NCBI GenBank assembly: GCA_028287785.1
Contig: JAQBOZ010000036.1
Location: 1 to 63,720, forward strand
Origin: Chlorobiota bacterium
GTDB lineage: Bacteria; Bacteroidota; Ignavibacteria; OLB7
Direction of reading: 5' to 3'
Length of the DNA stretch: 63,720 nt
Each line of letters begins with the position of its first letter. Within the stretch, counting starts at the first letter, position 1. A model generated the notes under the pieces. It worked only from the letters and a program-made list of their open reading frames with translations, had not been told where the DNA came from and did not search any database. Positions 1 through 63,720 of this stretch are shown piece after piece. A program made the position numbers and the translations under genes.

Positions 1-61
1 CCCCGACCGCCCCGACTATCGATCAGATACGCGAAATAACTGAAAGCGAGACAACCATATC

Positions 62-1027
62 ATGGCTAAATACGTTCTTGAGTTCGAACGTCCGATACTT
101 GAACTGGAGGAGAAGATCGCCGAGATGCGGGCGATGTCCGAGCAGCTCGATATCGGCGAGGAGATAGAGGTTCTGGAACAGAAAGTCGAACGATTACGCA
201 TCAGCATTTATGAACAATTGACACGCTGGCAGCGAGTACAGCTCGCGAGACACCCGGACCGTCCCTTCACGCTGGACTACGTCGCGATGATCTGCGATGA
301 TTTCATCGAGCTTCATGGCGACAGGGCCTTTGGCGATGATAAGGCAATCGTCGCCGGGCTTACCCGTATCGACGGAAGGGAGCTTGTGCTGATCGGTCAT
401 CAGAAGGGGCATGATACCAAGGAGAACGTCAGCCGGAATTTCGGCATGCCGAACCCCGAGGGATATCGCAAGGCGCTCCGCCTGATGAAGCTGGCGGAGA
501 AGTTCGGCCTCCCCATCGTCACCTTTATCGATACGCCGGGCGCCTATCCCGGCATCGAGGCGGAGGAGCGGGGGCAGGCGGAGGCGATCGCCAGAAATCT
601 TCTGGAGATGGCGCGCCTCAGGACGCCGATCGTCAACGTGGTGATCGGCGAGGGGGCAAGCGGCGGGGCGCTCGGCATCGGCATGGGGGACCGGCTCCTG
701 ATGATGGAGAATACCTGGTTCTCGGTGATCGCCCCGGAATCGTGCTCGAGCATCCTCTGGAAGAGCTGGGATTACAAGGAGCAGGCGGCCGAGGCACTGC
801 GCCTGACCGCGCGCGATCTTGTGGAGATGGGAATTGCCGACAGCATCATCCCGGAGCCCGTTGGCGGGGCGCACCGCACGCCGGCCGTGGCCGCGGAGCT
901 GCTGAAATCGGCGCTTGTCGAGACATTGAATGAACTATCCGCATACCCGATCGACCAGCTTCTGGAGCGCCGCCATCAGCGCTACATGGGGATGGGCGTC
1001 TGGGAGAGCGAGGGAATCAAGGCCTGA
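62..1027 (+). CDS. accA: Acetyl-CoA carboxylase carboxyltransferase subunit alpha
   Basis: Alpha half of the biotin-dependent carboxyltransferase that moves the carboxyl group from carboxybiotin to acetyl-CoA to make malonyl-CoA, the committed step of fatty acid synthesis; it works in the cytosol with AccD. The 321-residue protein has the usual length. The N-terminus (residues 5-60) is the expected helical segment, followed by the crotonase-like carboxyltransferase core with [11 protein letters not shown], the glycine-rich TPGAYPG and the oxyanion-forming [12 protein letters not shown] motif. The ATG at 62 gives the normal AccA N-terminus. accD is not adjacent, which is common outside proteobacteria. 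Family identity is certain from the whole-length pattern; activity is inferred. Confidence 0.97.
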
Positions 1028-1190
1028 GGTGTGAATCCGCATCGTCCCGACTCACGCGTGAACGACACGCCAGGGGGAACTGAGTCGACAATGACGGTGC
1101 CGGAACGCCCGCGGCACGCAACGTCCGGCGAATGATCAATTCTCGCCAGGACCATTGGGGACAACAAGGTACAAACTGGGGACAGAGACT

Positions 1191-2915
1191 ATGGCAGATA
1201 CGGAAGATCAGGGCGGAGGCCAGGAAAAACCCCGGAAGGTTTGGGGAATCCGGGAGCGCAACCGCGACAGGGTGACCGGTGATAAACCGGCCGGCGAGAC
1301 GAAGAAGCCGGATGCCGGCGCCGGAGAATCAGGGGGAAATGAGTTCCGTCGGCGTGAATTTCCCGAGCGTGGGATGGAAAAGCGCCCGCCATTCGATGCC
1401 GGTCAAAGCCAGGGGGAGGCCCCACGGCGTGACTTCGTCAGGACGGAGCGTCCGGCGGGTGATCGTGAGCGGACGGGCTTTGGCGGCGGATTTCGTCCCG
1501 ATCGTGAGCGGACGGGCTTTGGCGGCGGTGGTGACCGGGGTGGATTCGGCGGCGGTGGGTTTGGCGGCGGTGGTGATCGGGGTGGATTCGGAGGAAGGGA
1601 TCGTGATTCCTCACGCGAGGCTCCACGGCGGGATTTCGTACGGCGCGATGATCGCCCCGACACGGGTGAGCGACGTGATTTCGTCCGCCGCGATGAAGGG
1701 CGTTCCGACATGGGACGCGGCGGCGATCGTCGTGACGCGCGCCCCTACAGGGGAAGCAGCAGCTACGGCCCATCGTCCAGATTCGGCGGCCCGCGCGGTC
1801 GTGGCGGCCCCCGTCCGCCGTTCAAGAAAAAGAAAAAGGCGAGGGTCTATTTCCATCAGGCGCTTACGCGGATCCTTCTGCCGAAGCTTCTGACCAAGGC
1901 GAAATATCTCTCGCCGGCGCTTGCCCGGCAGTTTATCGAGGCCGGGCGCATCAGGGTGAACGCCAGGGTGATGTCATCGCGATTCTACGAGGTGAACCTC
2001 AGGAAGGAGCGCGTGACGATCGACGAGGCGCCAACGGAGTATCCGCGCCGGCTCTCGTACATGGTCTACAACAAGCCGGTCGGTGTCCTCTGCGAGAAGG
2101 GGAACGCGGCGTTCGAGGAGGTCTTCGAGACCACCGCTCCGTGGAGCTATCCGTTCGGCAGGCTCACCAGGTCGGTTTCCGGCGTGGTTGTCCTCTCGAA
2201 CGATCCACGCATGGTATCGACGCAGCATATGACCGATATCGAGCTGCAGAAGGAATATCGGATCAAGCTGAACCGCCATCTTACCGATGATGAGGTGGAG
2301 CAGCTTCAGGGGGGCGTGCTGGTGGGGGAGGATTACTTCGTCCCGCTCCGCGTCACGGTCGGCAATAAGAATGCCCATTCGATGTGGATCGATATGACGC
2401 TGCTGGATGATTCGTATCACGGCATCTACGGCGCGCTGAAGGCGCTCAACTGCGAGGTGATACGGATGCGACGGACGCGCATCGGTCTGCTGAACGAGCA
2501 GATGGTCCCGAACGGCGAGTGGCGCGAGCTGAGCGGGTTCGAGATCAGCGCGCTGGGACTTTCCCGGTTCATGCCGGGCGAGCTTCCACCGGAGCCGCTG
2601 CCACCCCCCAGGCCACGTCCCGAGAAGGCACGCCCCGGAGGCCGGTTCTCCCGCGATGGCAAGGGAGGCGATTTCCGTGGCGGTGATTCACGCGGCGGTG
2701 ATTCGCGTGGCGGTGATTCACGCGGCGGTGATTCACGCGGCGGTGATTCACGCGGCGGCGATTTCCGCGGAGGGGATTCACGCGGCGGACCCGGCAAGCC
2801 GTGGGAGCGCAGAGGCGGCGGGAAGTTCGGTGGCCGTCGTGCGGAGGACGAGCAGGATGAGCGGGAGGAGCGTCTCCGTCGCGAGGCGGCGGCTGACGCC
2901 ATCGGCAACAAGTAG
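1191..2915 (+). CDS. RsuA/RluB-type pseudouridine synthase-like protein with RG-rich arms; catalytic Asp absent
   Basis: Ribosomal RNA pseudouridine synthase fold, from an S4 RNA-binding domain (about residues 225-280) and an RsuA/RluB core (about 285-450). Roughly 210 residues of Arg/Gly/Asp-rich low-complexity sequence precede the S4 domain, and the C-terminal 110 residues contain a GGDSR pentapeptide array. The ATG at 1191 is preferred to an in-frame TTG at 1155 because the extra residues have no family support. The catalytic motif is normally GRLD followed by a small-residue stretch; here it reads YPFGRLTRSVSG, with Thr (about residue 326) where the nucleophilic Asp should be, although YMVYNKP and the downstream LSND segment are kept. 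It may therefore be an RNA-binding protein that no longer isomerises uridine. The RG-rich arms suggest RNA or condensate interactions, which is inference. It sits 163 bp after accA and just before a Nudix gene. Confidence 0.85.
   Translation: MADTEDQGGGQEKPRKVWGIRERNRDRVTGDKPAGETKKPDAGAGESGGNEFRRREFPERGMEKRPPFDAGQSQGEAPRRDFVRTERPAGDRERTGFGGGFRPDRERTGFGGGGDRGGFGGGGFGGGGDRGGFGGRDRDSSREAPRRDFVRRDDRPDTGERRDFVRRDEGRSDMGRGGDRRDARPYRGSSSYGPSSRFGGPRGRGGPRPPFKKKKKARVYFHQALTRILLPKLLTKAKYLSPALARQFIEAGRIRVNARVMSSRFYEVNLRKERVTIDEAPTEYPRRLSYMVYNKPVGVLCEKGNAAFEEVFETTAPWSYPFGRLTRSVSGVVVLSNDPRMVSTQHMTDIELQKEYRIKLNRHLTDDEVEQLQGGVLVGEDYFVPLRVTVGNKNAHSMWIDMTLLDDSYHGIYGALKALNCEVIRMRRTRIGLLNEQMVPNGEWRELSGFEISALGLSRFMPGELPPEPLPPPRPRPEKARPGGRFSRDGKGGDFRGGDSRGGDSRGGDSRGGDSRGGDSRGGDFRGGDSRGGPGKPWERRGGGKFGGRRAEDEQDEREERLRREAAADAIGNK
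1489..1605 (+). repeat. Imperfect Gly/Asp/Arg-coding repeats in the N-terminal arm
   Basis: Several near-identical segments built on GATCGTGAGCGGACGGGC and GGCGGCGGTGGTGA alternate in frame and encode the DRERTGFGGG and GGGDRGGFGG runs of the RsuA-like protein. The copies are less regular than the C-terminal array. Confidence 0.8.
2664..2783 (+). repeat. In-frame 15-bp tandem array (8 units, GGDSR/GGDFR)
   Basis: Eight contiguous 15-bp units encode GGDFR, five GGDSR, GGDFR and GGDSR. The unit consensus is GGCGGTGATTCACGC with few synonymous changes. The array lies in the C-terminal tail of the RsuA-like protein, so unit gain or loss would not shift the frame. Confidence 0.95.
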
Positions 2916-2927
2916 CGGAGCCGACCG

Positions 2928-3374
2928 ATGCCCGGAATCGTTTCGAACCTCGTGCAGGTTCATCCGTTTCGCGTGCGCGGGGGGGAGATCGAGCATCTCC
3001 TCCTCAAACGCGCTTCGGACGAGCCCATCTGTCCCGATATCTGGCAGGTGGTGACCGGCGGCATCGAAACGGGGGAACGCTCGATCGACGCGGCGCGGCG
3101 GGAATTGCTGGAGGAAACCGGCATCGTCGCCGAGTCGTGGATCGCGCTTCCGGTTGTCGCCAGCTTCTACTTCGAGCCGACCGATGAGATCATGATGTCG
3201 CCGATCTTCGCCTGCCGGCTGCCGGATGCGATGGAGCCGCGTCTGTCGGAGGAGCATGGTGAGTATCGGTGGCTGCCGTTGCGGGATGCGTGCGCCCTGC
3301 TGCCGTATCCATCGCATCGCGAGGGAGCCAGGGCGGTGGAGGAGCATCTGAGCGGGCTGCTCCCTCATCGTTGA
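2928..3374 (+). CDS. Nudix hydrolase
   Basis: Hydrolyses a nucleoside diphosphate linked to another moiety; the substrate cannot be read from the sequence. The 148-residue protein contains a complete Nudix box (GX5EX7REUXEEXGU) at about residues 44-66, with GGIETGE, RREL and EETG all intact, so the metal-binding glutamates are present. The start follows the upstream stop by 12 bases, so co-transcription with the RsuA-like gene is likely. The rest of the protein is a plain single Nudix domain without a zinc ribbon or other fusion. Some small single-domain members act on dihydroneopterin triphosphate or oxidised nucleotides, but nothing here decides between these. Confidence 0.9.
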   Translation: MPGIVSNLVQVHPFRVRGGEIEHLLLKRASDEPICPDIWQVVTGGIETGERSIDAARRELLEETGIVAESWIALPVVASFYFEPTDEIMMSPIFACRLPDAMEPRLSEEHGEYRWLPLRDACALLPYPSHREGARAVEEHLSGLLPHR

Positions 3375-3410
3375 TGAGGGGTGTAATATGATGGGCCGTT
3401 GGCCCGTTGG

Positions 3411-3521
3411 CGGAGGGCTTCTTCCAGGGCATGGTATCAGTTCTTCAGCGGAGGGTTTGCAGGGCTTGGTATCAGTTCTTCAGCGGAGGGCTTGCAGGGC
3501 ATGGTATCAGTTCTTCAGCGG
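3411..3521. repeat. 35-bp tandem repeat, about three copies
   Basis: A 35-bp unit beginning GGTATCAGTTCTTCAGCGG recurs at 3433, 3468 and 3503, with a partial copy before it. It fills most of the gap between the Nudix and truA genes. The reading frames that cross it look like repeat artefacts, not genes. Confidence 0.9.
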
Positions 3522-3579
3522 GCCGGTTTCACGACCGGCTCGTTGTCGTTTATTCCCCATTCCATGATATCGTTATCTC

Positions 3580-4380
3580 ATGACTGCACCGGGCGACAGG
3601 CAATCCGTGGCACGCCGTATCGCCATGCGCGTTCAGTATGACGGCACCGGCTTCCTTGGATGGCAGCGACAGTCGCGGGGGAGGACCGTGCAGGAGGAGC
3701 TAGAGCTGATGCTTTCGCGGCTGGCGGGCGATGTTCCCGTGACCGTGGTGGGGGCCGGCCGGACTGATTCCGGCGTTCACGCTCACGGTCAGGTTGCCCA
3801 TGCCGATATCATCACCCGATATTCCGCCGGCGAACTGCATCACGCCATCGGCCGGATGTCGCCGGATGATATGGCGATCACCGATCTGGCCGATGCCCCG
3901 CCGGGCTTTCATGCCCGCTACGCCGCCCATGCCCGGAGCTATCGCTACAGCATCATCCATCATCGCGATCCCTTCCTGGCCCGCTACGCATGGCGTCTGG
4001 ACCGGCGGCTCGACTTCAGCCTGCTGAATGCCGCCGCCGCGCGGCTTCACGGCGCTCACGATTTCACCTCCCTTTCCAAGCACAACCCCGACACCGAGAA
4101 GATGATCTGCGATATCTCGCGCGCCGAATGGCGTCGGCGGGAGGATGGGGTCGAGTTTCACGTCACGGCCGACAGGTTCCTCTATGGAATGGTCAGGCTT
4201 CTCGTGGGGGTGCAGGTCGATGTCGCGCTCGGCAGGATGCCGGAGGAGCGGATCGGGGAGATCATCGCGCGGCGGGACCGATCGCTTCAGAGCACGGCGG
4301 CCCCGGCGCACGGGCTCTCCCTTGTGGAAGTTTCCTATCCGTATCCTATCTTCCGGCAATCGGGCACGGATGTCGTGTAG
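3580..4380 (+). CDS. truA: tRNA pseudouridine(38-40) synthase TruA
   Basis: Converts uridines 38-40 in the anticodon arm of many tRNAs to pseudouridine. The 266-residue protein carries the TruA signature VQYDGTGFLGWQRQ near the N-terminus and the catalytic motif GAGRTDSGVHAHGQ with the nucleophilic Asp at about residue 63. Downstream, ARYAAHARSYRY and FTSLSKHNPD match the family core, as does the C-terminal RFLYGMVRLLVG helix. Unlike the RsuA-like protein upstream, the catalytic Asp is present. The ATG at 3580 adds about 15 residues before the core; an internal ATG at 3625 would also give a workable protein. A tandem-repeat gap separates it from the Nudix gene. Confidence 0.96.
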   Translation: MTAPGDRQSVARRIAMRVQYDGTGFLGWQRQSRGRTVQEELELMLSRLAGDVPVTVVGAGRTDSGVHAHGQVAHADIITRYSAGELHHAIGRMSPDDMAITDLADAPPGFHARYAAHARSYRYSIIHHRDPFLARYAWRLDRRLDFSLLNAAAARLHGAHDFTSLSKHNPDTEKMICDISRAEWRRREDGVEFHVTADRFLYGMVRLLVGVQVDVALGRMPEERIGEIIARRDRSLQSTAAPAHGLSLVEVSYPYPIFRQSGTDVV

Positions 4381-4413
4381 GTTGAATATCCAATCTCTCT
4401 ATCGGACCTCATT

Positions 4414-5253
4414 ATGGGCTTTCTACAATCGATCACCGGATGGGCACGCCACGGGCGCTGGCATCTGTACGGCCTGTTCGCCAGTTGCGCCTGCGTGCTG
4501 GCCGCCTGCGGGCTGAACCTCTTCTCCATCGATGACGATTCCCGCTTCGGAGCGCAGATGGATAACGAGATCAGGACCACCCCGTCGCAGTATCCGATCC
4601 TCAACAACGAGGGGGTTCGTGGGTATGTGCAGCGCGTGGTGGACCGGATCAAGATGTCGCCGAAGATCAAGTATCGCGACAAGTTTCCGTACAAGGTGAC
4701 GGTGATCAACGACGATCGGACGATCAACGCGTTCGCCACGCCGGGCGGTTATGTCTACGTCTACACCGGCCTGCTGAAGTTCATCGATAACGAGTCTACG
4801 CTGGCCGGCGTGCTGGCGCACGAGATCGGCCACGCCGAGGAGCGGCATGGCACCAAGCATATGACCACGGCGCTCGGGGCCGATATCGCCATGCAGGTCG
4901 CGCTGGGGAACAACCCATCGCAGCTTGCGCAGATCGCCGGCAATGCCGCCGTGCTGCTTGGAACGCTCAAGAACAGCCGCGACGATGAACTCGAGGCCGA
5001 CACCGACTCCTTTCTCTATCTTCAGTCGACGCCGTACTGGCCCGGATCGATCAAGTATTTCTTCGAGAAGATGCTGCAACAGCAGGGGCGGAGTTCCAGC
5101 AGCCCGCTTGCGGAGTGGACATCGACCCATCCGACCGATCAGAAGCGGACCGACAATGTAAACAAGCTGCTGAAGGACTATCAGACCCCGGCCCCCACGG
5201 CCCCGATGCTGATGGCCGACAACTACCGGAGCATGCTTCGCCAGCTCCGCTGA
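4414..5253 (+). CDS. M48-family metalloprotease, lipoprotein
   Basis: Zinc metalloprotease of the M48 (BepA/YcaL-like) group, predicted to be anchored in the envelope. Residues 18-32 form a hydrophobic segment ending in the lipobox LAAC, with Cys at about position 32. The zinc motif LAHEIGHAEERHG (HEIGH at about 136-140) is intact, and the third ligand is supplied by the downstream DDELEADTDSF segment. The M48 helix INAFATPGGYVYVYTGLL precedes the active site. Length (279 residues) is typical of periplasmic members without TPRs. Related enzymes degrade or assist mis-assembled outer-membrane proteins; that role here is inference. It is 33 bp downstream of truA and probably begins a short run with pyrF. 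Confidence 0.93.
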   Translation: MGFLQSITGWARHGRWHLYGLFASCACVLAACGLNLFSIDDDSRFGAQMDNEIRTTPSQYPILNNEGVRGYVQRVVDRIKMSPKIKYRDKFPYKVTVINDDRTINAFATPGGYVYVYTGLLKFIDNESTLAGVLAHEIGHAEERHGTKHMTTALGADIAMQVALGNNPSQLAQIAGNAAVLLGTLKNSRDDELEADTDSFLYLQSTPYWPGSIKYFFEKMLQQQGRSSSSPLAEWTSTHPTDQKRTDNVNKLLKDYQTPAPTAPMLMADNYRSMLRQLR

Positions 5254-5313
5254 TCCTTTCTCCAGCCCCGGCGTCCGGATGGGCGCCCGGTGGCATTTGA
5301 ACGAACAACATCT

Positions 5314-6147
5314 ATGAGCGATACGATATTCAACCAGCGCTACTCCGACATCCTGGAGCGCAACGGTTCGCGGCTCTGCGTGGGCCTCGATACCGATATC
5401 TCCACGCTCCCCGCCGCGGTGCGGAATCATCTCAACCCGATCTTCGAGTTCAACCGGAGGATCATCGAGGCGACGGGGGATATCTGCTGTTCCTACAAGA
5501 TGAACCTGGCGTTCTACGAGAGCGCCGGCGAGGCGGGCATGGAGGCGCTGGCCCGGACGCTTGAGATCATTCCCGATGGGGTGATCACCATCGGCGACGC
5601 CAAGCGCGGGGATATCGGCAACACCGCGGAACGCTACGCAAGCTCCCTGTTCGAGCATTTCGGATTCGACGCGGTGACGGTCAACCCATACATGGGAATG
5701 GATTCGCTCCGCCCGTTCTTCGCGTACGAGGGGAAATGCGTTATCGTGCTGGCGCTGACATCCAACCCCGGCTCCAACGACTTCCAGCGTCTTGTTGTGG
5801 ACGGGAAGCCGCTCTACAGGCGGGTTGTGGACCGGTGCATGGAGGAGTATGGCGCGGACAAGGGGATCGGTTTCGTGGTTGGGGCAACCCATCCGGGGGA
5901 GCTGGCCGAGCTTCGGACCGCCGTCGGCAACAATGTCCCGCTCCTGATTCCCGGCCTTGGCACGCAGGGAGGAGATGCCGCGGCAACCACAAAGGCGAAC
6001 AACGGGGGCATTGCCTTCTTCAACGTTTCGCGCGGGATCAGCGGGGCGGGGAAGGGGGATGATTTCGCGGAGCAGGCGCGGGCCGCCGCCATGCGATTCG
6101 CGGAGGAACTGCTGGAGCCGGGAAACGGCCAGCCCGCCGAGGCATAG
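5314..6147 (+). CDS. pyrF: Orotidine 5'-phosphate decarboxylase, type 2
   Basis: Decarboxylates OMP to UMP, the last step of pyrimidine synthesis. The 277-residue protein begins SDTIFNQRYSDIL, continues CVGLDTD and contains the catalytic DAKRGDIGNT motif (about residues 95-104), diagnostic of the longer type-2 family. The C-terminal phosphate-binding segment is LLIPGLGTQGGD followed by FNVSRGI. The ATG at 5314 matches the usual start; an in-frame GTG at 5290 would only add a short unsupported tail. The gene lies 60 bp after the M48 gene. Confidence 0.97.
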   Translation: MSDTIFNQRYSDILERNGSRLCVGLDTDISTLPAAVRNHLNPIFEFNRRIIEATGDICCSYKMNLAFYESAGEAGMEALARTLEIIPDGVITIGDAKRGDIGNTAERYASSLFEHFGFDAVTVNPYMGMDSLRPFFAYEGKCVIVLALTSNPGSNDFQRLVVDGKPLYRRVVDRCMEEYGADKGIGFVVGATHPGELAELRTAVGNNVPLLIPGLGTQGGDAAATTKANNGGIAFFNVSRGISGAGKGDDFAEQARAAAMRFAEELLEPGNGQPAEA

Positions 6148-6157
6148 CAGACTGTCC

Positions 6158-6255
6158 AACAACGCCATCTGCAACGCTGGCGAAACAATTTCCTCAAGCC
6201 CCGGAGGGGCGCAATAACCGGTGCACGGGGCATCGCCCTGTGCACACAGGGGTTG
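6158..6255 (+). repeat. Dispersed hairpin repeat, copy R1
   Basis: First of two tandem 98-bp copies. It contains a GAACAACGCCATCTGC-like lead, the palindromic core GCCCCGGAGGGGCGCAAT, then a second hairpin of the form GTGCACGGGGCATnGCCCTGTGCAC. It starts 10 bases after the pyrF stop. Confidence 0.9.
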
Positions 6256-6350
6256 AACAACGCCATCTGCAACGCTGGCGAAACAATCTCCTCAAGCCCC
6301 GGAGGGGCGCAATAACCGGTGCACGGGGCATTGCCCTGTGCACACAGAGG
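6256..6350 (+). repeat. Dispersed hairpin repeat, copy R2
   Basis: Second tandem copy, offset exactly 98 bp from R1 and nearly identical to it. It ends eight bases before the start codon at 6358, so the second hairpin would lie at the translation start of that gene. Confidence 0.9.
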
Positions 6351-6357
6351 ATCGGTC

Positions 6358-7596
6358 ATGGAGCGGGAATCTGATCTCTACAGCCTCTGGGTCCGCGCCG
6401 CGCGGACAGGAGCCGCATTCCGCTGCCGGGATGGCCGGAACGTGGTGGTGATCGCCCGCGGGGTTCGTAACGATGGCGCCGGGCCGGACTTCAACGGGGC
6501 GGTGCTTCTGATCGACGGGCGGATGCACGTTGGCGATGTCGAGATGCACCTGCGGGAGTCCGACTGGTTCGCCCACCGGCATCAGCTCGACGACGCATAC
6601 AACTCCGTGATCCTCCATGTGATCGCCGCGGAGAGTGGCGTGTCGCTCGACCTGCCAACGGTGCTGGCCTCCGAACTGCCTGGACAGGCGGGAGCGCCGG
6701 ATTCCCCGGAATCGGTCCCGGCGGGCCTCCCGGCGGAGTTGCTGGCGGAGCTTTCATGGTCGCGCCTGCTCAGGCGTGCCACGGAGATCATTCGCGCCGA
6801 TCCGGCCCTCCCCGATCCCATCAGGATACGCCGGGCGTTTATCCTCCGAGCCTTCGATTGTCTGGGCTATGCCGGCAATCGCGAGCCGATGGGGCAGGTC
6901 GCCCGCTGGATTCTGGAGCGGGAAGATGACCTTGCCGGGGCGTCGCTGGAGAGGTTCACGGTTCAGATCTTCCGGGCCTCCGGGTTGCAATGCGAGCGGA
7001 TGCTGTCGATGGGGGAGAAGGTGATCGATCCCTCACTACTGGCGCTCATTCCGGATGCCGGTGGCGTCTGCTCACCGGTCTGGCGCTATGATGTCAGGCG
7101 CGAGAACGCGCCGGAGCGGCGTCTCTGGGGAGGAGCCATCCTGTTGCACCGGCTGTATGGCGATGGCCTGCTCGATATCGTAGTCAGTGAAATTCGATCG
7201 GGAAGTTTTCGCAACATCGAGCGGCATTTGACGATACGGAGCGGACGCGAGACGCTGATTGGCGCGGGGCGGGGGCGGGAGATCATCATCAACGCGCTGC
7301 TTCCCGTGGCGGTCGCGGCCGGGCTGCTGGCGCGGGATCGGGAATTGGTGGAAGGGGGATGCCGGTTGTATCGGGAATTCCCATCGCTTGCCTCCAACCG
7401 GATCGTGCGGAACGTGGAATCGCGCTATCTGAACGGCGCGGAGCTTTCCGGGGGATTCTGGCAGCAGGGGGCGATCGAGTTCCATCAGCGCTATCTGAAC
7501 GCCGATCGGAGCCGTTTATCGTTTATAGCCGAGGGGCGGAATGCTCAGGTCCAGGGACTTACGCCGGCCATCGCGGCCCATCGGCGGGTGGCATAA
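6358..7596 (+). CDS. DUF2851 family protein
   Basis: Conserved protein of unknown function, found mostly in Bacteroidota and relatives. Residues 30-85 carry the family hallmark: GAGPDFNGAVLLIDG, then GDVEMHLRESDW and YNSVILHVI. This resembles the active-site-like arrangement of a nuclease-type fold, but no function is established. The 412-residue length is normal. The ATG at 6358 was chosen because the upstream in-frame sequence is the R2 repeat, whose translated peptide is an artefact. There is no signal peptide. The gene may be affected by the repeat hairpin immediately before it. Confidence 0.85.
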   Translation: MERESDLYSLWVRAARTGAAFRCRDGRNVVVIARGVRNDGAGPDFNGAVLLIDGRMHVGDVEMHLRESDWFAHRHQLDDAYNSVILHVIAAESGVSLDLPTVLASELPGQAGAPDSPESVPAGLPAELLAELSWSRLLRRATEIIRADPALPDPIRIRRAFILRAFDCLGYAGNREPMGQVARWILEREDDLAGASLERFTVQIFRASGLQCERMLSMGEKVIDPSLLALIPDAGGVCSPVWRYDVRRENAPERRLWGGAILLHRLYGDGLLDIVVSEIRSGSFRNIERHLTIRSGRETLIGAGRGREIIINALLPVAVAAGLLARDRELVEGGCRLYREFPSLASNRIVRNVESRYLNGAELSGGFWQQGAIEFHQRYLNADRSRLSFIAEGRNAQVQGLTPAIAAHRRVA

Positions 7597-7641
7597 GGTT
7601 CCGGCGACGATGCCGGGATGTCGCCTTCTTCCGCTGGTCGG

Positions 7642-7669
7642 TTGACAGAGGCCCTTCCGGGACATATTG
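7642..7669 (+). promoter_or_regulatory. Possible promoter upstream of the M32 carboxypeptidase
   Basis: TTGACA at 7642-7647 is followed after 15 bases by CATATTG at 7663-7669. This resembles the FCB-type TTG-N18-TAxxTTG layout with one mismatch. The start codon lies about 50 bp downstream. Confidence 0.35.
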
Positions 7670-7717
7670 TTCAATACAAACGACATCAACATTCAACATC
7701 CTCAACACAGATCGACA

Positions 7718-9277
7718 ATGCCTTCAAATTCATTCGATCGATATCTCGAAAAGACCAGAACCCTGGCCGACATCAACGCCGCGATTGCCGTGCTGAGCTG
7801 GGATCAGGAAACCTACATGCCGCATGGGGCGGCCGTTGCGCGCGCCGAGCAGATCGCCACGCTCAGCACCCTCTCCCACCAGATGACGGTGGCCGATGAG
7901 TACCGCGCCATCCTGGATGAGGTCAAGGTGGATGCCGCGAATGGTCTGCTGGAGGAGTGGGAGAAGGCGGCGGTGCGGGAATCGGTGCGGGAGTTCGAGC
8001 AGGCATCCAAACTGCCGGAGGATCACGTCCGCGATTTTGCCCGCGCGCAGTCGCTTGCACAGCATGCCTGGAAGGAAGCGCGCGACCGGAGCGATTTCTC
8101 CATCTTCGCCGACTCGCTGGCCCATCTCGTGCAGCTCAAGCGACGGGAGGCTGAGCTTTTCGGCTACGATGAGAATATCTACGACGCGCTGATCGATCTC
8201 TACGAGCCGGGGATGACCGTGGCGCAGCTTCGGCCGGTGTTCCAGCGGCTGATGGAGGGGACGCGCGTGATTCTGGCGCGGATTCGGGAGTCGGGCGCGG
8301 AAGTATCGAACGATCTGCTCACCAGGAAGTTCGATCCCGAGAAGCAGATATCGTTTGCGAAGGAGACAGTGGCGAAGCTCGGCTTCGATTTCCGGACCGG
8401 ACGGGTGGACCTTTCGGCGCATCCGTTCTGCACGTCGTTCGCGCCCAGCGATGTCCGGCTGACGACGCGGGTCTTCAGCAATGATCTCCGGAGCTGCCTC
8501 TTCGGGCTGATCCACGAGGCGGGGCATGGGATGTACGAGCAGGGGATCGACGCGCGTTTCGTCAGGACGCCGCTTGCCAGCGGGACCTCGATGGGAATCC
8601 ACGAATCGCAGTCGCTCTTCTGGGAAAACATGATCGGCAGGAGCGAGCGGTTCTGGCAGTGGGCGTTTCCGAAGCTTCAGAACCAGTTCCCGGAGAGCCT
8701 GGCGGGGGCCACGCCGTCCGATTTCTTCCGCGCCATCAACGTCGTGCAGCCCAGCTTTATCAGGATCGAGGCCGATGAGATGACCTATAATCTCCATATC
8801 ATCATCAGATTCGAGATCGAGAACGCGCTGATCAACGGCGAGATCGAGGTGGCCGATATCCCCGCGCTCTGGAATCGGAAAATGGAGGAGTATCTGGGAA
8901 TCGTGCCGAAAAACGACGCCGAGGGATGCCTTCAGGATATTCACTGGTCGTTCGGCGGGTTCGGATATTTCCCGAGCTATACACTCGGCAAGCTTTATGC
9001 TGCGATGTTCTACGACCAGGCGAAGAAGGATCTCCCCGGCCTGGAGGATGAGATCGCGAGTGGTGAGTTCGGTCGGCTTCTGGGCTGGCTCCGGGCCAAC
9101 ATCCATCAGCATGGCAAGGCTAAACGATCGGCGGAGCTTGCGACGGCGATCTGCGGCAAGCTGCTGACCGAGGAGCCGTTCCTTGCCTATATGACCGCGA
9201 AAGTCGAGAAGGTCTACGGTCTTGGCGAGCTGGCCGGAAACGATGTGGCGGCGGAATCGGCCCCCGCCGGCGCGTAA
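7718..9277 (+). CDS. M32-family (Taq-type) metallocarboxypeptidase
   Basis: Cytosolic zinc carboxypeptidase that removes C-terminal residues from peptides. The 519-residue protein has the M32 zinc motif HEAGH at residues 266-270, followed by GMYEQGI, and the downstream GTSMGIHESQSLFWEN segment that carries the third ligand and a family signature. The N-terminal AVLSWDQETYMP and the C-terminal FGYFPSYTLG motifs are also typical. The ATG at 7718 places the start directly before the first conserved helix; codons upstream of it in the same frame lack family support. It stands alone, with about 120 bp on each side. Confidence 0.95.
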   Translation: MPSNSFDRYLEKTRTLADINAAIAVLSWDQETYMPHGAAVARAEQIATLSTLSHQMTVADEYRAILDEVKVDAANGLLEEWEKAAVRESVREFEQASKLPEDHVRDFARAQSLAQHAWKEARDRSDFSIFADSLAHLVQLKRREAELFGYDENIYDALIDLYEPGMTVAQLRPVFQRLMEGTRVILARIRESGAEVSNDLLTRKFDPEKQISFAKETVAKLGFDFRTGRVDLSAHPFCTSFAPSDVRLTTRVFSNDLRSCLFGLIHEAGHGMYEQGIDARFVRTPLASGTSMGIHESQSLFWENMIGRSERFWQWAFPKLQNQFPESLAGATPSDFFRAINVVQPSFIRIEADEMTYNLHIIIRFEIENALINGEIEVADIPALWNRKMEEYLGIVPKNDAEGCLQDIHWSFGGFGYFPSYTLGKLYAAMFYDQAKKDLPGLEDEIASGEFGRLLGWLRANIHQHGKAKRSAELATAICGKLLTEEPFLAYMTAKVEKVYGLGELAGNDVAAESAPAGA

Positions 9278-9397
9278 GTATCGCGACGATACGCCGCAAT
9301 CGGTGGCGCGCCACGGCTCGTTACATAATGGATGGACCGTCCGGGCGTCATTTGAAAAGGAACGATAACGTCACGAAGTAGTGAAGAGGCAACGTCC

Positions 9398-11866
9398 GTG
9401 AAGAAACCTGCGAAAGAAAACGAGCCCGGAGCGGTAACCACCGGCCGGAAGGTCGGGAGGGCCGGCATGCATCCGGTTTCCGCGCCATCCGTCCCATCGC
9501 AACCCGTCGGCGGTTCGATGGGAGTTCCGCCCGCCGCGCCGCCGTCCGCGGGGAACGAGCCGCCGGTGATCACAAAGCCGGCAATCGCCAGGCCTGTCAG
9601 GAAGGCCGCCTCGGAGCTGAAGAGCGGCGAGGTGGCCGATCCGCTTGTGCTCCAGCCGCTGGAGCTTGAGGAGCAGTTGACGGCGCTTACCGATGTCTGC
9701 CGACGAAACCTGCGGAACTGCGATATCGAGCTGATCCGCAAGGCGTTCTATTTCTGCATCGACGCGCATATCCGGAACATCCGTGCTTCCGGGGAGCCGT
9801 ATTACACCCACCCGTTCGAGGTGGCGATGATCGTGGCGCGGGAGATCCCGCTGGATGATGTGTCGGTGGCCGCCGCGCTGCTTCATGATGTGGTGGAGGA
9901 TACCGAGTACACGATCGAGGATATCCGTGCGGAGTTCGGCCCGACGGTGGCGGAGATCGTCGATGGCGCCACGAAGATCACCGATGTCTTCAACAGCCAC
10001 GAGGTGACGCAGGCCGCCAGCTACCGAAAGCTCCTCCTCTCGATGGTCAACGATGTCCGCGTCATCCTGATCAAGTTCGCCGACAGGCTCCACAACATGC
10101 GGACGCTGGAGTTTCTCTCGCCGCAGAAGCAGCAGCGGATGGCGAAGGAGACGCTGGAGATCTACGCGCCGTTCGCGCATCGCTTCGGCCTCGGCAATCT
10201 GAAGTGGGAGCTGGAGGATCTTGCCTTCAAGTATCTCAACCCGGATATCTACGCCCAGTTGAAGCGCGAGGTGAAGTCCAAGCGGAAGGCGCGGGAGGAA
10301 TATATCGAGGGGTGTATCTCGCCGATCCGGGAGCAGTTGACGAAGGAGGGCTTCAAGTTCGAGATCAACGGGCGGGCGAAGCATCTTTATTCGATCTACA
10401 ACAAGATGCGGATTCAGAGCAAGACGGTGGATGAGATCCACGATCTTGTCGCCATCCGCATCATCCTGGATACCGACCATCCGAACGACTGCTTTACGGT
10501 CTACGGCGTGGTTTCGGAGATCTACACGCCGGTCCCGGAGCGCTTCAAGAACTACATCTCGGTGCCGAAGAAGAACGGCTATCAGTCCATCCATACCACG
10601 CTGATCGGCCCGGAGGGGAAGCAGGTGGAGGTGCAGATCAGGACGCGGAAGATGCACGAGGTGGCGGAGAAGGGCGTTGCCGCGCACTTCATCTACAAGG
10701 AGTCATCGGTCAACCCGCTGATCACCGAGGACCGTCAGCTCGAGGAGTGGGCCAACTGGATCCGCGATGTCTTCGAGCGCGCCGGCGACGAAGAGGCGCA
10801 GCAGGAGGTGATGGAGAGCTTCCGGCTGAATCTCTTTCAGGATGAGATCTACGTCTTCACCCCCAAGGGGGATCTGAAGATCCTTCCGAAAGGGGCCACA
10901 CCGATCGACTTCGCTTTCGAGATCCATTCGAAGGTCGGCTATCACTGCATCGGCGCGAAGGTCAACGGCAAGATCGTTCCGCTCGATGCCGAGCTGAAGT
11001 CGGGGGATCAGGTGGTGATCCTGACATCGAAGAACCAGACGCCGAGCGTGGACTGGGAGAAGTCCGCGGTGACGCACAAGGCGCGGAGCGGCGTGCGCCG
11101 GTGGCTGAAGGAGGAGCGGAGAAAGCAGATCCAGCTTGGGCGCGAGGCGTGGGACAAGCGTGCGAAGCGGGAGAAGCTCCATATCAACGATGACGATCTG
11201 GACAAGGTGGTTCACGGCATGCGGTTCGAACACCGCGGCGAGCTGTTCCTGGAGATCGGCTCCGGCAAGCTCTCGGCGGATGAGGCGGTGGATCTTGTGC
11301 GCGAGCGGCTGAAGTCGCCGTTGCAGAAGGAGGAGATGCCGACGATGGACGGCCAGGCCCTCTACGACAAATATCTCTCGGAGGCCCGGACCAGCTCCAA
11401 CGGCGTGATCGTTGATGGAACGCTGAAGGGGTTGAAATACACCTACGCCAAATGTTGCAGCCCGATACCGGGCGATCAGGTGATCGGCATCGTCTCCACC
11501 GGCAAGGGGGTGATGATCCATCGCGTCACCTGCAAGAATGTCCTGAACATCATGAGCCAGCCCCGCACCCGCAACCGGGCGCTGGATGTCAACTGGGATG
11601 GCTCCGACGGGTTCGAGTTCATGGCGGGGATCAAGGTGACGGGGGAGGACAGGCCGGGCATTCTGAACGATATCACGCATGCCATTCTGACCTATCAGAA
11701 CACGAATATCAGGAGCGTGAATATCGCATCGCAGGACTCGCTGTTCGAGGGGACGTTCATGGTGATGGTGAAGCATATCGAACATCTGAACAGGGTGCTG
11801 GAGCGCCTTCGGAAAATCAGAAACGTGAAGCACGTGGAGCGCTTCGAACAGGCAAGCATCGAATGA
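9398..11866 (+). CDS. Bifunctional (p)ppGpp synthetase/hydrolase, RelA/SpoT family
   Basis: Makes and degrades the alarmone (p)ppGpp. Domain order over 822 residues: a poorly conserved Pro/Ala-rich N-terminus (1-85), the HD hydrolase domain with YTHPFEVAMI and LLHDVVEDT (about 120-235), the synthetase domain containing KNGYQSIHTT and VEVQIRT (about 330-450), TGS (IYVFTPKGDLKILPKG, about 485-545), a helical linker with the CCSPIPGD zinc-finger-like motif, and a C-terminal ACT domain (about 745-815). The HD residues and the synthetase motifs are intact, so both activities are predicted, making it Rel/SpoT-like. The extended N-terminus is unusual; an internal start near the conserved region cannot be excluded. 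It overlaps trmH by four bases. Confidence 0.96.
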   Translation: MKKPAKENEPGAVTTGRKVGRAGMHPVSAPSVPSQPVGGSMGVPPAAPPSAGNEPPVITKPAIARPVRKAASELKSGEVADPLVLQPLELEEQLTALTDVCRRNLRNCDIELIRKAFYFCIDAHIRNIRASGEPYYTHPFEVAMIVAREIPLDDVSVAAALLHDVVEDTEYTIEDIRAEFGPTVAEIVDGATKITDVFNSHEVTQAASYRKLLLSMVNDVRVILIKFADRLHNMRTLEFLSPQKQQRMAKETLEIYAPFAHRFGLGNLKWELEDLAFKYLNPDIYAQLKREVKSKRKAREEYIEGCISPIREQLTKEGFKFEINGRAKHLYSIYNKMRIQSKTVDEIHDLVAIRIILDTDHPNDCFTVYGVVSEIYTPVPERFKNYISVPKKNGYQSIHTTLIGPEGKQVEVQIRTRKMHEVAEKGVAAHFIYKESSVNPLITEDRQLEEWANWIRDVFERAGDEEAQQEVMESFRLNLFQDEIYVFTPKGDLKILPKGATPIDFAFEIHSKVGYHCIGAKVNGKIVPLDAELKSGDQVVILTSKNQTPSVDWEKSAVTHKARSGVRRWLKEERRKQIQLGREAWDKRAKREKLHINDDDLDKVVHGMRFEHRGELFLEIGSGKLSADEAVDLVRERLKSPLQKEEMPTMDGQALYDKYLSEARTSSNGVIVDGTLKGLKYTYAKCCSPIPGDQVIGIVSTGKGVMIHRVTCKNVLNIMSQPRTRNRALDVNWDGSDGFEFMAGIKVTGEDRPGILNDITHAILTYQNTNIRSVNIASQDSLFEGTFMVMVKHIEHLNRVLERLRKIRNVKHVERFEQASIE

Positions 11867-12525
11867 GTCGCACAGGAAAAAACAGGTCCTTCGACGGGAC
11901 GAACGAGGTTCCGGTCACGGATCTCGAGATCAACCCCGAGTACAACTGCACCGAGCGCCGGCTGGCGAGGCTCCGATCGACGATCGAGCGGCGCCAGCCG
12001 GATCTTCATCTGGTGCTGGAAAACGTCCACGATCCACACAACGTCTCAGCCGTTCTCCGCACCTGCGATGCCGTCGGCGTCGGCACGGTGCATCTGGTCT
12101 ATACGTACGAGAAGTTTCCGAAGATCGGAAAGACCAGCTCCGCCAGCGCCTGGAAATGGGCGGAGATGGTCCCGCACGAATCGATCGAGGCGTGCTACGC
12201 GCATCTTCGCGCCCGGGGCGTCGGCATCTATGCCACCGATCTCAGCTCGCGCGCCGAGAGCCTCTACGCGCTCGATATGACGGGGCCGGTCGCGCTGGTG
12301 TTCGGCAATGAGAAGCGTGGGGTTTCCGAGGAGGCATCGAAGCTGGCGGACGGCAATCTGCTGATCCCGATGGTCGGCCTGATTCAGAGCCTGAACATCT
12401 CCGTCGCCTGCGCCGTGACGCTCTACGAGGCGATGCGCCAGCGGACGGTGGCGGGGAAGTATGATGTCTCCGCGCTCTCGGAGGCGGAGGTTGCCGTGAA
12501 GATCAGAGAGTGGCTGGATAAGTAA
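11863..12525 (+). CDS. TrmH/SpoU-family tRNA or rRNA 2'-O-ribose methyltransferase
   Basis: SPOUT-fold methyltransferase that uses S-adenosylmethionine to methylate a ribose 2'-OH in RNA. All three SpoU motifs are visible in 220 residues: motif 1 NVSAVLRTCDAVG with the catalytic Arg, motif 2 ALVFGNEKRGVSEE, and motif 3 IPMVGLIQSLNISVA. The length and the YTYEKFP segment fit TrmH (tRNA Gm18), but closely related rRNA enzymes exist. The ATG at 11863 overlaps the relA/spoT stop (ATGA), so the two are translationally coupled. The pairing of a SpoT-like gene with trmH also occurs in E. coli (spoT-trmH), which supports the TrmH assignment. Confidence 0.9.
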   Translation: MSRTGKNRSFDGTNEVPVTDLEINPEYNCTERRLARLRSTIERRQPDLHLVLENVHDPHNVSAVLRTCDAVGVGTVHLVYTYEKFPKIGKTSSASAWKWAEMVPHESIEACYAHLRARGVGIYATDLSSRAESLYALDMTGPVALVFGNEKRGVSEEASKLADGNLLIPMVGLIQSLNISVACAVTLYEAMRQRTVAGKYDVSALSEAEVAVKIREWLDK

Positions 12526-12533
12526 TCCGTCGG

Positions 12534-12564
12534 GGTCGGGGAAGGTTTTAAACCTGCCCCGACC
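12534..12564. terminator. Bidirectional hairpin between trmH and the ABC ATPase
   Basis: The arms 12534-12548 and 12550-12564 are complementary apart from one mismatch, forming a GC-rich stem between convergent genes. It overlaps the stop codon of the minus-strand ATPase. The T-run is weak on either strand. Confidence 0.55.
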
Positions 12565-13204
12565 GTCCTTCAACCGAAATCAGTTTTGTGCAGAGGCGGA
12601 TATCCTCCTCCTCGTTCGTTGCGATCAGCGTGGTGCGCGATACGGCATCGGCGGCCAGCAGCTCCTTCACCGCCGCGATTCCCTGCGTATCCAGGTTGCT
12701 CATAGGCTCGTCCAGCAGAAGGATGGATGGGTGATGGATGATGGCGCAGATGAACTTCGCCCGCTGCGCCATTCCTGAACTGTAGGCGCCGATTCTATCA
12801 TGCCGCCGGTGGGCCAGCCCGAACCGCTCGAACAGATCGAGGGCATATCCCTCGTCGAGCTCCATCCCGCGCATCTCCTGCATCAGCCGCACATGTTCCC
12901 AGCCGCTGAACTCCGTATAGAGCTGGAGATAGGGGGCCACGAACCCGATATGGCGATGCAGATCATCCCCGTCGATCACCCCGCCATCGCCACCGAGCCA
13001 TTCCACCGTTCCCGATGTTTTCTCGGCGACGTTTGCCAGGATCTTCATCAGCGTCGATTTGCCCGAGCCGTTCCGCCCCGTCACCGCAAGCGTATCACCC
13101 AGTTCCAGCTCGAACGATATCCCGTTGAAGATCGTTCGGAGCCCGAAGCGTTTCGTCAGGGCATCGACGCGGAGGGAGGGAACGGAGGCGACCTGATTGC
13201 TCAC
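12548..13204 (-). CDS. ABC transporter ATP-binding protein
   Basis: Stand-alone nucleotide-binding subunit of 218 residues. Walker A is GRNGSGKST (43-51), Walker B is ILLLDEP (about 161-167), and the signature loop is the degenerate YSSGMAQR instead of LSGGQ. Size and the short helical subdomain resemble CcmA-type heme-exporter ATPases, which also have variant signatures, but no ccmB or ccmC permease is nearby. Its ATG overlaps the stop of the upstream secreted metalloprotease by four bases, so it is co-translated with that gene. The permease partner must be encoded elsewhere or is unknown. Confidence 0.9.
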   Translation of the reverse strand: MSNQVASVPSLRVDALTKRFGLRTIFNGISFELELGDTLAVTGRNGSGKSTLMKILANVAEKTSGTVEWLGGDGGVIDGDDLHRHIGFVAPYLQLYTEFSGWEHVRLMQEMRGMELDEGYALDLFERFGLAHRRHDRIGAYSSGMAQRAKFICAIIHHPSILLLDEPMSNLDTQGIAAVKELLAADAVSRTTLIATNEEEDIRLCTKLISVEGRSGQV

Positions 13205-14877
13205 TTCCGCACCACCGCGAACTTCCCGAGCGTCGGGGAGGCGCCGTTGATGGAGAGTTCGTAGAAATAGATTCCGCTCGGCGCCAGCCGGTTGCCGAGA
13301 TCCTTTCCATTCCAGACCACGCCGAGATGGTTGTTGACTTCCGACAGCGAGGTGCCCTTGATATCGGCAACGGGGGTGAGGCTGCTGGAGTAGATCATCA
13401 GCCGCACGGAGCGGATCTGATCCAGCGCCATGTTCACGCCAACCACAAGCTGGTCGGCCCCGTCGTTGATGAACGGCTGCGGGAAGATGCTGGTTGCCAG
13501 CGATGCAATGCTCTGCCCGGCGATGATCCGCTCGATGCAGAAGTGTGTTGTCGATGCCGCGTCCAGCCGGTAATAGATCTGCGTGCCATCGTACGGGAGG
13601 GAGAGATAGCCGGATTTTTCGGTGCGGCTCACCGTCAGCGAGAAATCCTCCTTCCTGATCCCCACGCCGCCGTGGCCGTAATCGGTGCGACCGTTGGTGA
13701 TCACGAAATCGATGGTGTCGCGGATCGTCGAGCCGGTTTTATGCGTGGTGACTTCATACAGCCCGAACGAAAGGGGATAGAGGCTCCCCTGGATCACGAT
13801 ATCATCATCGAGCTCGCGCGGCGGGATGGTCACGGCCCGCATCGTGGGATAGACCTGCGCTTCCGGGAAATACTTTTCATCCTGCGCCCTGGCGCCGGTG
13901 TAGTAGCACCACGTGGCGAACTCGCAATAGCTGTTCTCGAAGTTCAGCGAATTGGGCTGCAACGCTGCATCGACCGACTCGGTGACGAAATCGTGTTTCT
14001 TGAACTCCTCCCAGATCCGCCGCGTGATATCGCGGTCGATCCGTTTGGCGAGATAATCCAGGTAGAGCACATGCGCGTAGCCGGTGATGGCATCCTGTAC
14101 ATGATTGGTCGAGAACGCGAATGAATCGGGATGCGCCAGGAACCCGCGAACGTACTGCCGGTAATCCGGGATGGAGGGATGTACCTGGCGTTCAAACCAG
14201 ACGGCGGTTGCCTCGTAGAGCGTCGCCTCCGCGGAGTACTCGTATTTGTAGCGACTGAACTGGATGATGTGATTGAACTCGTGCGCCGATGTCACCCGTA
14301 TCCCATCGATCCCCTTGGTGGTGTAGAGCCGTTCGGAATAATCGTTGTCCAGCACCAGAAGGCCGTTGACGGTGTTGGGACGATCGGTCGGATTATCCTC
14401 TTCGGGATACGCGAAGCCATACACATCCTCGGGGAGATCGCAGATATACACGTCGATCTCCGGCCCATCGCCACGATGATCATCCGGCGGCGCGTCGAAC
14501 TTGTATTCACCGATCTCCACATCCCAGGCGTATTCCAGATAGAAATCCGTCGAGTCGATATAATCCGGCGTTCCATTGCCGTCCAGATCGACCGATGGGA
14601 CCGCGTCCGGCCCGGTCCTGTCGTAATGGATGCGGAAGTGGCCGTGGCTGGTGACCTGATTGAACTGCTTCGGCGTGCGGTCGCTGCAGACCGTCCCCGC
14701 AAGCAGCTCCCGTTCAAATTTGTTCCGCGGGCCTCCCTGCGCCCTGATGTTCATAAGCATCTCGGTGCCGCATCGGGCGTGGCTCGGGCCGGCGTACGCG
14801 TCATCATCATGAACCTGCGCGACGGCCGCGGCGGTGGTCAGGAGAAGCAGGGGAAGCAGCAGATATCGCATGAGCAT
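13201..14877 (-). CDS. Secreted MXAN_6640-like putative metalloprotease with C-terminal sorting-type domain
   Basis: Predicted exported zinc protease. The ATG at 14877 gives a clean signal peptide (MRYLLLPLLLLTTAAAVAQ); upstream in-frame codons do not. The zinc motif TSAHEFNHIIQFS (HEFNH at about residue 199) lies after acidic calcium-loop-like segments (DLDGNGTPDYID). The last 80 residues (VWNGKDLGNRLAPSGIYFYE ending KFAVVRK) form a FlgD-like/T9SS-type C-terminal domain. Substrates are unknown. It lies in a minus-strand run and is coupled to the ABC ATPase by a four-base overlap. The family call rests on the HExxH context and domain plan, so it is moderately firm. Confidence 0.75.
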   Translation of the reverse strand: MLMRYLLLPLLLLTTAAAVAQVHDDDAYAGPSHARCGTEMLMNIRAQGGPRNKFERELLAGTVCSDRTPKQFNQVTSHGHFRIHYDRTGPDAVPSVDLDGNGTPDYIDSTDFYLEYAWDVEIGEYKFDAPPDDHRGDGPEIDVYICDLPEDVYGFAYPEEDNPTDRPNTVNGLLVLDNDYSERLYTTKGIDGIRVTSAHEFNHIIQFSRYKYEYSAEATLYEATAVWFERQVHPSIPDYRQYVRGFLAHPDSFAFSTNHVQDAITGYAHVLYLDYLAKRIDRDITRRIWEEFKKHDFVTESVDAALQPNSLNFENSYCEFATWCYYTGARAQDEKYFPEAQVYPTMRAVTIPPRELDDDIVIQGSLYPLSFGLYEVTTHKTGSTIRDTIDFVITNGRTDYGHGGVGIRKEDFSLTVSRTEKSGYLSLPYDGTQIYYRLDAASTTHFCIERIIAGQSIASLATSIFPQPFINDGADQLVVGVNMALDQIRSVRLMIYSSSLTPVADIKGTSLSEVNNHLGVVWNGKDLGNRLAPSGIYFYELSINGASPTLGKFAVVRK

Positions 14878-14925
14878 GACCGTCTGGCAAAGTTGAGGGA
14901 TTACGCGCGTTCGATAGACCATCTT

Positions 14926-15423
14926 TCAGCGTGAGCGCTCCAGTTCCTCGATCCGTTTGCGGCTTTCCAGTCGCGCCGCGCGGCGCAGTTCAGCGGCGGC
15001 GAAGCGTCTGATTTCATCGTTCGATTCCGGAATCACCTGCGGCGCCGGAACCGGAGTTCCTTCATCGCTCAACCCCACAAATGTCAGGTAGGCGGTGTTG
15101 GCGTGGACGCGGGTGCCGGTGCGCGGGTTCTCCATCTCCACATGAACGCCCACCTCCATCGATGTCCGGAACACCCGGTTGACCGATGCCTTGAGCGTTA
15201 CCACCTGTCCCAGCTTGACGGCGGAGAGGAAGCTCATGCCATCGACCGACGCGGTGACGCAGACACGGCCGGAATGGCGCATGGCCGCGAGCGCGGCGGC
15301 GATATCGATCCAGTGCATCAGCCTTCCTCCCAGGAGATTGCCGAGCTGGTTGGTGTCGTTCGGGAGAACAAGCTCGGTCATTTCGACCTGCGAGGCTCGG
15401 ACGGGACGGGGTTCGGATTGCAT
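14926..15423 (-). CDS. Acyl-CoA thioesterase, hot-dog fold
   Basis: Hydrolyses acyl-CoA thioesters; related to YciA/BACH cytosolic thioesterases. Residues 15-60 contain the signature MTELVLPNDTNQLGNLLGG followed by LMHWIDIAAALAAMRHS. The conserved Asn/Asp and the VTASVDGMSFL strand are present. One hot-dog domain covers about residues 12-120, with a charged C-terminal tail. Chain-length preference cannot be read from sequence. It lies between bamD and the metalloprotease on the minus strand, with gaps of 48 and 110 bp. Confidence 0.92.
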   Translation of the reverse strand: MQSEPRPVRASQVEMTELVLPNDTNQLGNLLGGRLMHWIDIAAALAAMRHSGRVCVTASVDGMSFLSAVKLGQVVTLKASVNRVFRTSMEVGVHVEMENPRTGTRVHANTAYLTFVGLSDEGTPVPAPQVIPESNDEIRRFAAAELRRAARLESRKRIEELERSR

Positions 15424-15533
15424 GAATCGGGTTTGGGGTTAATCTGAAAGATCGCGGCCTCCGGCTGCCTGAAACCGTTCCCCGATAGTTCGCCGGAACG
15501 GTTCGACGAGCCTCCCGGATGGGAGCGGGGAGG

Positions 15534-16229
15534 CTATTTGCTGGCGTTCATCGCATCGGTCTGCCCCATCTCCCGTTGCGCGCGGGCCTTCCCATCGGTA
15601 GCGGGCTGAAGATATTCCGTATCGGGATAAAGTTCAATGACACGATCGAAGTATATCACGGCCGCCTTGTAATCCTCCATCTTCATATAAAGATCGGCGG
15701 TCATGAAGTCCCGCTTCGCCAGCTTGCCGCGAAGTTCCTTGACGCGACCCTTTGCCAGCTCGGTGAGGGAATCGGAGGGATAGATCTGCGCGAAGCCGTT
15801 GTAGACATCGATGGCGTACTTGCTCTCGCGCTGGTCGCGGTCATACGAAAGGGAGGACTGATAATACGCCTCGCCGGAGCGATAGAGCGCCATCTTCGTA
15901 AATGGGCTGTTCGGGAATGAGGTGCGGAGGCGATTGTAGTTGAACGCGGCCAGCTTGTAGTTCTCATCGCCGAAATAGCTCTCGGCAAGATAGAACTGCG
16001 CGTCATCGGCGTAATCGCTTGCCGGGTCCTGAAGGACGATCGTGTTGAACTCGGTCTCGGCTTTTTCGTAGTCCTTGTCGGCCAGCGCCGTCATTCCACG
16101 CTTGAACCGATCCTCCGATGTAATTGTGTTGGATACGGATGAACCGGACCCTCCGCAGGCCGCGATAAACGGAAGGGAAGCCCCCAGAAAGAGAAGCAGA
16201 AGATGGCGGGCCGGGACGGATGTGAGCAT
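15534..16229 (-). CDS. bamD: Outer membrane assembly lipoprotein BamD
   Basis: TPR lipoprotein of the BAM complex, which inserts beta-barrel proteins into the outer membrane with BamA. The 231-residue protein has a signal peptide and lipobox (LPFIAACGGSG, Cys about residue 25) followed by about five TPR units: FKRGMTALADKDYEKAETEF, FYLAESYFGDENYKLAAFNY and so on. The spacing matches the BamD/YfiO family. The neighbouring unknown membrane protein lies 48 bp upstream on the same strand. A BamA-like protein is encoded at 49733, not here. Confidence 0.9.
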   Translation of the reverse strand: MLTSVPARHLLLLFLGASLPFIAACGGSGSSVSNTITSEDRFKRGMTALADKDYEKAETEFNTIVLQDPASDYADDAQFYLAESYFGDENYKLAAFNYNRLRTSFPNSPFTKMALYRSGEAYYQSSLSYDRDQRESKYAIDVYNGFAQIYPSDSLTELAKGRVKELRGKLAKRDFMTADLYMKMEDYKAAVIYFDRVIELYPDTEYLQPATDGKARAQREMGQTDAMNASK

Positions 16230-16277
16230 ATGAGAATTTCCGGATGTCAGCGCAAAAAGTGAGAGACGAAGAGAACC

Positions 16278-16901
16278 CTACTGGCTTCGAACTGTAAAGA
16301 GCAGGACGACGATCACCGCCGAAGCCGCCAGCACCACGGCCGGCTCCACAATTTTTTTCCAGAATCCGCCGCCGGCTCTGGCCGGCCCGATTCCCTTGGT
16401 GAAGGAGTAGCCCGATGCCTCCAGCAGCGATGTCCGGTCGGAGTTCACGGTGTCGATCGCATGGAGGGCGTAGGCGCGGACCGATCGCGCGCCGGCGGAT
16501 GTGCCGGGGAGAGTCGCGGTGATCTCCATGGAAACATCGCGCTCCAGCAGATCCTGATCGTCCACCTCCCGGTATTCCACGCCAAGCCCCGTAATCGCAA
16601 CGATGGTGCTCCCGTTGCCGATCCCATCGCACCGGCGGGATGCCAGCTTCCGCAGCTCCGCGGCCGAGACGATTGCCTGATCCATGATCCACGCCCCGTC
16701 ATGACTGACGACAAACGCGCAGATCGTATCATTCGGGGCGTAGCCGGCGAGGAGGGAATCGGAGAGAATGGAGGCCACGCCGCGCAGCCGGTCCAGATTA
16801 TCCTGCTGCGCCGCAAGGCCGGCCGGGACTGCGATCCAGAGGAGGGGGAGCAGAACCATCAGGACGAAATCGCGGAGCGGGCGGACTTCACTTTTCCTCA
16901 C
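16278..16901 (-). CDS. Unknown exported membrane protein
   Basis: No family recognised. From the GTG at 16901 the protein begins with a basic stretch, then a strong hydrophobic segment (VLMVLLPLLWIAVPAGLAAQQ) that could be a cleaved signal peptide. A soluble mixed alpha/beta region follows, with several Asp/Glu and two Cys (TICAFVV, SRRCDGIG), and a C-terminal transmembrane helix (VVLAASAVIVVLLF). The layout resembles a periplasmic domain tethered at its C-terminus. An ATG at 16859 would also start within the signal segment, and codons before 16901 are less convincing. It heads the minus-strand run that includes bamD, so an envelope role is plausible but unproven. Confidence 0.6.
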   Translation of the reverse strand: MRKSEVRPLRDFVLMVLLPLLWIAVPAGLAAQQDNLDRLRGVASILSDSLLAGYAPNDTICAFVVSHDGAWIMDQAIVSAAELRKLASRRCDGIGNGSTIVAITGLGVEYREVDDQDLLERDVSMEITATLPGTSAGARSVRAYALHAIDTVNSDRTSLLEASGYSFTKGIGPARAGGGFWKKIVEPAVVLAASAVIVVLLFTVRSQ

Positions 16902-17138
16902 ATCCGGGGAGCATAAGAGCCGAGAACGGGAAGCCGGGAGGATTGCTCCTTCCGAAGAACTTCGGCCGGCGGCCGATTCCGTTACCGGCATACGTGAACC
17001 ATTCCGCGAGCCCGTGGCATGGGGCGGCGGCGTTTACTGCCAAGCTGGTAAAATAGGAGATCCTGCCCTGCAAAACTACAACGCTTCCCCTATTCACGAG
17101 CCCGATGTTTGCTACAAAGGGCAACGATGAAAAAAACG

Positions 17139-17171
17139 TTTGACAATCCCGGTTTTAAGAGCTTATCTTTG
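17139..17171 (+). promoter_or_regulatory. FCB-type promoter of rpsT
   Basis: TTTG at 17139-17142 and TATCTTTG at 17164-17171, separated by 21 bases, match the Bacteroidota housekeeping consensus TTTG-N19-21-TAxxTTTG exactly. A predicted start about 6-8 bases later leaves a leader of roughly 28 bases before rpsT. Confidence 0.85.
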
Positions 17172-17205
17172 CAAGCTCTTAACAAACGCACGTTATATAT
17201 ACGCT

Positions 17206-17466
17206 ATGCCGCAGCATAAATCAGCAGAGAAGAGAGTTCGTCAAAGCGCCAAGCGCCGTCTTCACAATCGTTACTTCAAAGTGATGATGCGTAACGCGCT
17301 CAAGGCAGTCAAGGGCGCCGACTCCAAGGAAGCCCTCGTCGAGGAGAGCCGCAAGGCCACGAAGATCCTCGATCGTCTCGCGACGAAGGGATTGATCCAC
17401 AAGAATTTCGCCGCGCATCGCAAATCGCAGATGGCGCGTCTGATCGCCGAATTCGATCAGAAGTAA
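17206..17466 (+). CDS. rpsT: 30S ribosomal protein S20
   Basis: Small-subunit ribosomal protein S20, which binds the 5' domain and helix 44 of 16S rRNA. The 86-residue, Lys/Arg-rich sequence MPQHKSAEKRVRQSAKRR and the later GLIHKNFAAHRKSQMARLI helix are diagnostic, and the length is normal. The ATG at 17206 is chosen over upstream in-frame codons because it begins the conserved protein and lies about 35 bp after the promoter box. The tRNA-Arg gene follows 36 bp later and a terminator closes the unit, so rpsT and the tRNA probably share a transcript. Confidence 0.98.
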   Translation: MPQHKSAEKRVRQSAKRRLHNRYFKVMMRNALKAVKGADSKEALVEESRKATKILDRLATKGLIHKNFAAHRKSQMARLIAEFDQK

Positions 17467-17502
17467 TCTCCTCCTGCCGCGCAGGCGGCACTGAAGATTT
17501 CT

Positions 17503-17576
17503 GCACCCGTAGCTCAATTGGATAGAGCATCTGACTACGGATCAGAAGGTTTGGGGTTCGAATCCCTACGGGTGCA
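17503..17576 (+). tRNA. tRNA-Arg(ACG)
   Basis: A 74-base cloverleaf: acceptor stem GCACCCG (17503-17509) pairs with CGGGTGC (17569-17575), discriminator A. The anticodon stem TCTGA/TCAGA encloses loop CTACGGA, giving anticodon ACG at 17537-17539, and the T-arm contains GGTTCGAATCC. CCA is not encoded. Confidence 0.97.
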
Positions 17577-17590
17577 CTCTACGAACAAAA

Positions 17591-17616
17591 GCCTCACATT
17601 ACTGTGAGGCTTTTTT
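17591..17616 (+). terminator. Rho-independent terminator after tRNA-Arg
   Basis: Perfect 8-bp stem GCCTCACA / TGTGAGGC with loop TTAC, followed by six T (17611-17616) and preceded by four A. It closes the rpsT-tRNA unit. Confidence 0.95.
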
Positions 17617-17813
17617 CGTTTCAGAAACGATCCTGGCCGACGTGACACACCGCGCCCCCCGGAATCCCAGGCGGGAGATTTCCCGCGCTATGATTATCAT
17701 TGCCGTGAGCCGGGCGGGATGAATCACCGCGCGCAACGGAGAAATCCATTCCGCCGATGCATCGCCGCCCCCGCGATCAAGCACACCGCACACCATGACA
17801 GGAGGGAAACTCG

Positions 17814-20249
17814 ATGTCCTCAGCAATGGAATCTCCTGAAGCCACAGCAACGCCCGATGCCGGTACGGAACGGGATAGAGAGCTTCGTCGGTTTTTCGAA
17901 GTTATCCGTAATCACAGGGAATCGGGCAATGGCGCGGTCATCTTCAACAGAAAGGCGGGAAGCTTTGCCAAGCTTCAGCATGAGTGTGCTTTATCGCCCC
18001 CGATGGAACATCTCCGATTGATGACTGCTCGTTATCGCTTCAATTCCGGCCATGTGTTCGGGACATTATTCGCGGCGCTGATATTCGATATCCTCCATAT
18101 TCTTACCGAAGATGAAATATCGGAAAGGATCGGATCTTTTGATCCAGGTTTCAAAGATTCGCTATGGATCGAAAAATTCAAGGGCTTCGGTAGTTTCTTT
18201 CGTGAGTGGCCGCTTGATGAGGAAGGGATACTGGACATACAGACGTTCAATCTTCTCTATACATATTTTGGTGATGATTCAGGGCCTGCACAGAACACCC
18301 GTCTCATCATCTTCGCTGAAGTCTACGGAAGCGATGGCGATGAACACGCCGTGGAGGAATGGCGCAAAGCTCAGGAACTTCTCTTCAACCGTCTTCCCGG
18401 ACGCCTGACACTCGTCCTCTCCGGCGTACCGGAGGGATTCAATATCCCCACCGGCCCGGATTTTCTGGAGATCTCCCTCGCCGATGATGAGGAGAGAGTC
18501 ACCACCAAGGCATCCCGCTTTATCGCCGCGCCGATTCTCACCGACCGCCCCACCACCGATGATACGCTCGGCATTCAGGAGTATGCCCGCGCGCTGGCGC
18601 GATTTATTCTTCACAGCGAAACCCGTCCGCCGTTGACGATCGGCATTCATGGCCCGTGGGGAAAAGGAAAATCGTCGTTCATGGAGATGATCGATCTCTC
18701 GTTGATCGCGATCACTCCGGCCAGCCGCGGCACATTCCGCGAGTACGCGGTGCTCGCGGAAACGCTGCGAACCGAGGAAACAAAATCCTCCATCACGCCT
18801 GAGGAATTGCGCGCGCAGTCGGCGAAAAGAGAGCAGCTCGACGATCTCTGGAAGCGCGCCAGGTCGCTGGCGAAAAAGGATATCATCACCATCAGGTTCA
18901 ATGCGTGGCAGTTTCAGGACGCCACGCAGACGTGGGCGGGGCTGGCGCACCTGATCAGCGAAACGCTGGAGCACGAGCTTCCGTGGTGGCGCCGCGCCGT
19001 CATGAGAATCACGTACGCGTGGAAACGCCAGCCGTCCGAGATCGTCCTCAATCTGCTGCCGCTTGTCGTCATTCTCCTTGTCGCGGTTGTTCTGTTTCTC
19101 ATACCCGAGGCGCGGAATCAACTGCAGGCGGTGTTTGCGCCGGATGTCAAGGGAGTGCTGAAATTTATCTTCCCGGCCAGCTCCTTTCTGGTCGTCACAT
19201 GGCTGCTTGCGTGGCGCGTGAACAAGGTTGTGCAGCCGGTGAGCGAGCGGGTGGCGGGATATCTGAAACGTCCCGATTACAAAATCCAGATGGGATATCA
19301 GCATCGCGTGATGGAGGATCTTCAGTTTGTGCATCGCCATCTGAAGAAATTCCGCAAATGGTGCAGGGTGGTGGTGTACGTGGACGATCTGGATCGCTGT
19401 TCCGACGAAAAAATCATGGAGATCCTTCAGGCCACCAATCTGATCCTTGCCAACTGCGATTTCTTCGTCTTCCTCGGCATGGATACGGGAATGATTTATC
19501 GCGCCATCCGGACGCATTACGACAAGGATAGCAATCTGCCGGAATATTTTGCCGAGCAGTATCTCCGAAAAATCCTTCAACTCTCGTTTCATCTTCCCCA
19601 GACCCCGCCCGATAAATTGTTCGAGCTTGCCAGCGGGCTTTTCAGCCGGAGCAGCAGGGATATTCTGAAGCAGCGGGCGAGCCGGAAGGATAATACCGGA
19701 AATGATGCGCCGCCGACGGTCCCGGTGCTGAACGACGGATTATTTCACTATGATATGAAGAGCGTTCATCGTCCGGTGACGATAGAGGATGTGGAGGATG
19801 TTCAGGATACGCCGGATGAGCTTGAGGTATTCCGCGATTATCAGAAATTTCTGAGCGATAATCCCCGCGAAATAAAACGCCTTGTCAATGTTCACCGGCT
19901 GGTGAAAATTCTGTTGCAGCGCACGGACGCCTCATCGTCGGTGCGGCGGCAGCGACTGCTGACCAAATGGTTGATATTCTGCTCGCGCTGGCCCGATCTG
20001 GTGGACGATATTCTCCAGCACGCCGGGAGAAATTCCAAGGCCGAGGATTCTCTCTCGATGATGATCGATGAACTGGAGATCGATCCGGCGGAGAAGGAGC
20101 TGCTGAAAACGTTCGCCGCGCCCGATCCTCCGTTCAACAACCACGACGATCGCTTCGATGCCGCTACCTGCAACGATTTCGCGCTCGCCGCGCAGATCTC
20201 GCAGATGCTCACGATCTCGCCCGCCCCGCGAAGAACGGAGGCGGCCTGA
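17814..20249 (+). CDS. KAP-family P-loop NTPase with unrecognised N-terminal region
   Basis: Predicted membrane-associated STAND/AAA-like ATPase of the KAP family. The KAP domain has Walker A GIHGPWGKGKSSF (about 275-287), two transmembrane helices inserted in the domain (about 412-432 and 452-470) and Walker B VVVYVDDLDRCSDE (about 518-531), the standard KAP plan. Residues 1-265 match no family I know; they include ERIGSFDPGFKD and a sensor-like LTLVLSGVPEGF strand, so a degenerate second NTPase-like domain is possible. The start is firm: AGGAGG lies 9 bases upstream, one of the few strong ribosome-binding sites here. The first 500 bp are visibly more AT-rich than neighbours. KAP proteins are often linked to phage defence or membrane scaffolding; no role is proven. 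It stands alone, just after tRNA-Arg and its terminator. Confidence 0.88.
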   Translation: MSSAMESPEATATPDAGTERDRELRRFFEVIRNHRESGNGAVIFNRKAGSFAKLQHECALSPPMEHLRLMTARYRFNSGHVFGTLFAALIFDILHILTEDEISERIGSFDPGFKDSLWIEKFKGFGSFFREWPLDEEGILDIQTFNLLYTYFGDDSGPAQNTRLIIFAEVYGSDGDEHAVEEWRKAQELLFNRLPGRLTLVLSGVPEGFNIPTGPDFLEISLADDEERVTTKASRFIAAPILTDRPTTDDTLGIQEYARALARFILHSETRPPLTIGIHGPWGKGKSSFMEMIDLSLIAITPASRGTFREYAVLAETLRTEETKSSITPEELRAQSAKREQLDDLWKRARSLAKKDIITIRFNAWQFQDATQTWAGLAHLISETLEHELPWWRRAVMRITYAWKRQPSEIVLNLLPLVVILLVAVVLFLIPEARNQLQAVFAPDVKGVLKFIFPASSFLVVTWLLAWRVNKVVQPVSERVAGYLKRPDYKIQMGYQHRVMEDLQFVHRHLKKFRKWCRVVVYVDDLDRCSDEKIMEILQATNLILANCDFFVFLGMDTGMIYRAIRTHYDKDSNLPEYFAEQYLRKILQLSFHLPQTPPDKLFELASGLFSRSSRDILKQRASRKDNTGNDAPPTVPVLNDGLFHYDMKSVHRPVTIEDVEDVQDTPDELEVFRDYQKFLSDNPREIKRLVNVHRLVKILLQRTDASSSVRRQRLLTKWLIFCSRWPDLVDDILQHAGRNSKAEDSLSMMIDELEIDPAEKELLKTFAAPDPPFNNHDDRFDAATCNDFALAAQISQMLTISPAPRRTEAA

Positions 20250-20398
20250 CATTCATCCCTTATTATATACAGCGGCAAAACGGGGGAGTGGTGTAACCTT
20301 CCCGGCCCGTCGCGCATCGTTGACCGAAACGCCAGCCTTTCCCTTCGCCGAGCCGTTCACGGGAGGGCTTATCAGTACCATGCTCAATCAGGACCGCA

Positions 20399-21640
20399 AT
20401 GCGAATTCTTACAGTGATGTTCCTGTTCCTCTCCGCCACGCTGCTTCGCGCGCAGGAGCCCGGCCCGGAGGTCACGTCGTGGATTCAGAATGCCACCGGC
20501 GCCACCGGCTATCACGGGCTGCTCACCAACGTGCAGAAAGTTCAATACTCCACGGGATTTGTCTACGTGAGCTGCACCTGCATTCCCGGCTATGATATCG
20601 GGCCGTGGGCGGGAAACCCGAACCAGCCGGCGAATCAGAATTTCGTCTTCAAGCTGACGCGGACTCCGGCGCCGAACTCCGGAACACCCGTTGGAACTCC
20701 GCTCGGGCATATCGGGATCTGGAGAAACGGCGTGAGCATGTTCAACGCAAAGGACGCGCGCTCCTACAACAACGGCGGTTCATGGAATCAGAACGCGATT
20801 GTCGTCGAGGGGAGCAGCTTCGATTCCTGTCTGGGGCATCCGGCGCCGAACGGCGAATATCACCATCATCTCAACCCCCGCTGCCTGTACGATGACCACG
20901 ACAGCCTCCATCACTCGCCGATTATCGGCTATGCGTTCGATGGCTATCCGATGTACGGCGCGTACGGTTTTTCCTCGCCCACCGGGACCGGCCCGATCGC
21001 GCGGATACGAAGCAGCTACCGTCTCCGTGATATCACGAAGCGGACAACGGGGCCGGGAGGCGCGCCGCTCGACGCCGCGAAATACGGCCCTGACGTCTCA
21101 ACGCAATATCCGCTCGGCTATTATGTGGAGGATTTCGAATTCGTCAGCGGGTCGGGCGATCTCGATGAACACAACGGTCGCTTATGCGTTACGCCGGAAT
21201 ATCCCGGCGGAACCTACGCGTACTTCGTGACACTGGACGCAAATGGAATCGCCGCATATCCGTACACCGTCGGCCCGGCGTATTACGGCGCGGTGCCCGG
21301 CGGAAATACCGGGCCGCAGTCGGGACACAACACCCCCGGCGAGCCGGTGACGACCTACTCCAGCGGCAGCGCGGGGACCGATGAACAAGCGAACAGCGAC
21401 TGGAATATTTTTCCAAATCCCGCGACCGTTGAAATCACCGTTCAGGCGCCGGAACATGGCGTCCGCTGGCGCGCGTCGCTGAACGATCTTCTCGGCCATG
21501 AAGTTCGCGCGCTGGGGAATATTTCCAGCGGCGAGCGGCTGACCGTTTCGGTGGATGGAATGCCGTCGGGAAATTATTTCGTCCGGCTGGAATCCGGCCG
21601 TGAGAGCAGAACAACCGGCGTGACGATCACCGGAAAATAA
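20399..21640 (+). CDS. Secreted YHYH-domain protein with C-terminal sorting-type domain
   Basis: Predicted exported protein of unknown function. The signal peptide is MRILTVMFLFLSATLLRAQ. The central region has the YHYH-family features: GEYHHHLNPRC, then HHSPIIGYAFDGYPMYGAYGF, and a later PGGTYAYFVT strand; the His cluster suggests metal binding. The C-terminal 75 residues (NIFPNPATVEITVQ to TTGVTITGK) are a classic T9SS type A sorting domain, so export to the cell surface or medium by type IX secretion is likely. It is isolated by 149 bp from the KAP gene. Confidence 0.85.
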   Translation: MRILTVMFLFLSATLLRAQEPGPEVTSWIQNATGATGYHGLLTNVQKVQYSTGFVYVSCTCIPGYDIGPWAGNPNQPANQNFVFKLTRTPAPNSGTPVGTPLGHIGIWRNGVSMFNAKDARSYNNGGSWNQNAIVVEGSSFDSCLGHPAPNGEYHHHLNPRCLYDDHDSLHHSPIIGYAFDGYPMYGAYGFSSPTGTGPIARIRSSYRLRDITKRTTGPGGAPLDAAKYGPDVSTQYPLGYYVEDFEFVSGSGDLDEHNGRLCVTPEYPGGTYAYFVTLDANGIAAYPYTVGPAYYGAVPGGNTGPQSGHNTPGEPVTTYSSGSAGTDEQANSDWNIFPNPATVEITVQAPEHGVRWRASLNDLLGHEVRALGNISSGERLTVSVDGMPSGNYFVRLESGRESRTTGVTITGK

Positions 21641-21845
21641 TTTCACGCTCTGGATCTGCTTCTTGAACGCGGGATCGCCGGGATATGGCGATCCCGCGCC
21701 GTATACGGGATGATGAATCATTATCGCGGTGCCGGCCGCGACGTTTGACTTCGAGTTGCGATTTTCGTTATTTGGCCGCCATTATCATTGTCGCGACATG
21801 AAGTCGCGAAACGAATTCCGCGACAGTCGTACTCCTTCAACGAAT

Positions 21846-22349
21846 ATGCTCATGGACGAACCAGTGATTATCGAGCGCGAGGAATCGCGCGTGGTGGGGA
21901 TCGGCGGAAATTTCATCTCCGTGCTCTCACCGGATCATACGAACATGCCGACGATTCCGGAATTGTGGGATCGATACCAACAGCGTTCCGGGGAGATCGC
22001 CGGCCGTATATCGAACGCAAGTCTCGGCGTGGTGAGCGGTGTTCCGGCCGAGCAGCGAACCCACGACAGCGAACTCCATTATCTGGCGGGCGCCGAGGTG
22101 AAATCATCGGAGGAAATCCCGGAGGGGATGAAGGCTGGCCTGCTTCCGGCGGGATCGTATGCGAAGTTCACCTACCGCGGTCATATCACCAGAATCGGCT
22201 CCGCATACGGATTTATCTACGGCGACTGGTTTCCGCGTTCGGGATATGGGCGCACAAGTGGCCCTGAATTCGAACTCTACGACGAACGTTTTCGCCACGA
22301 TTCCGACACATCGGAGCTGGACATCTACATTCCAGTGGTTCCGGCATGA
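21846..22349 (+). CDS. GyrI-like (AraC-type effector-binding) domain protein
   Basis: Stand-alone small-molecule-binding domain of the GyrI/SOUL-like superfamily. It begins EPVIIEREESRVVGIGG, the usual first strand, and ends with the family-typical PEFELYDERF, then a TSELDIYIPV strand. No DNA-binding HTH is present, so it is a free effector-binding or detoxifying protein. The ATG at 21846 (MLMDEP) starts right before the domain; an ATG at 21798 would add 16 residues and cannot be excluded. Its stop overlaps the start of the DUF3574 gene (ATGA), so the two are coupled. Confidence 0.78.
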   Translation: MLMDEPVIIEREESRVVGIGGNFISVLSPDHTNMPTIPELWDRYQQRSGEIAGRISNASLGVVSGVPAEQRTHDSELHYLAGAEVKSSEEIPEGMKAGLLPAGSYAKFTYRGHITRIGSAYGFIYGDWFPRSGYGRTSGPEFELYDERFRHDSDTSELDIYIPVVPA

Positions 22350-22795
22350 TACACGATATTCCGTCGACGCGGCGTTCGCGATATTTCCGGCGATCCGGTT
22401 CGATGGTCCCGTTGCTGGCGCTCTGCTGCTGCATCGCATCGTGCGCGCCATCGCTCCGTTGGTTTGCCGGCGCGCAATCGGAGGCGGATGACAGGCTTTA
22501 TTTCGGACGTGAGATACCGGGACGGGGGGCGCTGACGGAGGATGAGTGGCGGGGATTTCTCCGTGATGCTGTCACGCCGAAGTTTCCCGACGGGCTTACG
22601 CACTGGAACGCGGAGGGACAGTGGCGGAATTCATCCGGTGCGATTGTCCGCGAGGAGACATTTGTGCTTGAGCTGATCCATCCCGATTCCGAGCGGGATG
22701 ACGCGGCAATCGCCGGGATTATCGAGCGATATAAATCTCTTTTTCATCAGGAATCGGTGTTGCGCGTGAAGAGCCTGGCTGTTGTGGGATTTTGA
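22346..22795 (+). CDS. DUF3574 domain lipoprotein
   Basis: Small exported protein of unknown function. The N-terminus has a basic stretch (STRRSRYFRRSG), a hydrophobic core and a lipobox-like ASCAPS, so lipid anchoring at about Cys33 is predicted. The remainder is the DUF3574 domain: RLYFGREIPG, EDEWRGFLRDAVTPKFPDG, then WNAEGQWR and RVKSLAVVGF, at the expected length. It starts inside the stop codon of the GyrI-like gene. An alternative ATG at 22403 would remove the basic residues but keep the lipobox. Confidence 0.82.
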   Translation: MIHDIPSTRRSRYFRRSGSMVPLLALCCCIASCAPSLRWFAGAQSEADDRLYFGREIPGRGALTEDEWRGFLRDAVTPKFPDGLTHWNAEGQWRNSSGAIVREETFVLELIHPDSERDDAAIAGIIERYKSLFHQESVLRVKSLAVVGF

Positions 22796-22932
22796 ATCGC
22801 CCTGCCCGATCGTTTCATCGAAGCATTCTGTTACCCTTCTCCGCCCCGATTTCGTTGTGCAGTGTGTAACATCGGCTGTGTTGAATCGTGATTGAAACAA
22901 CCAATCGATTCAATGGATGATGGAGGGATGAA

Positions 22933-23247
22933 ATGTTCTCCGAGGGAAATCTCGACAGGATTATCAGGGATGCGATAGCAAAAGGGGAGTTCGATAATCT
23001 TCCCGGAAAGGGAAAACCGCAACCGATCGATGACAACTCATCGATCCCCGAGGATCTGCGCGCCGCGTACAAGATCCTCAGCAACAGCGGCTTTGTCCCG
23101 GAGGAAGTGCATCTGATGAAGGAAGTGGAGAAACTGCGCGACGAGCTTGCCGGCTGCACCGATGAAAAGCGACGCGCGGAGCTGGTCAGGATTATTCGCG
23201 AGAAACAGGTTCATGTGAATATGATGCTGGAGCGGCGGAGATTATAA
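22933..23247 (+). CDS. DUF1992 (YhdN-like) protein
   Basis: Short cytosolic protein of unknown function, homologous to E. coli YhdN. The 104 residues contain the family core AIAKGEFDNLPGKGKP and the DNSSIPEDLRAAYKIL, GFVPEEV segments, followed by a coiled-coil-like charged helix. A GGAGGG sequence lies 7 bases before the ATG and supports this start. It is not overlapped by its neighbours, and it precedes a 600-bp gap holding a decayed gene. Confidence 0.88.
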   Translation: MFSEGNLDRIIRDAIAKGEFDNLPGKGKPQPIDDNSSIPEDLRAAYKILSNSGFVPEEVHLMKEVEKLRDELAGCTDEKRRAELVRIIREKQVHVNMMLERRRL

Positions 23248-23333
23248 TGGTGGTGCCGGAGAATTTCGCGATCGCCATCGCGAATTGGTGATGGCGATCG
23301 GTAATCCGCGTGCCGGATCTTAAAACTCTCCAT

Positions 23334-23595
23334 TCAATTCAGATAAAACGTTATGCCGATTCCCGATGTGGCAGGATTTATCGAGGAATCCGTGTACGAA
23401 TTATTCGCATTGCTGCGGTGTTGCTGCTGGCCCTGTGAGAATAGTCGACCGAAATTTCACTGAAGACGATCACCCCGCGTCCCGACATGTACTCAACGCC
23501 GAAACCCGCCGCCCCGCATATTCTTTTACATCATTTGATATCGCGGTTGTGGAAAGAATGATGCGGAAGAGCATTGCCGCCAGAAATCTTCTCAT
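23334..23595 (-). pseudogene. Decayed outer-membrane beta-barrel protein
   Basis: On the minus strand an ATG at 23595 opens a signal-peptide-like start (MRRFLAAMLFRIILSTTAIS). Two frame changes are then needed to read on: one near 23504-23515 into GFGVEYMSGRGVIVFSEISV, and another near 23435-23445 into a tail ending TSGIGITFYLN and TGA at 23334. The tail has the alternating, aromatic-ended final strand of outer-membrane barrels. The middle of a normal barrel protein is missing, so this reads as a shortened, frameshifted relic. Sequencing error is a less likely alternative because two shifts plus a deletion would be needed. Confidence 0.5.
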
Positions 23596-23868
23596 GGTCG
23601 TGCTTCGATTGATGATGTGAAACGCCCGGCATATGATCGCTTGTTCAAGGAGGCGATCGGGAGATAAGTATATCTCCCGATGCCATGGAATGCAATGTGG
23701 ATTTCCGATGGCGCGCTGGGTTATGGCGCTTTCCTTCAGCATGATGGAAAAATGGCGTCGTGGGGGAGCATAAGCCAATCCGAATCGTGCAGTTGATACC
23801 CGGCAAGCGGTTATCTTTGCCGGATGCCACGTGAATCGACGGATGTTCCATCCAGAAGAAGGTGCTTT
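23596..23868. other. Non-coding gap before the unknown lipoprotein gene
   Basis: No convincing gene is seen. A TATCTTTG box at 23812-23819 matches the -7 consensus, and it would give a leader of about 42 bases for the gene at 23869. A TTG lies only 16 bases upstream of it, so the -33 half is weak. Confidence 0.5.
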
Positions 23869-24717
23869 ATGAAAATGGTGATAACAATCGCGCTTGCGCT
23901 GTTCATTGCAGGTTGCTCGACGATCGGCCGCGCGATCTCCAACGCGCACAAGGAGTCCAACGAGGAGGCGCGCGCGCATTCGGTGCGGGATTCCACGCTC
24001 GTGTTCGGCACCGATACCGTCTTCTACGCGGGGCGCCCGCTCTACCTGGCCTCCGATCCGGTGCTCACCGACAGAACGTTTATCACAACCCTCGCCGGCG
24101 AAAAGCTTATCAACATCCGCCAGTATCGCGACTATGGATTGACGGCGGCAAGGCCCGACACGCTGGAATATCTGGTGGAGGTTCCCGATCTCTACTACAA
24201 CATGGTGGTCAAGGGGACTGACATTCCATCGGTCGTGAAAATCCTGTACGATAACAAGGTGCTGGTGCCGGACGGGATCAGCAGATCCGGGATCACGCGG
24301 GCGTTGAATGCGGGGATTATCAAGGGATTGCCGCTTCCCACCGCATCGTCGGGAAGCTCCGGTTCCGCCGGATCGGGATCATCGAGCTACAGCACATCGT
24401 CGGGCTCCGCCGGCTCCACGCCGCGACGGGAGGTGGAGCCGCAGCCGAAGAGCATGAAATACGCCGTCAACCTCACGCTCCGGAATTCCTGCCACAACAC
24501 CGTTCCGATTTTCTGGGGGGAGAGCCCCGGATACAGCAGCGGGACATTTTCCTCGGCAAGCGGCAACGCGATCTCCAGCGAGACCGGGCATTCGCCGGGG
24601 GACCTTCTCTGGATCGTCGATGCGAATCGCAATCCGGTGACGAAGATCGCAATCGAGGCTGATACGAAGGAGATCGAGATTACATCGGATGGCAAGAGCT
24701 TCCGCCGTGTCCGCTAG
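23869..24717 (+). CDS. Unknown lipoprotein with Ser/Gly linker
   Basis: No family recognised. From the ATG at 23869, with AGAAGG 8 bases upstream, the protein has a signal peptide and lipobox (LFIAGCST, Cys about residue 16). A first domain of about 145 residues is followed by a 40-residue Ser/Gly-rich linker (about residues 167-200) and a C-terminal beta-rich domain of about 80 residues beginning SMKYAVNLTLRNSC. The plan suggests two separate periplasmic or surface domains. An ATG at 23824 would put extra residues before the signal and is disfavoured. The gene ends directly at an inverted-repeat element. Confidence 0.7.
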   Translation: MKMVITIALALFIAGCSTIGRAISNAHKESNEEARAHSVRDSTLVFGTDTVFYAGRPLYLASDPVLTDRTFITTLAGEKLINIRQYRDYGLTAARPDTLEYLVEVPDLYYNMVVKGTDIPSVVKILYDNKVLVPDGISRSGITRALNAGIIKGLPLPTASSGSSGSAGSGSSSYSTSSGSAGSTPRREVEPQPKSMKYAVNLTLRNSCHNTVPIFWGESPGYSSGTFSSASGNAISSETGHSPGDLLWIVDANRNPVTKIAIEADTKEIEITSDGKSFRRVR

Positions 24718-24841
24718 CAGACCGTTGAACAACGTCATCTGCGGCGTTGGCCTTCACCATTCGCTCATTGAGGCGTCCGGGAGGACGCCTCATTCGTTCA
24801 GGCTCGGCCGCCGTGCATCTGATCGTTGTTGAACGGTCTGC
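24717..24841. repeat. Nested inverted-repeat element
   Basis: Outer arms 24717-24734 and 24824-24841 are 18 bp inverted with one mismatch, and the left arm matches the TTGAACAACG lead of the dispersed repeat. Inside is a perfect 9-bp stem (24770-24778 with 24783-24791, GAGGCGTCC/GGACGCCTC). It overlaps the stop codon of the lipoprotein gene. Confidence 0.75.
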
Positions 24842-24856
24842 GTCTCCGAAATACGC

Positions 24857-24946
24857 TGAACAACGCCATTCCCGGCGTCGTCGGAAGCATCTTCCCAAGC
24901 CCCGGAGGGGCGCAATTCCTGGTGCTCGGGGCATGGCCCCGAGCAC
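24857..24946 (+). repeat. Dispersed hairpin repeat, copy R3
   Basis: TGAACAACGCC lead, core GCCCCGGAGGGGCGCAAT, then the GTGCTCGGGGCA/TGGCCCCGAGCAC hairpin. It lies 128 bp before der. Nothing else coding is seen between 24718 and 25073. Confidence 0.9.
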
Positions 24947-25073
24947 GGTGTCGCCATTCTCCTACGAAGTTTCACGCTTCATTCGCCGCAATCTCCCTAT
25001 ACTTGTGGTTAATCCTTTTATCGCGGCGCATACTTCAGTGCGCGTGCCGGCAAAAGGCGAAGGATCGAGCCAA

Positions 25074-26408
25074 ATGATGAACAATATCGTCGCAATCGTC
25101 GGACGCCCGAATGTGGGGAAGTCCACGCTCTTCAACAGAATTCTCGGCCGCCGCGACGCAATCGTCGAATCGGTGGCCGGCGTCACGCGGGACCGGCATT
25201 ACGGCGAGGCGGAATGGGCGGGACGGGATTTCTCGGTGGTGGACACGGGGGGATTCGTGCCGGACAGCTCCGATATCTTCGAGCTGGCGATCCGCGAGCA
25301 GGCGACCATCGCCATCGATGAAGCCGATGTGATCGTCTTCGTCGTGGATTCGCGCGATGGGATTCTGCCGGTCGATCGCGAGATCGCCGACATGCTCCGC
25401 CGCTCGCAGAAGCGCGTGCTGCTGCTGGTGAACAAATGCGATAACGACAAGGCGGACCAGGAAGCCGCCAGCTTCTGGGAGCTTGGCCTCGATGAGCCGC
25501 ATCCGATCTCCGCGATGAACGGCCGTCGCATCGGCGACGCGCTGGATGCCATCACCGAAACATTTCCTCCCGCTCCGAGCGAGGAGGAGGAAGGTGGGCC
25601 GCTGAAGATCGCGCTGATCGGCCGCCCGAACGTCGGCAAAAGCTCGATCACCAATGCGCTGCTGGGGCAGGACCGCGCAATCGTGACGCCGGTTGCCGGC
25701 ACCACGCGCGATTCGATCGACAGCACGCTGAAATATTACGGCGAGGAGATCACGCTGATCGATACGGCCGGGCTCCGCAAGCGGAAGCAGGTTCATGAAT
25801 CGATCGAACTGTATTCGATTCTCCGCACCGTCCGCGCAATCGAGCGTTGCGATGTCGCGGTGGTCGTGATCGACGCCACGGTCGGCCTGGAGCGGCAGGA
25901 CGCGCGGATCATCGACGAGGCGGGGGAGAAGAACAAGGGGATGATCATCTGCGTGAACAAGTGGGATCTGGTGGAGAAGGATACCATGACCTCGAAGAAG
26001 TTCGAGGATTCGATCCGCGCCTCCATTCCCACGTTCGATTATATTCCCATCATCTTCATCTCCGCCGTCACCAAGCAGCGCGTCACCAAGCTGGTGGAGC
26101 TTGCGAAGCAGGTGAACGATGAGCGGCACAAGAGAATCTCCACAAGCAAATTGAACGATGTGATTCTCGAAGCCATCAAGCGGCAGCCGCCGCCATCGGT
26201 GGGGGGCCACGATCTCCGCATCAACTTCATGCAGCAGCCGCAGGCGGCGCCCCCGGTGTTTCTGGCCTACACCAACTGGCCCGATCTTATGCCGGAGAAC
26301 TACACGCGATATCTCGAACGCGTCATCCGTCGCGAATTCGGGTTCATGGGCGCGCCGATCCTCATCGTCTACAAGCAGAAGGATAAACGGAAATTGCTGG
26401 ATCAGTAG
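25074..26408 (+). CDS. der: Ribosome-biogenesis GTPase Der (EngA)
   Basis: Essential GTPase for 50S assembly. Two tandem G domains are complete: GRPNVGKSTL, DTGGF, NKCD (residues 1-165) and GRPNVGKSSI, DTAGLRKR, NKWD (about 180-350). A KH-like C-terminal domain ends NFMQQPQAAPPVF to KRKLLD. The 444-residue length is typical. The ATG at 25074 gives MMNNIVAIVGR, the expected N-terminus; the longer open frame upstream is the translated R3 repeat and was rejected. No operon partner is evident. Confidence 0.98.
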   Translation: MMNNIVAIVGRPNVGKSTLFNRILGRRDAIVESVAGVTRDRHYGEAEWAGRDFSVVDTGGFVPDSSDIFELAIREQATIAIDEADVIVFVVDSRDGILPVDREIADMLRRSQKRVLLLVNKCDNDKADQEAASFWELGLDEPHPISAMNGRRIGDALDAITETFPPAPSEEEEGGPLKIALIGRPNVGKSSITNALLGQDRAIVTPVAGTTRDSIDSTLKYYGEEITLIDTAGLRKRKQVHESIELYSILRTVRAIERCDVAVVVIDATVGLERQDARIIDEAGEKNKGMIICVNKWDLVEKDTMTSKKFEDSIRASIPTFDYIPIIFISAVTKQRVTKLVELAKQVNDERHKRISTSKLNDVILEAIKRQPPPSVGGHDLRINFMQQPQAAPPVFLAYTNWPDLMPENYTRYLERVIRREFGFMGAPILIVYKQKDKRKLLDQ

Positions 26409-26496
26409 TAGTGGCGCCTGGGAGCGTGGGGCGGTTCATGAACCGGCCCCACGCGATCATCAACTTTATCGCAACCTCTCAACCATTACCGAAATC

Positions 26497-27876
26497 ATGA
26501 ACGAAACTCTTTCCTACATCGACAGCAACGGCGAGCGCTTCGTGGAGGAGCTGAAGGATTTCCTCCGCATCCCGTCGATCTCCGCCAACTCCACGTACGA
26601 TCCCGAAACCCGCCGCGCCGCGGAATTCGTTGCCGCCGAAGCGGTGCGTATCGGGCTGGAGAATGTCAGAATCCTTGAAACCGCCGGCCATCCGGTGGTC
26701 TATGCCGACTGGCTTCATGCCGATGGAAAGCCGACCGTCCTGATTTACGGCCATTACGATGTGCAGCCGCCGGAGCCGCTGGAGCTCTGGACAAATCCCC
26801 CGTTCGAGCCGACCGTCGAGGGGGATTCGATCTACGCGCGCGGCTCGATCGATGACAAGGGACAGGTCTTCATGCACCTGAAAAGCCTGGAGTCGCTGCT
26901 GGCGACAACCGGCGGGCTTCCGGCGAACGTGAAGATCATCATCGAGGGGGAGGAAGAGGTGGGGTCGCCGAATCTTCCGCCGTTTCTCGCCGCGCACAAG
27001 GAACTGCTGGCGTGCGATACCGTGATGATCTCCGACACCACGATGTACGATTACGAGATGCCCGGCATCACCTACGGCCTGCGCGGCCTGGCCTATTTCG
27101 AGCTTCACGTTGTCGGGCCGGATCGCGATCTGCACAGCGGGATGTTCGGCGGCGCGGTCGCCAACCCGATCAACGCGCTCTGCGAGCTGATCGCGAAGAT
27201 GAAGGATTCCGCCGGAAGAGTTCAGCTTCCCGGATTCTACGACAATGTGGTGGATGTAAGCCCGAAGGAGCGCGCCGAGCTTGAACGTCTGCCCTACAGC
27301 GCCACGGATTTCTGCTCGATGATCAATATCCCCATCACCGTCGGCGAGGCCGGTTACAGCGATCTTGAGCGGCTCTGGGCGCGCCCGACGCTCGACGTCT
27401 GCGGAATCTGGGGGGGATATCAGGGGGAGGGAGCCAAGACCGTGCTTCCATCGAAGGCGGCGGCGAAGATCTCCATGCGCCTGGTGGCAAATCAGGATTA
27501 CCGGAAGGTTGCCGATCAGCTTCGCGCGTTCATTCAGGAGCACAAGCCATCCGGCGTGAGCATCGAGGTGATCGAGCTGCACGGCGGGCCGCCCGCGCTG
27601 ACGCCGACCGATTCGGTTCCGGTCCGCGCGGCGCTCAGGGCGCTGGAAACCGCGTTCGGCACCAAGCCGTTTCTGATCCGCAGCGGCGGCTCCATTCCGA
27701 TCGTCGCCGATTTCGAGGAGCAGCTTGGCGCTCCGGTGGTGTTGATGGGCTTCGGGCTGCCGGATCAGAACGCCCATTCGCCGAACGAAAAGATGAACCT
27801 CAGCAACTATCACCGCGGAATCAAGAGCTCGGCGTTATTCCTGCAGGAATACTCCCGGATGTACGCGGCGGAATAA
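26497..27876 (+). CDS. M20-family dipeptidase
   Basis: Cytosolic co-catalytic metallopeptidase cleaving dipeptides or short peptides. The 459-residue protein shows the M20 pattern: YGHYDVQPPEPLELW with the first metal His/Asp, GSIDDKGQ with the bridging Asp, EGEEEVGSPN with the catalytic and metal Glu, and a late MGFGLPDQNAHSPNE carrying the final His ligand. The dimerisation domain lies between. Its substrate may be a carnosine-like or general dipeptide. It is single, 88 bp after der, and is followed by a terminator. Confidence 0.93.
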   Translation: MNETLSYIDSNGERFVEELKDFLRIPSISANSTYDPETRRAAEFVAAEAVRIGLENVRILETAGHPVVYADWLHADGKPTVLIYGHYDVQPPEPLELWTNPPFEPTVEGDSIYARGSIDDKGQVFMHLKSLESLLATTGGLPANVKIIIEGEEEVGSPNLPPFLAAHKELLACDTVMISDTTMYDYEMPGITYGLRGLAYFELHVVGPDRDLHSGMFGGAVANPINALCELIAKMKDSAGRVQLPGFYDNVVDVSPKERAELERLPYSATDFCSMINIPITVGEAGYSDLERLWARPTLDVCGIWGGYQGEGAKTVLPSKAAAKISMRLVANQDYRKVADQLRAFIQEHKPSGVSIEVIELHGGPPALTPTDSVPVRAALRALETAFGTKPFLIRSGGSIPIVADFEEQLGAPVVLMGFGLPDQNAHSPNEKMNLSNYHRGIKSSALFLQEYSRMYAAE

Positions 27877-27943
27877 AATGTGGAATCGAACCGTGGCGCC
27901 GGCCGATTGCCGGAGCCACGCGACAAGCCGAGAGGTGCCAGTG

Positions 27944-27986
27944 AGGCGGTTTACCGGGAGAATGCCCTGAGTAAACCGCCTTTTTT
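27944..27986 (+). terminator. Rho-independent terminator after the M20 dipeptidase
   Basis: Perfect 11-bp stem AGGCGGTTTAC (27944-27954) with GTAAACCGCCT (27971-27981), followed by a T-run to 27986. Confidence 0.9.
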
Positions 27987-28080
27987 GTTTTAGATTCCTC
28001 AGCTCCATGATTTCCATCGACGACCGCGTCGTTTCCGGTGATGATGGGGGGGGGAGGCACGTCATACTTCTATGCAGACC

Positions 28081-28172
28081 CTTGAATAACGTCATCCGTG
28101 GCGTTGGCGGAAAAACCTTCTCAAGCCCCATCAGGGCGCAATCTCTGGTGCGTGAAGCATCGACCCGCGTGG
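28081..28172 (+). repeat. Dispersed hairpin repeat, copy R4 (diverged)
   Basis: Keeps the TTGAATAACGTCATC lead, GGCGTTGGCGG and TCTCAAGCCCC segments, but the core palindrome has decayed (CATCAGGGCGCAATC). It ends about 30 bp before the start codon at 28203. The rest of 27877-28202 is terminator and spacer. Confidence 0.7.
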
Positions 28173-28202
28173 TTGATGCATCGGATCAAATTCCCCTCCA
28201 TT

Positions 28203-31200
28203 ATGCAGAGTCGTTACGGAGTTCCCGTCTCCCGTTTCGTCCGCTTCGGCGCCGGATTGCTTCTTCTTCTGCTTTTTGCGGTAGGGGAGGCACGCGCGCA
28301 GAGATTTGCCACCATTTCGAATACCTGGGTTACAGCCAGCGTATGCAAGGACCGGCCGGCTGGAGGGCTCGGCGGGGGAAGATTCTTCATCTCTGCCGGA
28401 AATACCTACGGCAACAAGGCATTTCTCTACGCCACGACATCGAACGTCGTCTTCAGAATCGTCGTGGACGGGACGGAATATCTCTTCACCAACAGCGGAA
28501 CATCGGGATTCGGCGGCCAGCCGCTGGTTGGCGGGCCGGGCGGGACCGACGCGGTTCAGTATGCCCCGTACGATAATTTCTATGTGAGCCCCGGCCAGGA
28601 TTCCGTGGTGGTGACGTGGAAGAACCTGATGGGCTACGCCGTCAAGGAACGCCTCTACGTGGAGCCGCAGAAATCGGTCTACTCCACCGGCTCCGATGTC
28701 ATCATCGAGTTCGAGTGGAATGTGCAGCCGTACAGCCCGCCATCCGATTTCGGCATCTTCCTGATGCTGGACACCTACAACGGCCAGGCGAGCGGCACGG
28801 GCGGCTCCGCCGATTTCACATCGATTCTCACCAGCGAGGGATATTTCCCCGATCGCGGCAATGGAAAGCTTTTTATCGCCGGCAGGGATTCGATACCGGA
28901 ATTCTATCATGTCGGCAATTTCCTTCTGCAGTACCCGCTCAATACGCTCCTTCCGGTCCATCGGCTGAAGGGGCTTACCCACAACGGCGATACGCTCACC
29001 CCGCCCGACCAGTTCGCCATCGGTGACTGGGCCAACACGCTCCGGTTCTACTCGTGGGATATGAGCGGCGGCGAGGTCGGGCGCCCGTTCGGCGATTGCG
29101 CCACGGCGATGCGCTGGGAACATCTGCGCGGCAGCGGGAAAATCCGCACGGCCTACGGCATGGACGATCGCGACGGAAACAATCTCTTCCACTGTCGCGA
29201 TTCCGCCATCTTCATGGATGTGAAGACCGAGCGGCTTATCGAGCAGAAGGAGAAGAATGGGAAATTCACGCCGGATAAGTTCAACGTCGATGTCTGGGTC
29301 ACCAACACCAATGCCGACGGCCTGACCGATCTGGTCCTCACGCTGGCGCAGCCGATTGGCGGGGCGGCCGGGAAAAACCGCCTGACGATCGATCCCTCCA
29401 CGCCAGGGAACGTCAGATATCTTTCGCTTCCCAGAGGGGGGACGAAAAAAATCACATGGGTGCTGGATGTGGCCCCCGGCACCAACGATTCGCTTCTCGA
29501 TATCCCGCTCGATTTTCTCTGCCAGTATCTTCGCGATACCGTGCCGCGCAGCTTCCGCATGCCCTGCTCGCCCATCATCAGCATCCGCGGTTTCCAGGAG
29601 CCGAAGCCGCCTCAGGATACCGTGGCGCCATTGATCCTCCATTCCCCGCCGGGCAAGACGACGTGGCCGATTTTCGTTCGCGATCGCCATCCCGGCTATA
29701 AGTATGATACCGGGCTGGATAAGATCCTGATCACGGCGAACGACAACAACAATTTCCTCGTCACGCAGGCCCCCGCGCAGTTCACGCGATGCGATACGAA
29801 CGTGAACGTGAATTTCCTCTTCACCGTGGTGGATACCACGAAGCCGGCCCGCGTGGTTTTCTGCGCGTATGATTGCAGGGGAAATGTTTCGTGCGATTCG
29901 GTCTTCTACAGGCCGCGACCCGATCTTTTCGCGCCGGAAATCCTCTCGATGGTCTCCCTCGGGTCATTCGGCCCGCCGTGCAACGCGCGGGTTTACGAGG
30001 TCCGGCTGATCGACAGCACGCATCAGATGCCGGGCGCGGGTGATAATGGTTTCGGGATCATCGAGACGATCGGCACGCCGGTGAACTTCGATCCGCTGGA
30101 GATCAATTTCGACAGGGGGGATGCGCCGATCGGGGTTTTCGATTTCCACGCCGGCTTCCGCGCGCAGGTGAAGGATTCCATGATGAGTGGATCGATTGCC
30201 GTGCGCGTTGCCGATTACGCCGGCAATGCCGATACGATCACCTTCGATTACTGTACGCTTCCCGATATCCTGCCGCCGGTATCGCAGATAACGCCGGTTG
30301 CCAACCCCAACGTAACGCAGCCGGTGATCCGATGGGACGTTCACACCGGCGATATCCGCGCATGGGATCGTGGGCTTCAGAGCGTGGTGGCGCTCTCGCT
30401 GAACAATATGATCTTCAAGGCTCCGCCGCTCAGTGGTGGGGAGAGCGACGCGAATTTCTCCGTGACGGTGCAGGATACCAGCGTCTCCGCGCGGCTGACG
30501 GTGGAGGTGCGCGATACGTACTACAATGCGATTCCCGCCGGCCATGCCGATACGCTGACGTTCGTGTATGAGCCGATTCCCGACACGATGGCGCCCCTCA
30601 TCGCATTCCTCCCGGATGCCGCCACCAACGGCGCCAGCGCGCTGGTGCGCGTCGACGATATCCACGCATTCCCCTCGGGCGCGATCTATGCCTACGATCT
30701 CGGGTTGAAGAGCATCACTGTCGTTTCACGATCGCAGAATATCGAGATCGATCCGGCGCTGCCGATCAATTTCAAGCCGGCGGACGCCAGCACGACCTTC
30801 GGCATCCGGATCATCGACACGCTTGCGATGGACCCGCTGGACAGCATCTGCATCGAGGCCGTGGATCTTTACGGTAACAGGAGCATGAGCTGCTATCATT
30901 ATCCGATCCAGCCGGATACCAACAGCCCGCTCCTGACCGGCGCGCTCGATCCCACGCATACAACGCTGAGCGCCACGATCACCGATGCCCGTTCATACGA
31001 TCGCGGGCTTGGCTCGATCGTCCTGGAGAACCCGGTGAACATCGCCGGGCCGATCTCGCTGCCGGCGCTTGGCGGCGCGCATTCGAGGACGCTCGATTAC
31101 ACGATTCCCGATCCGACGAAAGCCATCTCCGGCACATTCACGGTGGTGGATCTGGTCGGGGAAATCGACAACTCGCTCCTCGGCGAAATGATTCACGTCC

Positions 31201-32009
31201 TGCGGATTCCGTTCGAGATTCCGGCGGTCGATCTCCGGCTGACGCTTCCGGATCAGATAGAGCAGGGGGGAGATATCCGCGCCGCGCTGATTGCGATGGG
31301 AGATTTCGATCAGTCGCTTGTCAGGGATATCGCGTTCGATATGAGTTATAGCGGAAACGTGGTGTATGCGGGGACGGCGAACCGGATTGCCACGCTTGTC
31401 GCCACGCCGGCGGGAAATGGAACGCTCAGGATGCTCTGCACGCCGGCCTACGCCACGGGGCGCATACAGGCCGGTGATACGCTCGGCATCATCACGTTTA
31501 CGCCGATGCGCTCCACCCAGGTGGAATCGCTTCTGCTGACGATCCTTCGTCCGAGCATGGCGGTCAATGGAAATGTCGGGAACGTCATCACCGTGCAGAA
31601 GCCGAATGATGCCGCAAGTTCCAGGCTGATGCTGCCGCCGCCATTTTTCCGGCTTGCCGCGGATTCCGTCACCTACATCAATGGCATCTGCGACAGGATA
31701 CTGACATCGCTGAGGGATGGACGCGCGAAGTTGAACGGCCTGGCGATTCTGGCGCTCAGCCCGCAGCCCGCCGCGCCCACCGGCGGAACTCTCTACGCCG
31801 ACGTTCGCGATATCCCGGCCGAGGGAGCCATCGCCGAGCTGATCTCCGCCGATGGCTTGGTTGTCGCAACGATGCAGGTAAAGGGGGGCGCGGCGCGTGT
31901 CTCCCACGTTGCGATCAATCTTCCATCCAATATTTCTTCCGGCGCGTATCTTCTCCGCATGACATCCGCGGCGGATCATGCGTGGGCGAAAGTGTTGATA
32001 GCGCGGTGA
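28203..32009 (+). CDS. Large secreted repeat protein with cohesin-like and sorting-type C-terminus
   Basis: Exported 1268-residue protein, function unknown. The ATG at 28203 begins a signal peptide (FVRFGAGLLLLLLFAVGEARAQ); the frame before it is repeat-derived. The first 450 residues form one unassigned domain. About five imperfect Ig-like units of roughly 100 residues follow, each with a Y/D-x-G-L-x-S-I-type strand, for example DTGLDKILIT, DRGLQSVVAL, DLGLKSITVV and DRGLGSIVLE. Near 1015-1135 a cohesin-like beta-sandwich appears (VDLRLTLPDQIEQGGDI to GDTLGIITFTPM), and the last 80 residues resemble a T9SS-type C-terminal domain (SGAYLLRMTSAADHAW). It is likely a cell-surface structural or binding protein. 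Confidence 0.78.
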   Translation: MQSRYGVPVSRFVRFGAGLLLLLLFAVGEARAQRFATISNTWVTASVCKDRPAGGLGGGRFFISAGNTYGNKAFLYATTSNVVFRIVVDGTEYLFTNSGTSGFGGQPLVGGPGGTDAVQYAPYDNFYVSPGQDSVVVTWKNLMGYAVKERLYVEPQKSVYSTGSDVIIEFEWNVQPYSPPSDFGIFLMLDTYNGQASGTGGSADFTSILTSEGYFPDRGNGKLFIAGRDSIPEFYHVGNFLLQYPLNTLLPVHRLKGLTHNGDTLTPPDQFAIGDWANTLRFYSWDMSGGEVGRPFGDCATAMRWEHLRGSGKIRTAYGMDDRDGNNLFHCRDSAIFMDVKTERLIEQKEKNGKFTPDKFNVDVWVTNTNADGLTDLVLTLAQPIGGAAGKNRLTIDPSTPGNVRYLSLPRGGTKKITWVLDVAPGTNDSLLDIPLDFLCQYLRDTVPRSFRMPCSPIISIRGFQEPKPPQDTVAPLILHSPPGKTTWPIFVRDRHPGYKYDTGLDKILITANDNNNFLVTQAPAQFTRCDTNVNVNFLFTVVDTTKPARVVFCAYDCRGNVSCDSVFYRPRPDLFAPEILSMVSLGSFGPPCNARVYEVRLIDSTHQMPGAGDNGFGIIETIGTPVNFDPLEINFDRGDAPIGVFDFHAGFRAQVKDSMMSGSIAVRVADYAGNADTITFDYCTLPDILPPVSQITPVANPNVTQPVIRWDVHTGDIRAWDRGLQSVVALSLNNMIFKAPPLSGGESDANFSVTVQDTSVSARLTVEVRDTYYNAIPAGHADTLTFVYEPIPDTMAPLIAFLPDAATNGASALVRVDDIHAFPSGAIYAYDLGLKSITVVSRSQNIEIDPALPINFKPADASTTFGIRIIDTLAMDPLDSICIEAVDLYGNRSMSCYHYPIQPDTNSPLLTGALDPTHTTLSATITDARSYDRGLGSIVLENPVNIAGPISLPALGGAHSRTLDYTIPDPTKAISGTFTVVDLVGEIDNSLLGEMIHVLRIPFEIPAVDLRLTLPDQIEQGGDIRAALIAMGDFDQSLVRDIAFDMSYSGNVVYAGTANRIATLVATPAGNGTLRMLCTPAYATGRIQAGDTLGIITFTPMRSTQVESLLLTILRPSMAVNGNVGNVITVQKPNDAASSRLMLPPPFFRLAADSVTYINGICDRILTSLRDGRAKLNGLAILALSPQPAAPTGGTLYADVRDIPAEGAIAELISADGLVVATMQVKGGAARVSHVAINLPSNISSGAYLLRMTSAADHAWAKVLIAR

Positions 32010-32374
32010 TGATCTCCCCGTTTCCATGATTCTCCGAGCATCGCGATTGATCATCTCAAAAAACATCGCGCTTCACAGCGGATTGCCCTGCGCCACGACC
32101 CCGAATGTTCCTGAAAGGATGTCCCTTCATCATCGCGACACATTCCGTAAAAATCCCTCGCGCAAATAACCCGTCCGTCGAAATTCAATTCCCCAGGCAA
32201 TCACGAATGTGAATTGTTCGGGAAGTAGTAGATTCGCAACGGCCCTCGACGACATTACCGACTGAATTTTCGCGATGGGCTCCGCGATTTCGATATTCTG
32301 AAACGCCTTCACTCCCCCCGCCACGGAGAAACAATCTCCGGAACGCACACCTATCAAACAGGAGAGAGAAGCGC
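32010..32374. other. Gap without a supported gene
   Basis: A minus-strand open frame (32130-32390) overlaps the start of the next gene and has no recognisable domain. No clear promoter, tRNA or repeat copy is seen here. AGGAGAG lies about 10 bases before the ATG at 32375. Confidence 0.5.
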
Positions 32375-33184
32375 ATGAATCGTACCACACGCAGGTTCGG
32401 GTGGATTCCGGATCTTCCCGATCGTCGCGATCATCTTTTTTCCGCGCCCGCGCCGATACTGCAAAAGCTGCCGCGAAAGGTAAATCTCACAAAGCTCTGC
32501 CCGCCGATCTACGATCAGGGAATGCTTGGAAGCTGCACGGGAAACGCCATCGCCGGCGCCGTTCAGTTCAACCGGAAGAAGAACAAACAGGAGCCCGATT
32601 TCATCCCGTCGCGGTTGTTCATCTACTATAACGAACGGGCGATGGAGGGGACCGTCAACGCCGATCCGGGGGCGATGATCCGCGACGGCATCAAGAGCGT
32701 CAGCAAGCTCGGCGTCTGCCCCGAGGCGATGTGGCCGTACGACGGCAATCCGTTTCCCGACGATCCCGGCGATCAGTATCCGGCCAACTCGCAGCTCACC
32801 CGCAAGCCCGGCAGGGATTGCTATGCCGAGGCCGCCAGGCATCAGGTGATAAGCTATCAGCGCCTTGTGCAGAATATCAGCCAGTTGCGCGGCTGCCTTG
32901 CCGCGGGATATCCGTTTGTGTTCGGCGTCACGGTGTATGAGAGCATTTATGACGACGCGGTTTCGCAGACGGGCGATATCTCCATGCCGGGGGATGGCGA
33001 GAGCATCGTGGGGGGGCACGCGATGCTGGCTGTCGGGTACGACGATGCCACGCGCGTGTTCATCGTCAGAAATTCCTGGGGGAAGGCGTGGGGAAAAAAG
33101 GGATATGGAACGATTCCCTACTCGTACCTGAACGATTCAACGCTGGCAAGCGATGTATGGACGCTGAGAACGATCGAGGGATAG
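32375..33184 (+). CDS. C1A papain-like cysteine peptidase
   Basis: Papain-fold peptidase of 269 residues. All four catalytic positions are visible: Gln48 in YDQGMLGSC (oxyanion), Cys54 nucleophile in GSCTGNAIAG, His215 in GGHAMLAVGYDD and Asn233 in VRNSWGKAWG. There is no signal peptide and no large propeptide, which is typical of the bacterial C1A group with a short N-terminal extension, so a cytosolic enzyme or non-classical export is implied. The start has a good AGGAGAG upstream. Its convergent neighbour is a chagasin-like inhibitor, whose family targets exactly this class, so the two may form a regulated pair. Confidence 0.93.
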   Translation: MNRTTRRFGWIPDLPDRRDHLFSAPAPILQKLPRKVNLTKLCPPIYDQGMLGSCTGNAIAGAVQFNRKKNKQEPDFIPSRLFIYYNERAMEGTVNADPGAMIRDGIKSVSKLGVCPEAMWPYDGNPFPDDPGDQYPANSQLTRKPGRDCYAEAARHQVISYQRLVQNISQLRGCLAAGYPFVFGVTVYESIYDDAVSQTGDISMPGDGESIVGGHAMLAVGYDDATRVFIVRNSWGKAWGKKGYGTIPYSYLNDSTLASDVWTLRTIEG

Positions 33185-33185
33185 G

Positions 33186-33227
33186 CACCGGGCCATCTCC
33201 CGGCATTTCCGATACAATGGCCCGGTG
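33186..33227 (+). terminator. Hairpin downstream of the C1A peptidase
   Basis: Perfect 11-bp stem CACCGGGCCAT (33186-33196) with ATGGCCCGGTG (33217-33227), loop of 20. It overlaps nothing else; there is no strong T-run. Confidence 0.55.
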
Positions 33228-33265
33228 ATATCCTGACCGGAGCCATTGAGCATACGCGGCACGAA

Positions 33266-33298
33266 AAGCGATCGGAGGGGGAAATCCTCCGATCGCTT
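33266..33298 (-). terminator. Terminator of the chagasin-like inhibitor gene
   Basis: Perfect 13-bp inverted repeat (33266-33278 with 33286-33298). On the minus strand it is followed by TTTT, and it overlaps the inhibitor stop codon. Confidence 0.8.
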
Positions 33299-33617
33299 AT
33301 TCCACCACGCTCACCGATATTTTGAATTCTCTCTCCATTCCATCGCCGCTCGATTCCCAGCTTCGATGGTAGCGGAGCGCTATCGTCTCATCGCCGGTTT
33401 TCTCCGCCTTGAATTTCCAGCTTCGCACGGCTTCGCTGCCGGGCTTCGGTTCGCTGTCGTCATGGGTATCGTCCATCAGCGCGCAGACCGGATGGATTAT
33501 CGGCTCCAGCGTCCATCGATATCCCGCCGCGCCCCGCTCGTGCAGATCGATGCGGAGAATATCATCCCGCTTCAATGTGATCTGCTCGCCATTCGATTGT
33601 TCATCCACCGTTGTCAT
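33297..33617 (-). CDS. Chagasin-like cysteine peptidase inhibitor (I42)
   Basis: A 106-residue immunoglobulin-like inhibitor. The three inhibitory loops are all recognisable: the BC loop ERGAAGYRW (about 27-35), the DE loop PGSEAVRSWKF and the FG loop YHRSWE, equivalent to the canonical RPW loop. Chagasins block papain-family peptidases by inserting these loops into the active-site cleft. There is no signal peptide, matching the unexported peptidase at 32375-33184. The genes converge with 112 bp between them and separate hairpins. The match of target class and compartment makes the pairing likely but not proven. Confidence 0.85.
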   Translation of the reverse strand: MTTVDEQSNGEQITLKRDDILRIDLHERGAAGYRWTLEPIIHPVCALMDDTHDDSEPKPGSEAVRSWKFKAEKTGDETIALRYHRSWESSGDGMEREFKISVSVVE

Positions 33618-33954
33618 GATATTCCGGTCGTATTATTTGAAGAGATTTTCGGCATCAATGCTAATGGCGGCAAATCATACGCCATATGCGGTTGCGGCGG
33701 CGGATATCGGCCGGGAGCGACGCGAAATGTATCACTGCGACAGCGCGGCATCGCCGTTTTTTTTATCGGGGGTTGATTCCCGGCTGCCCCGGGCGATTGT
33801 GCCATAGTGCGCGCCGATCCAATTCAACCTCGCCGGTTCCGCCACGGGATGCCCTTCGATGGGATCTTTCACCGCTTGACACCCGTCGGCTCACCGTATA
33901 TTGAGCGATTGGCGGCGCGCATGATGCCGCGATAGCGAATATTTTCCTTGAGCG
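33618..33954. other. Intergenic region with possible promoter for the kinase gene
   Basis: No gene is supported. A candidate promoter has TTGACA at 33876-33881 and TATATTG at 33897-33903, which fits the FCB TTG-N18-TAxxTTG layout, about 50 bp before the start at 33955. A T-run at 33756-33763 has only a weak stem before it. Confidence 0.45.
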
Positions 33955-35439
33955 ATGAAATTAACGGAGCGTACGATTCTTCTCGGCGTCAGCATGGTGC
34001 TGATCGTGCTGATTATCAATGCCGTGCTCTCCTATCGGGATCTTACAACGCTGATCCAGAGCAACGCGTGGGTTTCGCATACCCATCAGGTTCTGAGCGA
34101 GCTGGAGTCGATGCTGTCGCTGATGAAGGACGCGGAAACGGGATACCGCGGCTTTATCATCTCGGGGAAGGAGAATTACCTGGAGCCGTACAACAGCGCG
34201 AGCGGCGGCATCGACGGTCATCTCAAGGCGGCCGACAGCCTGCTGGCCGACAATCCCGCGCAGTTGCGGCACCTTGCCGATGCGCGCGCGTTGATCGGCG
34301 GGCAGTTCGAGCTCTACAACGGCAATATCGCCAGAAGGAAGAATGATGGGTTCGAGGCCGCGCGCGCCGTGGTGCTGACCGGACGGGGAAAGCAGCTTAT
34401 GGATTCGCTGCGCGGCGTCGTGGCGTCGATGAACGTCATTGAGAACGGATTTCTGCGCCAGCGTATTTCGGATGCCGAGGCCAGCAGTCGCCGCGCCATC
34501 GCCACATTCATTATTGCAAGCGTATTGGGCATCGTGCTGGTGCTGGCGGTCTATTTTCTGCTGATGCGGGATATCCGCCGGCGCGAGCGGAACGAGCATG
34601 AGCTGAAGGCGGCGTATGATACGCTGGAGCTGCGGGTGCTGGAGCGGACATCGGAGCTGGCGGCGGCCAACCAGGATCTGAGCAGGGAGGTGGCCGAGCG
34701 GATCAGGACCGAGCATCGGTTGAATCTCTTCACGAAGGAGCTTGAGCGGAGCAATCGCGAGCTTCAGGATTTCGCGTTTGTCGCGTCGCACGATCTCCAG
34801 GAGCCGCTCAGAAAAATCCAGGCGTTCAGCGATCGCCTGATGACGAAATACGGCGTCGAGCTGGGGGATACCGGAAAGGATTATCTGAGCAGAGTGCAGG
34901 CGGCGGCGGCGCGGATGCACGTGCTTATCAACGATCTCCTCTCGTACTCCCGCGTCACATCGCAGGCGCAGCCGTTCGTTCAGGTGGATCTTGAGGGGAT
35001 CATCGGCGATGTCCTCTCCGATCTCGAAGTCCGTATTCAGCAGACCGGCGGGAGGGTGGATGTTGGCACATTGCCGCGCATCGAGGCGGATGCGCTCCAG
35101 ATGCGGCAGTTGTTTCAGAACCTGATCGGCAACGGGCTGAAGTTCCATCGTCCCGATGTCCCTCCGGTTGTCACCATCCGTGCCGCTCAGGATGCCGATC
35201 GCGTGGCGATCACCGTGGAGGATAACGGCATCGGTTTCGATGAAAAGTATCTTGATCGTATCTTCACTCCATTCCAACGCCTTCACTCGCGAGAACGCTA
35301 CGAGGGGACCGGAATGGGCCTGGCCGTAAGCCGTAAGATCGTTGAGCGGCACGGCGGTTCCATCGATGCCGAAAGCATCCCCGGCTCCGGTGCTACCTTC
35401 CATGTCAACATCCCGATTCAGCAACCGAAACAACAATAG
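33955..35439 (+). CDS. CHASE3-domain sensor histidine kinase
   Basis: Membrane sensor kinase of 494 residues. A transmembrane helix (about 8-29) and a second one (about 180-203) flank an extracytoplasmic CHASE3 domain with the hallmark MKDAETGYRGFIISG. A coiled-coil linker leads to the HisKA H-box FVASHDLQEPLRKIQ (phosphoacceptor His about 278), the N-box LIGNGLKFHRP, and the G-boxes VEDNGIGFDEK and GTGMGLAVSRK. The H-box matches the HWE-free, phytochrome-like bacterial subfamily that commonly pairs with small Rcp1-type receivers. Such a receiver lies five bases downstream, and a hybrid kinase follows. The ligand sensed by CHASE3 is unknown. Confidence 0.93.
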   Translation: MKLTERTILLGVSMVLIVLIINAVLSYRDLTTLIQSNAWVSHTHQVLSELESMLSLMKDAETGYRGFIISGKENYLEPYNSASGGIDGHLKAADSLLADNPAQLRHLADARALIGGQFELYNGNIARRKNDGFEAARAVVLTGRGKQLMDSLRGVVASMNVIENGFLRQRISDAEASSRRAIATFIIASVLGIVLVLAVYFLLMRDIRRRERNEHELKAAYDTLELRVLERTSELAAANQDLSREVAERIRTEHRLNLFTKELERSNRELQDFAFVASHDLQEPLRKIQAFSDRLMTKYGVELGDTGKDYLSRVQAAAARMHVLINDLLSYSRVTSQAQPFVQVDLEGIIGDVLSDLEVRIQQTGGRVDVGTLPRIEADALQMRQLFQNLIGNGLKFHRPDVPPVVTIRAAQDADRVAITVEDNGIGFDEKYLDRIFTPFQRLHSRERYEGTGMGLAVSRKIVERHGGSIDAESIPGSGATFHVNIPIQQPKQQ

Positions 35440-35443
35440 ACGC

Positions 35444-35908
35444 ATGCCAACGACACACGCGATTACCATCCTGATGGCCGATGACGACGCCGATGACAGG
35501 ATGCTTGCCAAGGACGCGCTTGAGGAGAGCCGCGTCGCCAACAACCTCCTGTTCGTGGAGGATGGTGAGGAGTTGATCGATTATCTTCTGCGCCGTGGGA
35601 GATTCACCGATCCGGCCACGTCGCCGCGGCCGGGGCTGATTCTGCTGGATCTGAACATGCCGCGCAAGGATGGCCGCGAGGCATTGCAGGAGATCAAATC
35701 GTACCCTGAACTCCGGCGCATCCCGATCATCATCATGACCACGTCCAAGGCGGAGGAGGATATCTTTCGCTCCTATGATCTCGGCGCCAGCTCGTTCATC
35801 ACCAAGCCCGTCACGTTCGATAGGCTCGTGGAGCTGATGAAGGTGCTTGGAACATACTGGATAGAGTTCGTGGAGCTGCCACGTAATGGCCCGGCCCAGG
35901 CAACTTGA
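35444..35908 (+). CDS. Single-domain response regulator (Rcp1-type)
   Basis: Stand-alone receiver of 154 residues with no output domain. ADDDADDR provides the acidic pocket, LILLDLNMPRKDG the phosphoacceptor Asp, MTTSKAE the switch Thr, and FITKPV the conserved Lys. The length, including the long loop between the acidic pocket and the Asp (GRFTDPATSPRP), is typical of Rcp1 receivers that partner HisKA kinases. The ATG at 35444 was chosen because the open frame upstream only reads through the kinase gene. It lies 4 bp after the kinase stop and 1 bp before the hybrid kinase. Confidence 0.93.
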   Translation: MPTTHAITILMADDDADDRMLAKDALEESRVANNLLFVEDGEELIDYLLRRGRFTDPATSPRPGLILLDLNMPRKDGREALQEIKSYPELRRIPIIIMTTSKAEEDIFRSYDLGASSFITKPVTFDRLVELMKVLGTYWIEFVELPRNGPAQAT

Positions 35909-35909
35909 C

Positions 35910-37838
35910 ATGGATACCATCAGAATTCTTCTGATCGATGATGACGAGGATGATTATCTCATCACGCGTGATCTTCTCGAGGAGATAGAGGGGCAGGCGT
36001 TCGATCTGAAGTGGGTTGACAGCGGCGAAGAGGGGCTGGCGATGCTGACGGATGATGATTACGATGTCTGTCTGCTCGATTATCGGCTCGGCCCCGGCAC
36101 CGGCCTTGAGCTGATGCGCGAGGCGCACGGGATGGGCGTTCACGTTCCGTTCATTCTGATGACCGGCATGAGCGATCGCGAGATCGATCTTCAGGCCATG
36201 TCCGCCGGCGCCGCCGATTATCTGATCAAGGGGCAGCTCAACGCCGCGCTGCTGGAACGTTCCATCCGCTACTCTATTCAGCAGCATCGGATGATCGAGG
36301 CGCTCCGGCTCAGCGAGGAACGTCTTGGCGAGGCGCTCCGCATGAGCGAATCGCGTTTCCGCCGCCTCTCCGATTCCAATATGATCGGCATCATCGTCGG
36401 CTCGCTGAGCGGCCCCATTTCCGAGGCGAACGATGCGTTCCTTTCGATGGCCGGCTACTCCTGCGATGATCTTGAGGCCGGCGCCCTCCAGTGGACCGCC
36501 ATGACCCCCGATGAATATCAGGCTGTCGATGCCGAGGCGTTGCGGGCGATCGCATCCCACGGCGCCAGCCGGCCCTATGAAAAGGAATATCTCCGCAAGG
36601 ATGGAACGCGCGTGCCGGTCCTGATGGGCCTTGCGCTGCTGGAGGGGTCCAGCGATACCTTTATCGCCTTCGTGCTCGATCTGGTGGAGCAGAAGCGGAT
36701 CGAGCGGGAGCTTCACGCGGCAGGCAGGGCGAAGGACCATTTCCTTGCGGTGCTCAGCCACGAATTACGCACGCCGCTGACGCCGGTCCTCTCGCTGGTA
36801 CAGGTGCTGGAGGAGGATGAATCGCTGGCCGATGATACGCGGGAGTTCGTCGATATCATCAGGCGCAACGTGGAGCTGGAGGCGAGGCTTATCGATGATC
36901 TGCTCGATCTGACCCGCGTGATTCAGGGGAAGCTGATGCTTCAACTGGCCGGGATCGATGTGGAGCATGTCATCCGCCAGGTTCTCGACATCTGCCGCGC
37001 CGATCTCGACGCCAAGAGCCTGGATCTTACGGTGGAATGGAGCGCCGCGCCATCGCATGTGCATGGCGATTCCGCCCGCCTGCATCAGGTGTTCTGGAAC
37101 CTTCTGAAGAATGCCGCCAAATTCACCCCCGCCGGCGGAGCCATTTCCATCAAATCATATAACCGCCACGATCGTATCGTCGTGGTGGTAAGCGACAGCG
37201 GCACCGGCATCGAGCCGGATATTCTGCCGAGCATCTTCAACCCGTTCGAGCAGGGAACGGTGCAGGTGACGCGGCGGTTCGGCGGGCTGGGGCTGGGGCT
37301 GACAATCAGCCGGTCGCTGATCGAGCTGCACGGCGGAACCATTACCGCGGCAAGCGCCGGGAAGGATCTCGGCGCCACGTTTACGGTGGAGCTGCCGCTG
37401 ACGGTCGATGACAGGCATGCCGATGATACAGCCGTGGAGAAAACCGCGGAACCCGACCTTGGGAGGGGCCCGGCGATTCACCGGATTCTCCTTGTCGAGG
37501 ATCACGCCGATACGCGCAGAACCATCAAGAAGCTGCTGGAGAGTCGCGGGTACGATGTAAAGGATGTCGGCGCGGTGGCCGATGCGCTCGATGCGGCCGC
37601 GTCGGTGAAGTTCGATCTGCTGATCAGCGATATCGGCCTTCCCGACGGAACCGGCAGCGAGCTTATACGAAAGTTGCGGGAGCGTGAGCCGATTCGCGGC
37701 ATCGCGATGAGCGGATATGGAATGGAGCACGATATCCAGCAGAGCCTGGAAGCGGGTTTTTCAAGCCATATCGTCAAGCCGGTTGTGTTTCAACATCTGA
37801 TCGATGAGATTCTCCGCCTTCAGCCGGTCCGGGAGTAA
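35910..37838 (+). CDS. Hybrid histidine kinase (REC-PAS-HisKA-HATPase-REC)
   Basis: Cytosolic hybrid kinase of 642 residues with no membrane helices. An N-terminal receiver (IRILLIDDDEDDY, VCLLDYRLGPGTG with the Asp) is followed by a PAS domain (about 145-255), HisKA with VLSHELRTPLTPV, HATPase_c with FWNLLKNAAKFTP and SDSGTGIEPD, and a C-terminal receiver (ILLVEDHADTRR, LLISDIGLPDGTG, HIVKPV). Two receivers in one protein suggest phosphorelay logic with the kinase and stand-alone receiver upstream. The ATG at 35910 follows the previous stop by one base; an ATG at 35886 overlapping it is possible. Confidence 0.93.
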   Translation: MDTIRILLIDDDEDDYLITRDLLEEIEGQAFDLKWVDSGEEGLAMLTDDDYDVCLLDYRLGPGTGLELMREAHGMGVHVPFILMTGMSDREIDLQAMSAGAADYLIKGQLNAALLERSIRYSIQQHRMIEALRLSEERLGEALRMSESRFRRLSDSNMIGIIVGSLSGPISEANDAFLSMAGYSCDDLEAGALQWTAMTPDEYQAVDAEALRAIASHGASRPYEKEYLRKDGTRVPVLMGLALLEGSSDTFIAFVLDLVEQKRIERELHAAGRAKDHFLAVLSHELRTPLTPVLSLVQVLEEDESLADDTREFVDIIRRNVELEARLIDDLLDLTRVIQGKLMLQLAGIDVEHVIRQVLDICRADLDAKSLDLTVEWSAAPSHVHGDSARLHQVFWNLLKNAAKFTPAGGAISIKSYNRHDRIVVVVSDSGTGIEPDILPSIFNPFEQGTVQVTRRFGGLGLGLTISRSLIELHGGTITAASAGKDLGATFTVELPLTVDDRHADDTAVEKTAEPDLGRGPAIHRILLVEDHADTRRTIKKLLESRGYDVKDVGAVADALDAAASVKFDLLISDIGLPDGTGSELIRKLREREPIRGIAMSGYGMEHDIQQSLEAGFSSHIVKPVVFQHLIDEILRLQPVRE

Positions 37839-37847
37839 CCGCCGGCC

Positions 37848-37941
37848 CTTGAACACCGGCATTCGCGGCGTTGGCGGAAGCACATTCTCAAGCCCCGGAG
37901 AAGCGCAATCTCTGGCGCGCGGGGCATTGCCCCGTGCACAT
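37848..37941 (+). repeat. Dispersed hairpin repeat, copy R5
   Basis: TTGAACACCGGCATTCGC lead, then TTCTCAAGCCCCGGAGAAGCGCAATC and the GGGGCATTGCCCC hairpin. It sits between the hybrid-kinase stop and the start at 37963, ending about 20 bp before it. Confidence 0.88.
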
Positions 37942-37962
37942 CATATATTCAACGGGATTTCG

Positions 37963-38502
37963 ATGAGCGATGGTCTGTTCGATGCATGGCGGAATCTGGA
38001 GGAGCGCGCGCGGGAGATTATCCGGAGCGACAGGAGATACGCGGAAACCGATTTCCTCATTCAACTGCTGGCGTTTCCATCGTTCGAGCCGTTCGTGAGC
38101 TGGGAGATCTCCCGGAGAAGCGCCGACTCCAGCCGGCAGGGATATTTCGCGCTTCGCACCGAATGGAACCGCCCGTTCGATGAGGAGCGTCTCCGCACGC
38201 CGCTCACGCAGATCCGCAACGGCCAGCATCCCGTCCCGACGATCGAGATGGAGGAGTTCGACCTCACCGATGAATATGTGGCGACGTTGATCGGGAGTAT
38301 TCGCGATGTTTCCATCCCGCCATTTCCGGAACCGGGCCCGTTCGGCATCGACGGCACGAGCTACGAGTTTTATTTCCATGAGTCGTTTGCCTCGGCGCGA
38401 TATGCGTGGTGGGTGGAGCCGCCGGCATCATGGAAGCCTCTTGGCGATATCTTTCGCGAGACGCTCGGTTATCTGAATGGGATTCGTCGTGAGATGGGGT
38501 GA
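37963..38502 (+). CDS. Unknown soluble protein
   Basis: No family recognised. The 179-residue product has no signal peptide or membrane segment. A charged N-terminal helix (NLEERAREIIRSDRRY) leads to a C-terminal segment GIDGTSYEFYFH, then ARYAWWVEPPASWKPLGDI, with the Trp-rich ending seen in several uncharacterised small cytosolic families. The ATG at 37963 follows the R5 repeat; the open frame continuing upstream is only translated repeat. It is followed by an 18-bp perfect hairpin that probably ends its transcript. Confidence 0.65.
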   Translation: MSDGLFDAWRNLEERAREIIRSDRRYAETDFLIQLLAFPSFEPFVSWEISRRSADSSRQGYFALRTEWNRPFDEERLRTPLTQIRNGQHPVPTIEMEEFDLTDEYVATLIGSIRDVSIPPFPEPGPFGIDGTSYEFYFHESFASARYAWWVEPPASWKPLGDIFRETLGYLNGIRREMG

Positions 38503-38592
38503 TGGGCCGGTGAATCTGAGTATGCGCCGGGGATATTCCGCGCGACGATGAACATTGCCGGTTCGCGCCGGCGCGGAGGAATGGCCTGAATG

Positions 38593-38641
38593 CCGTGATG
38601 CCATGCTCATATAAGGGAGATGAGCATGGCATCACGGTTTT
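38593..38641 (+). terminator. Perfect 18-bp hairpin after the unknown protein gene
   Basis: Arms 38593-38610 and 38620-38637 are perfectly complementary with a 9-base loop (ATAAGGGAG), and four T follow (38638-38641). The stem is longer than usual for an intrinsic terminator. Confidence 0.75.
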
Positions 38642-38888
38642 CGTCATCAACTGCAATGAGCGTCGCTGGACACTTCGATCACTGCCACCGGAACGATAAA
38701 GGCTGGACACCTTCATCAACCTGACGAGCCACGAATTGAATGGGAGTTGCCCCACCCGGAGGGGTTTCTGTCTCTGCGCGTTCATAACTCAGAGACAACG
38801 ATACAAAGGTACGGTTCGAAGATGAGGCTGGAATGAGATGCGATCCCATCGCCGGTTTTTTCATGATTTTTTTTGTATTCTTTGAAAT
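38642..38888. other. Non-coding region with a minus-strand promoter-like box
   Basis: TACCTTTG on the minus strand (38811-38804) matches the -7 consensus. It faces leftward into a short open frame starting at 38785 that has no recognisable domain. No gene is claimed. Confidence 0.4.
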
Positions 38889-38889
38889 C

Positions 38890-38975
38890 GTGCCCGGGGC
38901 ACAGCCCCGAGCACCAGGGATTGCGCCCCTCCGGGGCTTGAGAAGGGGCTTTCGCCAGGGCGGCAATAAGGCCGG
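38890..38975 (-). repeat. Dispersed hairpin repeat, copy R6 (inverted)
   Basis: Reverse-orientation copy: GTGCCCGGGGC/GCCCCGAGCAC hairpin, then ATTGCGCCCCTCCGGGGCTTGAG. It lies about 60 bp before the start at 39037. Confidence 0.9.
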
Positions 38976-39036
38976 AAGTATTTCCGTCAACGAAGAAGTG
39001 TGATGAGGATGCCGGATACGATCTTCGAATATTGAC

Positions 39037-39954
39037 ATGTTGATCCTCATCACTGGTGGTTCAGGATTTGTGGGCTGGAACGCGGTGCGCTATTTCGTCG
39101 GGCGCGGTCAAGACGTCGTCGCAACGTTCCATACGTTTCCTCACTACTTGCACAAAGTCGCCGGCTGTCGGCCCATTCCGCTGGATTTTGCGGAGCGGGA
39201 CGCAATCGACCAGGTAGTGGCACGGTTCCAGCCCGATATTATCATTCATACCGCCGCGCTTGCGCGCCCGCAGGAAATCTCCTCTGCCGATCTTCTCACC
39301 CTGGTCAACGTGGATGCCACCGGGCATTTGGCGCGCGCCGCCGCCGAACGCGATATCCCGTTTCTCTTTCTCTCCACCGACCTCGTCTTTCCATCCAATG
39401 CCGGGCTCTGCACCGAATCATCTCCAACGGCTCCCTCCGGCGCCGGAGGCTATGCCGATTCCAAGCTGGCGGCCGAGGATGCCGTGCGCGCCGCCGGTGG
39501 TCGCTGGATCATCATTCGTCCAACGTTGATGTTCGGCAACGGCACGCCGCGATCGAACAGCTTTTCCCAGTTTCTCGACCGGAAGTGGCACAGCGGCCAG
39601 CGCGCTCCGCTCTTCACCGATCAGTTCAGATCATTCCTCTACGTCGGGGATCTTATCACCGCGATCGAGCGTGTGGCGATTGAACAGCCGGTCGCCAACG
39701 AAATTTTTCTCTGCGGAGGCGATGAACGGCTCAGCCGCGCCGAGTTTGGTCTACGATATGCGGATGCCTGTGGGGTCGATCGCGCGATGTGCAACCCGAT
39801 GCGCGCCGATGAACTCCCCGGCTATGCCGGCGGGGGGAGCGATATCACGCTCGATTGTTCGAAACTCCGCGCAACCGGATGGCGGCCTCGCGGCATCGCC
39901 GAGGCATTCGACGTGATGTTGCGGGAGCGTGATGATAATTGGGTCGTGGGATAG
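39037..39954 (+). CDS. NAD(P)-dependent sugar-nucleotide reductase, RmlD-like
   Basis: Extended short-chain dehydrogenase of 305 residues. The nucleotide-binding motif LITGGSGFVG opens the protein, followed by the PDIIIHTAALARP strand typical of RmlD/dTDP-4-dehydrorhamnose reductases. The catalytic YADSK (Tyr-x-x-x-Lys) and a preceding LSTDLVFPSN are present. It could act as a dTDP-4-keto-rhamnose reductase or as a related SDR such as the regulatory subunit of methionine adenosyltransferase. No rmlA, rmlB or rmlC lies nearby, so the pathway is uncertain. It is 45 bp before the cyclo-ligase gene. Confidence 0.8.
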   Translation: MLILITGGSGFVGWNAVRYFVGRGQDVVATFHTFPHYLHKVAGCRPIPLDFAERDAIDQVVARFQPDIIIHTAALARPQEISSADLLTLVNVDATGHLARAAAERDIPFLFLSTDLVFPSNAGLCTESSPTAPSGAGGYADSKLAAEDAVRAAGGRWIIIRPTLMFGNGTPRSNSFSQFLDRKWHSGQRAPLFTDQFRSFLYVGDLITAIERVAIEQPVANEIFLCGGDERLSRAEFGLRYADACGVDRAMCNPMRADELPGYAGGGSDITLDCSKLRATGWRPRGIAEAFDVMLRERDDNWVVG

Positions 39955-39997
39955 CGGTATCATTGCGACAAACCGATCAATCCATCTACCTGGAGCC

Positions 39998-40570
39998 ATG
40001 ATGGCCGAGAATATGCTGACGAAAGGGGAACTCAGAAAGGAGGCACTTCGGCGCCGGAACAGCCTGTCGGCCGAACAGCGTGCCAGGGCGAGCCTCACGA
40101 TCTGCGGATCGATCATGGAGGACGATCAGTTTCTCGACGCCCGCGGGGTTCACGTCTATATTCCGTTCGGGACCGAAGTGGATATCAACCCGATTATCCA
40201 GCTCTCCTGGGAGATGGGGAAAGAGGTCGGCCTGATGCGCGTGCGCGAGGATGGGGGGAGCGCTCAGTTGCTTATCACCCCGGCGACGGAATACGTCAGA
40301 GGCCGGTTCGGGATTCTGGAGCCGGTGGAGGAGGAGCCGTTCGATATGGACATCTGCGATCTGGTCATCGTCCCGCTGCTCGCCGCCGATGAGGAGTGCA
40401 ACCGCATCGGCTACGGAAAGGGGCATTACGATCAGTTCCTTTCGTTCAATCCCCGGCCGGCGATCGGCGTTGCGTTCGAGGAGCAGATCTTTCCCGAGCT
40501 TCCGGTGGATGAGCTGGATGTCCGGCTGGACACGATCTACACGCAGGATCGCGTCATCACCGGGCCGTGA
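39998..40570 (+). CDS. 5-formyltetrahydrofolate cyclo-ligase
   Basis: Converts 5-formyl-THF to 5,10-methenyl-THF using ATP, recovering folate in one-carbon metabolism. The signature NRIGYGKGHYDQFL is near the C-terminus, with the ATP-binding KGELRKEALRRRNSL at the N-terminus and VHVYIPFGTEVDI in between. The 190-residue length is standard. ATG 39998 and ATG 40001 are both possible; TGGAG at 39991 supports the first. A folate-linked pabBAC operon lies 1.4 kb downstream, but genes in between interrupt the run. Confidence 0.93.
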   Translation: MMAENMLTKGELRKEALRRRNSLSAEQRARASLTICGSIMEDDQFLDARGVHVYIPFGTEVDINPIIQLSWEMGKEVGLMRVREDGGSAQLLITPATEYVRGRFGILEPVEEEPFDMDICDLVIVPLLAADEECNRIGYGKGHYDQFLSFNPRPAIGVAFEEQIFPELPVDELDVRLDTIYTQDRVITGP

Positions 40571-40680
40571 TCGCGCGGGATAATAACGCATGGCGGAAAT
40601 CATCGGCGATTCCGTTGCAACTTCACGCGGAAATCCGCCGTAGCTCTCGCCATTCTCGAACCTGTCGCACGGAGTCTACT

Positions 40681-41307
40681 ATGGCAACCTATACAAAACT
40701 TTTTCGCTCCCGATCCTCCCGCGTGTTCGGTGGCGTCGCCGGTGGTCTTGCTGAATATCTCGGCATCAGCCCGGTGTTTACCCGCATCGGTTTTGTCGTG
40801 CTGGCGCTGTCCGGCGGCTTCGGCTTCCTGGCATATTTCCTCATCATGTTCATTACGCCGAAGCAGCCGGAGATCACGATCTCGTTGGACGACCGGGAAT
40901 ATATCGATGATGATGATCGCGTTCCGTCGTTCCTGCGCGCGCTCTTCATCGCGTTGCCGATTGCCGGCATCTCGTCGCTCTTCTCGCATCACTGGGTTGT
41001 CTTTCCGTTTGTGTTCGGTCTGGTGATCGGGCTCTATTATTTCTGGAAAAGCTCGGGATATCGCGAGAAGCTCTTCGTCGAGGATCTGGGGATCTATCGC
41101 TCACGATCGAACAAGAAAATCTTCGGCGTGTTCGGCGGGCTTGCCGAGAAACTGAATATCGACCCGACGCTGCTTCGGATCGTCGCCGTGGTGCTCCTCT
41201 TCGTGACCGGCGGCGCGCCGATTCCGATCTATCTCCTCTACTCGATCTTCATCCCGGCGGTGGGGGAGAGGGCGTCCTCGCAGGATCGCGTGATCGTGAT
41301 TCAGTAG
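40681..41307 (+). CDS. Double PspC-domain membrane protein
   Basis: Inner-membrane protein of 208 residues with two PspC domains. The first (about 6-60: VFGGVAGGLAEYLGISPVF plus a membrane helix) and second (about 140-198: IFGVFGGLAEKLNIDPTLL plus a helix) are repeats of each other. Two further hydrophobic stretches lie between them (FIALPIAGISSLF, VVFPFVFGLVIGLYYF). PspC proteins respond to membrane stress; no PspA or PspB is nearby. The tandem domain arrangement suggests internal duplication. The ATG at 40681 starts directly before domain 1. It is followed by a terminator. Confidence 0.9.
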   Translation: MATYTKLFRSRSSRVFGGVAGGLAEYLGISPVFTRIGFVVLALSGGFGFLAYFLIMFITPKQPEITISLDDREYIDDDDRVPSFLRALFIALPIAGISSLFSHHWVVFPFVFGLVIGLYYFWKSSGYREKLFVEDLGIYRSRSNKKIFGVFGGLAEKLNIDPTLLRIVAVVLLFVTGGAPIPIYLLYSIFIPAVGERASSQDRVIVIQ

Positions 41308-41338
41308 GCGCTGGCTGGTGGCCTGTTTCAACTTCCGA

Positions 41339-41369
41339 AGCCCCCTGCGGATAACTGCCGGGGGCTTTT
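41339..41369 (+). terminator. Rho-independent terminator after the PspC gene
   Basis: Stem GCCCCC (41340-41345) with GGGGGC (41360-41365), then TTTT. Confidence 0.8.
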
Positions 41370-41387
41370 CATTGCGTGGATATCGCC

Positions 41388-41933
41388 ATGATGCTGCTTC
41401 GCCGTTTTCTTCCCCCCGTTGCGGTGCTGCTCCTCGGGATCGGCCTGCTGGCAGTGCTGGCGCCGGAAACCCGCGCGCTGCCGCGCTATATCGCTCTTCT
41501 CTGCCGTCGCGCCCCTGATGCGCTTCCGGTGCCGGTGCGCGGCGTCCGCCCATCGCAGCTCGCCGATACGTGGGGCGCTCCCCGATCGGGAGGGAGGAGG
41601 CACGAGGGGATCGATATCTTCGCGCGGAGGAACACGCCGGTGCTCTCGGCGACCGATGGGGTGATCTCCGAACGCGGGATCGACGGCCTTGGCGGACGCT
41701 ACGTGATGGTGATCGGGTCGGGAGGATATCGCCACTACTACGCGCATCTGGAACGCTGGGGAGCGCCGGGGATCGGCGACTGGGTGCGGGCCGGCGATCT
41801 GATCGGCTATGTCGGCGATTCGGGAAACGCGAAGGGGACGCCGACGCATCTCCATTACGGCATCTATACGTTTATCGGCGGCGCCATCGATCCCTTTCCA
41901 TTCCTTGCCTCAGGCCGCGGTCTTCACCAATAG
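41388..41933 (+). CDS. M23-family (LytM-type) zinc peptidase
   Basis: Predicted peptidoglycan endopeptidase exported to the periplasm or held by an N-terminal anchor (LLRRFLPPVAVLLLGIGLLAVLA, residues 2-24). The LytM core is intact: GRRHEGIDIFA with the first His and Asp ligands, YRHYYAHLERWG, and THLHYGIY with the HxH motif. The 181-residue length is minimal, with no coiled coil. An upstream GTG at 41376 adds only four residues. It lies 50 bp before pabB. Confidence 0.9.
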   Translation: MMLLRRFLPPVAVLLLGIGLLAVLAPETRALPRYIALLCRRAPDALPVPVRGVRPSQLADTWGAPRSGGRRHEGIDIFARRNTPVLSATDGVISERGIDGLGGRYVMVIGSGGYRHYYAHLERWGAPGIGDWVRAGDLIGYVGDSGNAKGTPTHLHYGIYTFIGGAIDPFPFLASGRGLHQ

Positions 41934-41982
41934 CATCTGTTTTGCCGGGCTCTACTTCTCCCGGAAACTCGCATCTTTGGGG

Positions 41983-43449
41983 ATGAATCCTCTTCCCGAT
42001 CGCGCCGGCTTCCTCGCCGTCGCCACTCCCGGCCTTCGCGTCCCCGTCGTCATGGATCTCCCGCTCGGCGAGCAGACGCCGGCCGGCATTCTTGCCCGGA
42101 TCGGCGGGGAAACCGGCTTTCTGCTGGAGAGTGGAAAGGGGGGGCGATATTCCTACATCGGCGGCGCCGCCGGGCGGATATGGCGGAGCGCCGGAACCCA
42201 CTGCGCGATTTCCGGGGATGATCCGATGACGGCGACCGGCGATCCCTTCGAATTTCTCCGCGATGCGATGCGGCGCGAGAACGCCGTCGCCAACCCGCTT
42301 CTCCGCAATTTCAGCGGCGGGCTTGTCGGCTATCTGGCGTACGATATGGCCCGCCACATCGAGCGGCTTCCCGAGCTGGCAATCGATGACCTCCATCTTC
42401 CCGAAAGCTGCTTTCTCTTCATCGATCGGTTCTACGAGATCGATCATCTCGAAGGGCGCCTCCGCGTGGCGTATGTGCCGTCGGTGAACGACGCTCCGCC
42501 GGACGCGCAGTACGATGGCGCCGTGGAAATCCTCCGCGCGATGGTCGCCGTGCTTGAGCGACCGGCTCCGGCTCCGCCGTCTCATCATCAACCCGCCGGC
42601 CCCGTCGAATCGAACATGACGCCGGAGGAGTTCGCCGCCATCGTGGGTCGCGCGCAGGAGTATATCCGGGCCGGCGATATCTTTCAGGCCAATCTCTCCG
42701 TCCGTTTCTCCCAGCGTGTGGGGGCTGATCCGCTTACGCTCTATCGCGCGCTGCGGGAGGTGAACCCGTCCCCCTACATGAGTTGCTTTCTTCTGCCGGA
42801 GATGGCGATCGTCAGCGCATCGCCGGAACTGCTGGTGAAGGTTCGCGGGGGGATGCTGGAGACGCGGCCGATTGCCGGGACGCGGCCCCGCGGCGGGAAC
42901 CGAGAGGAGGATCTGGCGAACGCGCGCGAGCTGATTGAAAACGAAAAGGAGCGGGCGGAGCATCTGATGCTGGTGGACCTGGAGCGGAACGATATCGGTC
43001 GCGTGGCCCGTTACGGGTCGGTGGAGGTGAACGAGTTCATGGGGATCGAGGAATACTCCCACGTGATCCATATCGTGTCGAACGTCCGTGGCGAGCTGGC
43101 GGAGGGGCGCGATACATTCGACGCGATCCGCGCATGTTTTCCCGGCGGCACCATCACCGGAGCGCCGAAGGTCCGTTCGATGGAGATCATCGAGGAGCTG
43201 GAGCCGTGCCGGCGCGGGCTCTACACCGGCGCGATCGGCTGGATAGGCTTCAACGGCGATGCCGAGCTGGACATCGCCATCAGGACGATCGTGATCAAGG
43301 ATGATATCGCCTACATTCAGGCCGGCGCCGGCATCGTCGCCGATTCGGTGCCGGAGCGGGAGTACGCCGAATCCGTCAGAAAGGCGGAGGCCGCCCTGGA
43401 GGCCGTGCGGCGCGCGCATTCCGAGCAGGCCGTTATTGCAAACGGATGA
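41983..43449 (+). CDS. Chorismate-binding enzyme, aminodeoxychorismate synthase component I (PabB-like)
   Basis: Uses chorismate and ammonia from the glutaminase subunit to make aminodeoxychorismate for folate synthesis, if the PabB assignment is right. The 488-residue protein has the chorismate-binding core: VSASPELLVKV, PIAGTRPRGG, HLMLVDLERNDIGRV, FPGGTITGAPKVRSMEIIEELEP and YIQAGAGIVADSVPE. The motif here is PIAGT, as in anthranilate synthase TrpE; the E. coli PabB has PIKGT with a catalytic Lys. Context decides for PabB: the next genes are a PabA/TrpG glutaminase and a PabC-like lyase, with no trp genes nearby. The ATG at 41983 replaces a longer open frame that overlaps the M23 gene. Confidence 0.8.
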   Translation: MNPLPDRAGFLAVATPGLRVPVVMDLPLGEQTPAGILARIGGETGFLLESGKGGRYSYIGGAAGRIWRSAGTHCAISGDDPMTATGDPFEFLRDAMRRENAVANPLLRNFSGGLVGYLAYDMARHIERLPELAIDDLHLPESCFLFIDRFYEIDHLEGRLRVAYVPSVNDAPPDAQYDGAVEILRAMVAVLERPAPAPPSHHQPAGPVESNMTPEEFAAIVGRAQEYIRAGDIFQANLSVRFSQRVGADPLTLYRALREVNPSPYMSCFLLPEMAIVSASPELLVKVRGGMLETRPIAGTRPRGGNREEDLANARELIENEKERAEHLMLVDLERNDIGRVARYGSVEVNEFMGIEEYSHVIHIVSNVRGELAEGRDTFDAIRACFPGGTITGAPKVRSMEIIEELEPCRRGLYTGAIGWIGFNGDAELDIAIRTIVIKDDIAYIQAGAGIVADSVPEREYAESVRKAEAALEAVRRAHSEQAVIANG

Positions 43450-43530
43450 TTGATCCAGTCGATCATGTCAACGACGCGGTCGGGAGTATATCCGGGCCGG
43501 CATATCAACAACAGGGGAGGGTCGATCCGC

Positions 43531-44121
43531 GTGGTGCTGATCATCGACAACTACGATTCCTTTACCTACAACCTTGTCCAGTATCTGGGGGAGCTTGGCG
43601 CGGAGCCGCGCGTTATCCGCAACGACGCGCTGACGGTTGATGAGGTCATCGCGCTGGCGCCGGAGAGCATTGTGATATCCCCCGGCCCATGCACGCCGAA
43701 CGAGGCGGGGATTTCGCTGGAGTTGATCCGGCGGCTGGCCGGAACGGTTCCCATGCTCGGGGTCTGCCTGGGGCATCAGGCAATCGGGCAGGTGTTCGGC
43801 GCGCGCGTGGTGCTGGCGCCGGTGCTGATGCACGGCAAGACATCGCCGGTGTATCACGCGGGGGAGGGAATCCATGCGGGGTTGCCGAACCCTTTTACCG
43901 CCACGCGATATCATTCCCTCACGCTCGCCACCGATTCGATTCCCGATGTGCTCAAGGTGACGGCGTGGACCGAGTCCGGCGATGTGATGGCCGTGGAGCA
44001 CCGCGATCTGCCGGTCTACGGCGTGCAGTATCACCCCGAATCGATCATGACGGAGGGAGGGAAGGATCTGCTCCGGAATTTTCTTCGAATATCTCACCGG
44101 GTTGCGACGCCGCATGGATGA
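43531..44121 (+). CDS. pabA: Glutamine amidotransferase component (PabA/TrpG)
   Basis: Provides ammonia from glutamine to the chorismate-binding partner. The class I glutaminase triad is intact: Cys in [11 protein letters not shown] and His/Glu in [12 protein letters not shown]. The 196-residue product starts [20 protein letters not shown], the canonical TrpG/PabA N-terminus. GTG at 43531 was chosen because a ribosome-binding site (AGGGGAGGG at 43513-43521) lies nine bases before it; earlier in-frame codons would add 27 unsupported residues. It overlaps pabC. Confidence 0.93.
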
Positions 44122-44962
44122 TTTCATCTATCTCAACGGCGAGATCATCCGCGCCGATCTGGCGACGATCTCGCCGTTCGATCGCGGGTTTCTCTATGGC
44201 GACGGGTTGTTCGAGACGATGCGGTCATACGACGGACGGGTTCATCTTCTCCGCAGGCATCTGGAGCGGCTTCACGAATCGGCGGCGTTTCTGGGAATCC
44301 CGCTTCCATCGGCCGGAGAGCTGACCAGCGCCATCGAACAGACCATGCTTGCAAACGGCGCTCGTGACTCCGCGCTCCGCCTTACGGTGACGCGCGGCGT
44401 TGGCGGGAGCGCATTCGATACAGATATAGAGCGGCGGCCGACGGTGATGATTACCACGCGGGCGTTGCCGGGGCGGAGCGTGACGGCAGGAGAGAATATC
44501 ATCATGCTGAGCGCGGTTCATCGCCCGCCGCCGCTCGGGAAACGGGTGAAGTCGCTCGATTACACCATCGCCGCCAACTGCGCCGCTGCAATGAGAGCCG
44601 CTGGCGCGCGCGAGGGAATTCTGCTGACCGATGACCGCATGGTGGCCTCTGGGAGCGTGAGCAATATCTTCATCATCAGCGACGGCATCATCATCACGCC
44701 TCCTCTCTCCCTCGGGATACTTCCGGGGATCACCAGGGGTCGCGTGCTGGAGCTGGCCGCCGGATGTTCGCTGGAGGTGCGGGAGGAATTGTTCGATCGT
44801 GACGCGCTGCTCGATGCCGATGAATGTTTCTATGCCAACTCGCTCAGGGAGATTGTGCCGGTCGCGTCGATCGATGGTTGTGCGATTCGTGGTGCGGGAG
44901 CCGGATACGCGGAAATGTTGATGGAGCGCTATCGCGCCGAAACCCCGGACGAACTGCTCTGA
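44114..44962 (+). CDS. pabC: Class IV PLP enzyme, aminodeoxychorismate lyase-like (PabC)
   Basis: Fold-type IV pyridoxal-phosphate enzyme of 282 residues. [19 protein letters not shown] at the N-terminus, the PLP Lys in [13 protein letters not shown], the [10 protein letters not shown] strand and [10 protein letters not shown] match the aminodeoxychorismate lyase / branched-chain aminotransferase / D-amino-acid transaminase family. Within a pabB-pabA operon the lyase that releases 4-aminobenzoate and pyruvate is the likely role. The ATG at 44114 overlaps the pabA stop by eight bases. Branched-chain aminotransferase is the main alternative. Confidence 0.85.
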
Positions 44963-44964
44963 TG

Positions 44965-45099
44965 CGTCATGGGGCTGTACCCCATGCGGGAGATATGGCG
45001 CGTCCCGCTGGGGCCAGGAGATGGGGAGAAATCTTGCCTTATCTTCCTCAAGCCCCGGAGGGGCGCAATCCCTGGTGCGTGGGGCATCACCCCATGCAG
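44965..45099 (+). repeat. Dispersed hairpin repeat, copy R7
   Basis: A GCGTCATGGGG/CCCCATGCG stem lies at the left end, followed by CTCAAGCCCCGGAGGGGCGC and the GGTGCGTGGGGCATCACCCCATGCA hairpin. It ends six bases before ATG 45105 and 18 before ATG 45117. Confidence 0.88.
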
Positions 45100-45116
45100 A
45101 TCCAATGTCCGATACC

Positions 45117-46718
45117 ATGAAGCGTATGCGCCCCATTCTACCGCTCGCCGCGATCCTCATCATCCTCACATCGACCTGTTCGATCGCGCAGACAGTTCCG
45201 AACATCAGGGTCAGCTCGCCGTGGGAGAGCCCGGAGGAGGTGACGATAGCGCTGAACCCGTTGAACCCGCGCAACCTGCTCGCCGCCGCGAACCTCAGCT
45301 TCTACGCCTATTCCAACGACGGCGGTTATACCTGGACCGAGAAGCATCTCACATCGCAGTACGGCGTCTGGGGCGATCCATCGGTTATTTTCGATCCGGC
45401 CGGCAATGCCTATATCGGTCATCTCTCCAATCCCTCCAGCGGCTACTGGCTGGATCGTCTGGTAGTTCATAAATCGAGCGATGGCGGGGTGAACTGGAAC
45501 GATGGCGCGTCGATCGGCGCGGTTCCGCCGACGCAGCAGGACAAGGAATGGCTGATCGCCGACGCATCGCGCACGCCGTCGCGGAACAACCTCTACATGT
45601 GCTGGACGCAGTTCGACAAGTACGCCAGCAAACTGCCGAAGGACAGCTCCCGCATTCTCTTCTGCCGCTCCACGGATTTCGGCGCCACATGGTCGGCGGC
45701 GGTCCGCGTGAGCGATCGCGCGGGGGACTGCCTCGATCTGGACAGCACGGTGCAGGGGGCCGTGCCGGCGGTTGGCCCCGAGGGGGAGATCTACACGAGC
45801 TGGTCCGGCGCGGACGGCATCCTGTTCGATAAATCCACCGACGGCGGGCTGACGTTCGGGGCCGATCGCTTCGTGACCGATCAGCCGGGAGGATGGGATA
45901 TCGCGATTCCGGGGCTCCAGCGCTGCAATGGCTTTCCGGTCACATTATGCGATCTGAGCGATTCATCTCGTCGCGGCTCGATCTACATCATCTGGGCGGA
46001 CCAGCGGAACGGCGCCGACAACACCGATATCTTCCTTGCGCGCTCCACCGATCGCGGCAGCACCTGGAGCGCCCGCCGTCGCGTAAATCAGGATATAGGC
46101 GTCGCGCAGCAGTTCTTCCACTGGGCAACGATCGATCAGTCCAACGGCGATCTTTACGTGGTCTACTACGACCGCCGCGCCGCGAAGGGGCTGGAGACCG
46201 AGGTCTACGTGGCGAAGTCGGCCGACGGTGGCGAGACATTCACCGACATGAAGGTGAGCCGCGCGCCGTTCACGCCTGACGTTTCGGTATTCCTTGGCGA
46301 TTATATCGGCATTGCCGCGTTGAACGGGGTGGCGCATCCCATCTGGAGCCGGCTGGACAGCGGTCGCGTTTCGGTCTGGACCGCGATTATCGGGGATTCC
46401 GCGCGCGCCGGCATCGTCCGCGATGATGCGGGGCGGGAGGGGGCGATGGGGATTCTGGACGCGAGCTTCGAGCCGTTCAGCTCCTTCGCGAAAATCTATC
46501 TGACGCTGCCGTCGGATCTTCATATCACCGTCGCGATTCACAACTCGCTCGGCCAGCCGGTTGCCACGCTCGCCGATGGCGATTATCCATCGGGGCTCAC
46601 CACGCTCTGGTGGAACGGCATGGACAGCGCCGGCCGTCCCGCCCCGAACGGAATGTACTTCGTGGTGATGACATCGGGGGAGAGGCAGTTTACGCGGAAG
46701 GTGATGGTGGTGCGGTAG
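45117..46718 (+). CDS. Secreted sialidase-like beta-propeller with C-terminal sorting-type domain
   Basis: Exported protein of 533 residues. The signal peptide is MKRMRPILPLAAILIILT plus STCSIAQ. Six Asp-box-like motifs (S-x-D-x-G-x-T-W) are visible, such as SNDGGYTW, SSDGGVNW, STDFGATW, STDGGLTF, STDRGSTW and SADGGETF, which marks a sialidase/BNR beta-propeller. No clear catalytic Arg triad can be assigned, so exo-sialidase activity is not claimed. The last 80 residues form a FlgD-like T9SS-type domain (WWNGMDSAGRPAPNGMYF). The ATG at 45105 is equally possible. Confidence 0.83.
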   Translation: MKRMRPILPLAAILIILTSTCSIAQTVPNIRVSSPWESPEEVTIALNPLNPRNLLAAANLSFYAYSNDGGYTWTEKHLTSQYGVWGDPSVIFDPAGNAYIGHLSNPSSGYWLDRLVVHKSSDGGVNWNDGASIGAVPPTQQDKEWLIADASRTPSRNNLYMCWTQFDKYASKLPKDSSRILFCRSTDFGATWSAAVRVSDRAGDCLDLDSTVQGAVPAVGPEGEIYTSWSGADGILFDKSTDGGLTFGADRFVTDQPGGWDIAIPGLQRCNGFPVTLCDLSDSSRRGSIYIIWADQRNGADNTDIFLARSTDRGSTWSARRRVNQDIGVAQQFFHWATIDQSNGDLYVVYYDRRAAKGLETEVYVAKSADGGETFTDMKVSRAPFTPDVSVFLGDYIGIAALNGVAHPIWSRLDSGRVSVWTAIIGDSARAGIVRDDAGREGAMGILDASFEPFSSFAKIYLTLPSDLHITVAIHNSLGQPVATLADGDYPSGLTTLWWNGMDSAGRPAPNGMYFVVMTSGERQFTRKVMVVR

Positions 46719-46747
46719 TCATTCCGGGTTGCGGCAAGCCGGAACGA

Positions 46748-47578
46748 TTACCCCCCGGCCCGCCGCTGCAACACCTCCCGGATCGCATCGTGCAGCGCGC
46801 CGTTGCTCGCCAGCATCCGGTCGATCACCATCGGGCCGTCTTCCTTGCCGACCGCGTACGTTCCCATTCGCCCGCCGGCTTCCAGCACCATCAGCGCTCC
46901 GGCGGCAACATCCCACTCGTGGAGAGCAACTTCCCAGAACCCGTCGAATCGTCCGGCGGCAACGTAGGCCAGGTCGAGCGCGGCGGAGCCGAGGCGACGA
47001 ACCGGGATGCCCATGCGGAGAAAATCGGCAAAGGAGTCGATGCAGCCGAAGGGGTTTTCCTCGACGTTGTAGGGGAAGCCTGTGACGAGGATCGCCTTTT
47101 CGAGATCGGCGTTTGTGCTGGCCTTGAGCGGGACGCCGTTCAGAAACGCGCCGCCTCCCTTGGTCGCCGTGAACAGCTCGTTCGTCTCCGGCCCGTAGAC
47201 CACGCCGGCCACCGGCTCATTGTTCCGCACCGCCGCGATTGACACGCAGTAGAGCGGAATGCCGTGCGCGTAGTTCACCGTCCCGTCGATCGGGTCGATC
47301 ACCCACGTCAGAGGCTCCAGATCGTGGTTGCCGCCCCCTTCCTCGGCCAGAAACCGGGCCCCCTCCAGACGCTCGCCGATCATCTTCTTGATCAGCGCCT
47401 CGGATGCCAGATCCATCACCGTCACCAGATTGTGCTTTCCCTCTTCCTTGAACGTGATGCCGAGATCCTCGGTCTTCCGCTCGCGGATCAGCGCGCCGGC
47501 CGCCAGCGCCGCCTCCACGGCGATATCGAGAAGAGCCTGAAGATGCTCCCGCGTCCCGTTCTGTTCCGATGCCATCAT
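46748..47578 (-). CDS. Inositol monophosphatase-family phosphatase
   Basis: Mg2+-dependent, Li+-sensitive-type sugar phosphatase of 276 residues. The metal-binding motifs are complete: AEEGGG, WVIDPIDGTVNYAHG and the C-terminal EWDVAAGALMVLEAGG. It may act on myo-inositol-1-phosphate, histidinol phosphate or fructose bisphosphate; sequence alone does not decide. The start is MMASEQ at 47578; a longer open frame upstream is a shadow of bshA and was rejected. It lies 26 bp after the bshA stop on the same strand, so they probably share a transcript. Bacillithiol synthesis uses malate and UDP-GlcNAc, not inositol, so the link may be operonic only. Confidence 0.9.
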   Translation of the reverse strand: MMASEQNGTREHLQALLDIAVEAALAAGALIRERKTEDLGITFKEEGKHNLVTVMDLASEALIKKMIGERLEGARFLAEEGGGNHDLEPLTWVIDPIDGTVNYAHGIPLYCVSIAAVRNNEPVAGVVYGPETNELFTATKGGGAFLNGVPLKASTNADLEKAILVTGFPYNVEENPFGCIDSFADFLRMGIPVRRLGSAALDLAYVAAGRFDGFWEVALHEWDVAAGALMVLEAGGRMGTYAVGKEDGPMVIDRMLASNGALHDAIREVLQRRAGG

Positions 47579-47604
47579 AATGTCGGTGAGTTTGCCGGTT
47601 GAAA

Positions 47605-48738
47605 TTACTGCTGGCCGTTGAGGACGCGCTCGTAGTACTGCTCGTAGAGCGGGACGATATCGCGCGATGAAAAGGAGTTCTCCGCCCGTTCGCGCGCCGC
47701 GCGGCTGAAACGATCGTACTTCTTCCGGTCGCTCAGCAGGTCGATAGCGTAACGCGCCATCCGGTCGATATCGCCGATCTCGCTGATGTAGCCGGTGGTG
47801 CCGTGAACGTTCAACTCCGGCAGCCCGCCGACGGAGCTGGAGAGGACGGGAACGCCGCAGCTCATCGCCTCCAGCGCGGAGAGGCCGAAGCTCTCCGACT
47901 GGCTCGGCATCAGGAAGATGTCGCAGGCGGAAAGGATCTCCACCAGCGCGCTCTGCTTGCCGAGAAATCGAACATCCGCGCAGATGTCGAGCTCGCGGCA
48001 GAGCCGTTCGGCCTCGGCACGATCCGGCCCATCGCCCACCATCACCAGTTTTGACGGGACTTTCTCGTGAACCTGCGCGAAGACGCGGATCACATCGGTC
48101 ACCCGTTTCACCGGGCGGAAGTTGCTGGCATGGACCATCACCCCCTCGCCGTTCGGCGCGAACTGCGCGCGGAGCTTGGTGCTGTCCAGCCGCTTCCACT
48201 CGTCGGTGTTGACGAAGTTCGGGATCACCTCCACCTGCCGGTCCAGATTGAAGTTGGTCAGCGTTTTCTCCCTGAGGAAGCGGCTTACCGCCGTCACGCC
48301 GTCGGACTTGTCGATCGAGAAGCGGACCAGCGGCAGGAGCGTCGGGTCCAGGCCGATCAGCGTGATATCGGTGCCGTGCAGCGTCGTGATGATCTTGATA
48401 TCGCGCCCCTGCTCGTTGAGAATCAGCTTGGCGTTGTAGGCGCTGGTGGCGTGCGGGATGGCGTAGTGAACGTGAAGGATGTCGAGATCGTCGTAGAGAA
48501 CCACATCGACCATCTTGCTGGTGAGCGAGAGGGAGTAGAGGCTGTCCTCGAAGAGCGGGTAGTCCGGCAGTTCGACCTCGTGGAAGAAGATGTTTTCCCG
48601 GTAGCCGTCGAGCCGGAATGGTAATGCGTATGAGATGAAGTGGACCTTGTGACCGCGGGCGGCGAGCTCCTTGCCAAGCTCCGTTGCAACGACGCCGCTA
48701 CCGCCGTACGTCGGGTAGCACGTGATTCCTATGTTCAT
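47605..48738 (-). CDS. bshA: N-acetyl-alpha-D-glucosaminyl L-malate synthase BshA
   Basis: First enzyme of bacillithiol synthesis, transferring GlcNAc from UDP-GlcNAc to L-malate. The 377-residue GT4-type glycosyltransferase starts NIGITCYPTYGGSGVVATEL, nearly diagnostic for BshA, and continues with LPDYPLFEDSLYSLSL and HVHYAIPHATSAYNAK. The retaining-enzyme motif ESFGLSALEAM is near the C-terminus. The ATG at 48738 gives this N-terminus; the open frame continuing upstream lacks family support. bshB and bshC are not in the window. Confidence 0.93.
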   Translation of the reverse strand: MNIGITCYPTYGGSGVVATELGKELAARGHKVHFISYALPFRLDGYRENIFFHEVELPDYPLFEDSLYSLSLTSKMVDVVLYDDLDILHVHYAIPHATSAYNAKLILNEQGRDIKIITTLHGTDITLIGLDPTLLPLVRFSIDKSDGVTAVSRFLREKTLTNFNLDRQVEVIPNFVNTDEWKRLDSTKLRAQFAPNGEGVMVHASNFRPVKRVTDVIRVFAQVHEKVPSKLVMVGDGPDRAEAERLCRELDICADVRFLGKQSALVEILSACDIFLMPSQSESFGLSALEAMSCGVPVLSSSVGGLPELNVHGTTGYISEIGDIDRMARYAIDLLSDRKKYDRFSRAARERAENSFSSRDIVPLYEQYYERVLNGQQ

Positions 48739-49082
48739 GGGACGCGAAAAAACAATGTCCGATCGGCGTTTTTCGCGCGATCGTATCGAGCCTGACCGCT
48801 CCGCCGGTTTCCGCGCGTCTCGGTTGACTGCATGGATATACGGGCCGCCCGGATCGTTCTGGTCTGCGGGAGAGTGCGGCAAGATAGGTGAATTCCGGGT
48901 ACGCGGAGATGCGGCGCGACGCTGTTTTTGTATCATTTGACACTTCGTCGCGGATGCACCAGTTCCCTGGAATTCACCGGCCCGATTGTGAGATGATGTA
49001 GATGCTTTCGCGGCCATGGTCGCGGACCTATGTTCGTAGCCGGAAAAGTACGAGATTGGAGGGAAGGAACGTCCTTTTCGAC
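48739..49082. other. Divergent intergenic region between bshA and the YigZ gene
   Basis: About 340 bp without a supported gene. It should hold the promoters of both divergent genes, but no full TTTG-N19-21-TAxxTTTG pair is visible on either strand. Confidence 0.5.
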
Positions 49083-49709
49083 ATGTCAACGAATCAATCA
49101 TTCACGACATTATCCGCGAAAGTCCGCGCCGAGCTGAAGGTGCGGGGATCGCGATTTATCGGCACTGCCATCCCGGTTCAGACCAGGGAGGAGGTAGCGG
49201 CGGAGCTAGCCGCGCTCCGGAAGGAATTCTGGGATGCCTCGCATAACTGCTACGCCTATCGCATGGCGCCGGACGGGCTCAGCTACCGCTTCTCCGATGA
49301 CGGCGAGCCATCCGGCTCCGCCGGGAAGCCGATCCTGTTCGTGATGCAGCAGAAGGAGCTGGTGAACGCGCTGGTGGTCGTTACCCGCTATTTCGGGGGA
49401 ACGAAGCTGGGGGTCGGCGGGCTGGTGCGCGCCTATACCGAGGCGGCGCAGGCGGCGCTGGCACTTGGCGAGCTGCATGTGGTGCACCAGACCGATACGG
49501 TGAGAATCTTTACGCCGTACGAGGATATGAGCGTCGTCCGCGCGCTGGTGGAACGCTACGCCGTCCGCTTCGAGGAGGAGTTCCGCGATGTCGTCAACTA
49601 TGTGATGACGCTCCGTTCCGATCAGTTCGAGGAGTTCTCCGCCGTGCTGACTGATATTTCGCAGGGAAGGGCCGGCCTGATTCGGGTCGATCCGATCGAG
49701 ATCCCCTGA
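49083..49709 (+). CDS. YigZ/IMPACT family protein
   Basis: Conserved protein of 208 residues with the UPF0029/IMPACT N-terminal domain: KVRGSRFIGTAIPV, ASHNCYAYRM, DDGEPSGSAGKPIL and VTRYFGGTKLGVGGL. A C-terminal DUF1949 (EF-G domain V-like) region follows. Its function is not settled; related eukaryotic IMPACT proteins bind GCN1, and the bacterial protein may interact with translation factors or tRNA. The ATG at 49083 starts directly before the domain. Confidence 0.92.
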   Translation: MSTNQSFTTLSAKVRAELKVRGSRFIGTAIPVQTREEVAAELAALRKEFWDASHNCYAYRMAPDGLSYRFSDDGEPSGSAGKPILFVMQQKELVNALVVVTRYFGGTKLGVGGLVRAYTEAAQAALALGELHVVHQTDTVRIFTPYEDMSVVRALVERYAVRFEEEFRDVVNYVMTLRSDQFEEFSAVLTDISQGRAGLIRVDPIEIP

Positions 49710-49732
49710 TCCTCCCACAGCGGGCCACGTTC

Positions 49733-51508
49733 ATGATCGAGCCTCGACCCAGCCATCGGCACCATCCTTTCCCGGCAGACGGCCGGAGTTGGGTGCTCGC
49801 CGTTCGTCTGACGGTCCTTCTGGTTATCGCCATCGCCGGTTCATCCCTTCATGCCCAGACGCAGCTTCCGATCACCGGGGCCGTTCATTTCAGCGAATCC
49901 GATATTCGCGATATGATCAACGGGCGCTCCGCGGATTCCGCGCGACTGCTGGTGCAGACCGCCTATGCCTCCGACGGCTATCTTGATGCGTCGGTAACGA
50001 TCGACTCGCTGCGGGGCGTGGTGATCGGCGAGGGGAGCAGATATGCGTTCGATCAGGTGAAGATCGCCCCCGATTCCATCGCCGCGACCCTGGCGCGCGG
50101 GCGATTTGCCGCCGGTGAGCTTACGGGGGAATATTTCTCGCCGGCGCTGCTGGCTGATTACACGCTCCGCATCGTCAGGCTGCTGAACGATCTCGGCTAC
50201 CCGCTGGCAAGCGCGCGGGTGACGCGGCTCGATATCGATTCGGCGCGGCGCGTGGTCGGCGTGGCGCTGGCGGTCTCCGACGGCGGTCGCGTGGTGATCA
50301 CCGGCATCGACGTGCAGGGGAACACGCAGACGCACGAGAGCCTGATCCGCACGGCGGCGGCCATCCCGCCGAACTCCATCTTCACCGATGATCTGGCGCG
50401 CGGCGTCCATTCGCGTTTGCAACGGTTGAATCTTTTTAGCGAAGTTGGAGAACCGCAGCTTTACCGCATCGATTCGGTTCGCTACGGCCTGCTGCTGACG
50501 GTGAAGGAGGGGAACACGAACAATTTTGACGGGATCATCGGCTATCAGCCGGCCGACGATTCCTCGGGCGCCGGTAATTTCACCGGCCTTGTGAATGTGG
50601 AGTTCAGAAATCTTTTCGGGACCGGGCGTCGCGTCGCGCTGCGCTGGCAGCGGCGGACTGCCAGCGCGTCGCAGCTCGAGCTGCGCTATCGCGAGCCGTT
50701 CATCCTCGGCATCCCGCTGGACCTGGAGGTTTCCTACAACCAGGATCAGCAGGAGACCACGCCGGTGCTGGTGAGCTACGTGGAGCGCGCCGCCCGCGCC
50801 GATTTCTACTACGGCCTGACCGATGCCTTCTCGATCCGTCTCGGCGGCGCGCTGGAGGCGACCATTCCGCAGAACGATTCAACCGCGGACTGCTCGCGGA
50901 AGCTGCTGAACAGCAGCACGCTGGAATCGACATTCGGCATTGTCTACGATACGCGCTCCAGCACCGTCAACCCGGTGTCCGGCGTCCGTTACTCGACAAC
51001 GGTTTCGATCGGCGCCAAGCGGATCAGCGGCCCCGCCCCATGCGACAGCGGCGTCCCGGCAAGCGACACGCGCCGGCGCTACGAGGTGGACATCGACAAT
51101 TATATTCCGATCGCCCGCTCCTTTGTGCTGCTGACCGGCGTTCATGGCGGCGAGCTTCAGGGAAATATTCTGGAGGAGAGCGATCTGTTCCGGTTCGGTG
51201 GTCAGGGGAATGTTCGGGGCTATCGCGAGGATCTGATCCATGCGTCGCGGCGGGCGTGGGGGACGCTGGAGACGCGGCTGCTGCTGTCGAGCACATCGTA
51301 CGCGGCGCTCTTCATCGACGGTGGGTATTACCGGCGGATGGAGGATGCGTTGCGCGGGATTCCGGCGGCGGCGGCATGGCTTCTCGGCTATGGCGCCGGC
51401 ATCCAGATCGAGACGCCGCTCGGCCTTGTCAGGATCTCCTACGCGCTCAGCCGGGATGATACGTTCGGCACGGGGAAGGTCTTCGTGGGGCTGGTCAATC
51501 AGTTCTAG
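49733..51508 (+). CDS. BamA/TamA-type outer-membrane protein (POTRA + D15 barrel)
   Basis: Omp85-superfamily barrel protein of 591 residues. A signal peptide (VLLVIAIAGSSLHAQ, cleavage near residue 42) precedes two or three POTRA-like units (residues 60-255, including the GNTQTHESLIRTAAAI strand-turn) and a C-terminal barrel. The Omp85 hallmark FGGQGNVRGYRED (VRGY, about residue 490) matches the VRGF motif of loop 6. The final strand ends GKVFVGLVNQF with the terminal Phe expected for BAM recognition. Having fewer POTRAs than BamA's five, it resembles TamA or a short Omp85 more than the main BamA. Its length excludes full BamA. Confidence 0.88.
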   Translation: MIEPRPSHRHHPFPADGRSWVLAVRLTVLLVIAIAGSSLHAQTQLPITGAVHFSESDIRDMINGRSADSARLLVQTAYASDGYLDASVTIDSLRGVVIGEGSRYAFDQVKIAPDSIAATLARGRFAAGELTGEYFSPALLADYTLRIVRLLNDLGYPLASARVTRLDIDSARRVVGVALAVSDGGRVVITGIDVQGNTQTHESLIRTAAAIPPNSIFTDDLARGVHSRLQRLNLFSEVGEPQLYRIDSVRYGLLLTVKEGNTNNFDGIIGYQPADDSSGAGNFTGLVNVEFRNLFGTGRRVALRWQRRTASASQLELRYREPFILGIPLDLEVSYNQDQQETTPVLVSYVERAARADFYYGLTDAFSIRLGGALEATIPQNDSTADCSRKLLNSSTLESTFGIVYDTRSSTVNPVSGVRYSTTVSIGAKRISGPAPCDSGVPASDTRRRYEVDIDNYIPIARSFVLLTGVHGGELQGNILEESDLFRFGGQGNVRGYREDLIHASRRAWGTLETRLLLSSTSYAALFIDGGYYRRMEDALRGIPAAAAWLLGYGAGIQIETPLGLVRISYALSRDDTFGTGKVFVGLVNQF

Positions 51509-51597
51509 TTCATCTCTTCCCACATGTTCAGCTCATGGTTCACATGAGGCGGCGGGGAGATCATGTTTTCATCAACAGCATCGGCAACAACGGCATC

Positions 51598-52479
51598 ATG
51601 CGCTTTTCATCGATAGTTCTTTCATCGCTTCTCGCCACCCTCATCGTCGTCGGCTGCAAAAAGCCCGAGCCGCCGAAAGACGGTCCCGATACCACCTCAT
51701 CCACTCCAGTCCCGCCGCCGGCTCCGGTCGATACCACGCCGGTCTACACCGTCGAGGTGGTAAAGGAATACCTGCACGATACCGCCGCCTTTACCGAGGG
51801 GCTGGTGTACGATGATGGGTATATGCTGGAGAGCACGGGGATGCCGGGCACATCCAGCCTGCGGGAGACCGAGCTTGCCACCGGCCGGATCGTCAGGAAG
51901 TTCGATATGCCGAAGGAGTATTTCGGCGAGGGGCTGGCGTACTTCGGCGACAAGCTCTATCAGCTCACCTGGCAGAACACGATCGGCTTCGTCTACGACC
52001 GGAAATCGTTCAAGCAGCTCGATACCTTCAGCTTCTACGGCGAGGGATGGGGGCTGACGCACGATGAGAACAACCTGATCATGAGCGACGGCACCAGCAC
52101 GCTCCGGGTTCTGGAGCCGGGGACGCTCAAGGTGAAGGGGACGCTCGTGGTCTTCAACGGCAATCAGCAGGTCGGCAAGCTGAATGAGCTTGAGTATATC
52201 GATGGGGAGATCTACGCGAATATCTGGCAGACCAACCAGATCGCGCGGATCGATCCGGTCTCCGGCAATGTGAAGGGATGGATCGATCTGACGGGGCTGC
52301 TGAAGCAGGCGGAGCGGACCGGGCACGAGGATGTGCTGAACGGCATCGCCTACGATCCGAAGGGAAAGCGGCTCTTCGTGACCGGCAAGTACTGGGCGAA
52401 GATCTACGAGATCCGTCTGAAGCCCCGCGCGCCGATCGCCGCCACGACAGGAGGAGCGGCCGGCAGCGGGAAATCGTGA
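51598..52479 (+). CDS. Glutaminyl-peptide cyclotransferase, lipoprotein
   Basis: Bacterial QC of the plant-type family, forming pyroglutamate at N-terminal Gln. The signal peptide and lipobox LIVVGC place Cys at about residue 20. A Pro-rich linker is followed by the five-bladed propeller: AAFTEGLVYDDGYMLESTG, YFGEGLAYFGDKLYQLTW, GEGWGLTHDENNLIMSDG and LNELEYIDGEIYANIWQTN, each matching the QC repeat pattern. The ATG at 51598 was preferred to 51535 because it starts the signal peptide. It overlaps the glycerate kinase gene by four bases. Periplasmic or surface location is implied. Confidence 0.88.
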   Translation: MRFSSIVLSSLLATLIVVGCKKPEPPKDGPDTTSSTPVPPPAPVDTTPVYTVEVVKEYLHDTAAFTEGLVYDDGYMLESTGMPGTSSLRETELATGRIVRKFDMPKEYFGEGLAYFGDKLYQLTWQNTIGFVYDRKSFKQLDTFSFYGEGWGLTHDENNLIMSDGTSTLRVLEPGTLKVKGTLVVFNGNQQVGKLNELEYIDGEIYANIWQTNQIARIDPVSGNVKGWIDLTGLLKQAERTGHEDVLNGIAYDPKGKRLFVTGKYWAKIYEIRLKPRAPIAATTGGAAGSGKS

Positions 52480-53585
52480 GGATTCTCTGCTCGCCCTATA
52501 CGTTCAAGGGGACGCTCTCAGCGTCTGAAGCAGCGCGCGCGATCGGCGCCGGCATCGAACGCCGGCGCGCGGACGCGACGATCGGGCTTCTCCCGCTCGC
52601 CGATGGCGGAACCGGAACGCTTGACGCGCTGATCGCGGCGAACGGCGGCGAAATCCTTTCGATGATGGCCGATGATCCTCTCGGCGTCGCGCGGCCGGTT
52701 CGCTGGGGAATCTCGGAACGGCGCGCGATCCTGGAGGCGGCGGAGTGCATCCCGCTGGCCGGCGTGCCGCGTCATCTGCGCGATCCCTCGCGTCTCGGCA
52801 CCGCCGGGCTTGGCGCGGTAATCCTCGCGGCGCTGGCTCACCGGCCGGAGTCACTGGCGATCGGCCTTGGCGATACCGCGACACACGATTGCGGCCTCGG
52901 CATCGGAAGCGCGCTCGGCTATCGTTTTCTCGATGGCACCGGTGGCGCGCTTGCGCCCGTCGGAACATCGCTGGCTCGCCTCGCATCCATCATCCCTCCC
53001 GATGTATCTCCCAACCCCCACGCCGTTCCCGTTCACGTGCTCTGCGATGTCCTCAACCCGCTCCTCGGCCCCGACGGTGCTGCGCGCTGCTTTGCGTCGC
53101 AGAAGGGGGCGGACGCTGCGACGGTCGATCTTCTGGAGGAGGGGAGCGCCCGATTCGCTGAGGTTGCGGCGCGCGATCTGGGGCGAAGCGTCGCGGATAT
53201 TCCCGGCGCCGGCGCGGCCGGTGGTCTCGGGGCGGGGCTTGCGGCATTTCTCGGGGCGGAGCTGCGTGGCGGCGGCGCGGCGGTGCTCGACGCCCTCCGG
53301 TTCAACGAACGGCTTGCGGGGATCGATCTGGTGATCACCGGCGAGGGGCGCGTGGACAGGAAGACGCTGCTGGGAAAGGGGGTCGGTCTGGTGATCGAGC
53401 GGTCGCGCGCGGCCGGGGTTCCGGTGCTGGTGATCGCCGGGAGAATCGATGGCGATTCCGCGCTGCGATCGATGTCGGGAGTGAGGCTGCTGGAGCTTGG
53501 GGGTGATGGGGAGATTCGTCCCTTCGACACGCTTGCCGGCGTGGTGGCGAAGGGACTTGACGGCGCACTGCGGGAATTTCGCTGA
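52476..53585 (+). CDS. Glycerate kinase (GlxK/GarK type)
   Basis: Phosphorylates D-glycerate with ATP, usually to 2-phosphoglycerate in this class. The 369-residue protein begins with GTG: ILCSPYTFKGTLSASEAA, followed by LPLADGGTGTLDAL and GLGDTATHDCGLGIGSALGY; the C-terminal part has LVITGEGRVDRKTLLGKGV, all typical of the GK2/GarK family. The GTG start overlaps the cyclotransferase stop (GTGA), implying coupling, although the two activities are unrelated. Length is normal. Confidence 0.93.
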   Translation: MRILCSPYTFKGTLSASEAARAIGAGIERRRADATIGLLPLADGGTGTLDALIAANGGEILSMMADDPLGVARPVRWGISERRAILEAAECIPLAGVPRHLRDPSRLGTAGLGAVILAALAHRPESLAIGLGDTATHDCGLGIGSALGYRFLDGTGGALAPVGTSLARLASIIPPDVSPNPHAVPVHVLCDVLNPLLGPDGAARCFASQKGADAATVDLLEEGSARFAEVAARDLGRSVADIPGAGAAGGLGAGLAAFLGAELRGGGAAVLDALRFNERLAGIDLVITGEGRVDRKTLLGKGVGLVIERSRAAGVPVLVIAGRIDGDSALRSMSGVRLLELGGDGEIRPFDTLAGVVAKGLDGALREFR

Positions 53586-53607
53586 TGATCGTTCGCGCCT
53601 TCTCCGC

Positions 53608-53961
53608 TCAGACTTCCTCGTCGTTCTGGAGATCGGCCAGCGCTTCCTCGCGCGTTTCGTAGATATAGAGAACGCGGTCGAGCTGGGAGATCTTGATAAA
53701 GGAGACGAGCTTTTCCGACATTCCGATGAAGATCGCCGCGCCGCCGGCCGCCTTCATCTCGCGATGCGCCAGCAGCATTGCGCTGAGGCCCGCGCTGTCG
53801 CAGAAGATGACCTCCGACAGATCGATGAAGAGCACCTCGATGCCGGAGCATGTATGGATCAACAGCTCCGCCTTGAACTCGGAGCTTGTCGAGGCATCCA
53901 GACGGTCTTCATGGAGGCGGAACGTTGCGTTGTTATCGTCGTGATCGAGCGTATAGCGCAT
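53608..53961 (-). CDS. STAS-domain anti-sigma factor antagonist-like protein
   Basis: Single STAS domain of 117 residues. The phosphorylatable Ser lies in IFCDSAGLSAMLLAH, the SpoIIAA-type site, so regulation by an anti-sigma kinase is plausible. No kinase, phosphatase or sigma factor is adjacent. The ATG at 53961 is preferred to the longer frame. A TACCTTCG box (minus 53973-53966) lies directly before it and differs by one base from the -7 consensus, so the leader would be very short. Confidence 0.85.
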   Translation of the reverse strand: MRYTLDHDDNNATFRLHEDRLDASTSSEFKAELLIHTCSGIEVLFIDLSEVIFCDSAGLSAMLLAHREMKAAGGAAIFIGMSEKLVSFIKISQLDRVLYIYETREEALADLQNDEEV

Positions 53962-54130
53962 GGTACGAAGGTAGAAATAGGCTGAAGGTTTCGTAGGGAA
54001 TCGCTCCCCGGAGCCGGGTGCGGCAATAGTGGAATTCCCAATCCACTGGCATGCCAACTCAAACTAGCATATCGATCTGAATTGCGAAATGGTCACGCGC
54101 CGGGATGGCTCACAACATTTCGTAATGGCA

Positions 54131-54246
54131 GCCCCTTGAACCGCGTCAGCTACGGCGCCCCGCTGGGGCTGAGTAGGACGGGAAGATCTTCTTCAAGCCC
54201 CGGAGGGGCGCAATTCCTGGTGCGCGGGGCAGCGCCCCGCGCACAT
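54131..54246 (+). repeat. Dispersed hairpin repeat, copy R8
   Basis: Carries CTTCAAGCCCCGGAGGGGCG, then the TGCGCGGGGCAGCGCCCCGCGCA hairpin, with a GGCGCCCCGCTGGGGC stem before it. It lies at the 3' end of the minus-strand permease gene, unlike most copies, which precede start codons. Confidence 0.88.
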
Positions 54247-54249
54247 CAA

Positions 54250-55578
54250 TCACTCCCACCGCACCGCGTCCGCCGGCAGCACCCGCGCTGCACGGATGGC
54301 AGGATAGAGCGCCGCGCCAAGCGCGAGCAGGAGGGCGGTGGAGCTGATGACCACGATATCGGCCATCCGAAGCTCCACGGGAATCGCCGGGATCATGTAG
54401 ACTTCGTTGTTGAGCTTGAAGATGCCGAAGTTCATCTGCGCCAGCGTCGCGCCGATGCCGATCACCATCCCCGCCAGCGTCCCCACCACGCCGATCATCC
54501 CGCCTTCCAGCAGGTATGTTCTGAGAATCGTCCTGTCGCTTGCCCCCATCGTCTTCAGAATGCCGATATCGCGCCGCTTCTCCAGCACCGTCATCGTCAG
54601 CGAGCCGAGGACGTTGAAGACGGCCACGATGATGATCAGCGAGAGGATGATAAAGGCGGCCCACCGTTCAAGCTCCATCACCGCGAAGAGATCGCGATGC
54701 AGATCCTGCCACGATTCCGCGCGATAGCCAGCCCCGAGCGTCGCGCGGATGCGATCGCGCACCTGATCGGCCTGCTGGAAATCCTTCAGCCTGATCTCGA
54801 TCCCCATCGCCCCATCCGCCACGCCGAAAATCCCCCGCGCCGTCTCCATGTCGGTGTAGGCGTAGTAGGCGTCGTACTCCTTGTTGTTCGATGAAAATGT
54901 GCCGGTCACGATGCACTGGATGGTGGTGGGCTGCGCCATCTGCGTCAGCGATTCCTCCAGACCGACCTGGCTGAGAATGGAGATCGTGTCGCCGATCGCC
55001 ACGCGGAGCTTGCTCGCCAGCCCGGCACCCAGCACCATCGGATGCGGGATGCGCGGCGTGGCGTCGGTAAAGCGACCGGCCAGCATCTTATCGCCAAGGC
55101 CGATCGCGGTGTTGACATCGGCCTGTTTCATTCCCCGGATCAGAATCGCCTTCACCCCCTCCTGATGCAGAATCACCGAGCGACCCGATACATACGGCGC
55201 CGCCGCCGTCACCTCCGGCATCCTTCGAATTACCGGAAGCACGGAGTCCGGGGAGAGGGTGGTGCTGACGACCGGGGTGACGCGGACATGGGGATCGAAC
55301 CCGACCAGCAGCCCCTTGACGATGCCGTTGAACCCGTTGAAGACCGAGAGGACGCAGATCAGCGCCCCGACGCCGACCTTGATGCCGAGCATGGAGATCA
55401 TCGAGATGATCGTGATTAGGCTGATGCGCCGTCCGGTGGACATCAGCACGATGATCACGATCAGGCCGATAAGCAGATCCACCGGCGTGGGGGCCAGCAC
55501 CAGGCCAACAGCCGCGACCAGACCCCACGTGCCAAGCCCGAGGAAGTATCGTCGCGCGATAAACGATTCAATTGCCAT
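54250..55578 (-). CDS. LolC/LolE-type ABC transporter permease
   Basis: Inner-membrane FtsX-family permease of 442 residues, likely part of lipoprotein release from the inner membrane. The N-terminus MAIESFIARRYFLG is typical of LolC/E. Transmembrane helices occur near residues 20-40, 60-85, 320-345, 370-395 and 410-430, with a large periplasmic domain between the first and third. FNVLGSLTMTVLEKRRDIGILKTMGAS is the hallmark FtsX/LolE segment. The ATG at 55578 is preferred to an upstream frame. A TACCTTTG box (minus 55590-55583) ends five bases before it, implying a nearly leaderless mRNA. The ATPase LolD is not adjacent. Confidence 0.9.
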   Translation of the reverse strand: MAIESFIARRYFLGLGTWGLVAAVGLVLAPTPVDLLIGLIVIIVLMSTGRRISLITIISMISMLGIKVGVGALICVLSVFNGFNGIVKGLLVGFDPHVRVTPVVSTTLSPDSVLPVIRRMPEVTAAAPYVSGRSVILHQEGVKAILIRGMKQADVNTAIGLGDKMLAGRFTDATPRIPHPMVLGAGLASKLRVAIGDTISILSQVGLEESLTQMAQPTTIQCIVTGTFSSNNKEYDAYYAYTDMETARGIFGVADGAMGIEIRLKDFQQADQVRDRIRATLGAGYRAESWQDLHRDLFAVMELERWAAFIILSLIIIVAVFNVLGSLTMTVLEKRRDIGILKTMGASDRTILRTYLLEGGMIGVVGTLAGMVIGIGATLAQMNFGIFKLNNEVYMIPAIPVELRMADIVVISSTALLLALGAALYPAIRAARVLPADAVRWE

Positions 55579-55582
55579 GCGG

Positions 55583-55590
55583 CAAAGGTA
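55583..55590 (-). promoter_or_regulatory. -7 box of the LolC/E gene
   Basis: TACCTTTG on the minus strand, an exact match to TAxxTTTG. The start codon lies five bases beyond it, so transcription should begin at or next to the ATG. Confidence 0.6.
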
Positions 55591-55740
55591 TAAGGAAATG
55601 CCGTATTCGGAATTGAATAACCTTCCGAAGTTGTTCAAAAATCAACAACGACCCCGGCGCGCCCGATCGATCGATGCCGGCCCGTGGTCGATTCTCTGTG
55701 AGAATCTGCGATAGGTGGTTTCGGAACCGGCGGTGAAGCG

Positions 55741-55748
55741 TACTTTTG
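55741..55748 (+). promoter_or_regulatory. -7 box of the GT2 gene
   Basis: TACTTTTG matches TAxxTTTG; TTTC lies 18 bases upstream (55719-55722). The ATG at 55759 is 10 bases later, so the leader would be very short. Confidence 0.55.
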
Positions 55749-55758
55749 CGGCCTCAAT

Positions 55759-56859
55759 ATGCTCGAAGCCTTTCTCATTCTCTCCTGTTTGATCTACGCG
55801 CTGGAATACTCCGCGCTCTACGTTGGCCTTCGCAGGTCCCATCGGATACCCCGTCGCGCCCCGGATGTTCCGCCGCGGATCACCATCATGGTGGCGGCGC
55901 GGAACGAGGAGCGGAATATCGAGCGGTGCGTGAAGATGCTTCTGGAGCAGCAGTATCCGCCGGAGCTGACGGAGATCATCATCGTGGATGATGAGTCGGA
56001 GGACGCCACGGCGCGGCATCTGGCGCGGCTGGCGGCCGCGCATCCCGGACGGCTCACGGTTCTCCGCACGCACACCGAGGAGAGCCAGGCGCGGGGAAAG
56101 GCGCGGGCGATAGCGCAGGGGATGGACCGGGCCAGCGGCGAGATCATCCTGCTTACCGATGCCGATTGCGCTCCGCCGGTCACGTGGGCGCGCGGCGTGG
56201 TGGAGCATTTCCTGCCGGGCGTCGATGTGGTCGGCGGGTTTACGGTGATCGAGGGGCACGATCTGTTCAGCGTGACGCAGCAGCTCGACTGGATTCATCT
56301 TCAGACGCTCGGCTCGTCGGCGCTGGCGCTCGGGTTTCCGGTCGGCGTCATCGGCAACAACCTGGCGTTCCGTCGCGCGGCGTACGAGGCTGTGGGGGGC
56401 TACCGGAGCGTTGCGTTCAGTGTGACTGAGGATTTCGCGCTCTTCCGGGCGATGACCGGCAACGGCCACGGCGCGATCTTCCCATGCAGCCGCGATACCA
56501 GAATGTTCAGCCTCCCGTGCGAATCGCTGACGCAGGTGCTCCGGCAGAAACAGCGCTGGTCGCGCGGCGGGATGGAGAACACCGTTCCCGGCTACACCAT
56601 CTTCATCGTGGCGTTTCTCGGGCTGATGGCCTTTACCCTTGCCCCGTTCGTTTCCACCACGGCGTGGATCATCGTCTGGGCCATCAAGTTCGGGTTCGAT
56701 CTGATGATGATGTTTCCGAACATGCGGCGGCTTGGGCTGGGTCGCCAGCTCAGATATTTTCTCCTGTTCGAGTTCTACTTCGTGGCGCAGGCGCTTGTCA
56801 CGCCGATCTTTCTCATGAATAAAACCGTCGTCTGGAAAGGGAGGGCATATCGCTCATGA
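55759..56859 (+). CDS. Family 2 glycosyltransferase, membrane-bound
   Basis: Processive-type GT2 enzyme of 366 residues. A transmembrane helix (about 3-25) precedes the GT-A domain: RITIMVAARNEERNIERC, IVDDESEDATA, LLTDADCAPP and the QKQRWSRGG (QxxRW) motif. Two or three membrane helices follow (about 280-340). It probably transfers a sugar to a lipid or polysaccharide; the substrate is not readable. The DUF1207-like gene overlaps its stop by four bases, so the two are coupled. A promoter box precedes the start. Confidence 0.9.
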   Translation: MLEAFLILSCLIYALEYSALYVGLRRSHRIPRRAPDVPPRITIMVAARNEERNIERCVKMLLEQQYPPELTEIIIVDDESEDATARHLARLAAAHPGRLTVLRTHTEESQARGKARAIAQGMDRASGEIILLTDADCAPPVTWARGVVEHFLPGVDVVGGFTVIEGHDLFSVTQQLDWIHLQTLGSSALALGFPVGVIGNNLAFRRAAYEAVGGYRSVAFSVTEDFALFRAMTGNGHGAIFPCSRDTRMFSLPCESLTQVLRQKQRWSRGGMENTVPGYTIFIVAFLGLMAFTLAPFVSTTAWIIVWAIKFGFDLMMMFPNMRRLGLGRQLRYFLLFEFYFVAQALVTPIFLMNKTVVWKGRAYRS

Positions 56860-57776
56860 AGATTTCTCCGAGCCCGTTTCTCCGCTCCGCGCTGGCGCTT
56901 CTTCTGGTTTCGATAGCGTCCCGCCATGCCGCCGCTCAGACGGAACTCTCGGCCGGGTTTCCTCCGGGATCGAAGCTCTACATCCAGCCCCCCTACGCCG
57001 GCAAGGACGAGGCCCGCATCGGCGGCTCGCGCGAGTCGGCCGATGACAAGCTGCGGCTCGATATCGGCGCATCGGCCGATCTTCTCAATCTCTCGTGGGG
57101 CCGGGTGGATGGAGGGGGCATCGCGCCGGAACTGCCGCGAAGGACCTCGGCCGTCGCGCTCGGCGCCGATTTCTTTACGTGGACGCGACTTCGCTCCGTG
57201 GGGGGATTCAAGTTCCCGGTGGAGGCGGTGGATTATTATTTCGGGCTGCATGCCGAAGCGACGTTCGACCGCGCGCCTGTTCCCGATCTCCGCCTCCGCG
57301 TCGCCCATATCTCCGCGCATCTCGTCGATGGCGATCCGAGTTTTTCCACCGCGCAGGCCAGCTATCAGACCTACAGCCGCGAGTTTATCGATCTGATGGC
57401 CGCCGCCGATGGCACGCGGCTGGCTCGCGGGCTGTTCGACGCATCCCGCGCGACGTTGCGCCCGTACGCCGGGCTTCTCTGGCTCACGCACACGATCCCC
57501 GACACGCTGGGCCGGCTGAACCCGTACGTCGGCTTCGATGCCGCGTGGCAGCCGTGGGAATCTCCGCTCACGCTCAGGCTCGGCTACGAGTTCCGGCTGA
57601 ACACGGAGCTGGAGACGATCGGCGAGCATGAGGCGCGGCTCGGCGTGAAGCTGGGCCGGTACAACTCGAAGGGAATTACGATCGAGGGGAGCTATTATGC
57701 GGGGCGCTCGCACTACGGACAGCATTTCGGCCGTCGCGAACGATATGTCGCGCTTGGCTTTGCAATAGATTATTGA
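56856..57776 (+). CDS. DUF1207-like outer-membrane barrel protein
   Basis: Predicted exported barrel protein of 306 residues. The signal peptide is about residues 1-28 (SALALLLVSIASRHAAAQ). Alternating beta strands follow, with the family-like segment RVAHISAHLVDGDP, then YSREFIDLMAA, and a C-terminal strand RRERYVALGFAIDY ending in Tyr. DUF1207 is my best guess from the HIS-HL and YSREF patterns; the substrate or role is unknown. The ATG overlaps the GT2 stop, so they may work on the same surface polymer. Confidence 0.72.
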   Translation: MKISPSPFLRSALALLLVSIASRHAAAQTELSAGFPPGSKLYIQPPYAGKDEARIGGSRESADDKLRLDIGASADLLNLSWGRVDGGGIAPELPRRTSAVALGADFFTWTRLRSVGGFKFPVEAVDYYFGLHAEATFDRAPVPDLRLRVAHISAHLVDGDPSFSTAQASYQTYSREFIDLMAAADGTRLARGLFDASRATLRPYAGLLWLTHTIPDTLGRLNPYVGFDAAWQPWESPLTLRLGYEFRLNTELETIGEHEARLGVKLGRYNSKGITIEGSYYAGRSHYGQHFGRRERYVALGFAIDY

Positions 57777-57785
57777 TGATGCACG

Positions 57786-58898
57786 ATGCAGGATAGAGAT
57801 TTCGACCGGACCATCAGCCACACCGGCGGCGTGGAGTATCCGACGATGGTCGCCCCCCCGCCGAGACGGAAGGATCGCTACTGGCTTCATATTCTCCTCT
57901 TCATCCTGACGTGCATCTCCACCATGTACGCCGGGATGCTCTTCTCCACGGCGACCGATGCGTCCATCACATCGCTTGGCGACATTCTCGCCAACCTGTA
58001 TCGCGGCCTGCCGTTCAGCGCGTTGCTGATGCTCTTCATCAGCGCGCACGAGTTCGGGCACTACTTCGCCGCCCGCGCCCACAACGTGGACGCCACGCTC
58101 CCGTTCTACATCCCGATGCCGATTTCTCTCTTCGGCACGATGGGGGCTGTCATCCGCACCCGCACCGTTGTGCCAAGCCGCCGCGCGATGTTCGATATCG
58201 GCGTTGCCGGCCCGATCGCCGGCTTTGTGGTGGCGCTTGCGTATCTGATCATCGGCATGCTGACAATGCCGGGGATAGAATCGCTCTACGCGATCCACCC
58301 GGAGTATCGCGCGCTTGCGACGCTGCCGGCCGAGGGGACGCGATTCGGCGGGTTTCTTCTCTTCGGGATTCTCAAAAAACTGCTGATAGCGCCGGGGCGA
58401 TTTTTTCCCGGCATGAACGAGATCTATCACTACCCGCTGCTGTCGGTCGGCTGGTTCGGGATGTTCGTGACGGCGCTCAACATGATCCCGGTGGGGCAGC
58501 TCGACGGCGGCCATGTGATTTACGGGATGTTCGGCCGGGCGCAGCGGAAGATCTCCCGCTGGTTCGTCGGCTTCCTGGTCTTTTCAGGGTTCGGCACGCT
58601 CTGCACGCTGTTGCGCGATCTGATTCGCGAGCATCATCAGGGGAGGTTTTTCGATCTGCTCGGCGTCCTGCTTGGCCCTCCGCTGGAATGGCTTACGCGG
58701 CATGCCGGCTGGTGGATGCGGGGCTGGCTCGGGTGGCTTCTCTGGGTGGTGATCATTCTGGTCGTCATAAAGATCCCTCATCCTCCGGTGCCTGATGAAA
58801 CGCCGCTCGATAGAAAGCGGATCATCATCGGCTGGTGCGCGCTCGGCATTCTGGTGCTGACGTTTACGTTTACCGGGGTGTTTGAGCTGGTGCGGTGA
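57786..58898 (+). CDS. Site-2 protease-family (M50) membrane peptidase
   Basis: Intramembrane zinc protease of 370 residues. The HExxH motif AHEFGHYFAARAH (His88, Glu89, His92) lies in a transmembrane helix, and the third-ligand motif NMIPVGQLDGGHVIYG is intact. Several more helices are visible (about 35-53, 138-165, 230-250, 320-335 and 350-368). No PDZ domain is present, so it belongs to the PDZ-free S2P group, unlike RseP. Targets are unknown. It is nine bp after the barrel gene. Confidence 0.92.
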   Translation: MQDRDFDRTISHTGGVEYPTMVAPPPRRKDRYWLHILLFILTCISTMYAGMLFSTATDASITSLGDILANLYRGLPFSALLMLFISAHEFGHYFAARAHNVDATLPFYIPMPISLFGTMGAVIRTRTVVPSRRAMFDIGVAGPIAGFVVALAYLIIGMLTMPGIESLYAIHPEYRALATLPAEGTRFGGFLLFGILKKLLIAPGRFFPGMNEIYHYPLLSVGWFGMFVTALNMIPVGQLDGGHVIYGMFGRAQRKISRWFVGFLVFSGFGTLCTLLRDLIREHHQGRFFDLLGVLLGPPLEWLTRHAGWWMRGWLGWLLWVVIILVVIKIPHPPVPDETPLDRKRIIIGWCALGILVLTFTFTGVFELVR

Positions 58899-58963
58899 TG
58901 CGGCTCTCAGAAAAAAATCTGGTGGTCGGTAACAATTGCGGGGGATGGGGACACCTACTGTTT

Positions 58964-59035
58964 GCTCGGGGCATCGCCCCGGGCAGCAGGGATTACGCCC
59001 CTCCGGGGCTTGAGCACGCGGCGGATGGCAACAGT
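58964..59035 (-). repeat. Dispersed hairpin repeat, copy R9 (inverted)
   Basis: Reverse-orientation copy: GCTCGGGGCA/TCGCCCCGGGC stem, then GATTACGCCCCTCCGGGGCTTGAG. It lies about 40 bp before the ATG at 59073. Confidence 0.88.
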
Positions 59036-59072
59036 CCCTGCATCTCCTTCCAATCTGACCGATCATCGCACC

Positions 59073-60245
59073 ATGAATCTTCTCCCACTCATCGCGCCGG
59101 CGATGTTGCTTGCAACGCTTTCGGCCGGGGCGCAGACCAGCACTACATCGATACGGAAGGTTGCCGACGGCCTCTATCTGATGTACTACGATATCACCAG
59201 CGAAAAGCCGATCGTCACCAAGAGCACCATTGTGGAGTTCAACGATCATATCGCGTTGCTGGAAATGCCCATCTCCAACGATGGCGCCGGATCGGTGAAT
59301 CTGAAGGATCATTCCGAGGGAGGGGAGAAGGTGCTCCGCGCGCTTCACGATTATTTCCCCGGCAAGCCGTTGAAGTATGTCCTGAGCAGCCACTGGCATC
59401 CGCACAGCATTTCATCGATCCTTCCGTTTATTTCCCGTGGAATCACCGTCATCACCACCAGAAATAATTTCAAGCGATTGAGCGAATTTGTCGATGCGTC
59501 GGCGGTTGAAAAATATGGGAGATATCTTCAATTCGTCGATGGCGACAGCCTTGTGCTTGGGGATGCGATGAATTCCATCATTGCCTACAGGTTCACAAAA
59601 GAGGAATATCACCACGTTCCCACCGAGGATTTTCTCTATTTCTATCTCCCGAAATATAATTACATGCACAGCTCCTGCATGTTTCAGCGGCTGGAGGGAA
59701 CGAATGTGGGGGGAAAGGAGATGATCAGCTCGCGCGTGGAGGATCTGAACAGGTTCATGCTCTCGAAAAACATCGCCCCGCGTTATGTGATCACCACCGA
59801 TACCTACTGGGATGACGGGAACGGCATGGCTTCGGGGGACACGCTCCGCGCCATGTTCAGGGACGGAGTGACGATGAGCGCGCTGGAGAACGAGGTGATG
59901 AATATGGACGAATCGGCGCTTGTGGTGAAGAGCGACAGCATTATAAAATATCTCGCGGAAAATCATGTTCCGTACAGCATCCTCAATAATGCGGTCTATT
60001 CCGCGTTGTCGAAACATGATCTGAAAAAGGCGCTGGCGCTGGCAAGGCTCCAGGCCCTGGTCAACCCATCCGATCCAAATGTCTGGGATACCTTTGGCGA
60101 GGTATATTATTTTCTCGGGGAGATAAAGCTGGCAAGGAAATACGAAACCCAGAGCACCAGAATCGACAGGAATTTCAAGGCCGGCGAGCAAGTCTGGAAA
60201 AAGGAGCTTGAGGATTTTCGGAAGAAATGGGGTAGCCCTCACTAG
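59073..60245 (+). CDS. Exported metallo-beta-lactamase-like protein with degenerate metal site
   Basis: Exported protein of 390 residues with a signal peptide (LLPLIAPAMLLATLSAGAQ). Residues 30-250 resemble a metallo-beta-lactamase fold: TSIRKVADGLYLMYY, KSTIVEFNDHIALLEMP and SSHWHPHSISSIL. The usual HxHxDH is HWHPHS here, so the Asp and the last His of the motif are lost. The C-terminal 100 residues are helical and TPR-like (SALSKHDLKKALALARLQAL, WDTFGEVYYFLGEIKLA). Hydrolase activity is doubtful. No partner is obvious; the ABC exporter gene converges with it. Confidence 0.75.
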   Translation: MNLLPLIAPAMLLATLSAGAQTSTTSIRKVADGLYLMYYDITSEKPIVTKSTIVEFNDHIALLEMPISNDGAGSVNLKDHSEGGEKVLRALHDYFPGKPLKYVLSSHWHPHSISSILPFISRGITVITTRNNFKRLSEFVDASAVEKYGRYLQFVDGDSLVLGDAMNSIIAYRFTKEEYHHVPTEDFLYFYLPKYNYMHSSCMFQRLEGTNVGGKEMISSRVEDLNRFMLSKNIAPRYVITTDTYWDDGNGMASGDTLRAMFRDGVTMSALENEVMNMDESALVVKSDSIIKYLAENHVPYSILNNAVYSALSKHDLKKALALARLQALVNPSDPNVWDTFGEVYYFLGEIKLARKYETQSTRIDRNFKAGEQVWKKELEDFRKKWGSPH

Positions 60246-62074
60246 TTTTCCCTGAACTGCACATCATACAGGCGCCGGTAGAGATTTCCCGCTGCCAGCA
60301 GCTCATCGTGCCGTCCGTATTCCACGATCGCTCCGTTTTCCACCACGGCGATCATGTGGGCGTGCTTGATCGTCGAGAGACGATGCGCGATCACCACGGC
60401 GGTACGGTCGATCAGCAGGTTGTTGATCGCCTCCTGTACGAACATCTCGGATTCGGTGTCGAGCGCGGAGGTGGCCTCATCGAAGAGAAGAATCTGCGGA
60501 TCGCGCGCCAGCGCGCGGGCAATCGCCAGGCGCTGCCGCTGGCCGCCGGAGAGGAGCACGCCGCGATCGCCGATCGGCGTGTCGTAGCCCTGCGGCAGCC
60601 GCTGGATGAACTCGTGCGCGTTTGCCATCCGCGCCGCGTCCTCCACACGCTGGCGCGTGGCGTCGATGACGCCGTAGGCGATGTTGTTGAACACCGAATC
60701 GTTGAAGAGGATCGACTCCTGCGTCACCACGCCGAAGAGCGAGCGATAGCTCTCAAGATCGAACTCCCTGATATCGATTCCATCAAGTGAAATCCCGCCG
60801 GAGCCGGCATCGTAGAGCCGGAGCATCAGATCCATCAGCGTCGATTTTCCTCCACCCGACGGGCCGACCAGCGCGAGCGTCTGCCCGCGCTTGATCGTGA
60901 GCGTTACATCGCGCACCACCGGATGGCCCGGCCTGTAGCTGAACCCGACGTTGAGGAGCTGCAGCTCGTTCCGCAGCGGCGCCGCCTTCCGTGGCCCGCT
61001 CTTCACCGTCGGCTCCGCATCCATCACCGCCAGCACCCGCTCGGCCGCCACCAGGCCACGCTGAATGCTTGTGGGGATCTGCACCACCGCGTTGATCGGC
61101 GCCATGATGGCGAAGAGAATCAGGAGAAAGGAGATCAGCTCCTCGGCCCGCATTGTCCCCTGAAGCACCTGCGAGCCGCCGTAATAGAGGACCACCGCCA
61201 GCGCGATGATCGCCAGAATTTCCCCGGTCGGCCCGTTCACATTCACCGTCGCCGAATGTTTTTCCGCGGCGCGGACATATCGCTTCGTCTCCCCCTTGAA
61301 TCTATCCAGCTCGTACCGCTCGGCGGAATATCCCTTGATGATCCTGATGTTCAGAAACGTTTCCTGCAACCGGCTGGTGATATCGCTCAGCGCCGTCTGC
61401 ATCCGCTGCGAGTAGCGCTTGACGTGCTTGGTGAGCACGCGGATCAGCACGAGCGAAAGGATGCTGGTGGAAAACGCGATCAGCGTCAGCGTCGGGGAAA
61501 ACGTGAGCAGGAGGAAGAGCATCTGCAACGCCTGCATCGGCTCGCGGATGATGGTGCCGAGCGTCGGGGTGAGCGCGGAGCTCATCATGTTCACGTCGTT
61601 GGTCAGCACGGAGATCAGCTCGCCGGTGCGTTTCGCGTTGAAGAACTCCAGCGACTGGCCGATGGTCCTGCTGAAGACCGTGTCGCGGATATCCTTGATC
61701 ATCCGCTCCTCGACCACCGTGTTGAGAACGAACGTGAAGTATTTGATGATATCCTTCACGATGAATATTCCCACCACCAGCAGGCAGACATTTCTCAGTG
61801 AGCCGAGCTTGTCGTTCGGGACGATGATGAACGACTGAATAAGGCCGAGCATCCACGCCTTTGCCTGGCCGAACAACGGGACCGCCGCCGCTCCGGGAAT
61901 GCCGGCCGGTTCGGTCGCCTTTCCGCCGGGGGGGATGATCACCATCATGATCGGCCAGATGATCGCGATGGTCGCCGTGCTGAGGAGCGAGAGGATCAGG
62001 CTGAGAAACGTGATCACCGACAGCCCCAGCGTGTACGGCTTGAGAAAGGGGAGGAGTCTGCGGAGTATCTTCAT
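60242..62074 (-). CDS. MsbA-like ABC exporter (membrane + ATPase)
   Basis: Homodimeric lipid or drug exporter of 610 residues. Six transmembrane helices span about residues 15-325; the ATPase domain has Walker A GPSGGGKST (about 402-410), signature LSGGQRQRLAIARAL and Walker B ILLFDEATSALD. The arrangement is that of MsbA, which flips lipid A core or lipid precursors. A GT9 heptosyltransferase-like gene overlaps its start by four bases, in keeping with a role in lipopolysaccharide or glycolipid export. Its 3' end overlaps the end of the metallo-beta-lactamase-like gene by four bases, a tail-to-tail arrangement. Confidence 0.93.
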   Translation of the reverse strand: MKILRRLLPFLKPYTLGLSVITFLSLILSLLSTATIAIIWPIMMVIIPPGGKATEPAGIPGAAAVPLFGQAKAWMLGLIQSFIIVPNDKLGSLRNVCLLVVGIFIVKDIIKYFTFVLNTVVEERMIKDIRDTVFSRTIGQSLEFFNAKRTGELISVLTNDVNMMSSALTPTLGTIIREPMQALQMLFLLLTFSPTLTLIAFSTSILSLVLIRVLTKHVKRYSQRMQTALSDITSRLQETFLNIRIIKGYSAERYELDRFKGETKRYVRAAEKHSATVNVNGPTGEILAIIALAVVLYYGGSQVLQGTMRAEELISFLLILFAIMAPINAVVQIPTSIQRGLVAAERVLAVMDAEPTVKSGPRKAAPLRNELQLLNVGFSYRPGHPVVRDVTLTIKRGQTLALVGPSGGGKSTLMDLMLRLYDAGSGGISLDGIDIREFDLESYRSLFGVVTQESILFNDSVFNNIAYGVIDATRQRVEDAARMANAHEFIQRLPQGYDTPIGDRGVLLSGGQRQRLAIARALARDPQILLFDEATSALDTESEMFVQEAINNLLIDRTAVVIAHRLSTIKHAHMIAVVENGAIVEYGRHDELLAAGNLYRRLYDVQFREN

Positions 62075-63171
62075 GAGGCGCTAGACGGCGAGATTGAAAG
62101 GAGGGTTTCAGAGGCGAGGGATTCGATCGCCGAATGTACGTTTTCGATTGCGATCGCGGCGAGCGATCCATCCCCATGAACCACGCGGTTTGCGACGTGC
62201 CACGGCCCCCAGATGTTCCCGGTTTCCGCCGCGCCGGCCAGCATCACGGTGGGTCGGCCGAGCGCCGCCGCGATATGAACGATCGACGTGTCCGGTGTGA
62301 CGATCATGTCCGCGTGCGCCAGCATCGCGGCGAACGTCGCAAGATCCGCCACCGGCGGGAGGAACCGCGCGCCGCCCGCCACCGCGATTCGCCGGAGCCG
62401 CTCGCCGTCGGCCGGGGAGGCGGCAAGGATCGGCGCAAGCCCGCGTCCGCGCAGGAGGGTGAGGAGCCCGGCGTACCGTTCCTCTCCCCAGAATTTTTCA
62501 GGCCCGGAGCCGGAGATGTTGATGATCACGTTCGCCCCGCGATCATCGCCGGTGATGCGCGCCATCGCGAGCTTCGCGCTCGCCCGCGCTTCCGGCGGAA
62601 TCCTCACCGACAGCGCCGGGATCGATTCCCGTCGCGTATCGATGCCGAACGGTTGCAGAAGCCGCGCGGTCTGTTCGACAATATGAAGCGCCGTGGCCGG
62701 TTTCTCAACCGGGAAATCATATGCCGATGATGCCGCGCCGGCGAAGCCGATTCTGTAGCGGGCGGCAACCAGCCCGGTCAGGAGCGCGCCGCTTGCGGAA
62801 TCCTTCGCCAGCAGGTTGATCGCCACATCGTACTTCCGTTTTCTGACCGCGCCGATCGTCGCCATTGTCCCGGACGCGGCGGCGGGGAGAATGAAATGAT
62901 CGTCGATGAACGGGAGGATGCCGGCGGCGGCGGCGTTGCGGCGTCCGAGAAGAATATCGATGCGCGCATCGGGAAATCGATGGCGGAGCAGCTCGATGGC
63001 CGGCGTGGAGATGATCGCGTCGCCGATACGGTCGTGACGGATCAGGAGAATCGCGGGCGCGCGGAGATCGGCGAGCCCCGCGGGATCGCCGGCGCGTGAG
63101 CGCATCAGCCTGAGCGACCCGAGAAAGAGCCGGCGGAAGCGTCGTTCGATATGTTTGCCGATGTGATCCAC
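62071..63171 (-). CDS. Family 9 glycosyltransferase (heptosyltransferase-like)
   Basis: GT-B inverting glycosyltransferase of 366 residues, similar to ADP-heptose:LPS heptosyltransferases. APAILLIRHDRIGDAIISTP marks the N-terminal GT9 domain and DTSIVHIAAALGRPTVMLAG the C-terminal one. The GTG at 63171 is proposed because a TAGATTTG box (minus 63203-63196) lies about 25 bases before it and an amphipathic Arg-rich helix begins there; ATG 63219 would lie upstream of the box. Coupled to the MsbA-like gene by a four-base overlap. A lipopolysaccharide or glycolipid role is inferred. Confidence 0.85.
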   Translation of the reverse strand: MDHIGKHIERRFRRLFLGSLRLMRSRAGDPAGLADLRAPAILLIRHDRIGDAIISTPAIELLRHRFPDARIDILLGRRNAAAAGILPFIDDHFILPAAASGTMATIGAVRKRKYDVAINLLAKDSASGALLTGLVAARYRIGFAGAASSAYDFPVEKPATALHIVEQTARLLQPFGIDTRRESIPALSVRIPPEARASAKLAMARITGDDRGANVIINISGSGPEKFWGEERYAGLLTLLRGRGLAPILAASPADGERLRRIAVAGGARFLPPVADLATFAAMLAHADMIVTPDTSIVHIAAALGRPTVMLAGAAETGNIWGPWHVANRVVHGDGSLAAIAIENVHSAIESLASETLLSISPSSAS

Positions 63172-63195
63172 TGAGCGATGTTCACGAGCTGAATA

Positions 63196-63203
63196 CAAAT
63201 CTA
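63196..63203 (-). promoter_or_regulatory. -7 box of the GT9-MsbA unit
   Basis: TAGATTTG on the minus strand matches TAxxTTTG exactly. TTGACA at 63234-63229 lies 25 bases upstream, longer than the usual 19-21 spacing, so the -33 half is uncertain. Confidence 0.45.
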
Positions 63204-63636
63204 ACCGTCCGGCGGGCATCTGACTCGTGTCAAGATATATATATGCGGGGCGGGAAGCGGAGGTGGATTCTGCCGACGGTGCCGGTCGCAAGATCGGCGC
63301 CAAGGATGAAAAGTCGCCGAATCCTCATGGATCTTCTCCAGAATTGTGAATGGGCCGGCACATTGCCCCGCGCTGACACGTGGGGTAATGCGCCGATCCG
63401 ACAAAAACAATGAAAGTGTTCCGAGGCGGGTACAGACGGGCAGGGAACCGTGGATATGCTGGAAGGAAGATAAGAACGCCGGAGCGCCGGACATAGTAGT
63501 GGAGCTGGGGGGTAGTGACTCAGTTTGAATCCACTCTTCCGTCTGCTGAACAATCATCGATCGGCGATCCCTCCTTCTCTCTTCAAGCTTCGTCAGGAGC
63601 GCGCCGGTTGTAGCAACAATGCTCCCATCTCCCGCT
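63204..63636. other. Intergenic region without a supported gene
   Basis: Open frames here lack any recognisable domain and overlap in several directions. No copy of the dispersed repeat is seen. Confidence 0.5.
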
Positions 63637-63699
63637 CAAGCTCCATCGGAGCGTACCATCCCCGCATCCGTGCCGAATGGTACGCTCCGATGGAGCTTG
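63637..63699. repeat. Perfect 22-bp inverted repeat at the window end
   Basis: Arms 63637-63658 and 63678-63699 are perfectly complementary with a 19-base loop, built on the nested palindrome GCTCCATCGGAGC. The sequence family differs from R1-R9. No T-run follows. Confidence 0.9.
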
Positions 63700-63720
63700 G
63701 AATCATGGGGGCATGGCGAT

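Follow-up and report, generated by a model that had tools for sequence, protein, structure and literature searches.

A papain-like cysteine peptidase and a chagasin-like protein, encoded side by side in a 63,720-nucleotide stretch of a Chlorobiota genome (hereafter the window), probably form a dedicated cytoplasmic enzyme/inhibitor pair in which the inhibitor would serve as a safety catch by capping the active site. We infer binding, inhibition, a cytoplasmic site of action and this physiological purpose from the families, folds and catalytic residues of the two proteins, from their exclusivity in the genome, and from the recurrent adjacency of such genes, the I42 subtype that linked inhibitors share and the co-divergence of the two partners. 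The initial annotation had likewise proposed a self-contained peptidase/inhibitor module. Conservation of the linkage across phyla supports that proposal, but two of the three inhibitory loops of the chagasin-like protein are degenerate.

The first gene had been described as encoding a complete C1A peptidase, and we found this to be accurate. The 269-aa protein matches Peptidase_C1 above the Pfam curated cut-off and aligns with xylellain, the C1A peptidase of Xylella fastidiosa (3ois), with an E value of 1.3e-80 (phmmer). Its AlphaFold model (pLDDT 90.9) matches 3ois in Foldseek with a TM-score of 0.92, an rmsd of 1.7 and 47% identity. The window peptidase is an ortholog of xylellain, with which it shares family, length, fold and N-terminal segment; it differs in being paired with an I42 gene, a comparison in which the gene neighbourhood is known here for the window only. 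The four residues named in the initial annotation follow each other in papain order (Gln-Cys-His-Asn), as in MEROPS C1A peptidases of the xylellain type, and none of them varies in the alignment (Table 1). Within the N-terminal segment, a G-W-x-x-D-x-P-D-x-x-D motif is conserved, with G9, W10, D13, P15, D16 and D19 invariant in 66 relatives; in the xylellain structure, this segment reportedly covers the active-site cleft. The model, the 3ois match and the invariant residues together indicate a papain fold preceded by the xylellain N-terminal segment, and the protein is a predicted C1A peptidase by family, fold and catalytic residues.

Table 1 Features of the peptidase–inhibitor locus and loci of the related operon. 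Positions are those of the window unless a locus is named.
Feature	Position	Strand	Details
Predicted xylellain-type C1A (papain-family) cysteine peptidase, leaderless	32375..33184	+	269 aa; PF00112 E 8.7e-12
Conserved N-terminal segment (FGWIPDLPDRRD...), putative xylellain-type equivalent of pro-segment	32375..32482	+	motif conservation
Gln48, predicted oxyanion hole	32516..32518	+	invariant, 66 aligned relatives
Cys54, predicted catalytic nucleophile	32534..32536	+	invariant, 66 aligned relatives
His215, predicted catalytic	33017..33019	+	invariant, 66 aligned relatives
Asn233, predicted catalytic	33071..33073	+	invariant, 66 aligned relatives
Hairpin after peptidase gene (CACCGGGCCAT ... 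ATGGCCCGGTG), no T run	33186..33227	+	fold -26.4 kcal/mol, z -2.5
Hairpin after I42 gene (AAGCGATCGGAGG ... CCTCCGATCGCTT), then TT	33266..33298	-	fold -23.7 kcal/mol, z -5.2
Predicted chagasin-family (I42/ICP) cysteine peptidase inhibitor, leaderless	33297..33617	-	106 aa; PF09394 E 9.4e-14
Predicted inhibitory loop L6, RSW (RPW in chagasin), R85-S-W87	33357..33365	-	alignment
Predicted inhibitory loop L2, RGAAG replacing NPTTG (R28-G-A-A-G32)	33522..33536	-	alignment
Operon with ImmA/IrrE-I42 fusion	L216:434-2469, L217, L218; L244:2289-5450, L245, L246, L247		

The 106-aa product of the second gene matches Inhibitor_I42, again above the Pfam curated cut-off, and its AlphaFold model (pLDDT 90.5) resembles EhICP2 (3m88) and chagasin (2nqd, 2oul) with TM-scores of 0.81–0.84 in Foldseek, where the matches include chagasin taken from complexes with cathepsin L and falcipain-2. 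Profile and Ig-like fold place it in MEROPS I42 (chagasin/ICP) as a predicted chagasin-family inhibitor. No NCBIfam model matched either this protein or the peptidase. Proteins of the chagasin family inhibit C1A enzymes by placing a tip formed by loops L2, L4 and L6 in the active-site cleft (PMC2607524, PMC5014320), and in chagasin these loops carry the motifs NPTTG, GxGG and RPW/F, respectively (PMC2607524). All three inhibitory loops had been assigned to the window protein, a claim that stands for L6 but not for the motifs of the other two. The R-x-W of L6 that is common to T. cruzi chagasin, EhICP2, P. aeruginosa ICP and P. syringae Cip1 is kept as RSW, with R85 invariant and W87 present in at least 90% of alignment rows. 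In contrast to chagasin, L2 retains only G32 in the alignment, and L4 reads GSEA (G60-S-E-A63), keeping the first Gly alone. L4 is likewise variable among the I42 proteins encoded beside other peptidases (see below), and because L2 also varies in these linked I42s (e.g., ASAG, ATAG, SGGG), NPTTG appears by sequence to be a common rather than a strictly defining I42 motif. From the alignment, the loops of the window protein are in place, with two of the three motifs degenerate or non-canonical; the corresponding Cip1 mutant inhibits papain more weakly and retains partial activity (PMC5014320).

Both genes had been predicted to lack a signal peptide. Consistent with this, neither protein has a strongly hydrophobic N-terminus in a crude hydropathy test, and the fold of the inhibitor model is confident from the very first residue (pLDDT 97 for residues 1–10). 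The suggestion that enzyme and inhibitor share a compartment, namely the cytoplasm, gains support from the window pair and from the leaderless I42 found in 13 of 15 linked homologous pairs. The chagasin of protozoa acts as a regulator of endogenous C1A enzymes and, like the window I42, is leaderless, whereas the Pseudomonas I42s bear a signal peptide (PMC5014320).

The two genes are convergent, with the peptidase on the plus strand and I42 on the minus strand, and the 112 bp reported between them agree with the distance between the stop codons. They account for the single PF00112 match and the single PF09394 match in the 4.75-Mb genome. Each gene had also been described as closed by its own hairpin. 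Both hairpins are real as folds, that after the peptidase gene being moderate and that after the I42 gene strong, the latter terminating in four U, two of which lie within the stem; however, neither passes an intrinsic-terminator scan, and as terminators they are putative. The pair is flanked by a gene for a 1303-aa family-conserved protein and by histidine-kinase/response-regulator genes, one of which, a CHASE3 kinase gene, is absent from all four relatives. The 1303-aa protein (28098-32009), upstream of the pair, has no Pfam match. Each of the four other family genomes searched encodes a relative of it (38–48% identity), in some of them as two copies, and it is a family-specific large protein that is probably exported. 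The GC content of the pair (0.56–0.60) shows no departure from the flanks, and composition thus gives no sign of horizontal transfer.

Conserved adjacency of C1A and I42 genes had been set beforehand as the test of the pairing. A peptidase alignment, scanned against a single genome for each species, retrieved 80 close loci of the xylellain type, spread over many phyla, and a profile built from the I42 proteins of this analysis detected an I42 ORF adjoining the peptidase in 15 of them. This fraction is a lower bound, as several contigs end near the peptidase. A whole-genome search with Pfam PF09394 recovered all 15 I42s at the same places, 14 of them above the curated cut-off. The linked loci occur in Pseudomonadota, Acidobacteriota, Chloroflexota, Bacteroidota, Verrucomicrobiota, Actinomycetota, Planctomycetota and one Bathyarchaeote. 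Nine are convergent with the I42 gene downstream, as in the window, four are tandem with it downstream and two are tandem with it upstream; gaps range from an overlap of a few bases to 391 bp, most are below 170 bp, and some of the genes touch or overlap. The remaining 65 loci have no adjoining I42, which indicates that the inhibitor is not obligatory. When mapped on a tree built from 87 peptidases, linkage marks 16 rows on scattered branches and requires at least 12 changes, so the association has been lost and/or formed many times. I42 is the sole neighbour family that recurs across unrelated lineages of xylellain-type loci, and no alternative inhibitor family recurs across lineages beside the unlinked genes. 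The linkage thus holds across phyla but not among the nearest relatives of the window: a same-genus genome has neither gene, two other relatives (G010 and G020) carry both but on different contigs, and the distribution of both is patchy in the window's class.

This absence of linkage in the nearest relatives is what would be expected if the two genes were chance neighbours or hitchhikers with no functional relation. Chance would give about 0.02 adjacencies across the 80 loci (about 0.015 when calculated for the 50 genomes in the search), and the observed linkage comes in three arrangements and many phyla; we rejected chance adjacency on the linkage frequency and regard this explanation as vanishingly improbable. 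Genetically linked bacterial cysteine protease/inhibitor pairs are characterized by conserved adjacency beyond chance, as found here, and by co-transcription with the inhibitor, for which only the six tandem loci are arranged, the window and the other nine linked loci being convergent.

Xylellain-type peptidases are also abundant on viral contigs, some of 300–400 kb: one scan returned 237 relatives, of which 80 were kept. None of these 80 viral loci has an I42 gene nearby. Searching plasmids with the window I42 alone gave no matches.

Surveys centred on I42 recovered a C1 peptidase within about 1.5 kb of eight of nine I42 genes in 150 Acetobacteraceae genomes, and of 17 of 25 newly fetched I42 genes in 345 genomes of the window's phylum, where most of the 17 linked loci come from a single family (f31) and are not independent events. 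No linkage was found at 11 further I42 loci of the window's class, whose I42s are leader-bearing types. The f31 pairs are conserved and tandem: a different leaderless C1 type with an RICNLVPS N-terminus precedes, on the same strand, an I42 whose N-terminus is leader-like, so that the leaders of the two proteins seem not to match (L219-L228, L230, L234, L235, L238). In another genome of the phylum (G395), the gene for a more distantly related C1A peptidase is followed on its own strand, after 12 bp, by an I42 gene (L195:1324-2592). At two Acetobacteraceae loci (L213 and L214), the C1A peptidase has a signal peptide, and the I42 gene next to it is transcribed divergently and encodes a lipobox-like leader; this is apparently a secreted counterpart of the window pair.

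We then compared the histories of the two partners. On an I42 tree with few alignment columns and weak support, xylellain-linked I42s of different phyla cluster, requiring 7 changes compared with 14.4 in shuffles; with the same few columns and weak support, the five rows nearest the window I42 are all xylellain-linked I42s of other phyla and none is an I42 of its own class. Across 16 pairs, distances between peptidases correlate with those between inhibitors (Mantel r 0.62, p 0.0002), and still do so in the 12 pairs left after pruning near relatives (r 0.42, p 0.014). These results bear on whether the I42 is instead aimed at foreign C1 peptidases (i.e., those of phage, predators, hosts or neighbours) and merely clusters with an endogenous C1A gene. 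Pseudomonas offers a precedent, since Cip1 has plant proteases as targets and most genomes of the genus encode no C1A target (PMC5014320), and the many viral xylellain-type peptidases, encoded without I42, could be such targets. A foreign target would nevertheless leave the linkage unexplained and would suit a leaderless inhibitor poorly, and the association with xylellain-type genes, the clustering of I42s across phyla and the co-divergence all point to the neighbour as the target. We consider this alternative highly improbable.

For the favoured pairing of enzyme and inhibitor in the cytoplasm, we propose that two locks would restrain the peptidase. The first, in cis, would probably be its own conserved N-terminal segment, and the second, in trans, the neighbouring leaderless chagasin-family protein, whose Ig-fold tip (L2, L4 and L6) would plug the active-site cleft of peptidase molecules that have turned active. 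Proteolysis could thereby be confined to the time or amount that the cell wants, and because the genes are convergent rather than in one operon, the dose of inhibitor could be set independently of that of the enzyme. One feature is unexplained by this simple same-compartment picture: two linked I42s (L079 and L039) and those of f31 have leader-like N-termini, whereas their peptidases are leaderless.

Such an arrangement has parallels in known systems. Staphopain–staphostatin, SpeB–Spi and the Bacteroides C10 pairs likewise encode a small inhibitor next to a bacterial protease of papain fold. Their enzymes are secreted C47/C10 zymogens, co-transcribed with inhibitors whose folds are unrelated to I42, whereas the window combines a leaderless C1A enzyme and an I42 inhibitor in convergent genes. 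For SpeB–Spi and staphopain–staphostatin, the adjoining inhibitor is considered to block, in the cytoplasm, any enzyme that becomes active too early, and inhibitors are likewise linked to the C10 proteases of Bacteroides (PMC3462683, PMC8443034); by analogy, the window pair may work like the former two, with other families. Isp1/IPI of Bacillus subtilis resembles the window pair in that an intracellular subtilisin is matched by an inhibitor with an Ig-like fold that is likewise reported to be intracellular (PMC3901451), but Isp1 is a serine protease and IPI belongs to a different inhibitor family. Both of our families, and protease/inhibitor gene pairs as a kind, are already known. We found no description of a prokaryotic C1A–I42 gene pair in the open-access papers searched. 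The role of bacterial chagasins was called unelucidated in a 2016 paper (PMC5014320), and the recurrent C1A–I42 pair suggests what the endogenous target could be for a large group of these proteins. It would make their role testable with two small soluble proteins and connect the control of C1A enzymes by protozoan chagasin to prokaryotes.

Papain-like toxins of T6SS and CDI systems with adjoining immunity genes are also known, as in Cpe1–Cpi1 (PMC12136450), and raise the alternative that the peptidase is an interbacterial effector delivered into rivals while I42 protects the producer. Like the window, Cpe1–Cpi1 joins a papain-like enzyme to an adjoining neutralising protein, but Cpe1 is a delivered toxin and Cpi1, which is not an I42 protein, blocks substrate binding. 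Leader-like or lipoprotein-like N-termini on some linked I42s, and Acetobacteraceae pairs that seem secreted on both sides, would fit delivery. The window peptidase, in contrast, is a bare 269-aa enzyme that lacks both a signal peptide and a trafficking domain, and beside it we saw neither secretion genes nor Rhs/VgrG/CdiA genes; I42 has a conserved fold and is not an immunity protein of the fast-diverging kind. An effector/immunity role is therefore very unlikely for the window pair.

Latent toxicity could also be directed at the cell itself, in a toxin/antidote or abortive-response module whose cytotoxic peptidase would stay restrained by I42 until stress or phage infection set it free. We judge this unlikely for the window, where no regulator, metallopeptidase or mobile-element gene adjoins the pair, PADLOC assigned neither protein to a described defence family, and the genes are convergent and not co-transcribed, unlike most toxin–antitoxin pairs. 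Many close homologs of the peptidase also lack an adjoining I42. Nevertheless, the patchy spread across phyla is consistent with horizontal transfer, and a related plasmid operon joins an XRE regulator (CapH-like), a CapP-like ImmA/IrrE–I42 fusion and a C1 peptidase. Extending this operon's logic, prokaryotic chagasins as a class might be antidotes to neighbouring C1 peptidases and some pairs, possibly the window's, latent proteolytic effector modules for stress or anti-phage responses, a generalization that we regard as doubtful. If it were true, loss, titration or cleavage of I42 would unleash a cytosolic papain-like enzyme, as the plasmid operon suggests.

The operon itself is a candidate proteolytic toxin–antidote or defence system. 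Its XRE and metallopeptidase genes match the CapH and CapP profiles, and it is conserved on plasmids and in draft genomes of Rhizobium, Bradyrhizobium (next to Shedu), Sphingobium and Haloarcula; we read it on four plasmids, three alphaproteobacterial and one from Haloarcula, and the fusion protein has relatives on a total of 16 plasmids, including one from Burkholderia. The genes run in the order hypothetical (about 113 aa), XRE, ImmA/IrrE metallopeptidase–I42 fusion, C1 peptidase and hypothetical (about 260 aa), with the I42 domain C-terminal to the metallopeptidase. The last hypothetical is thymidylate-synthase-like by eye, and a uracil-DNA glycosylase often accompanies the operon.
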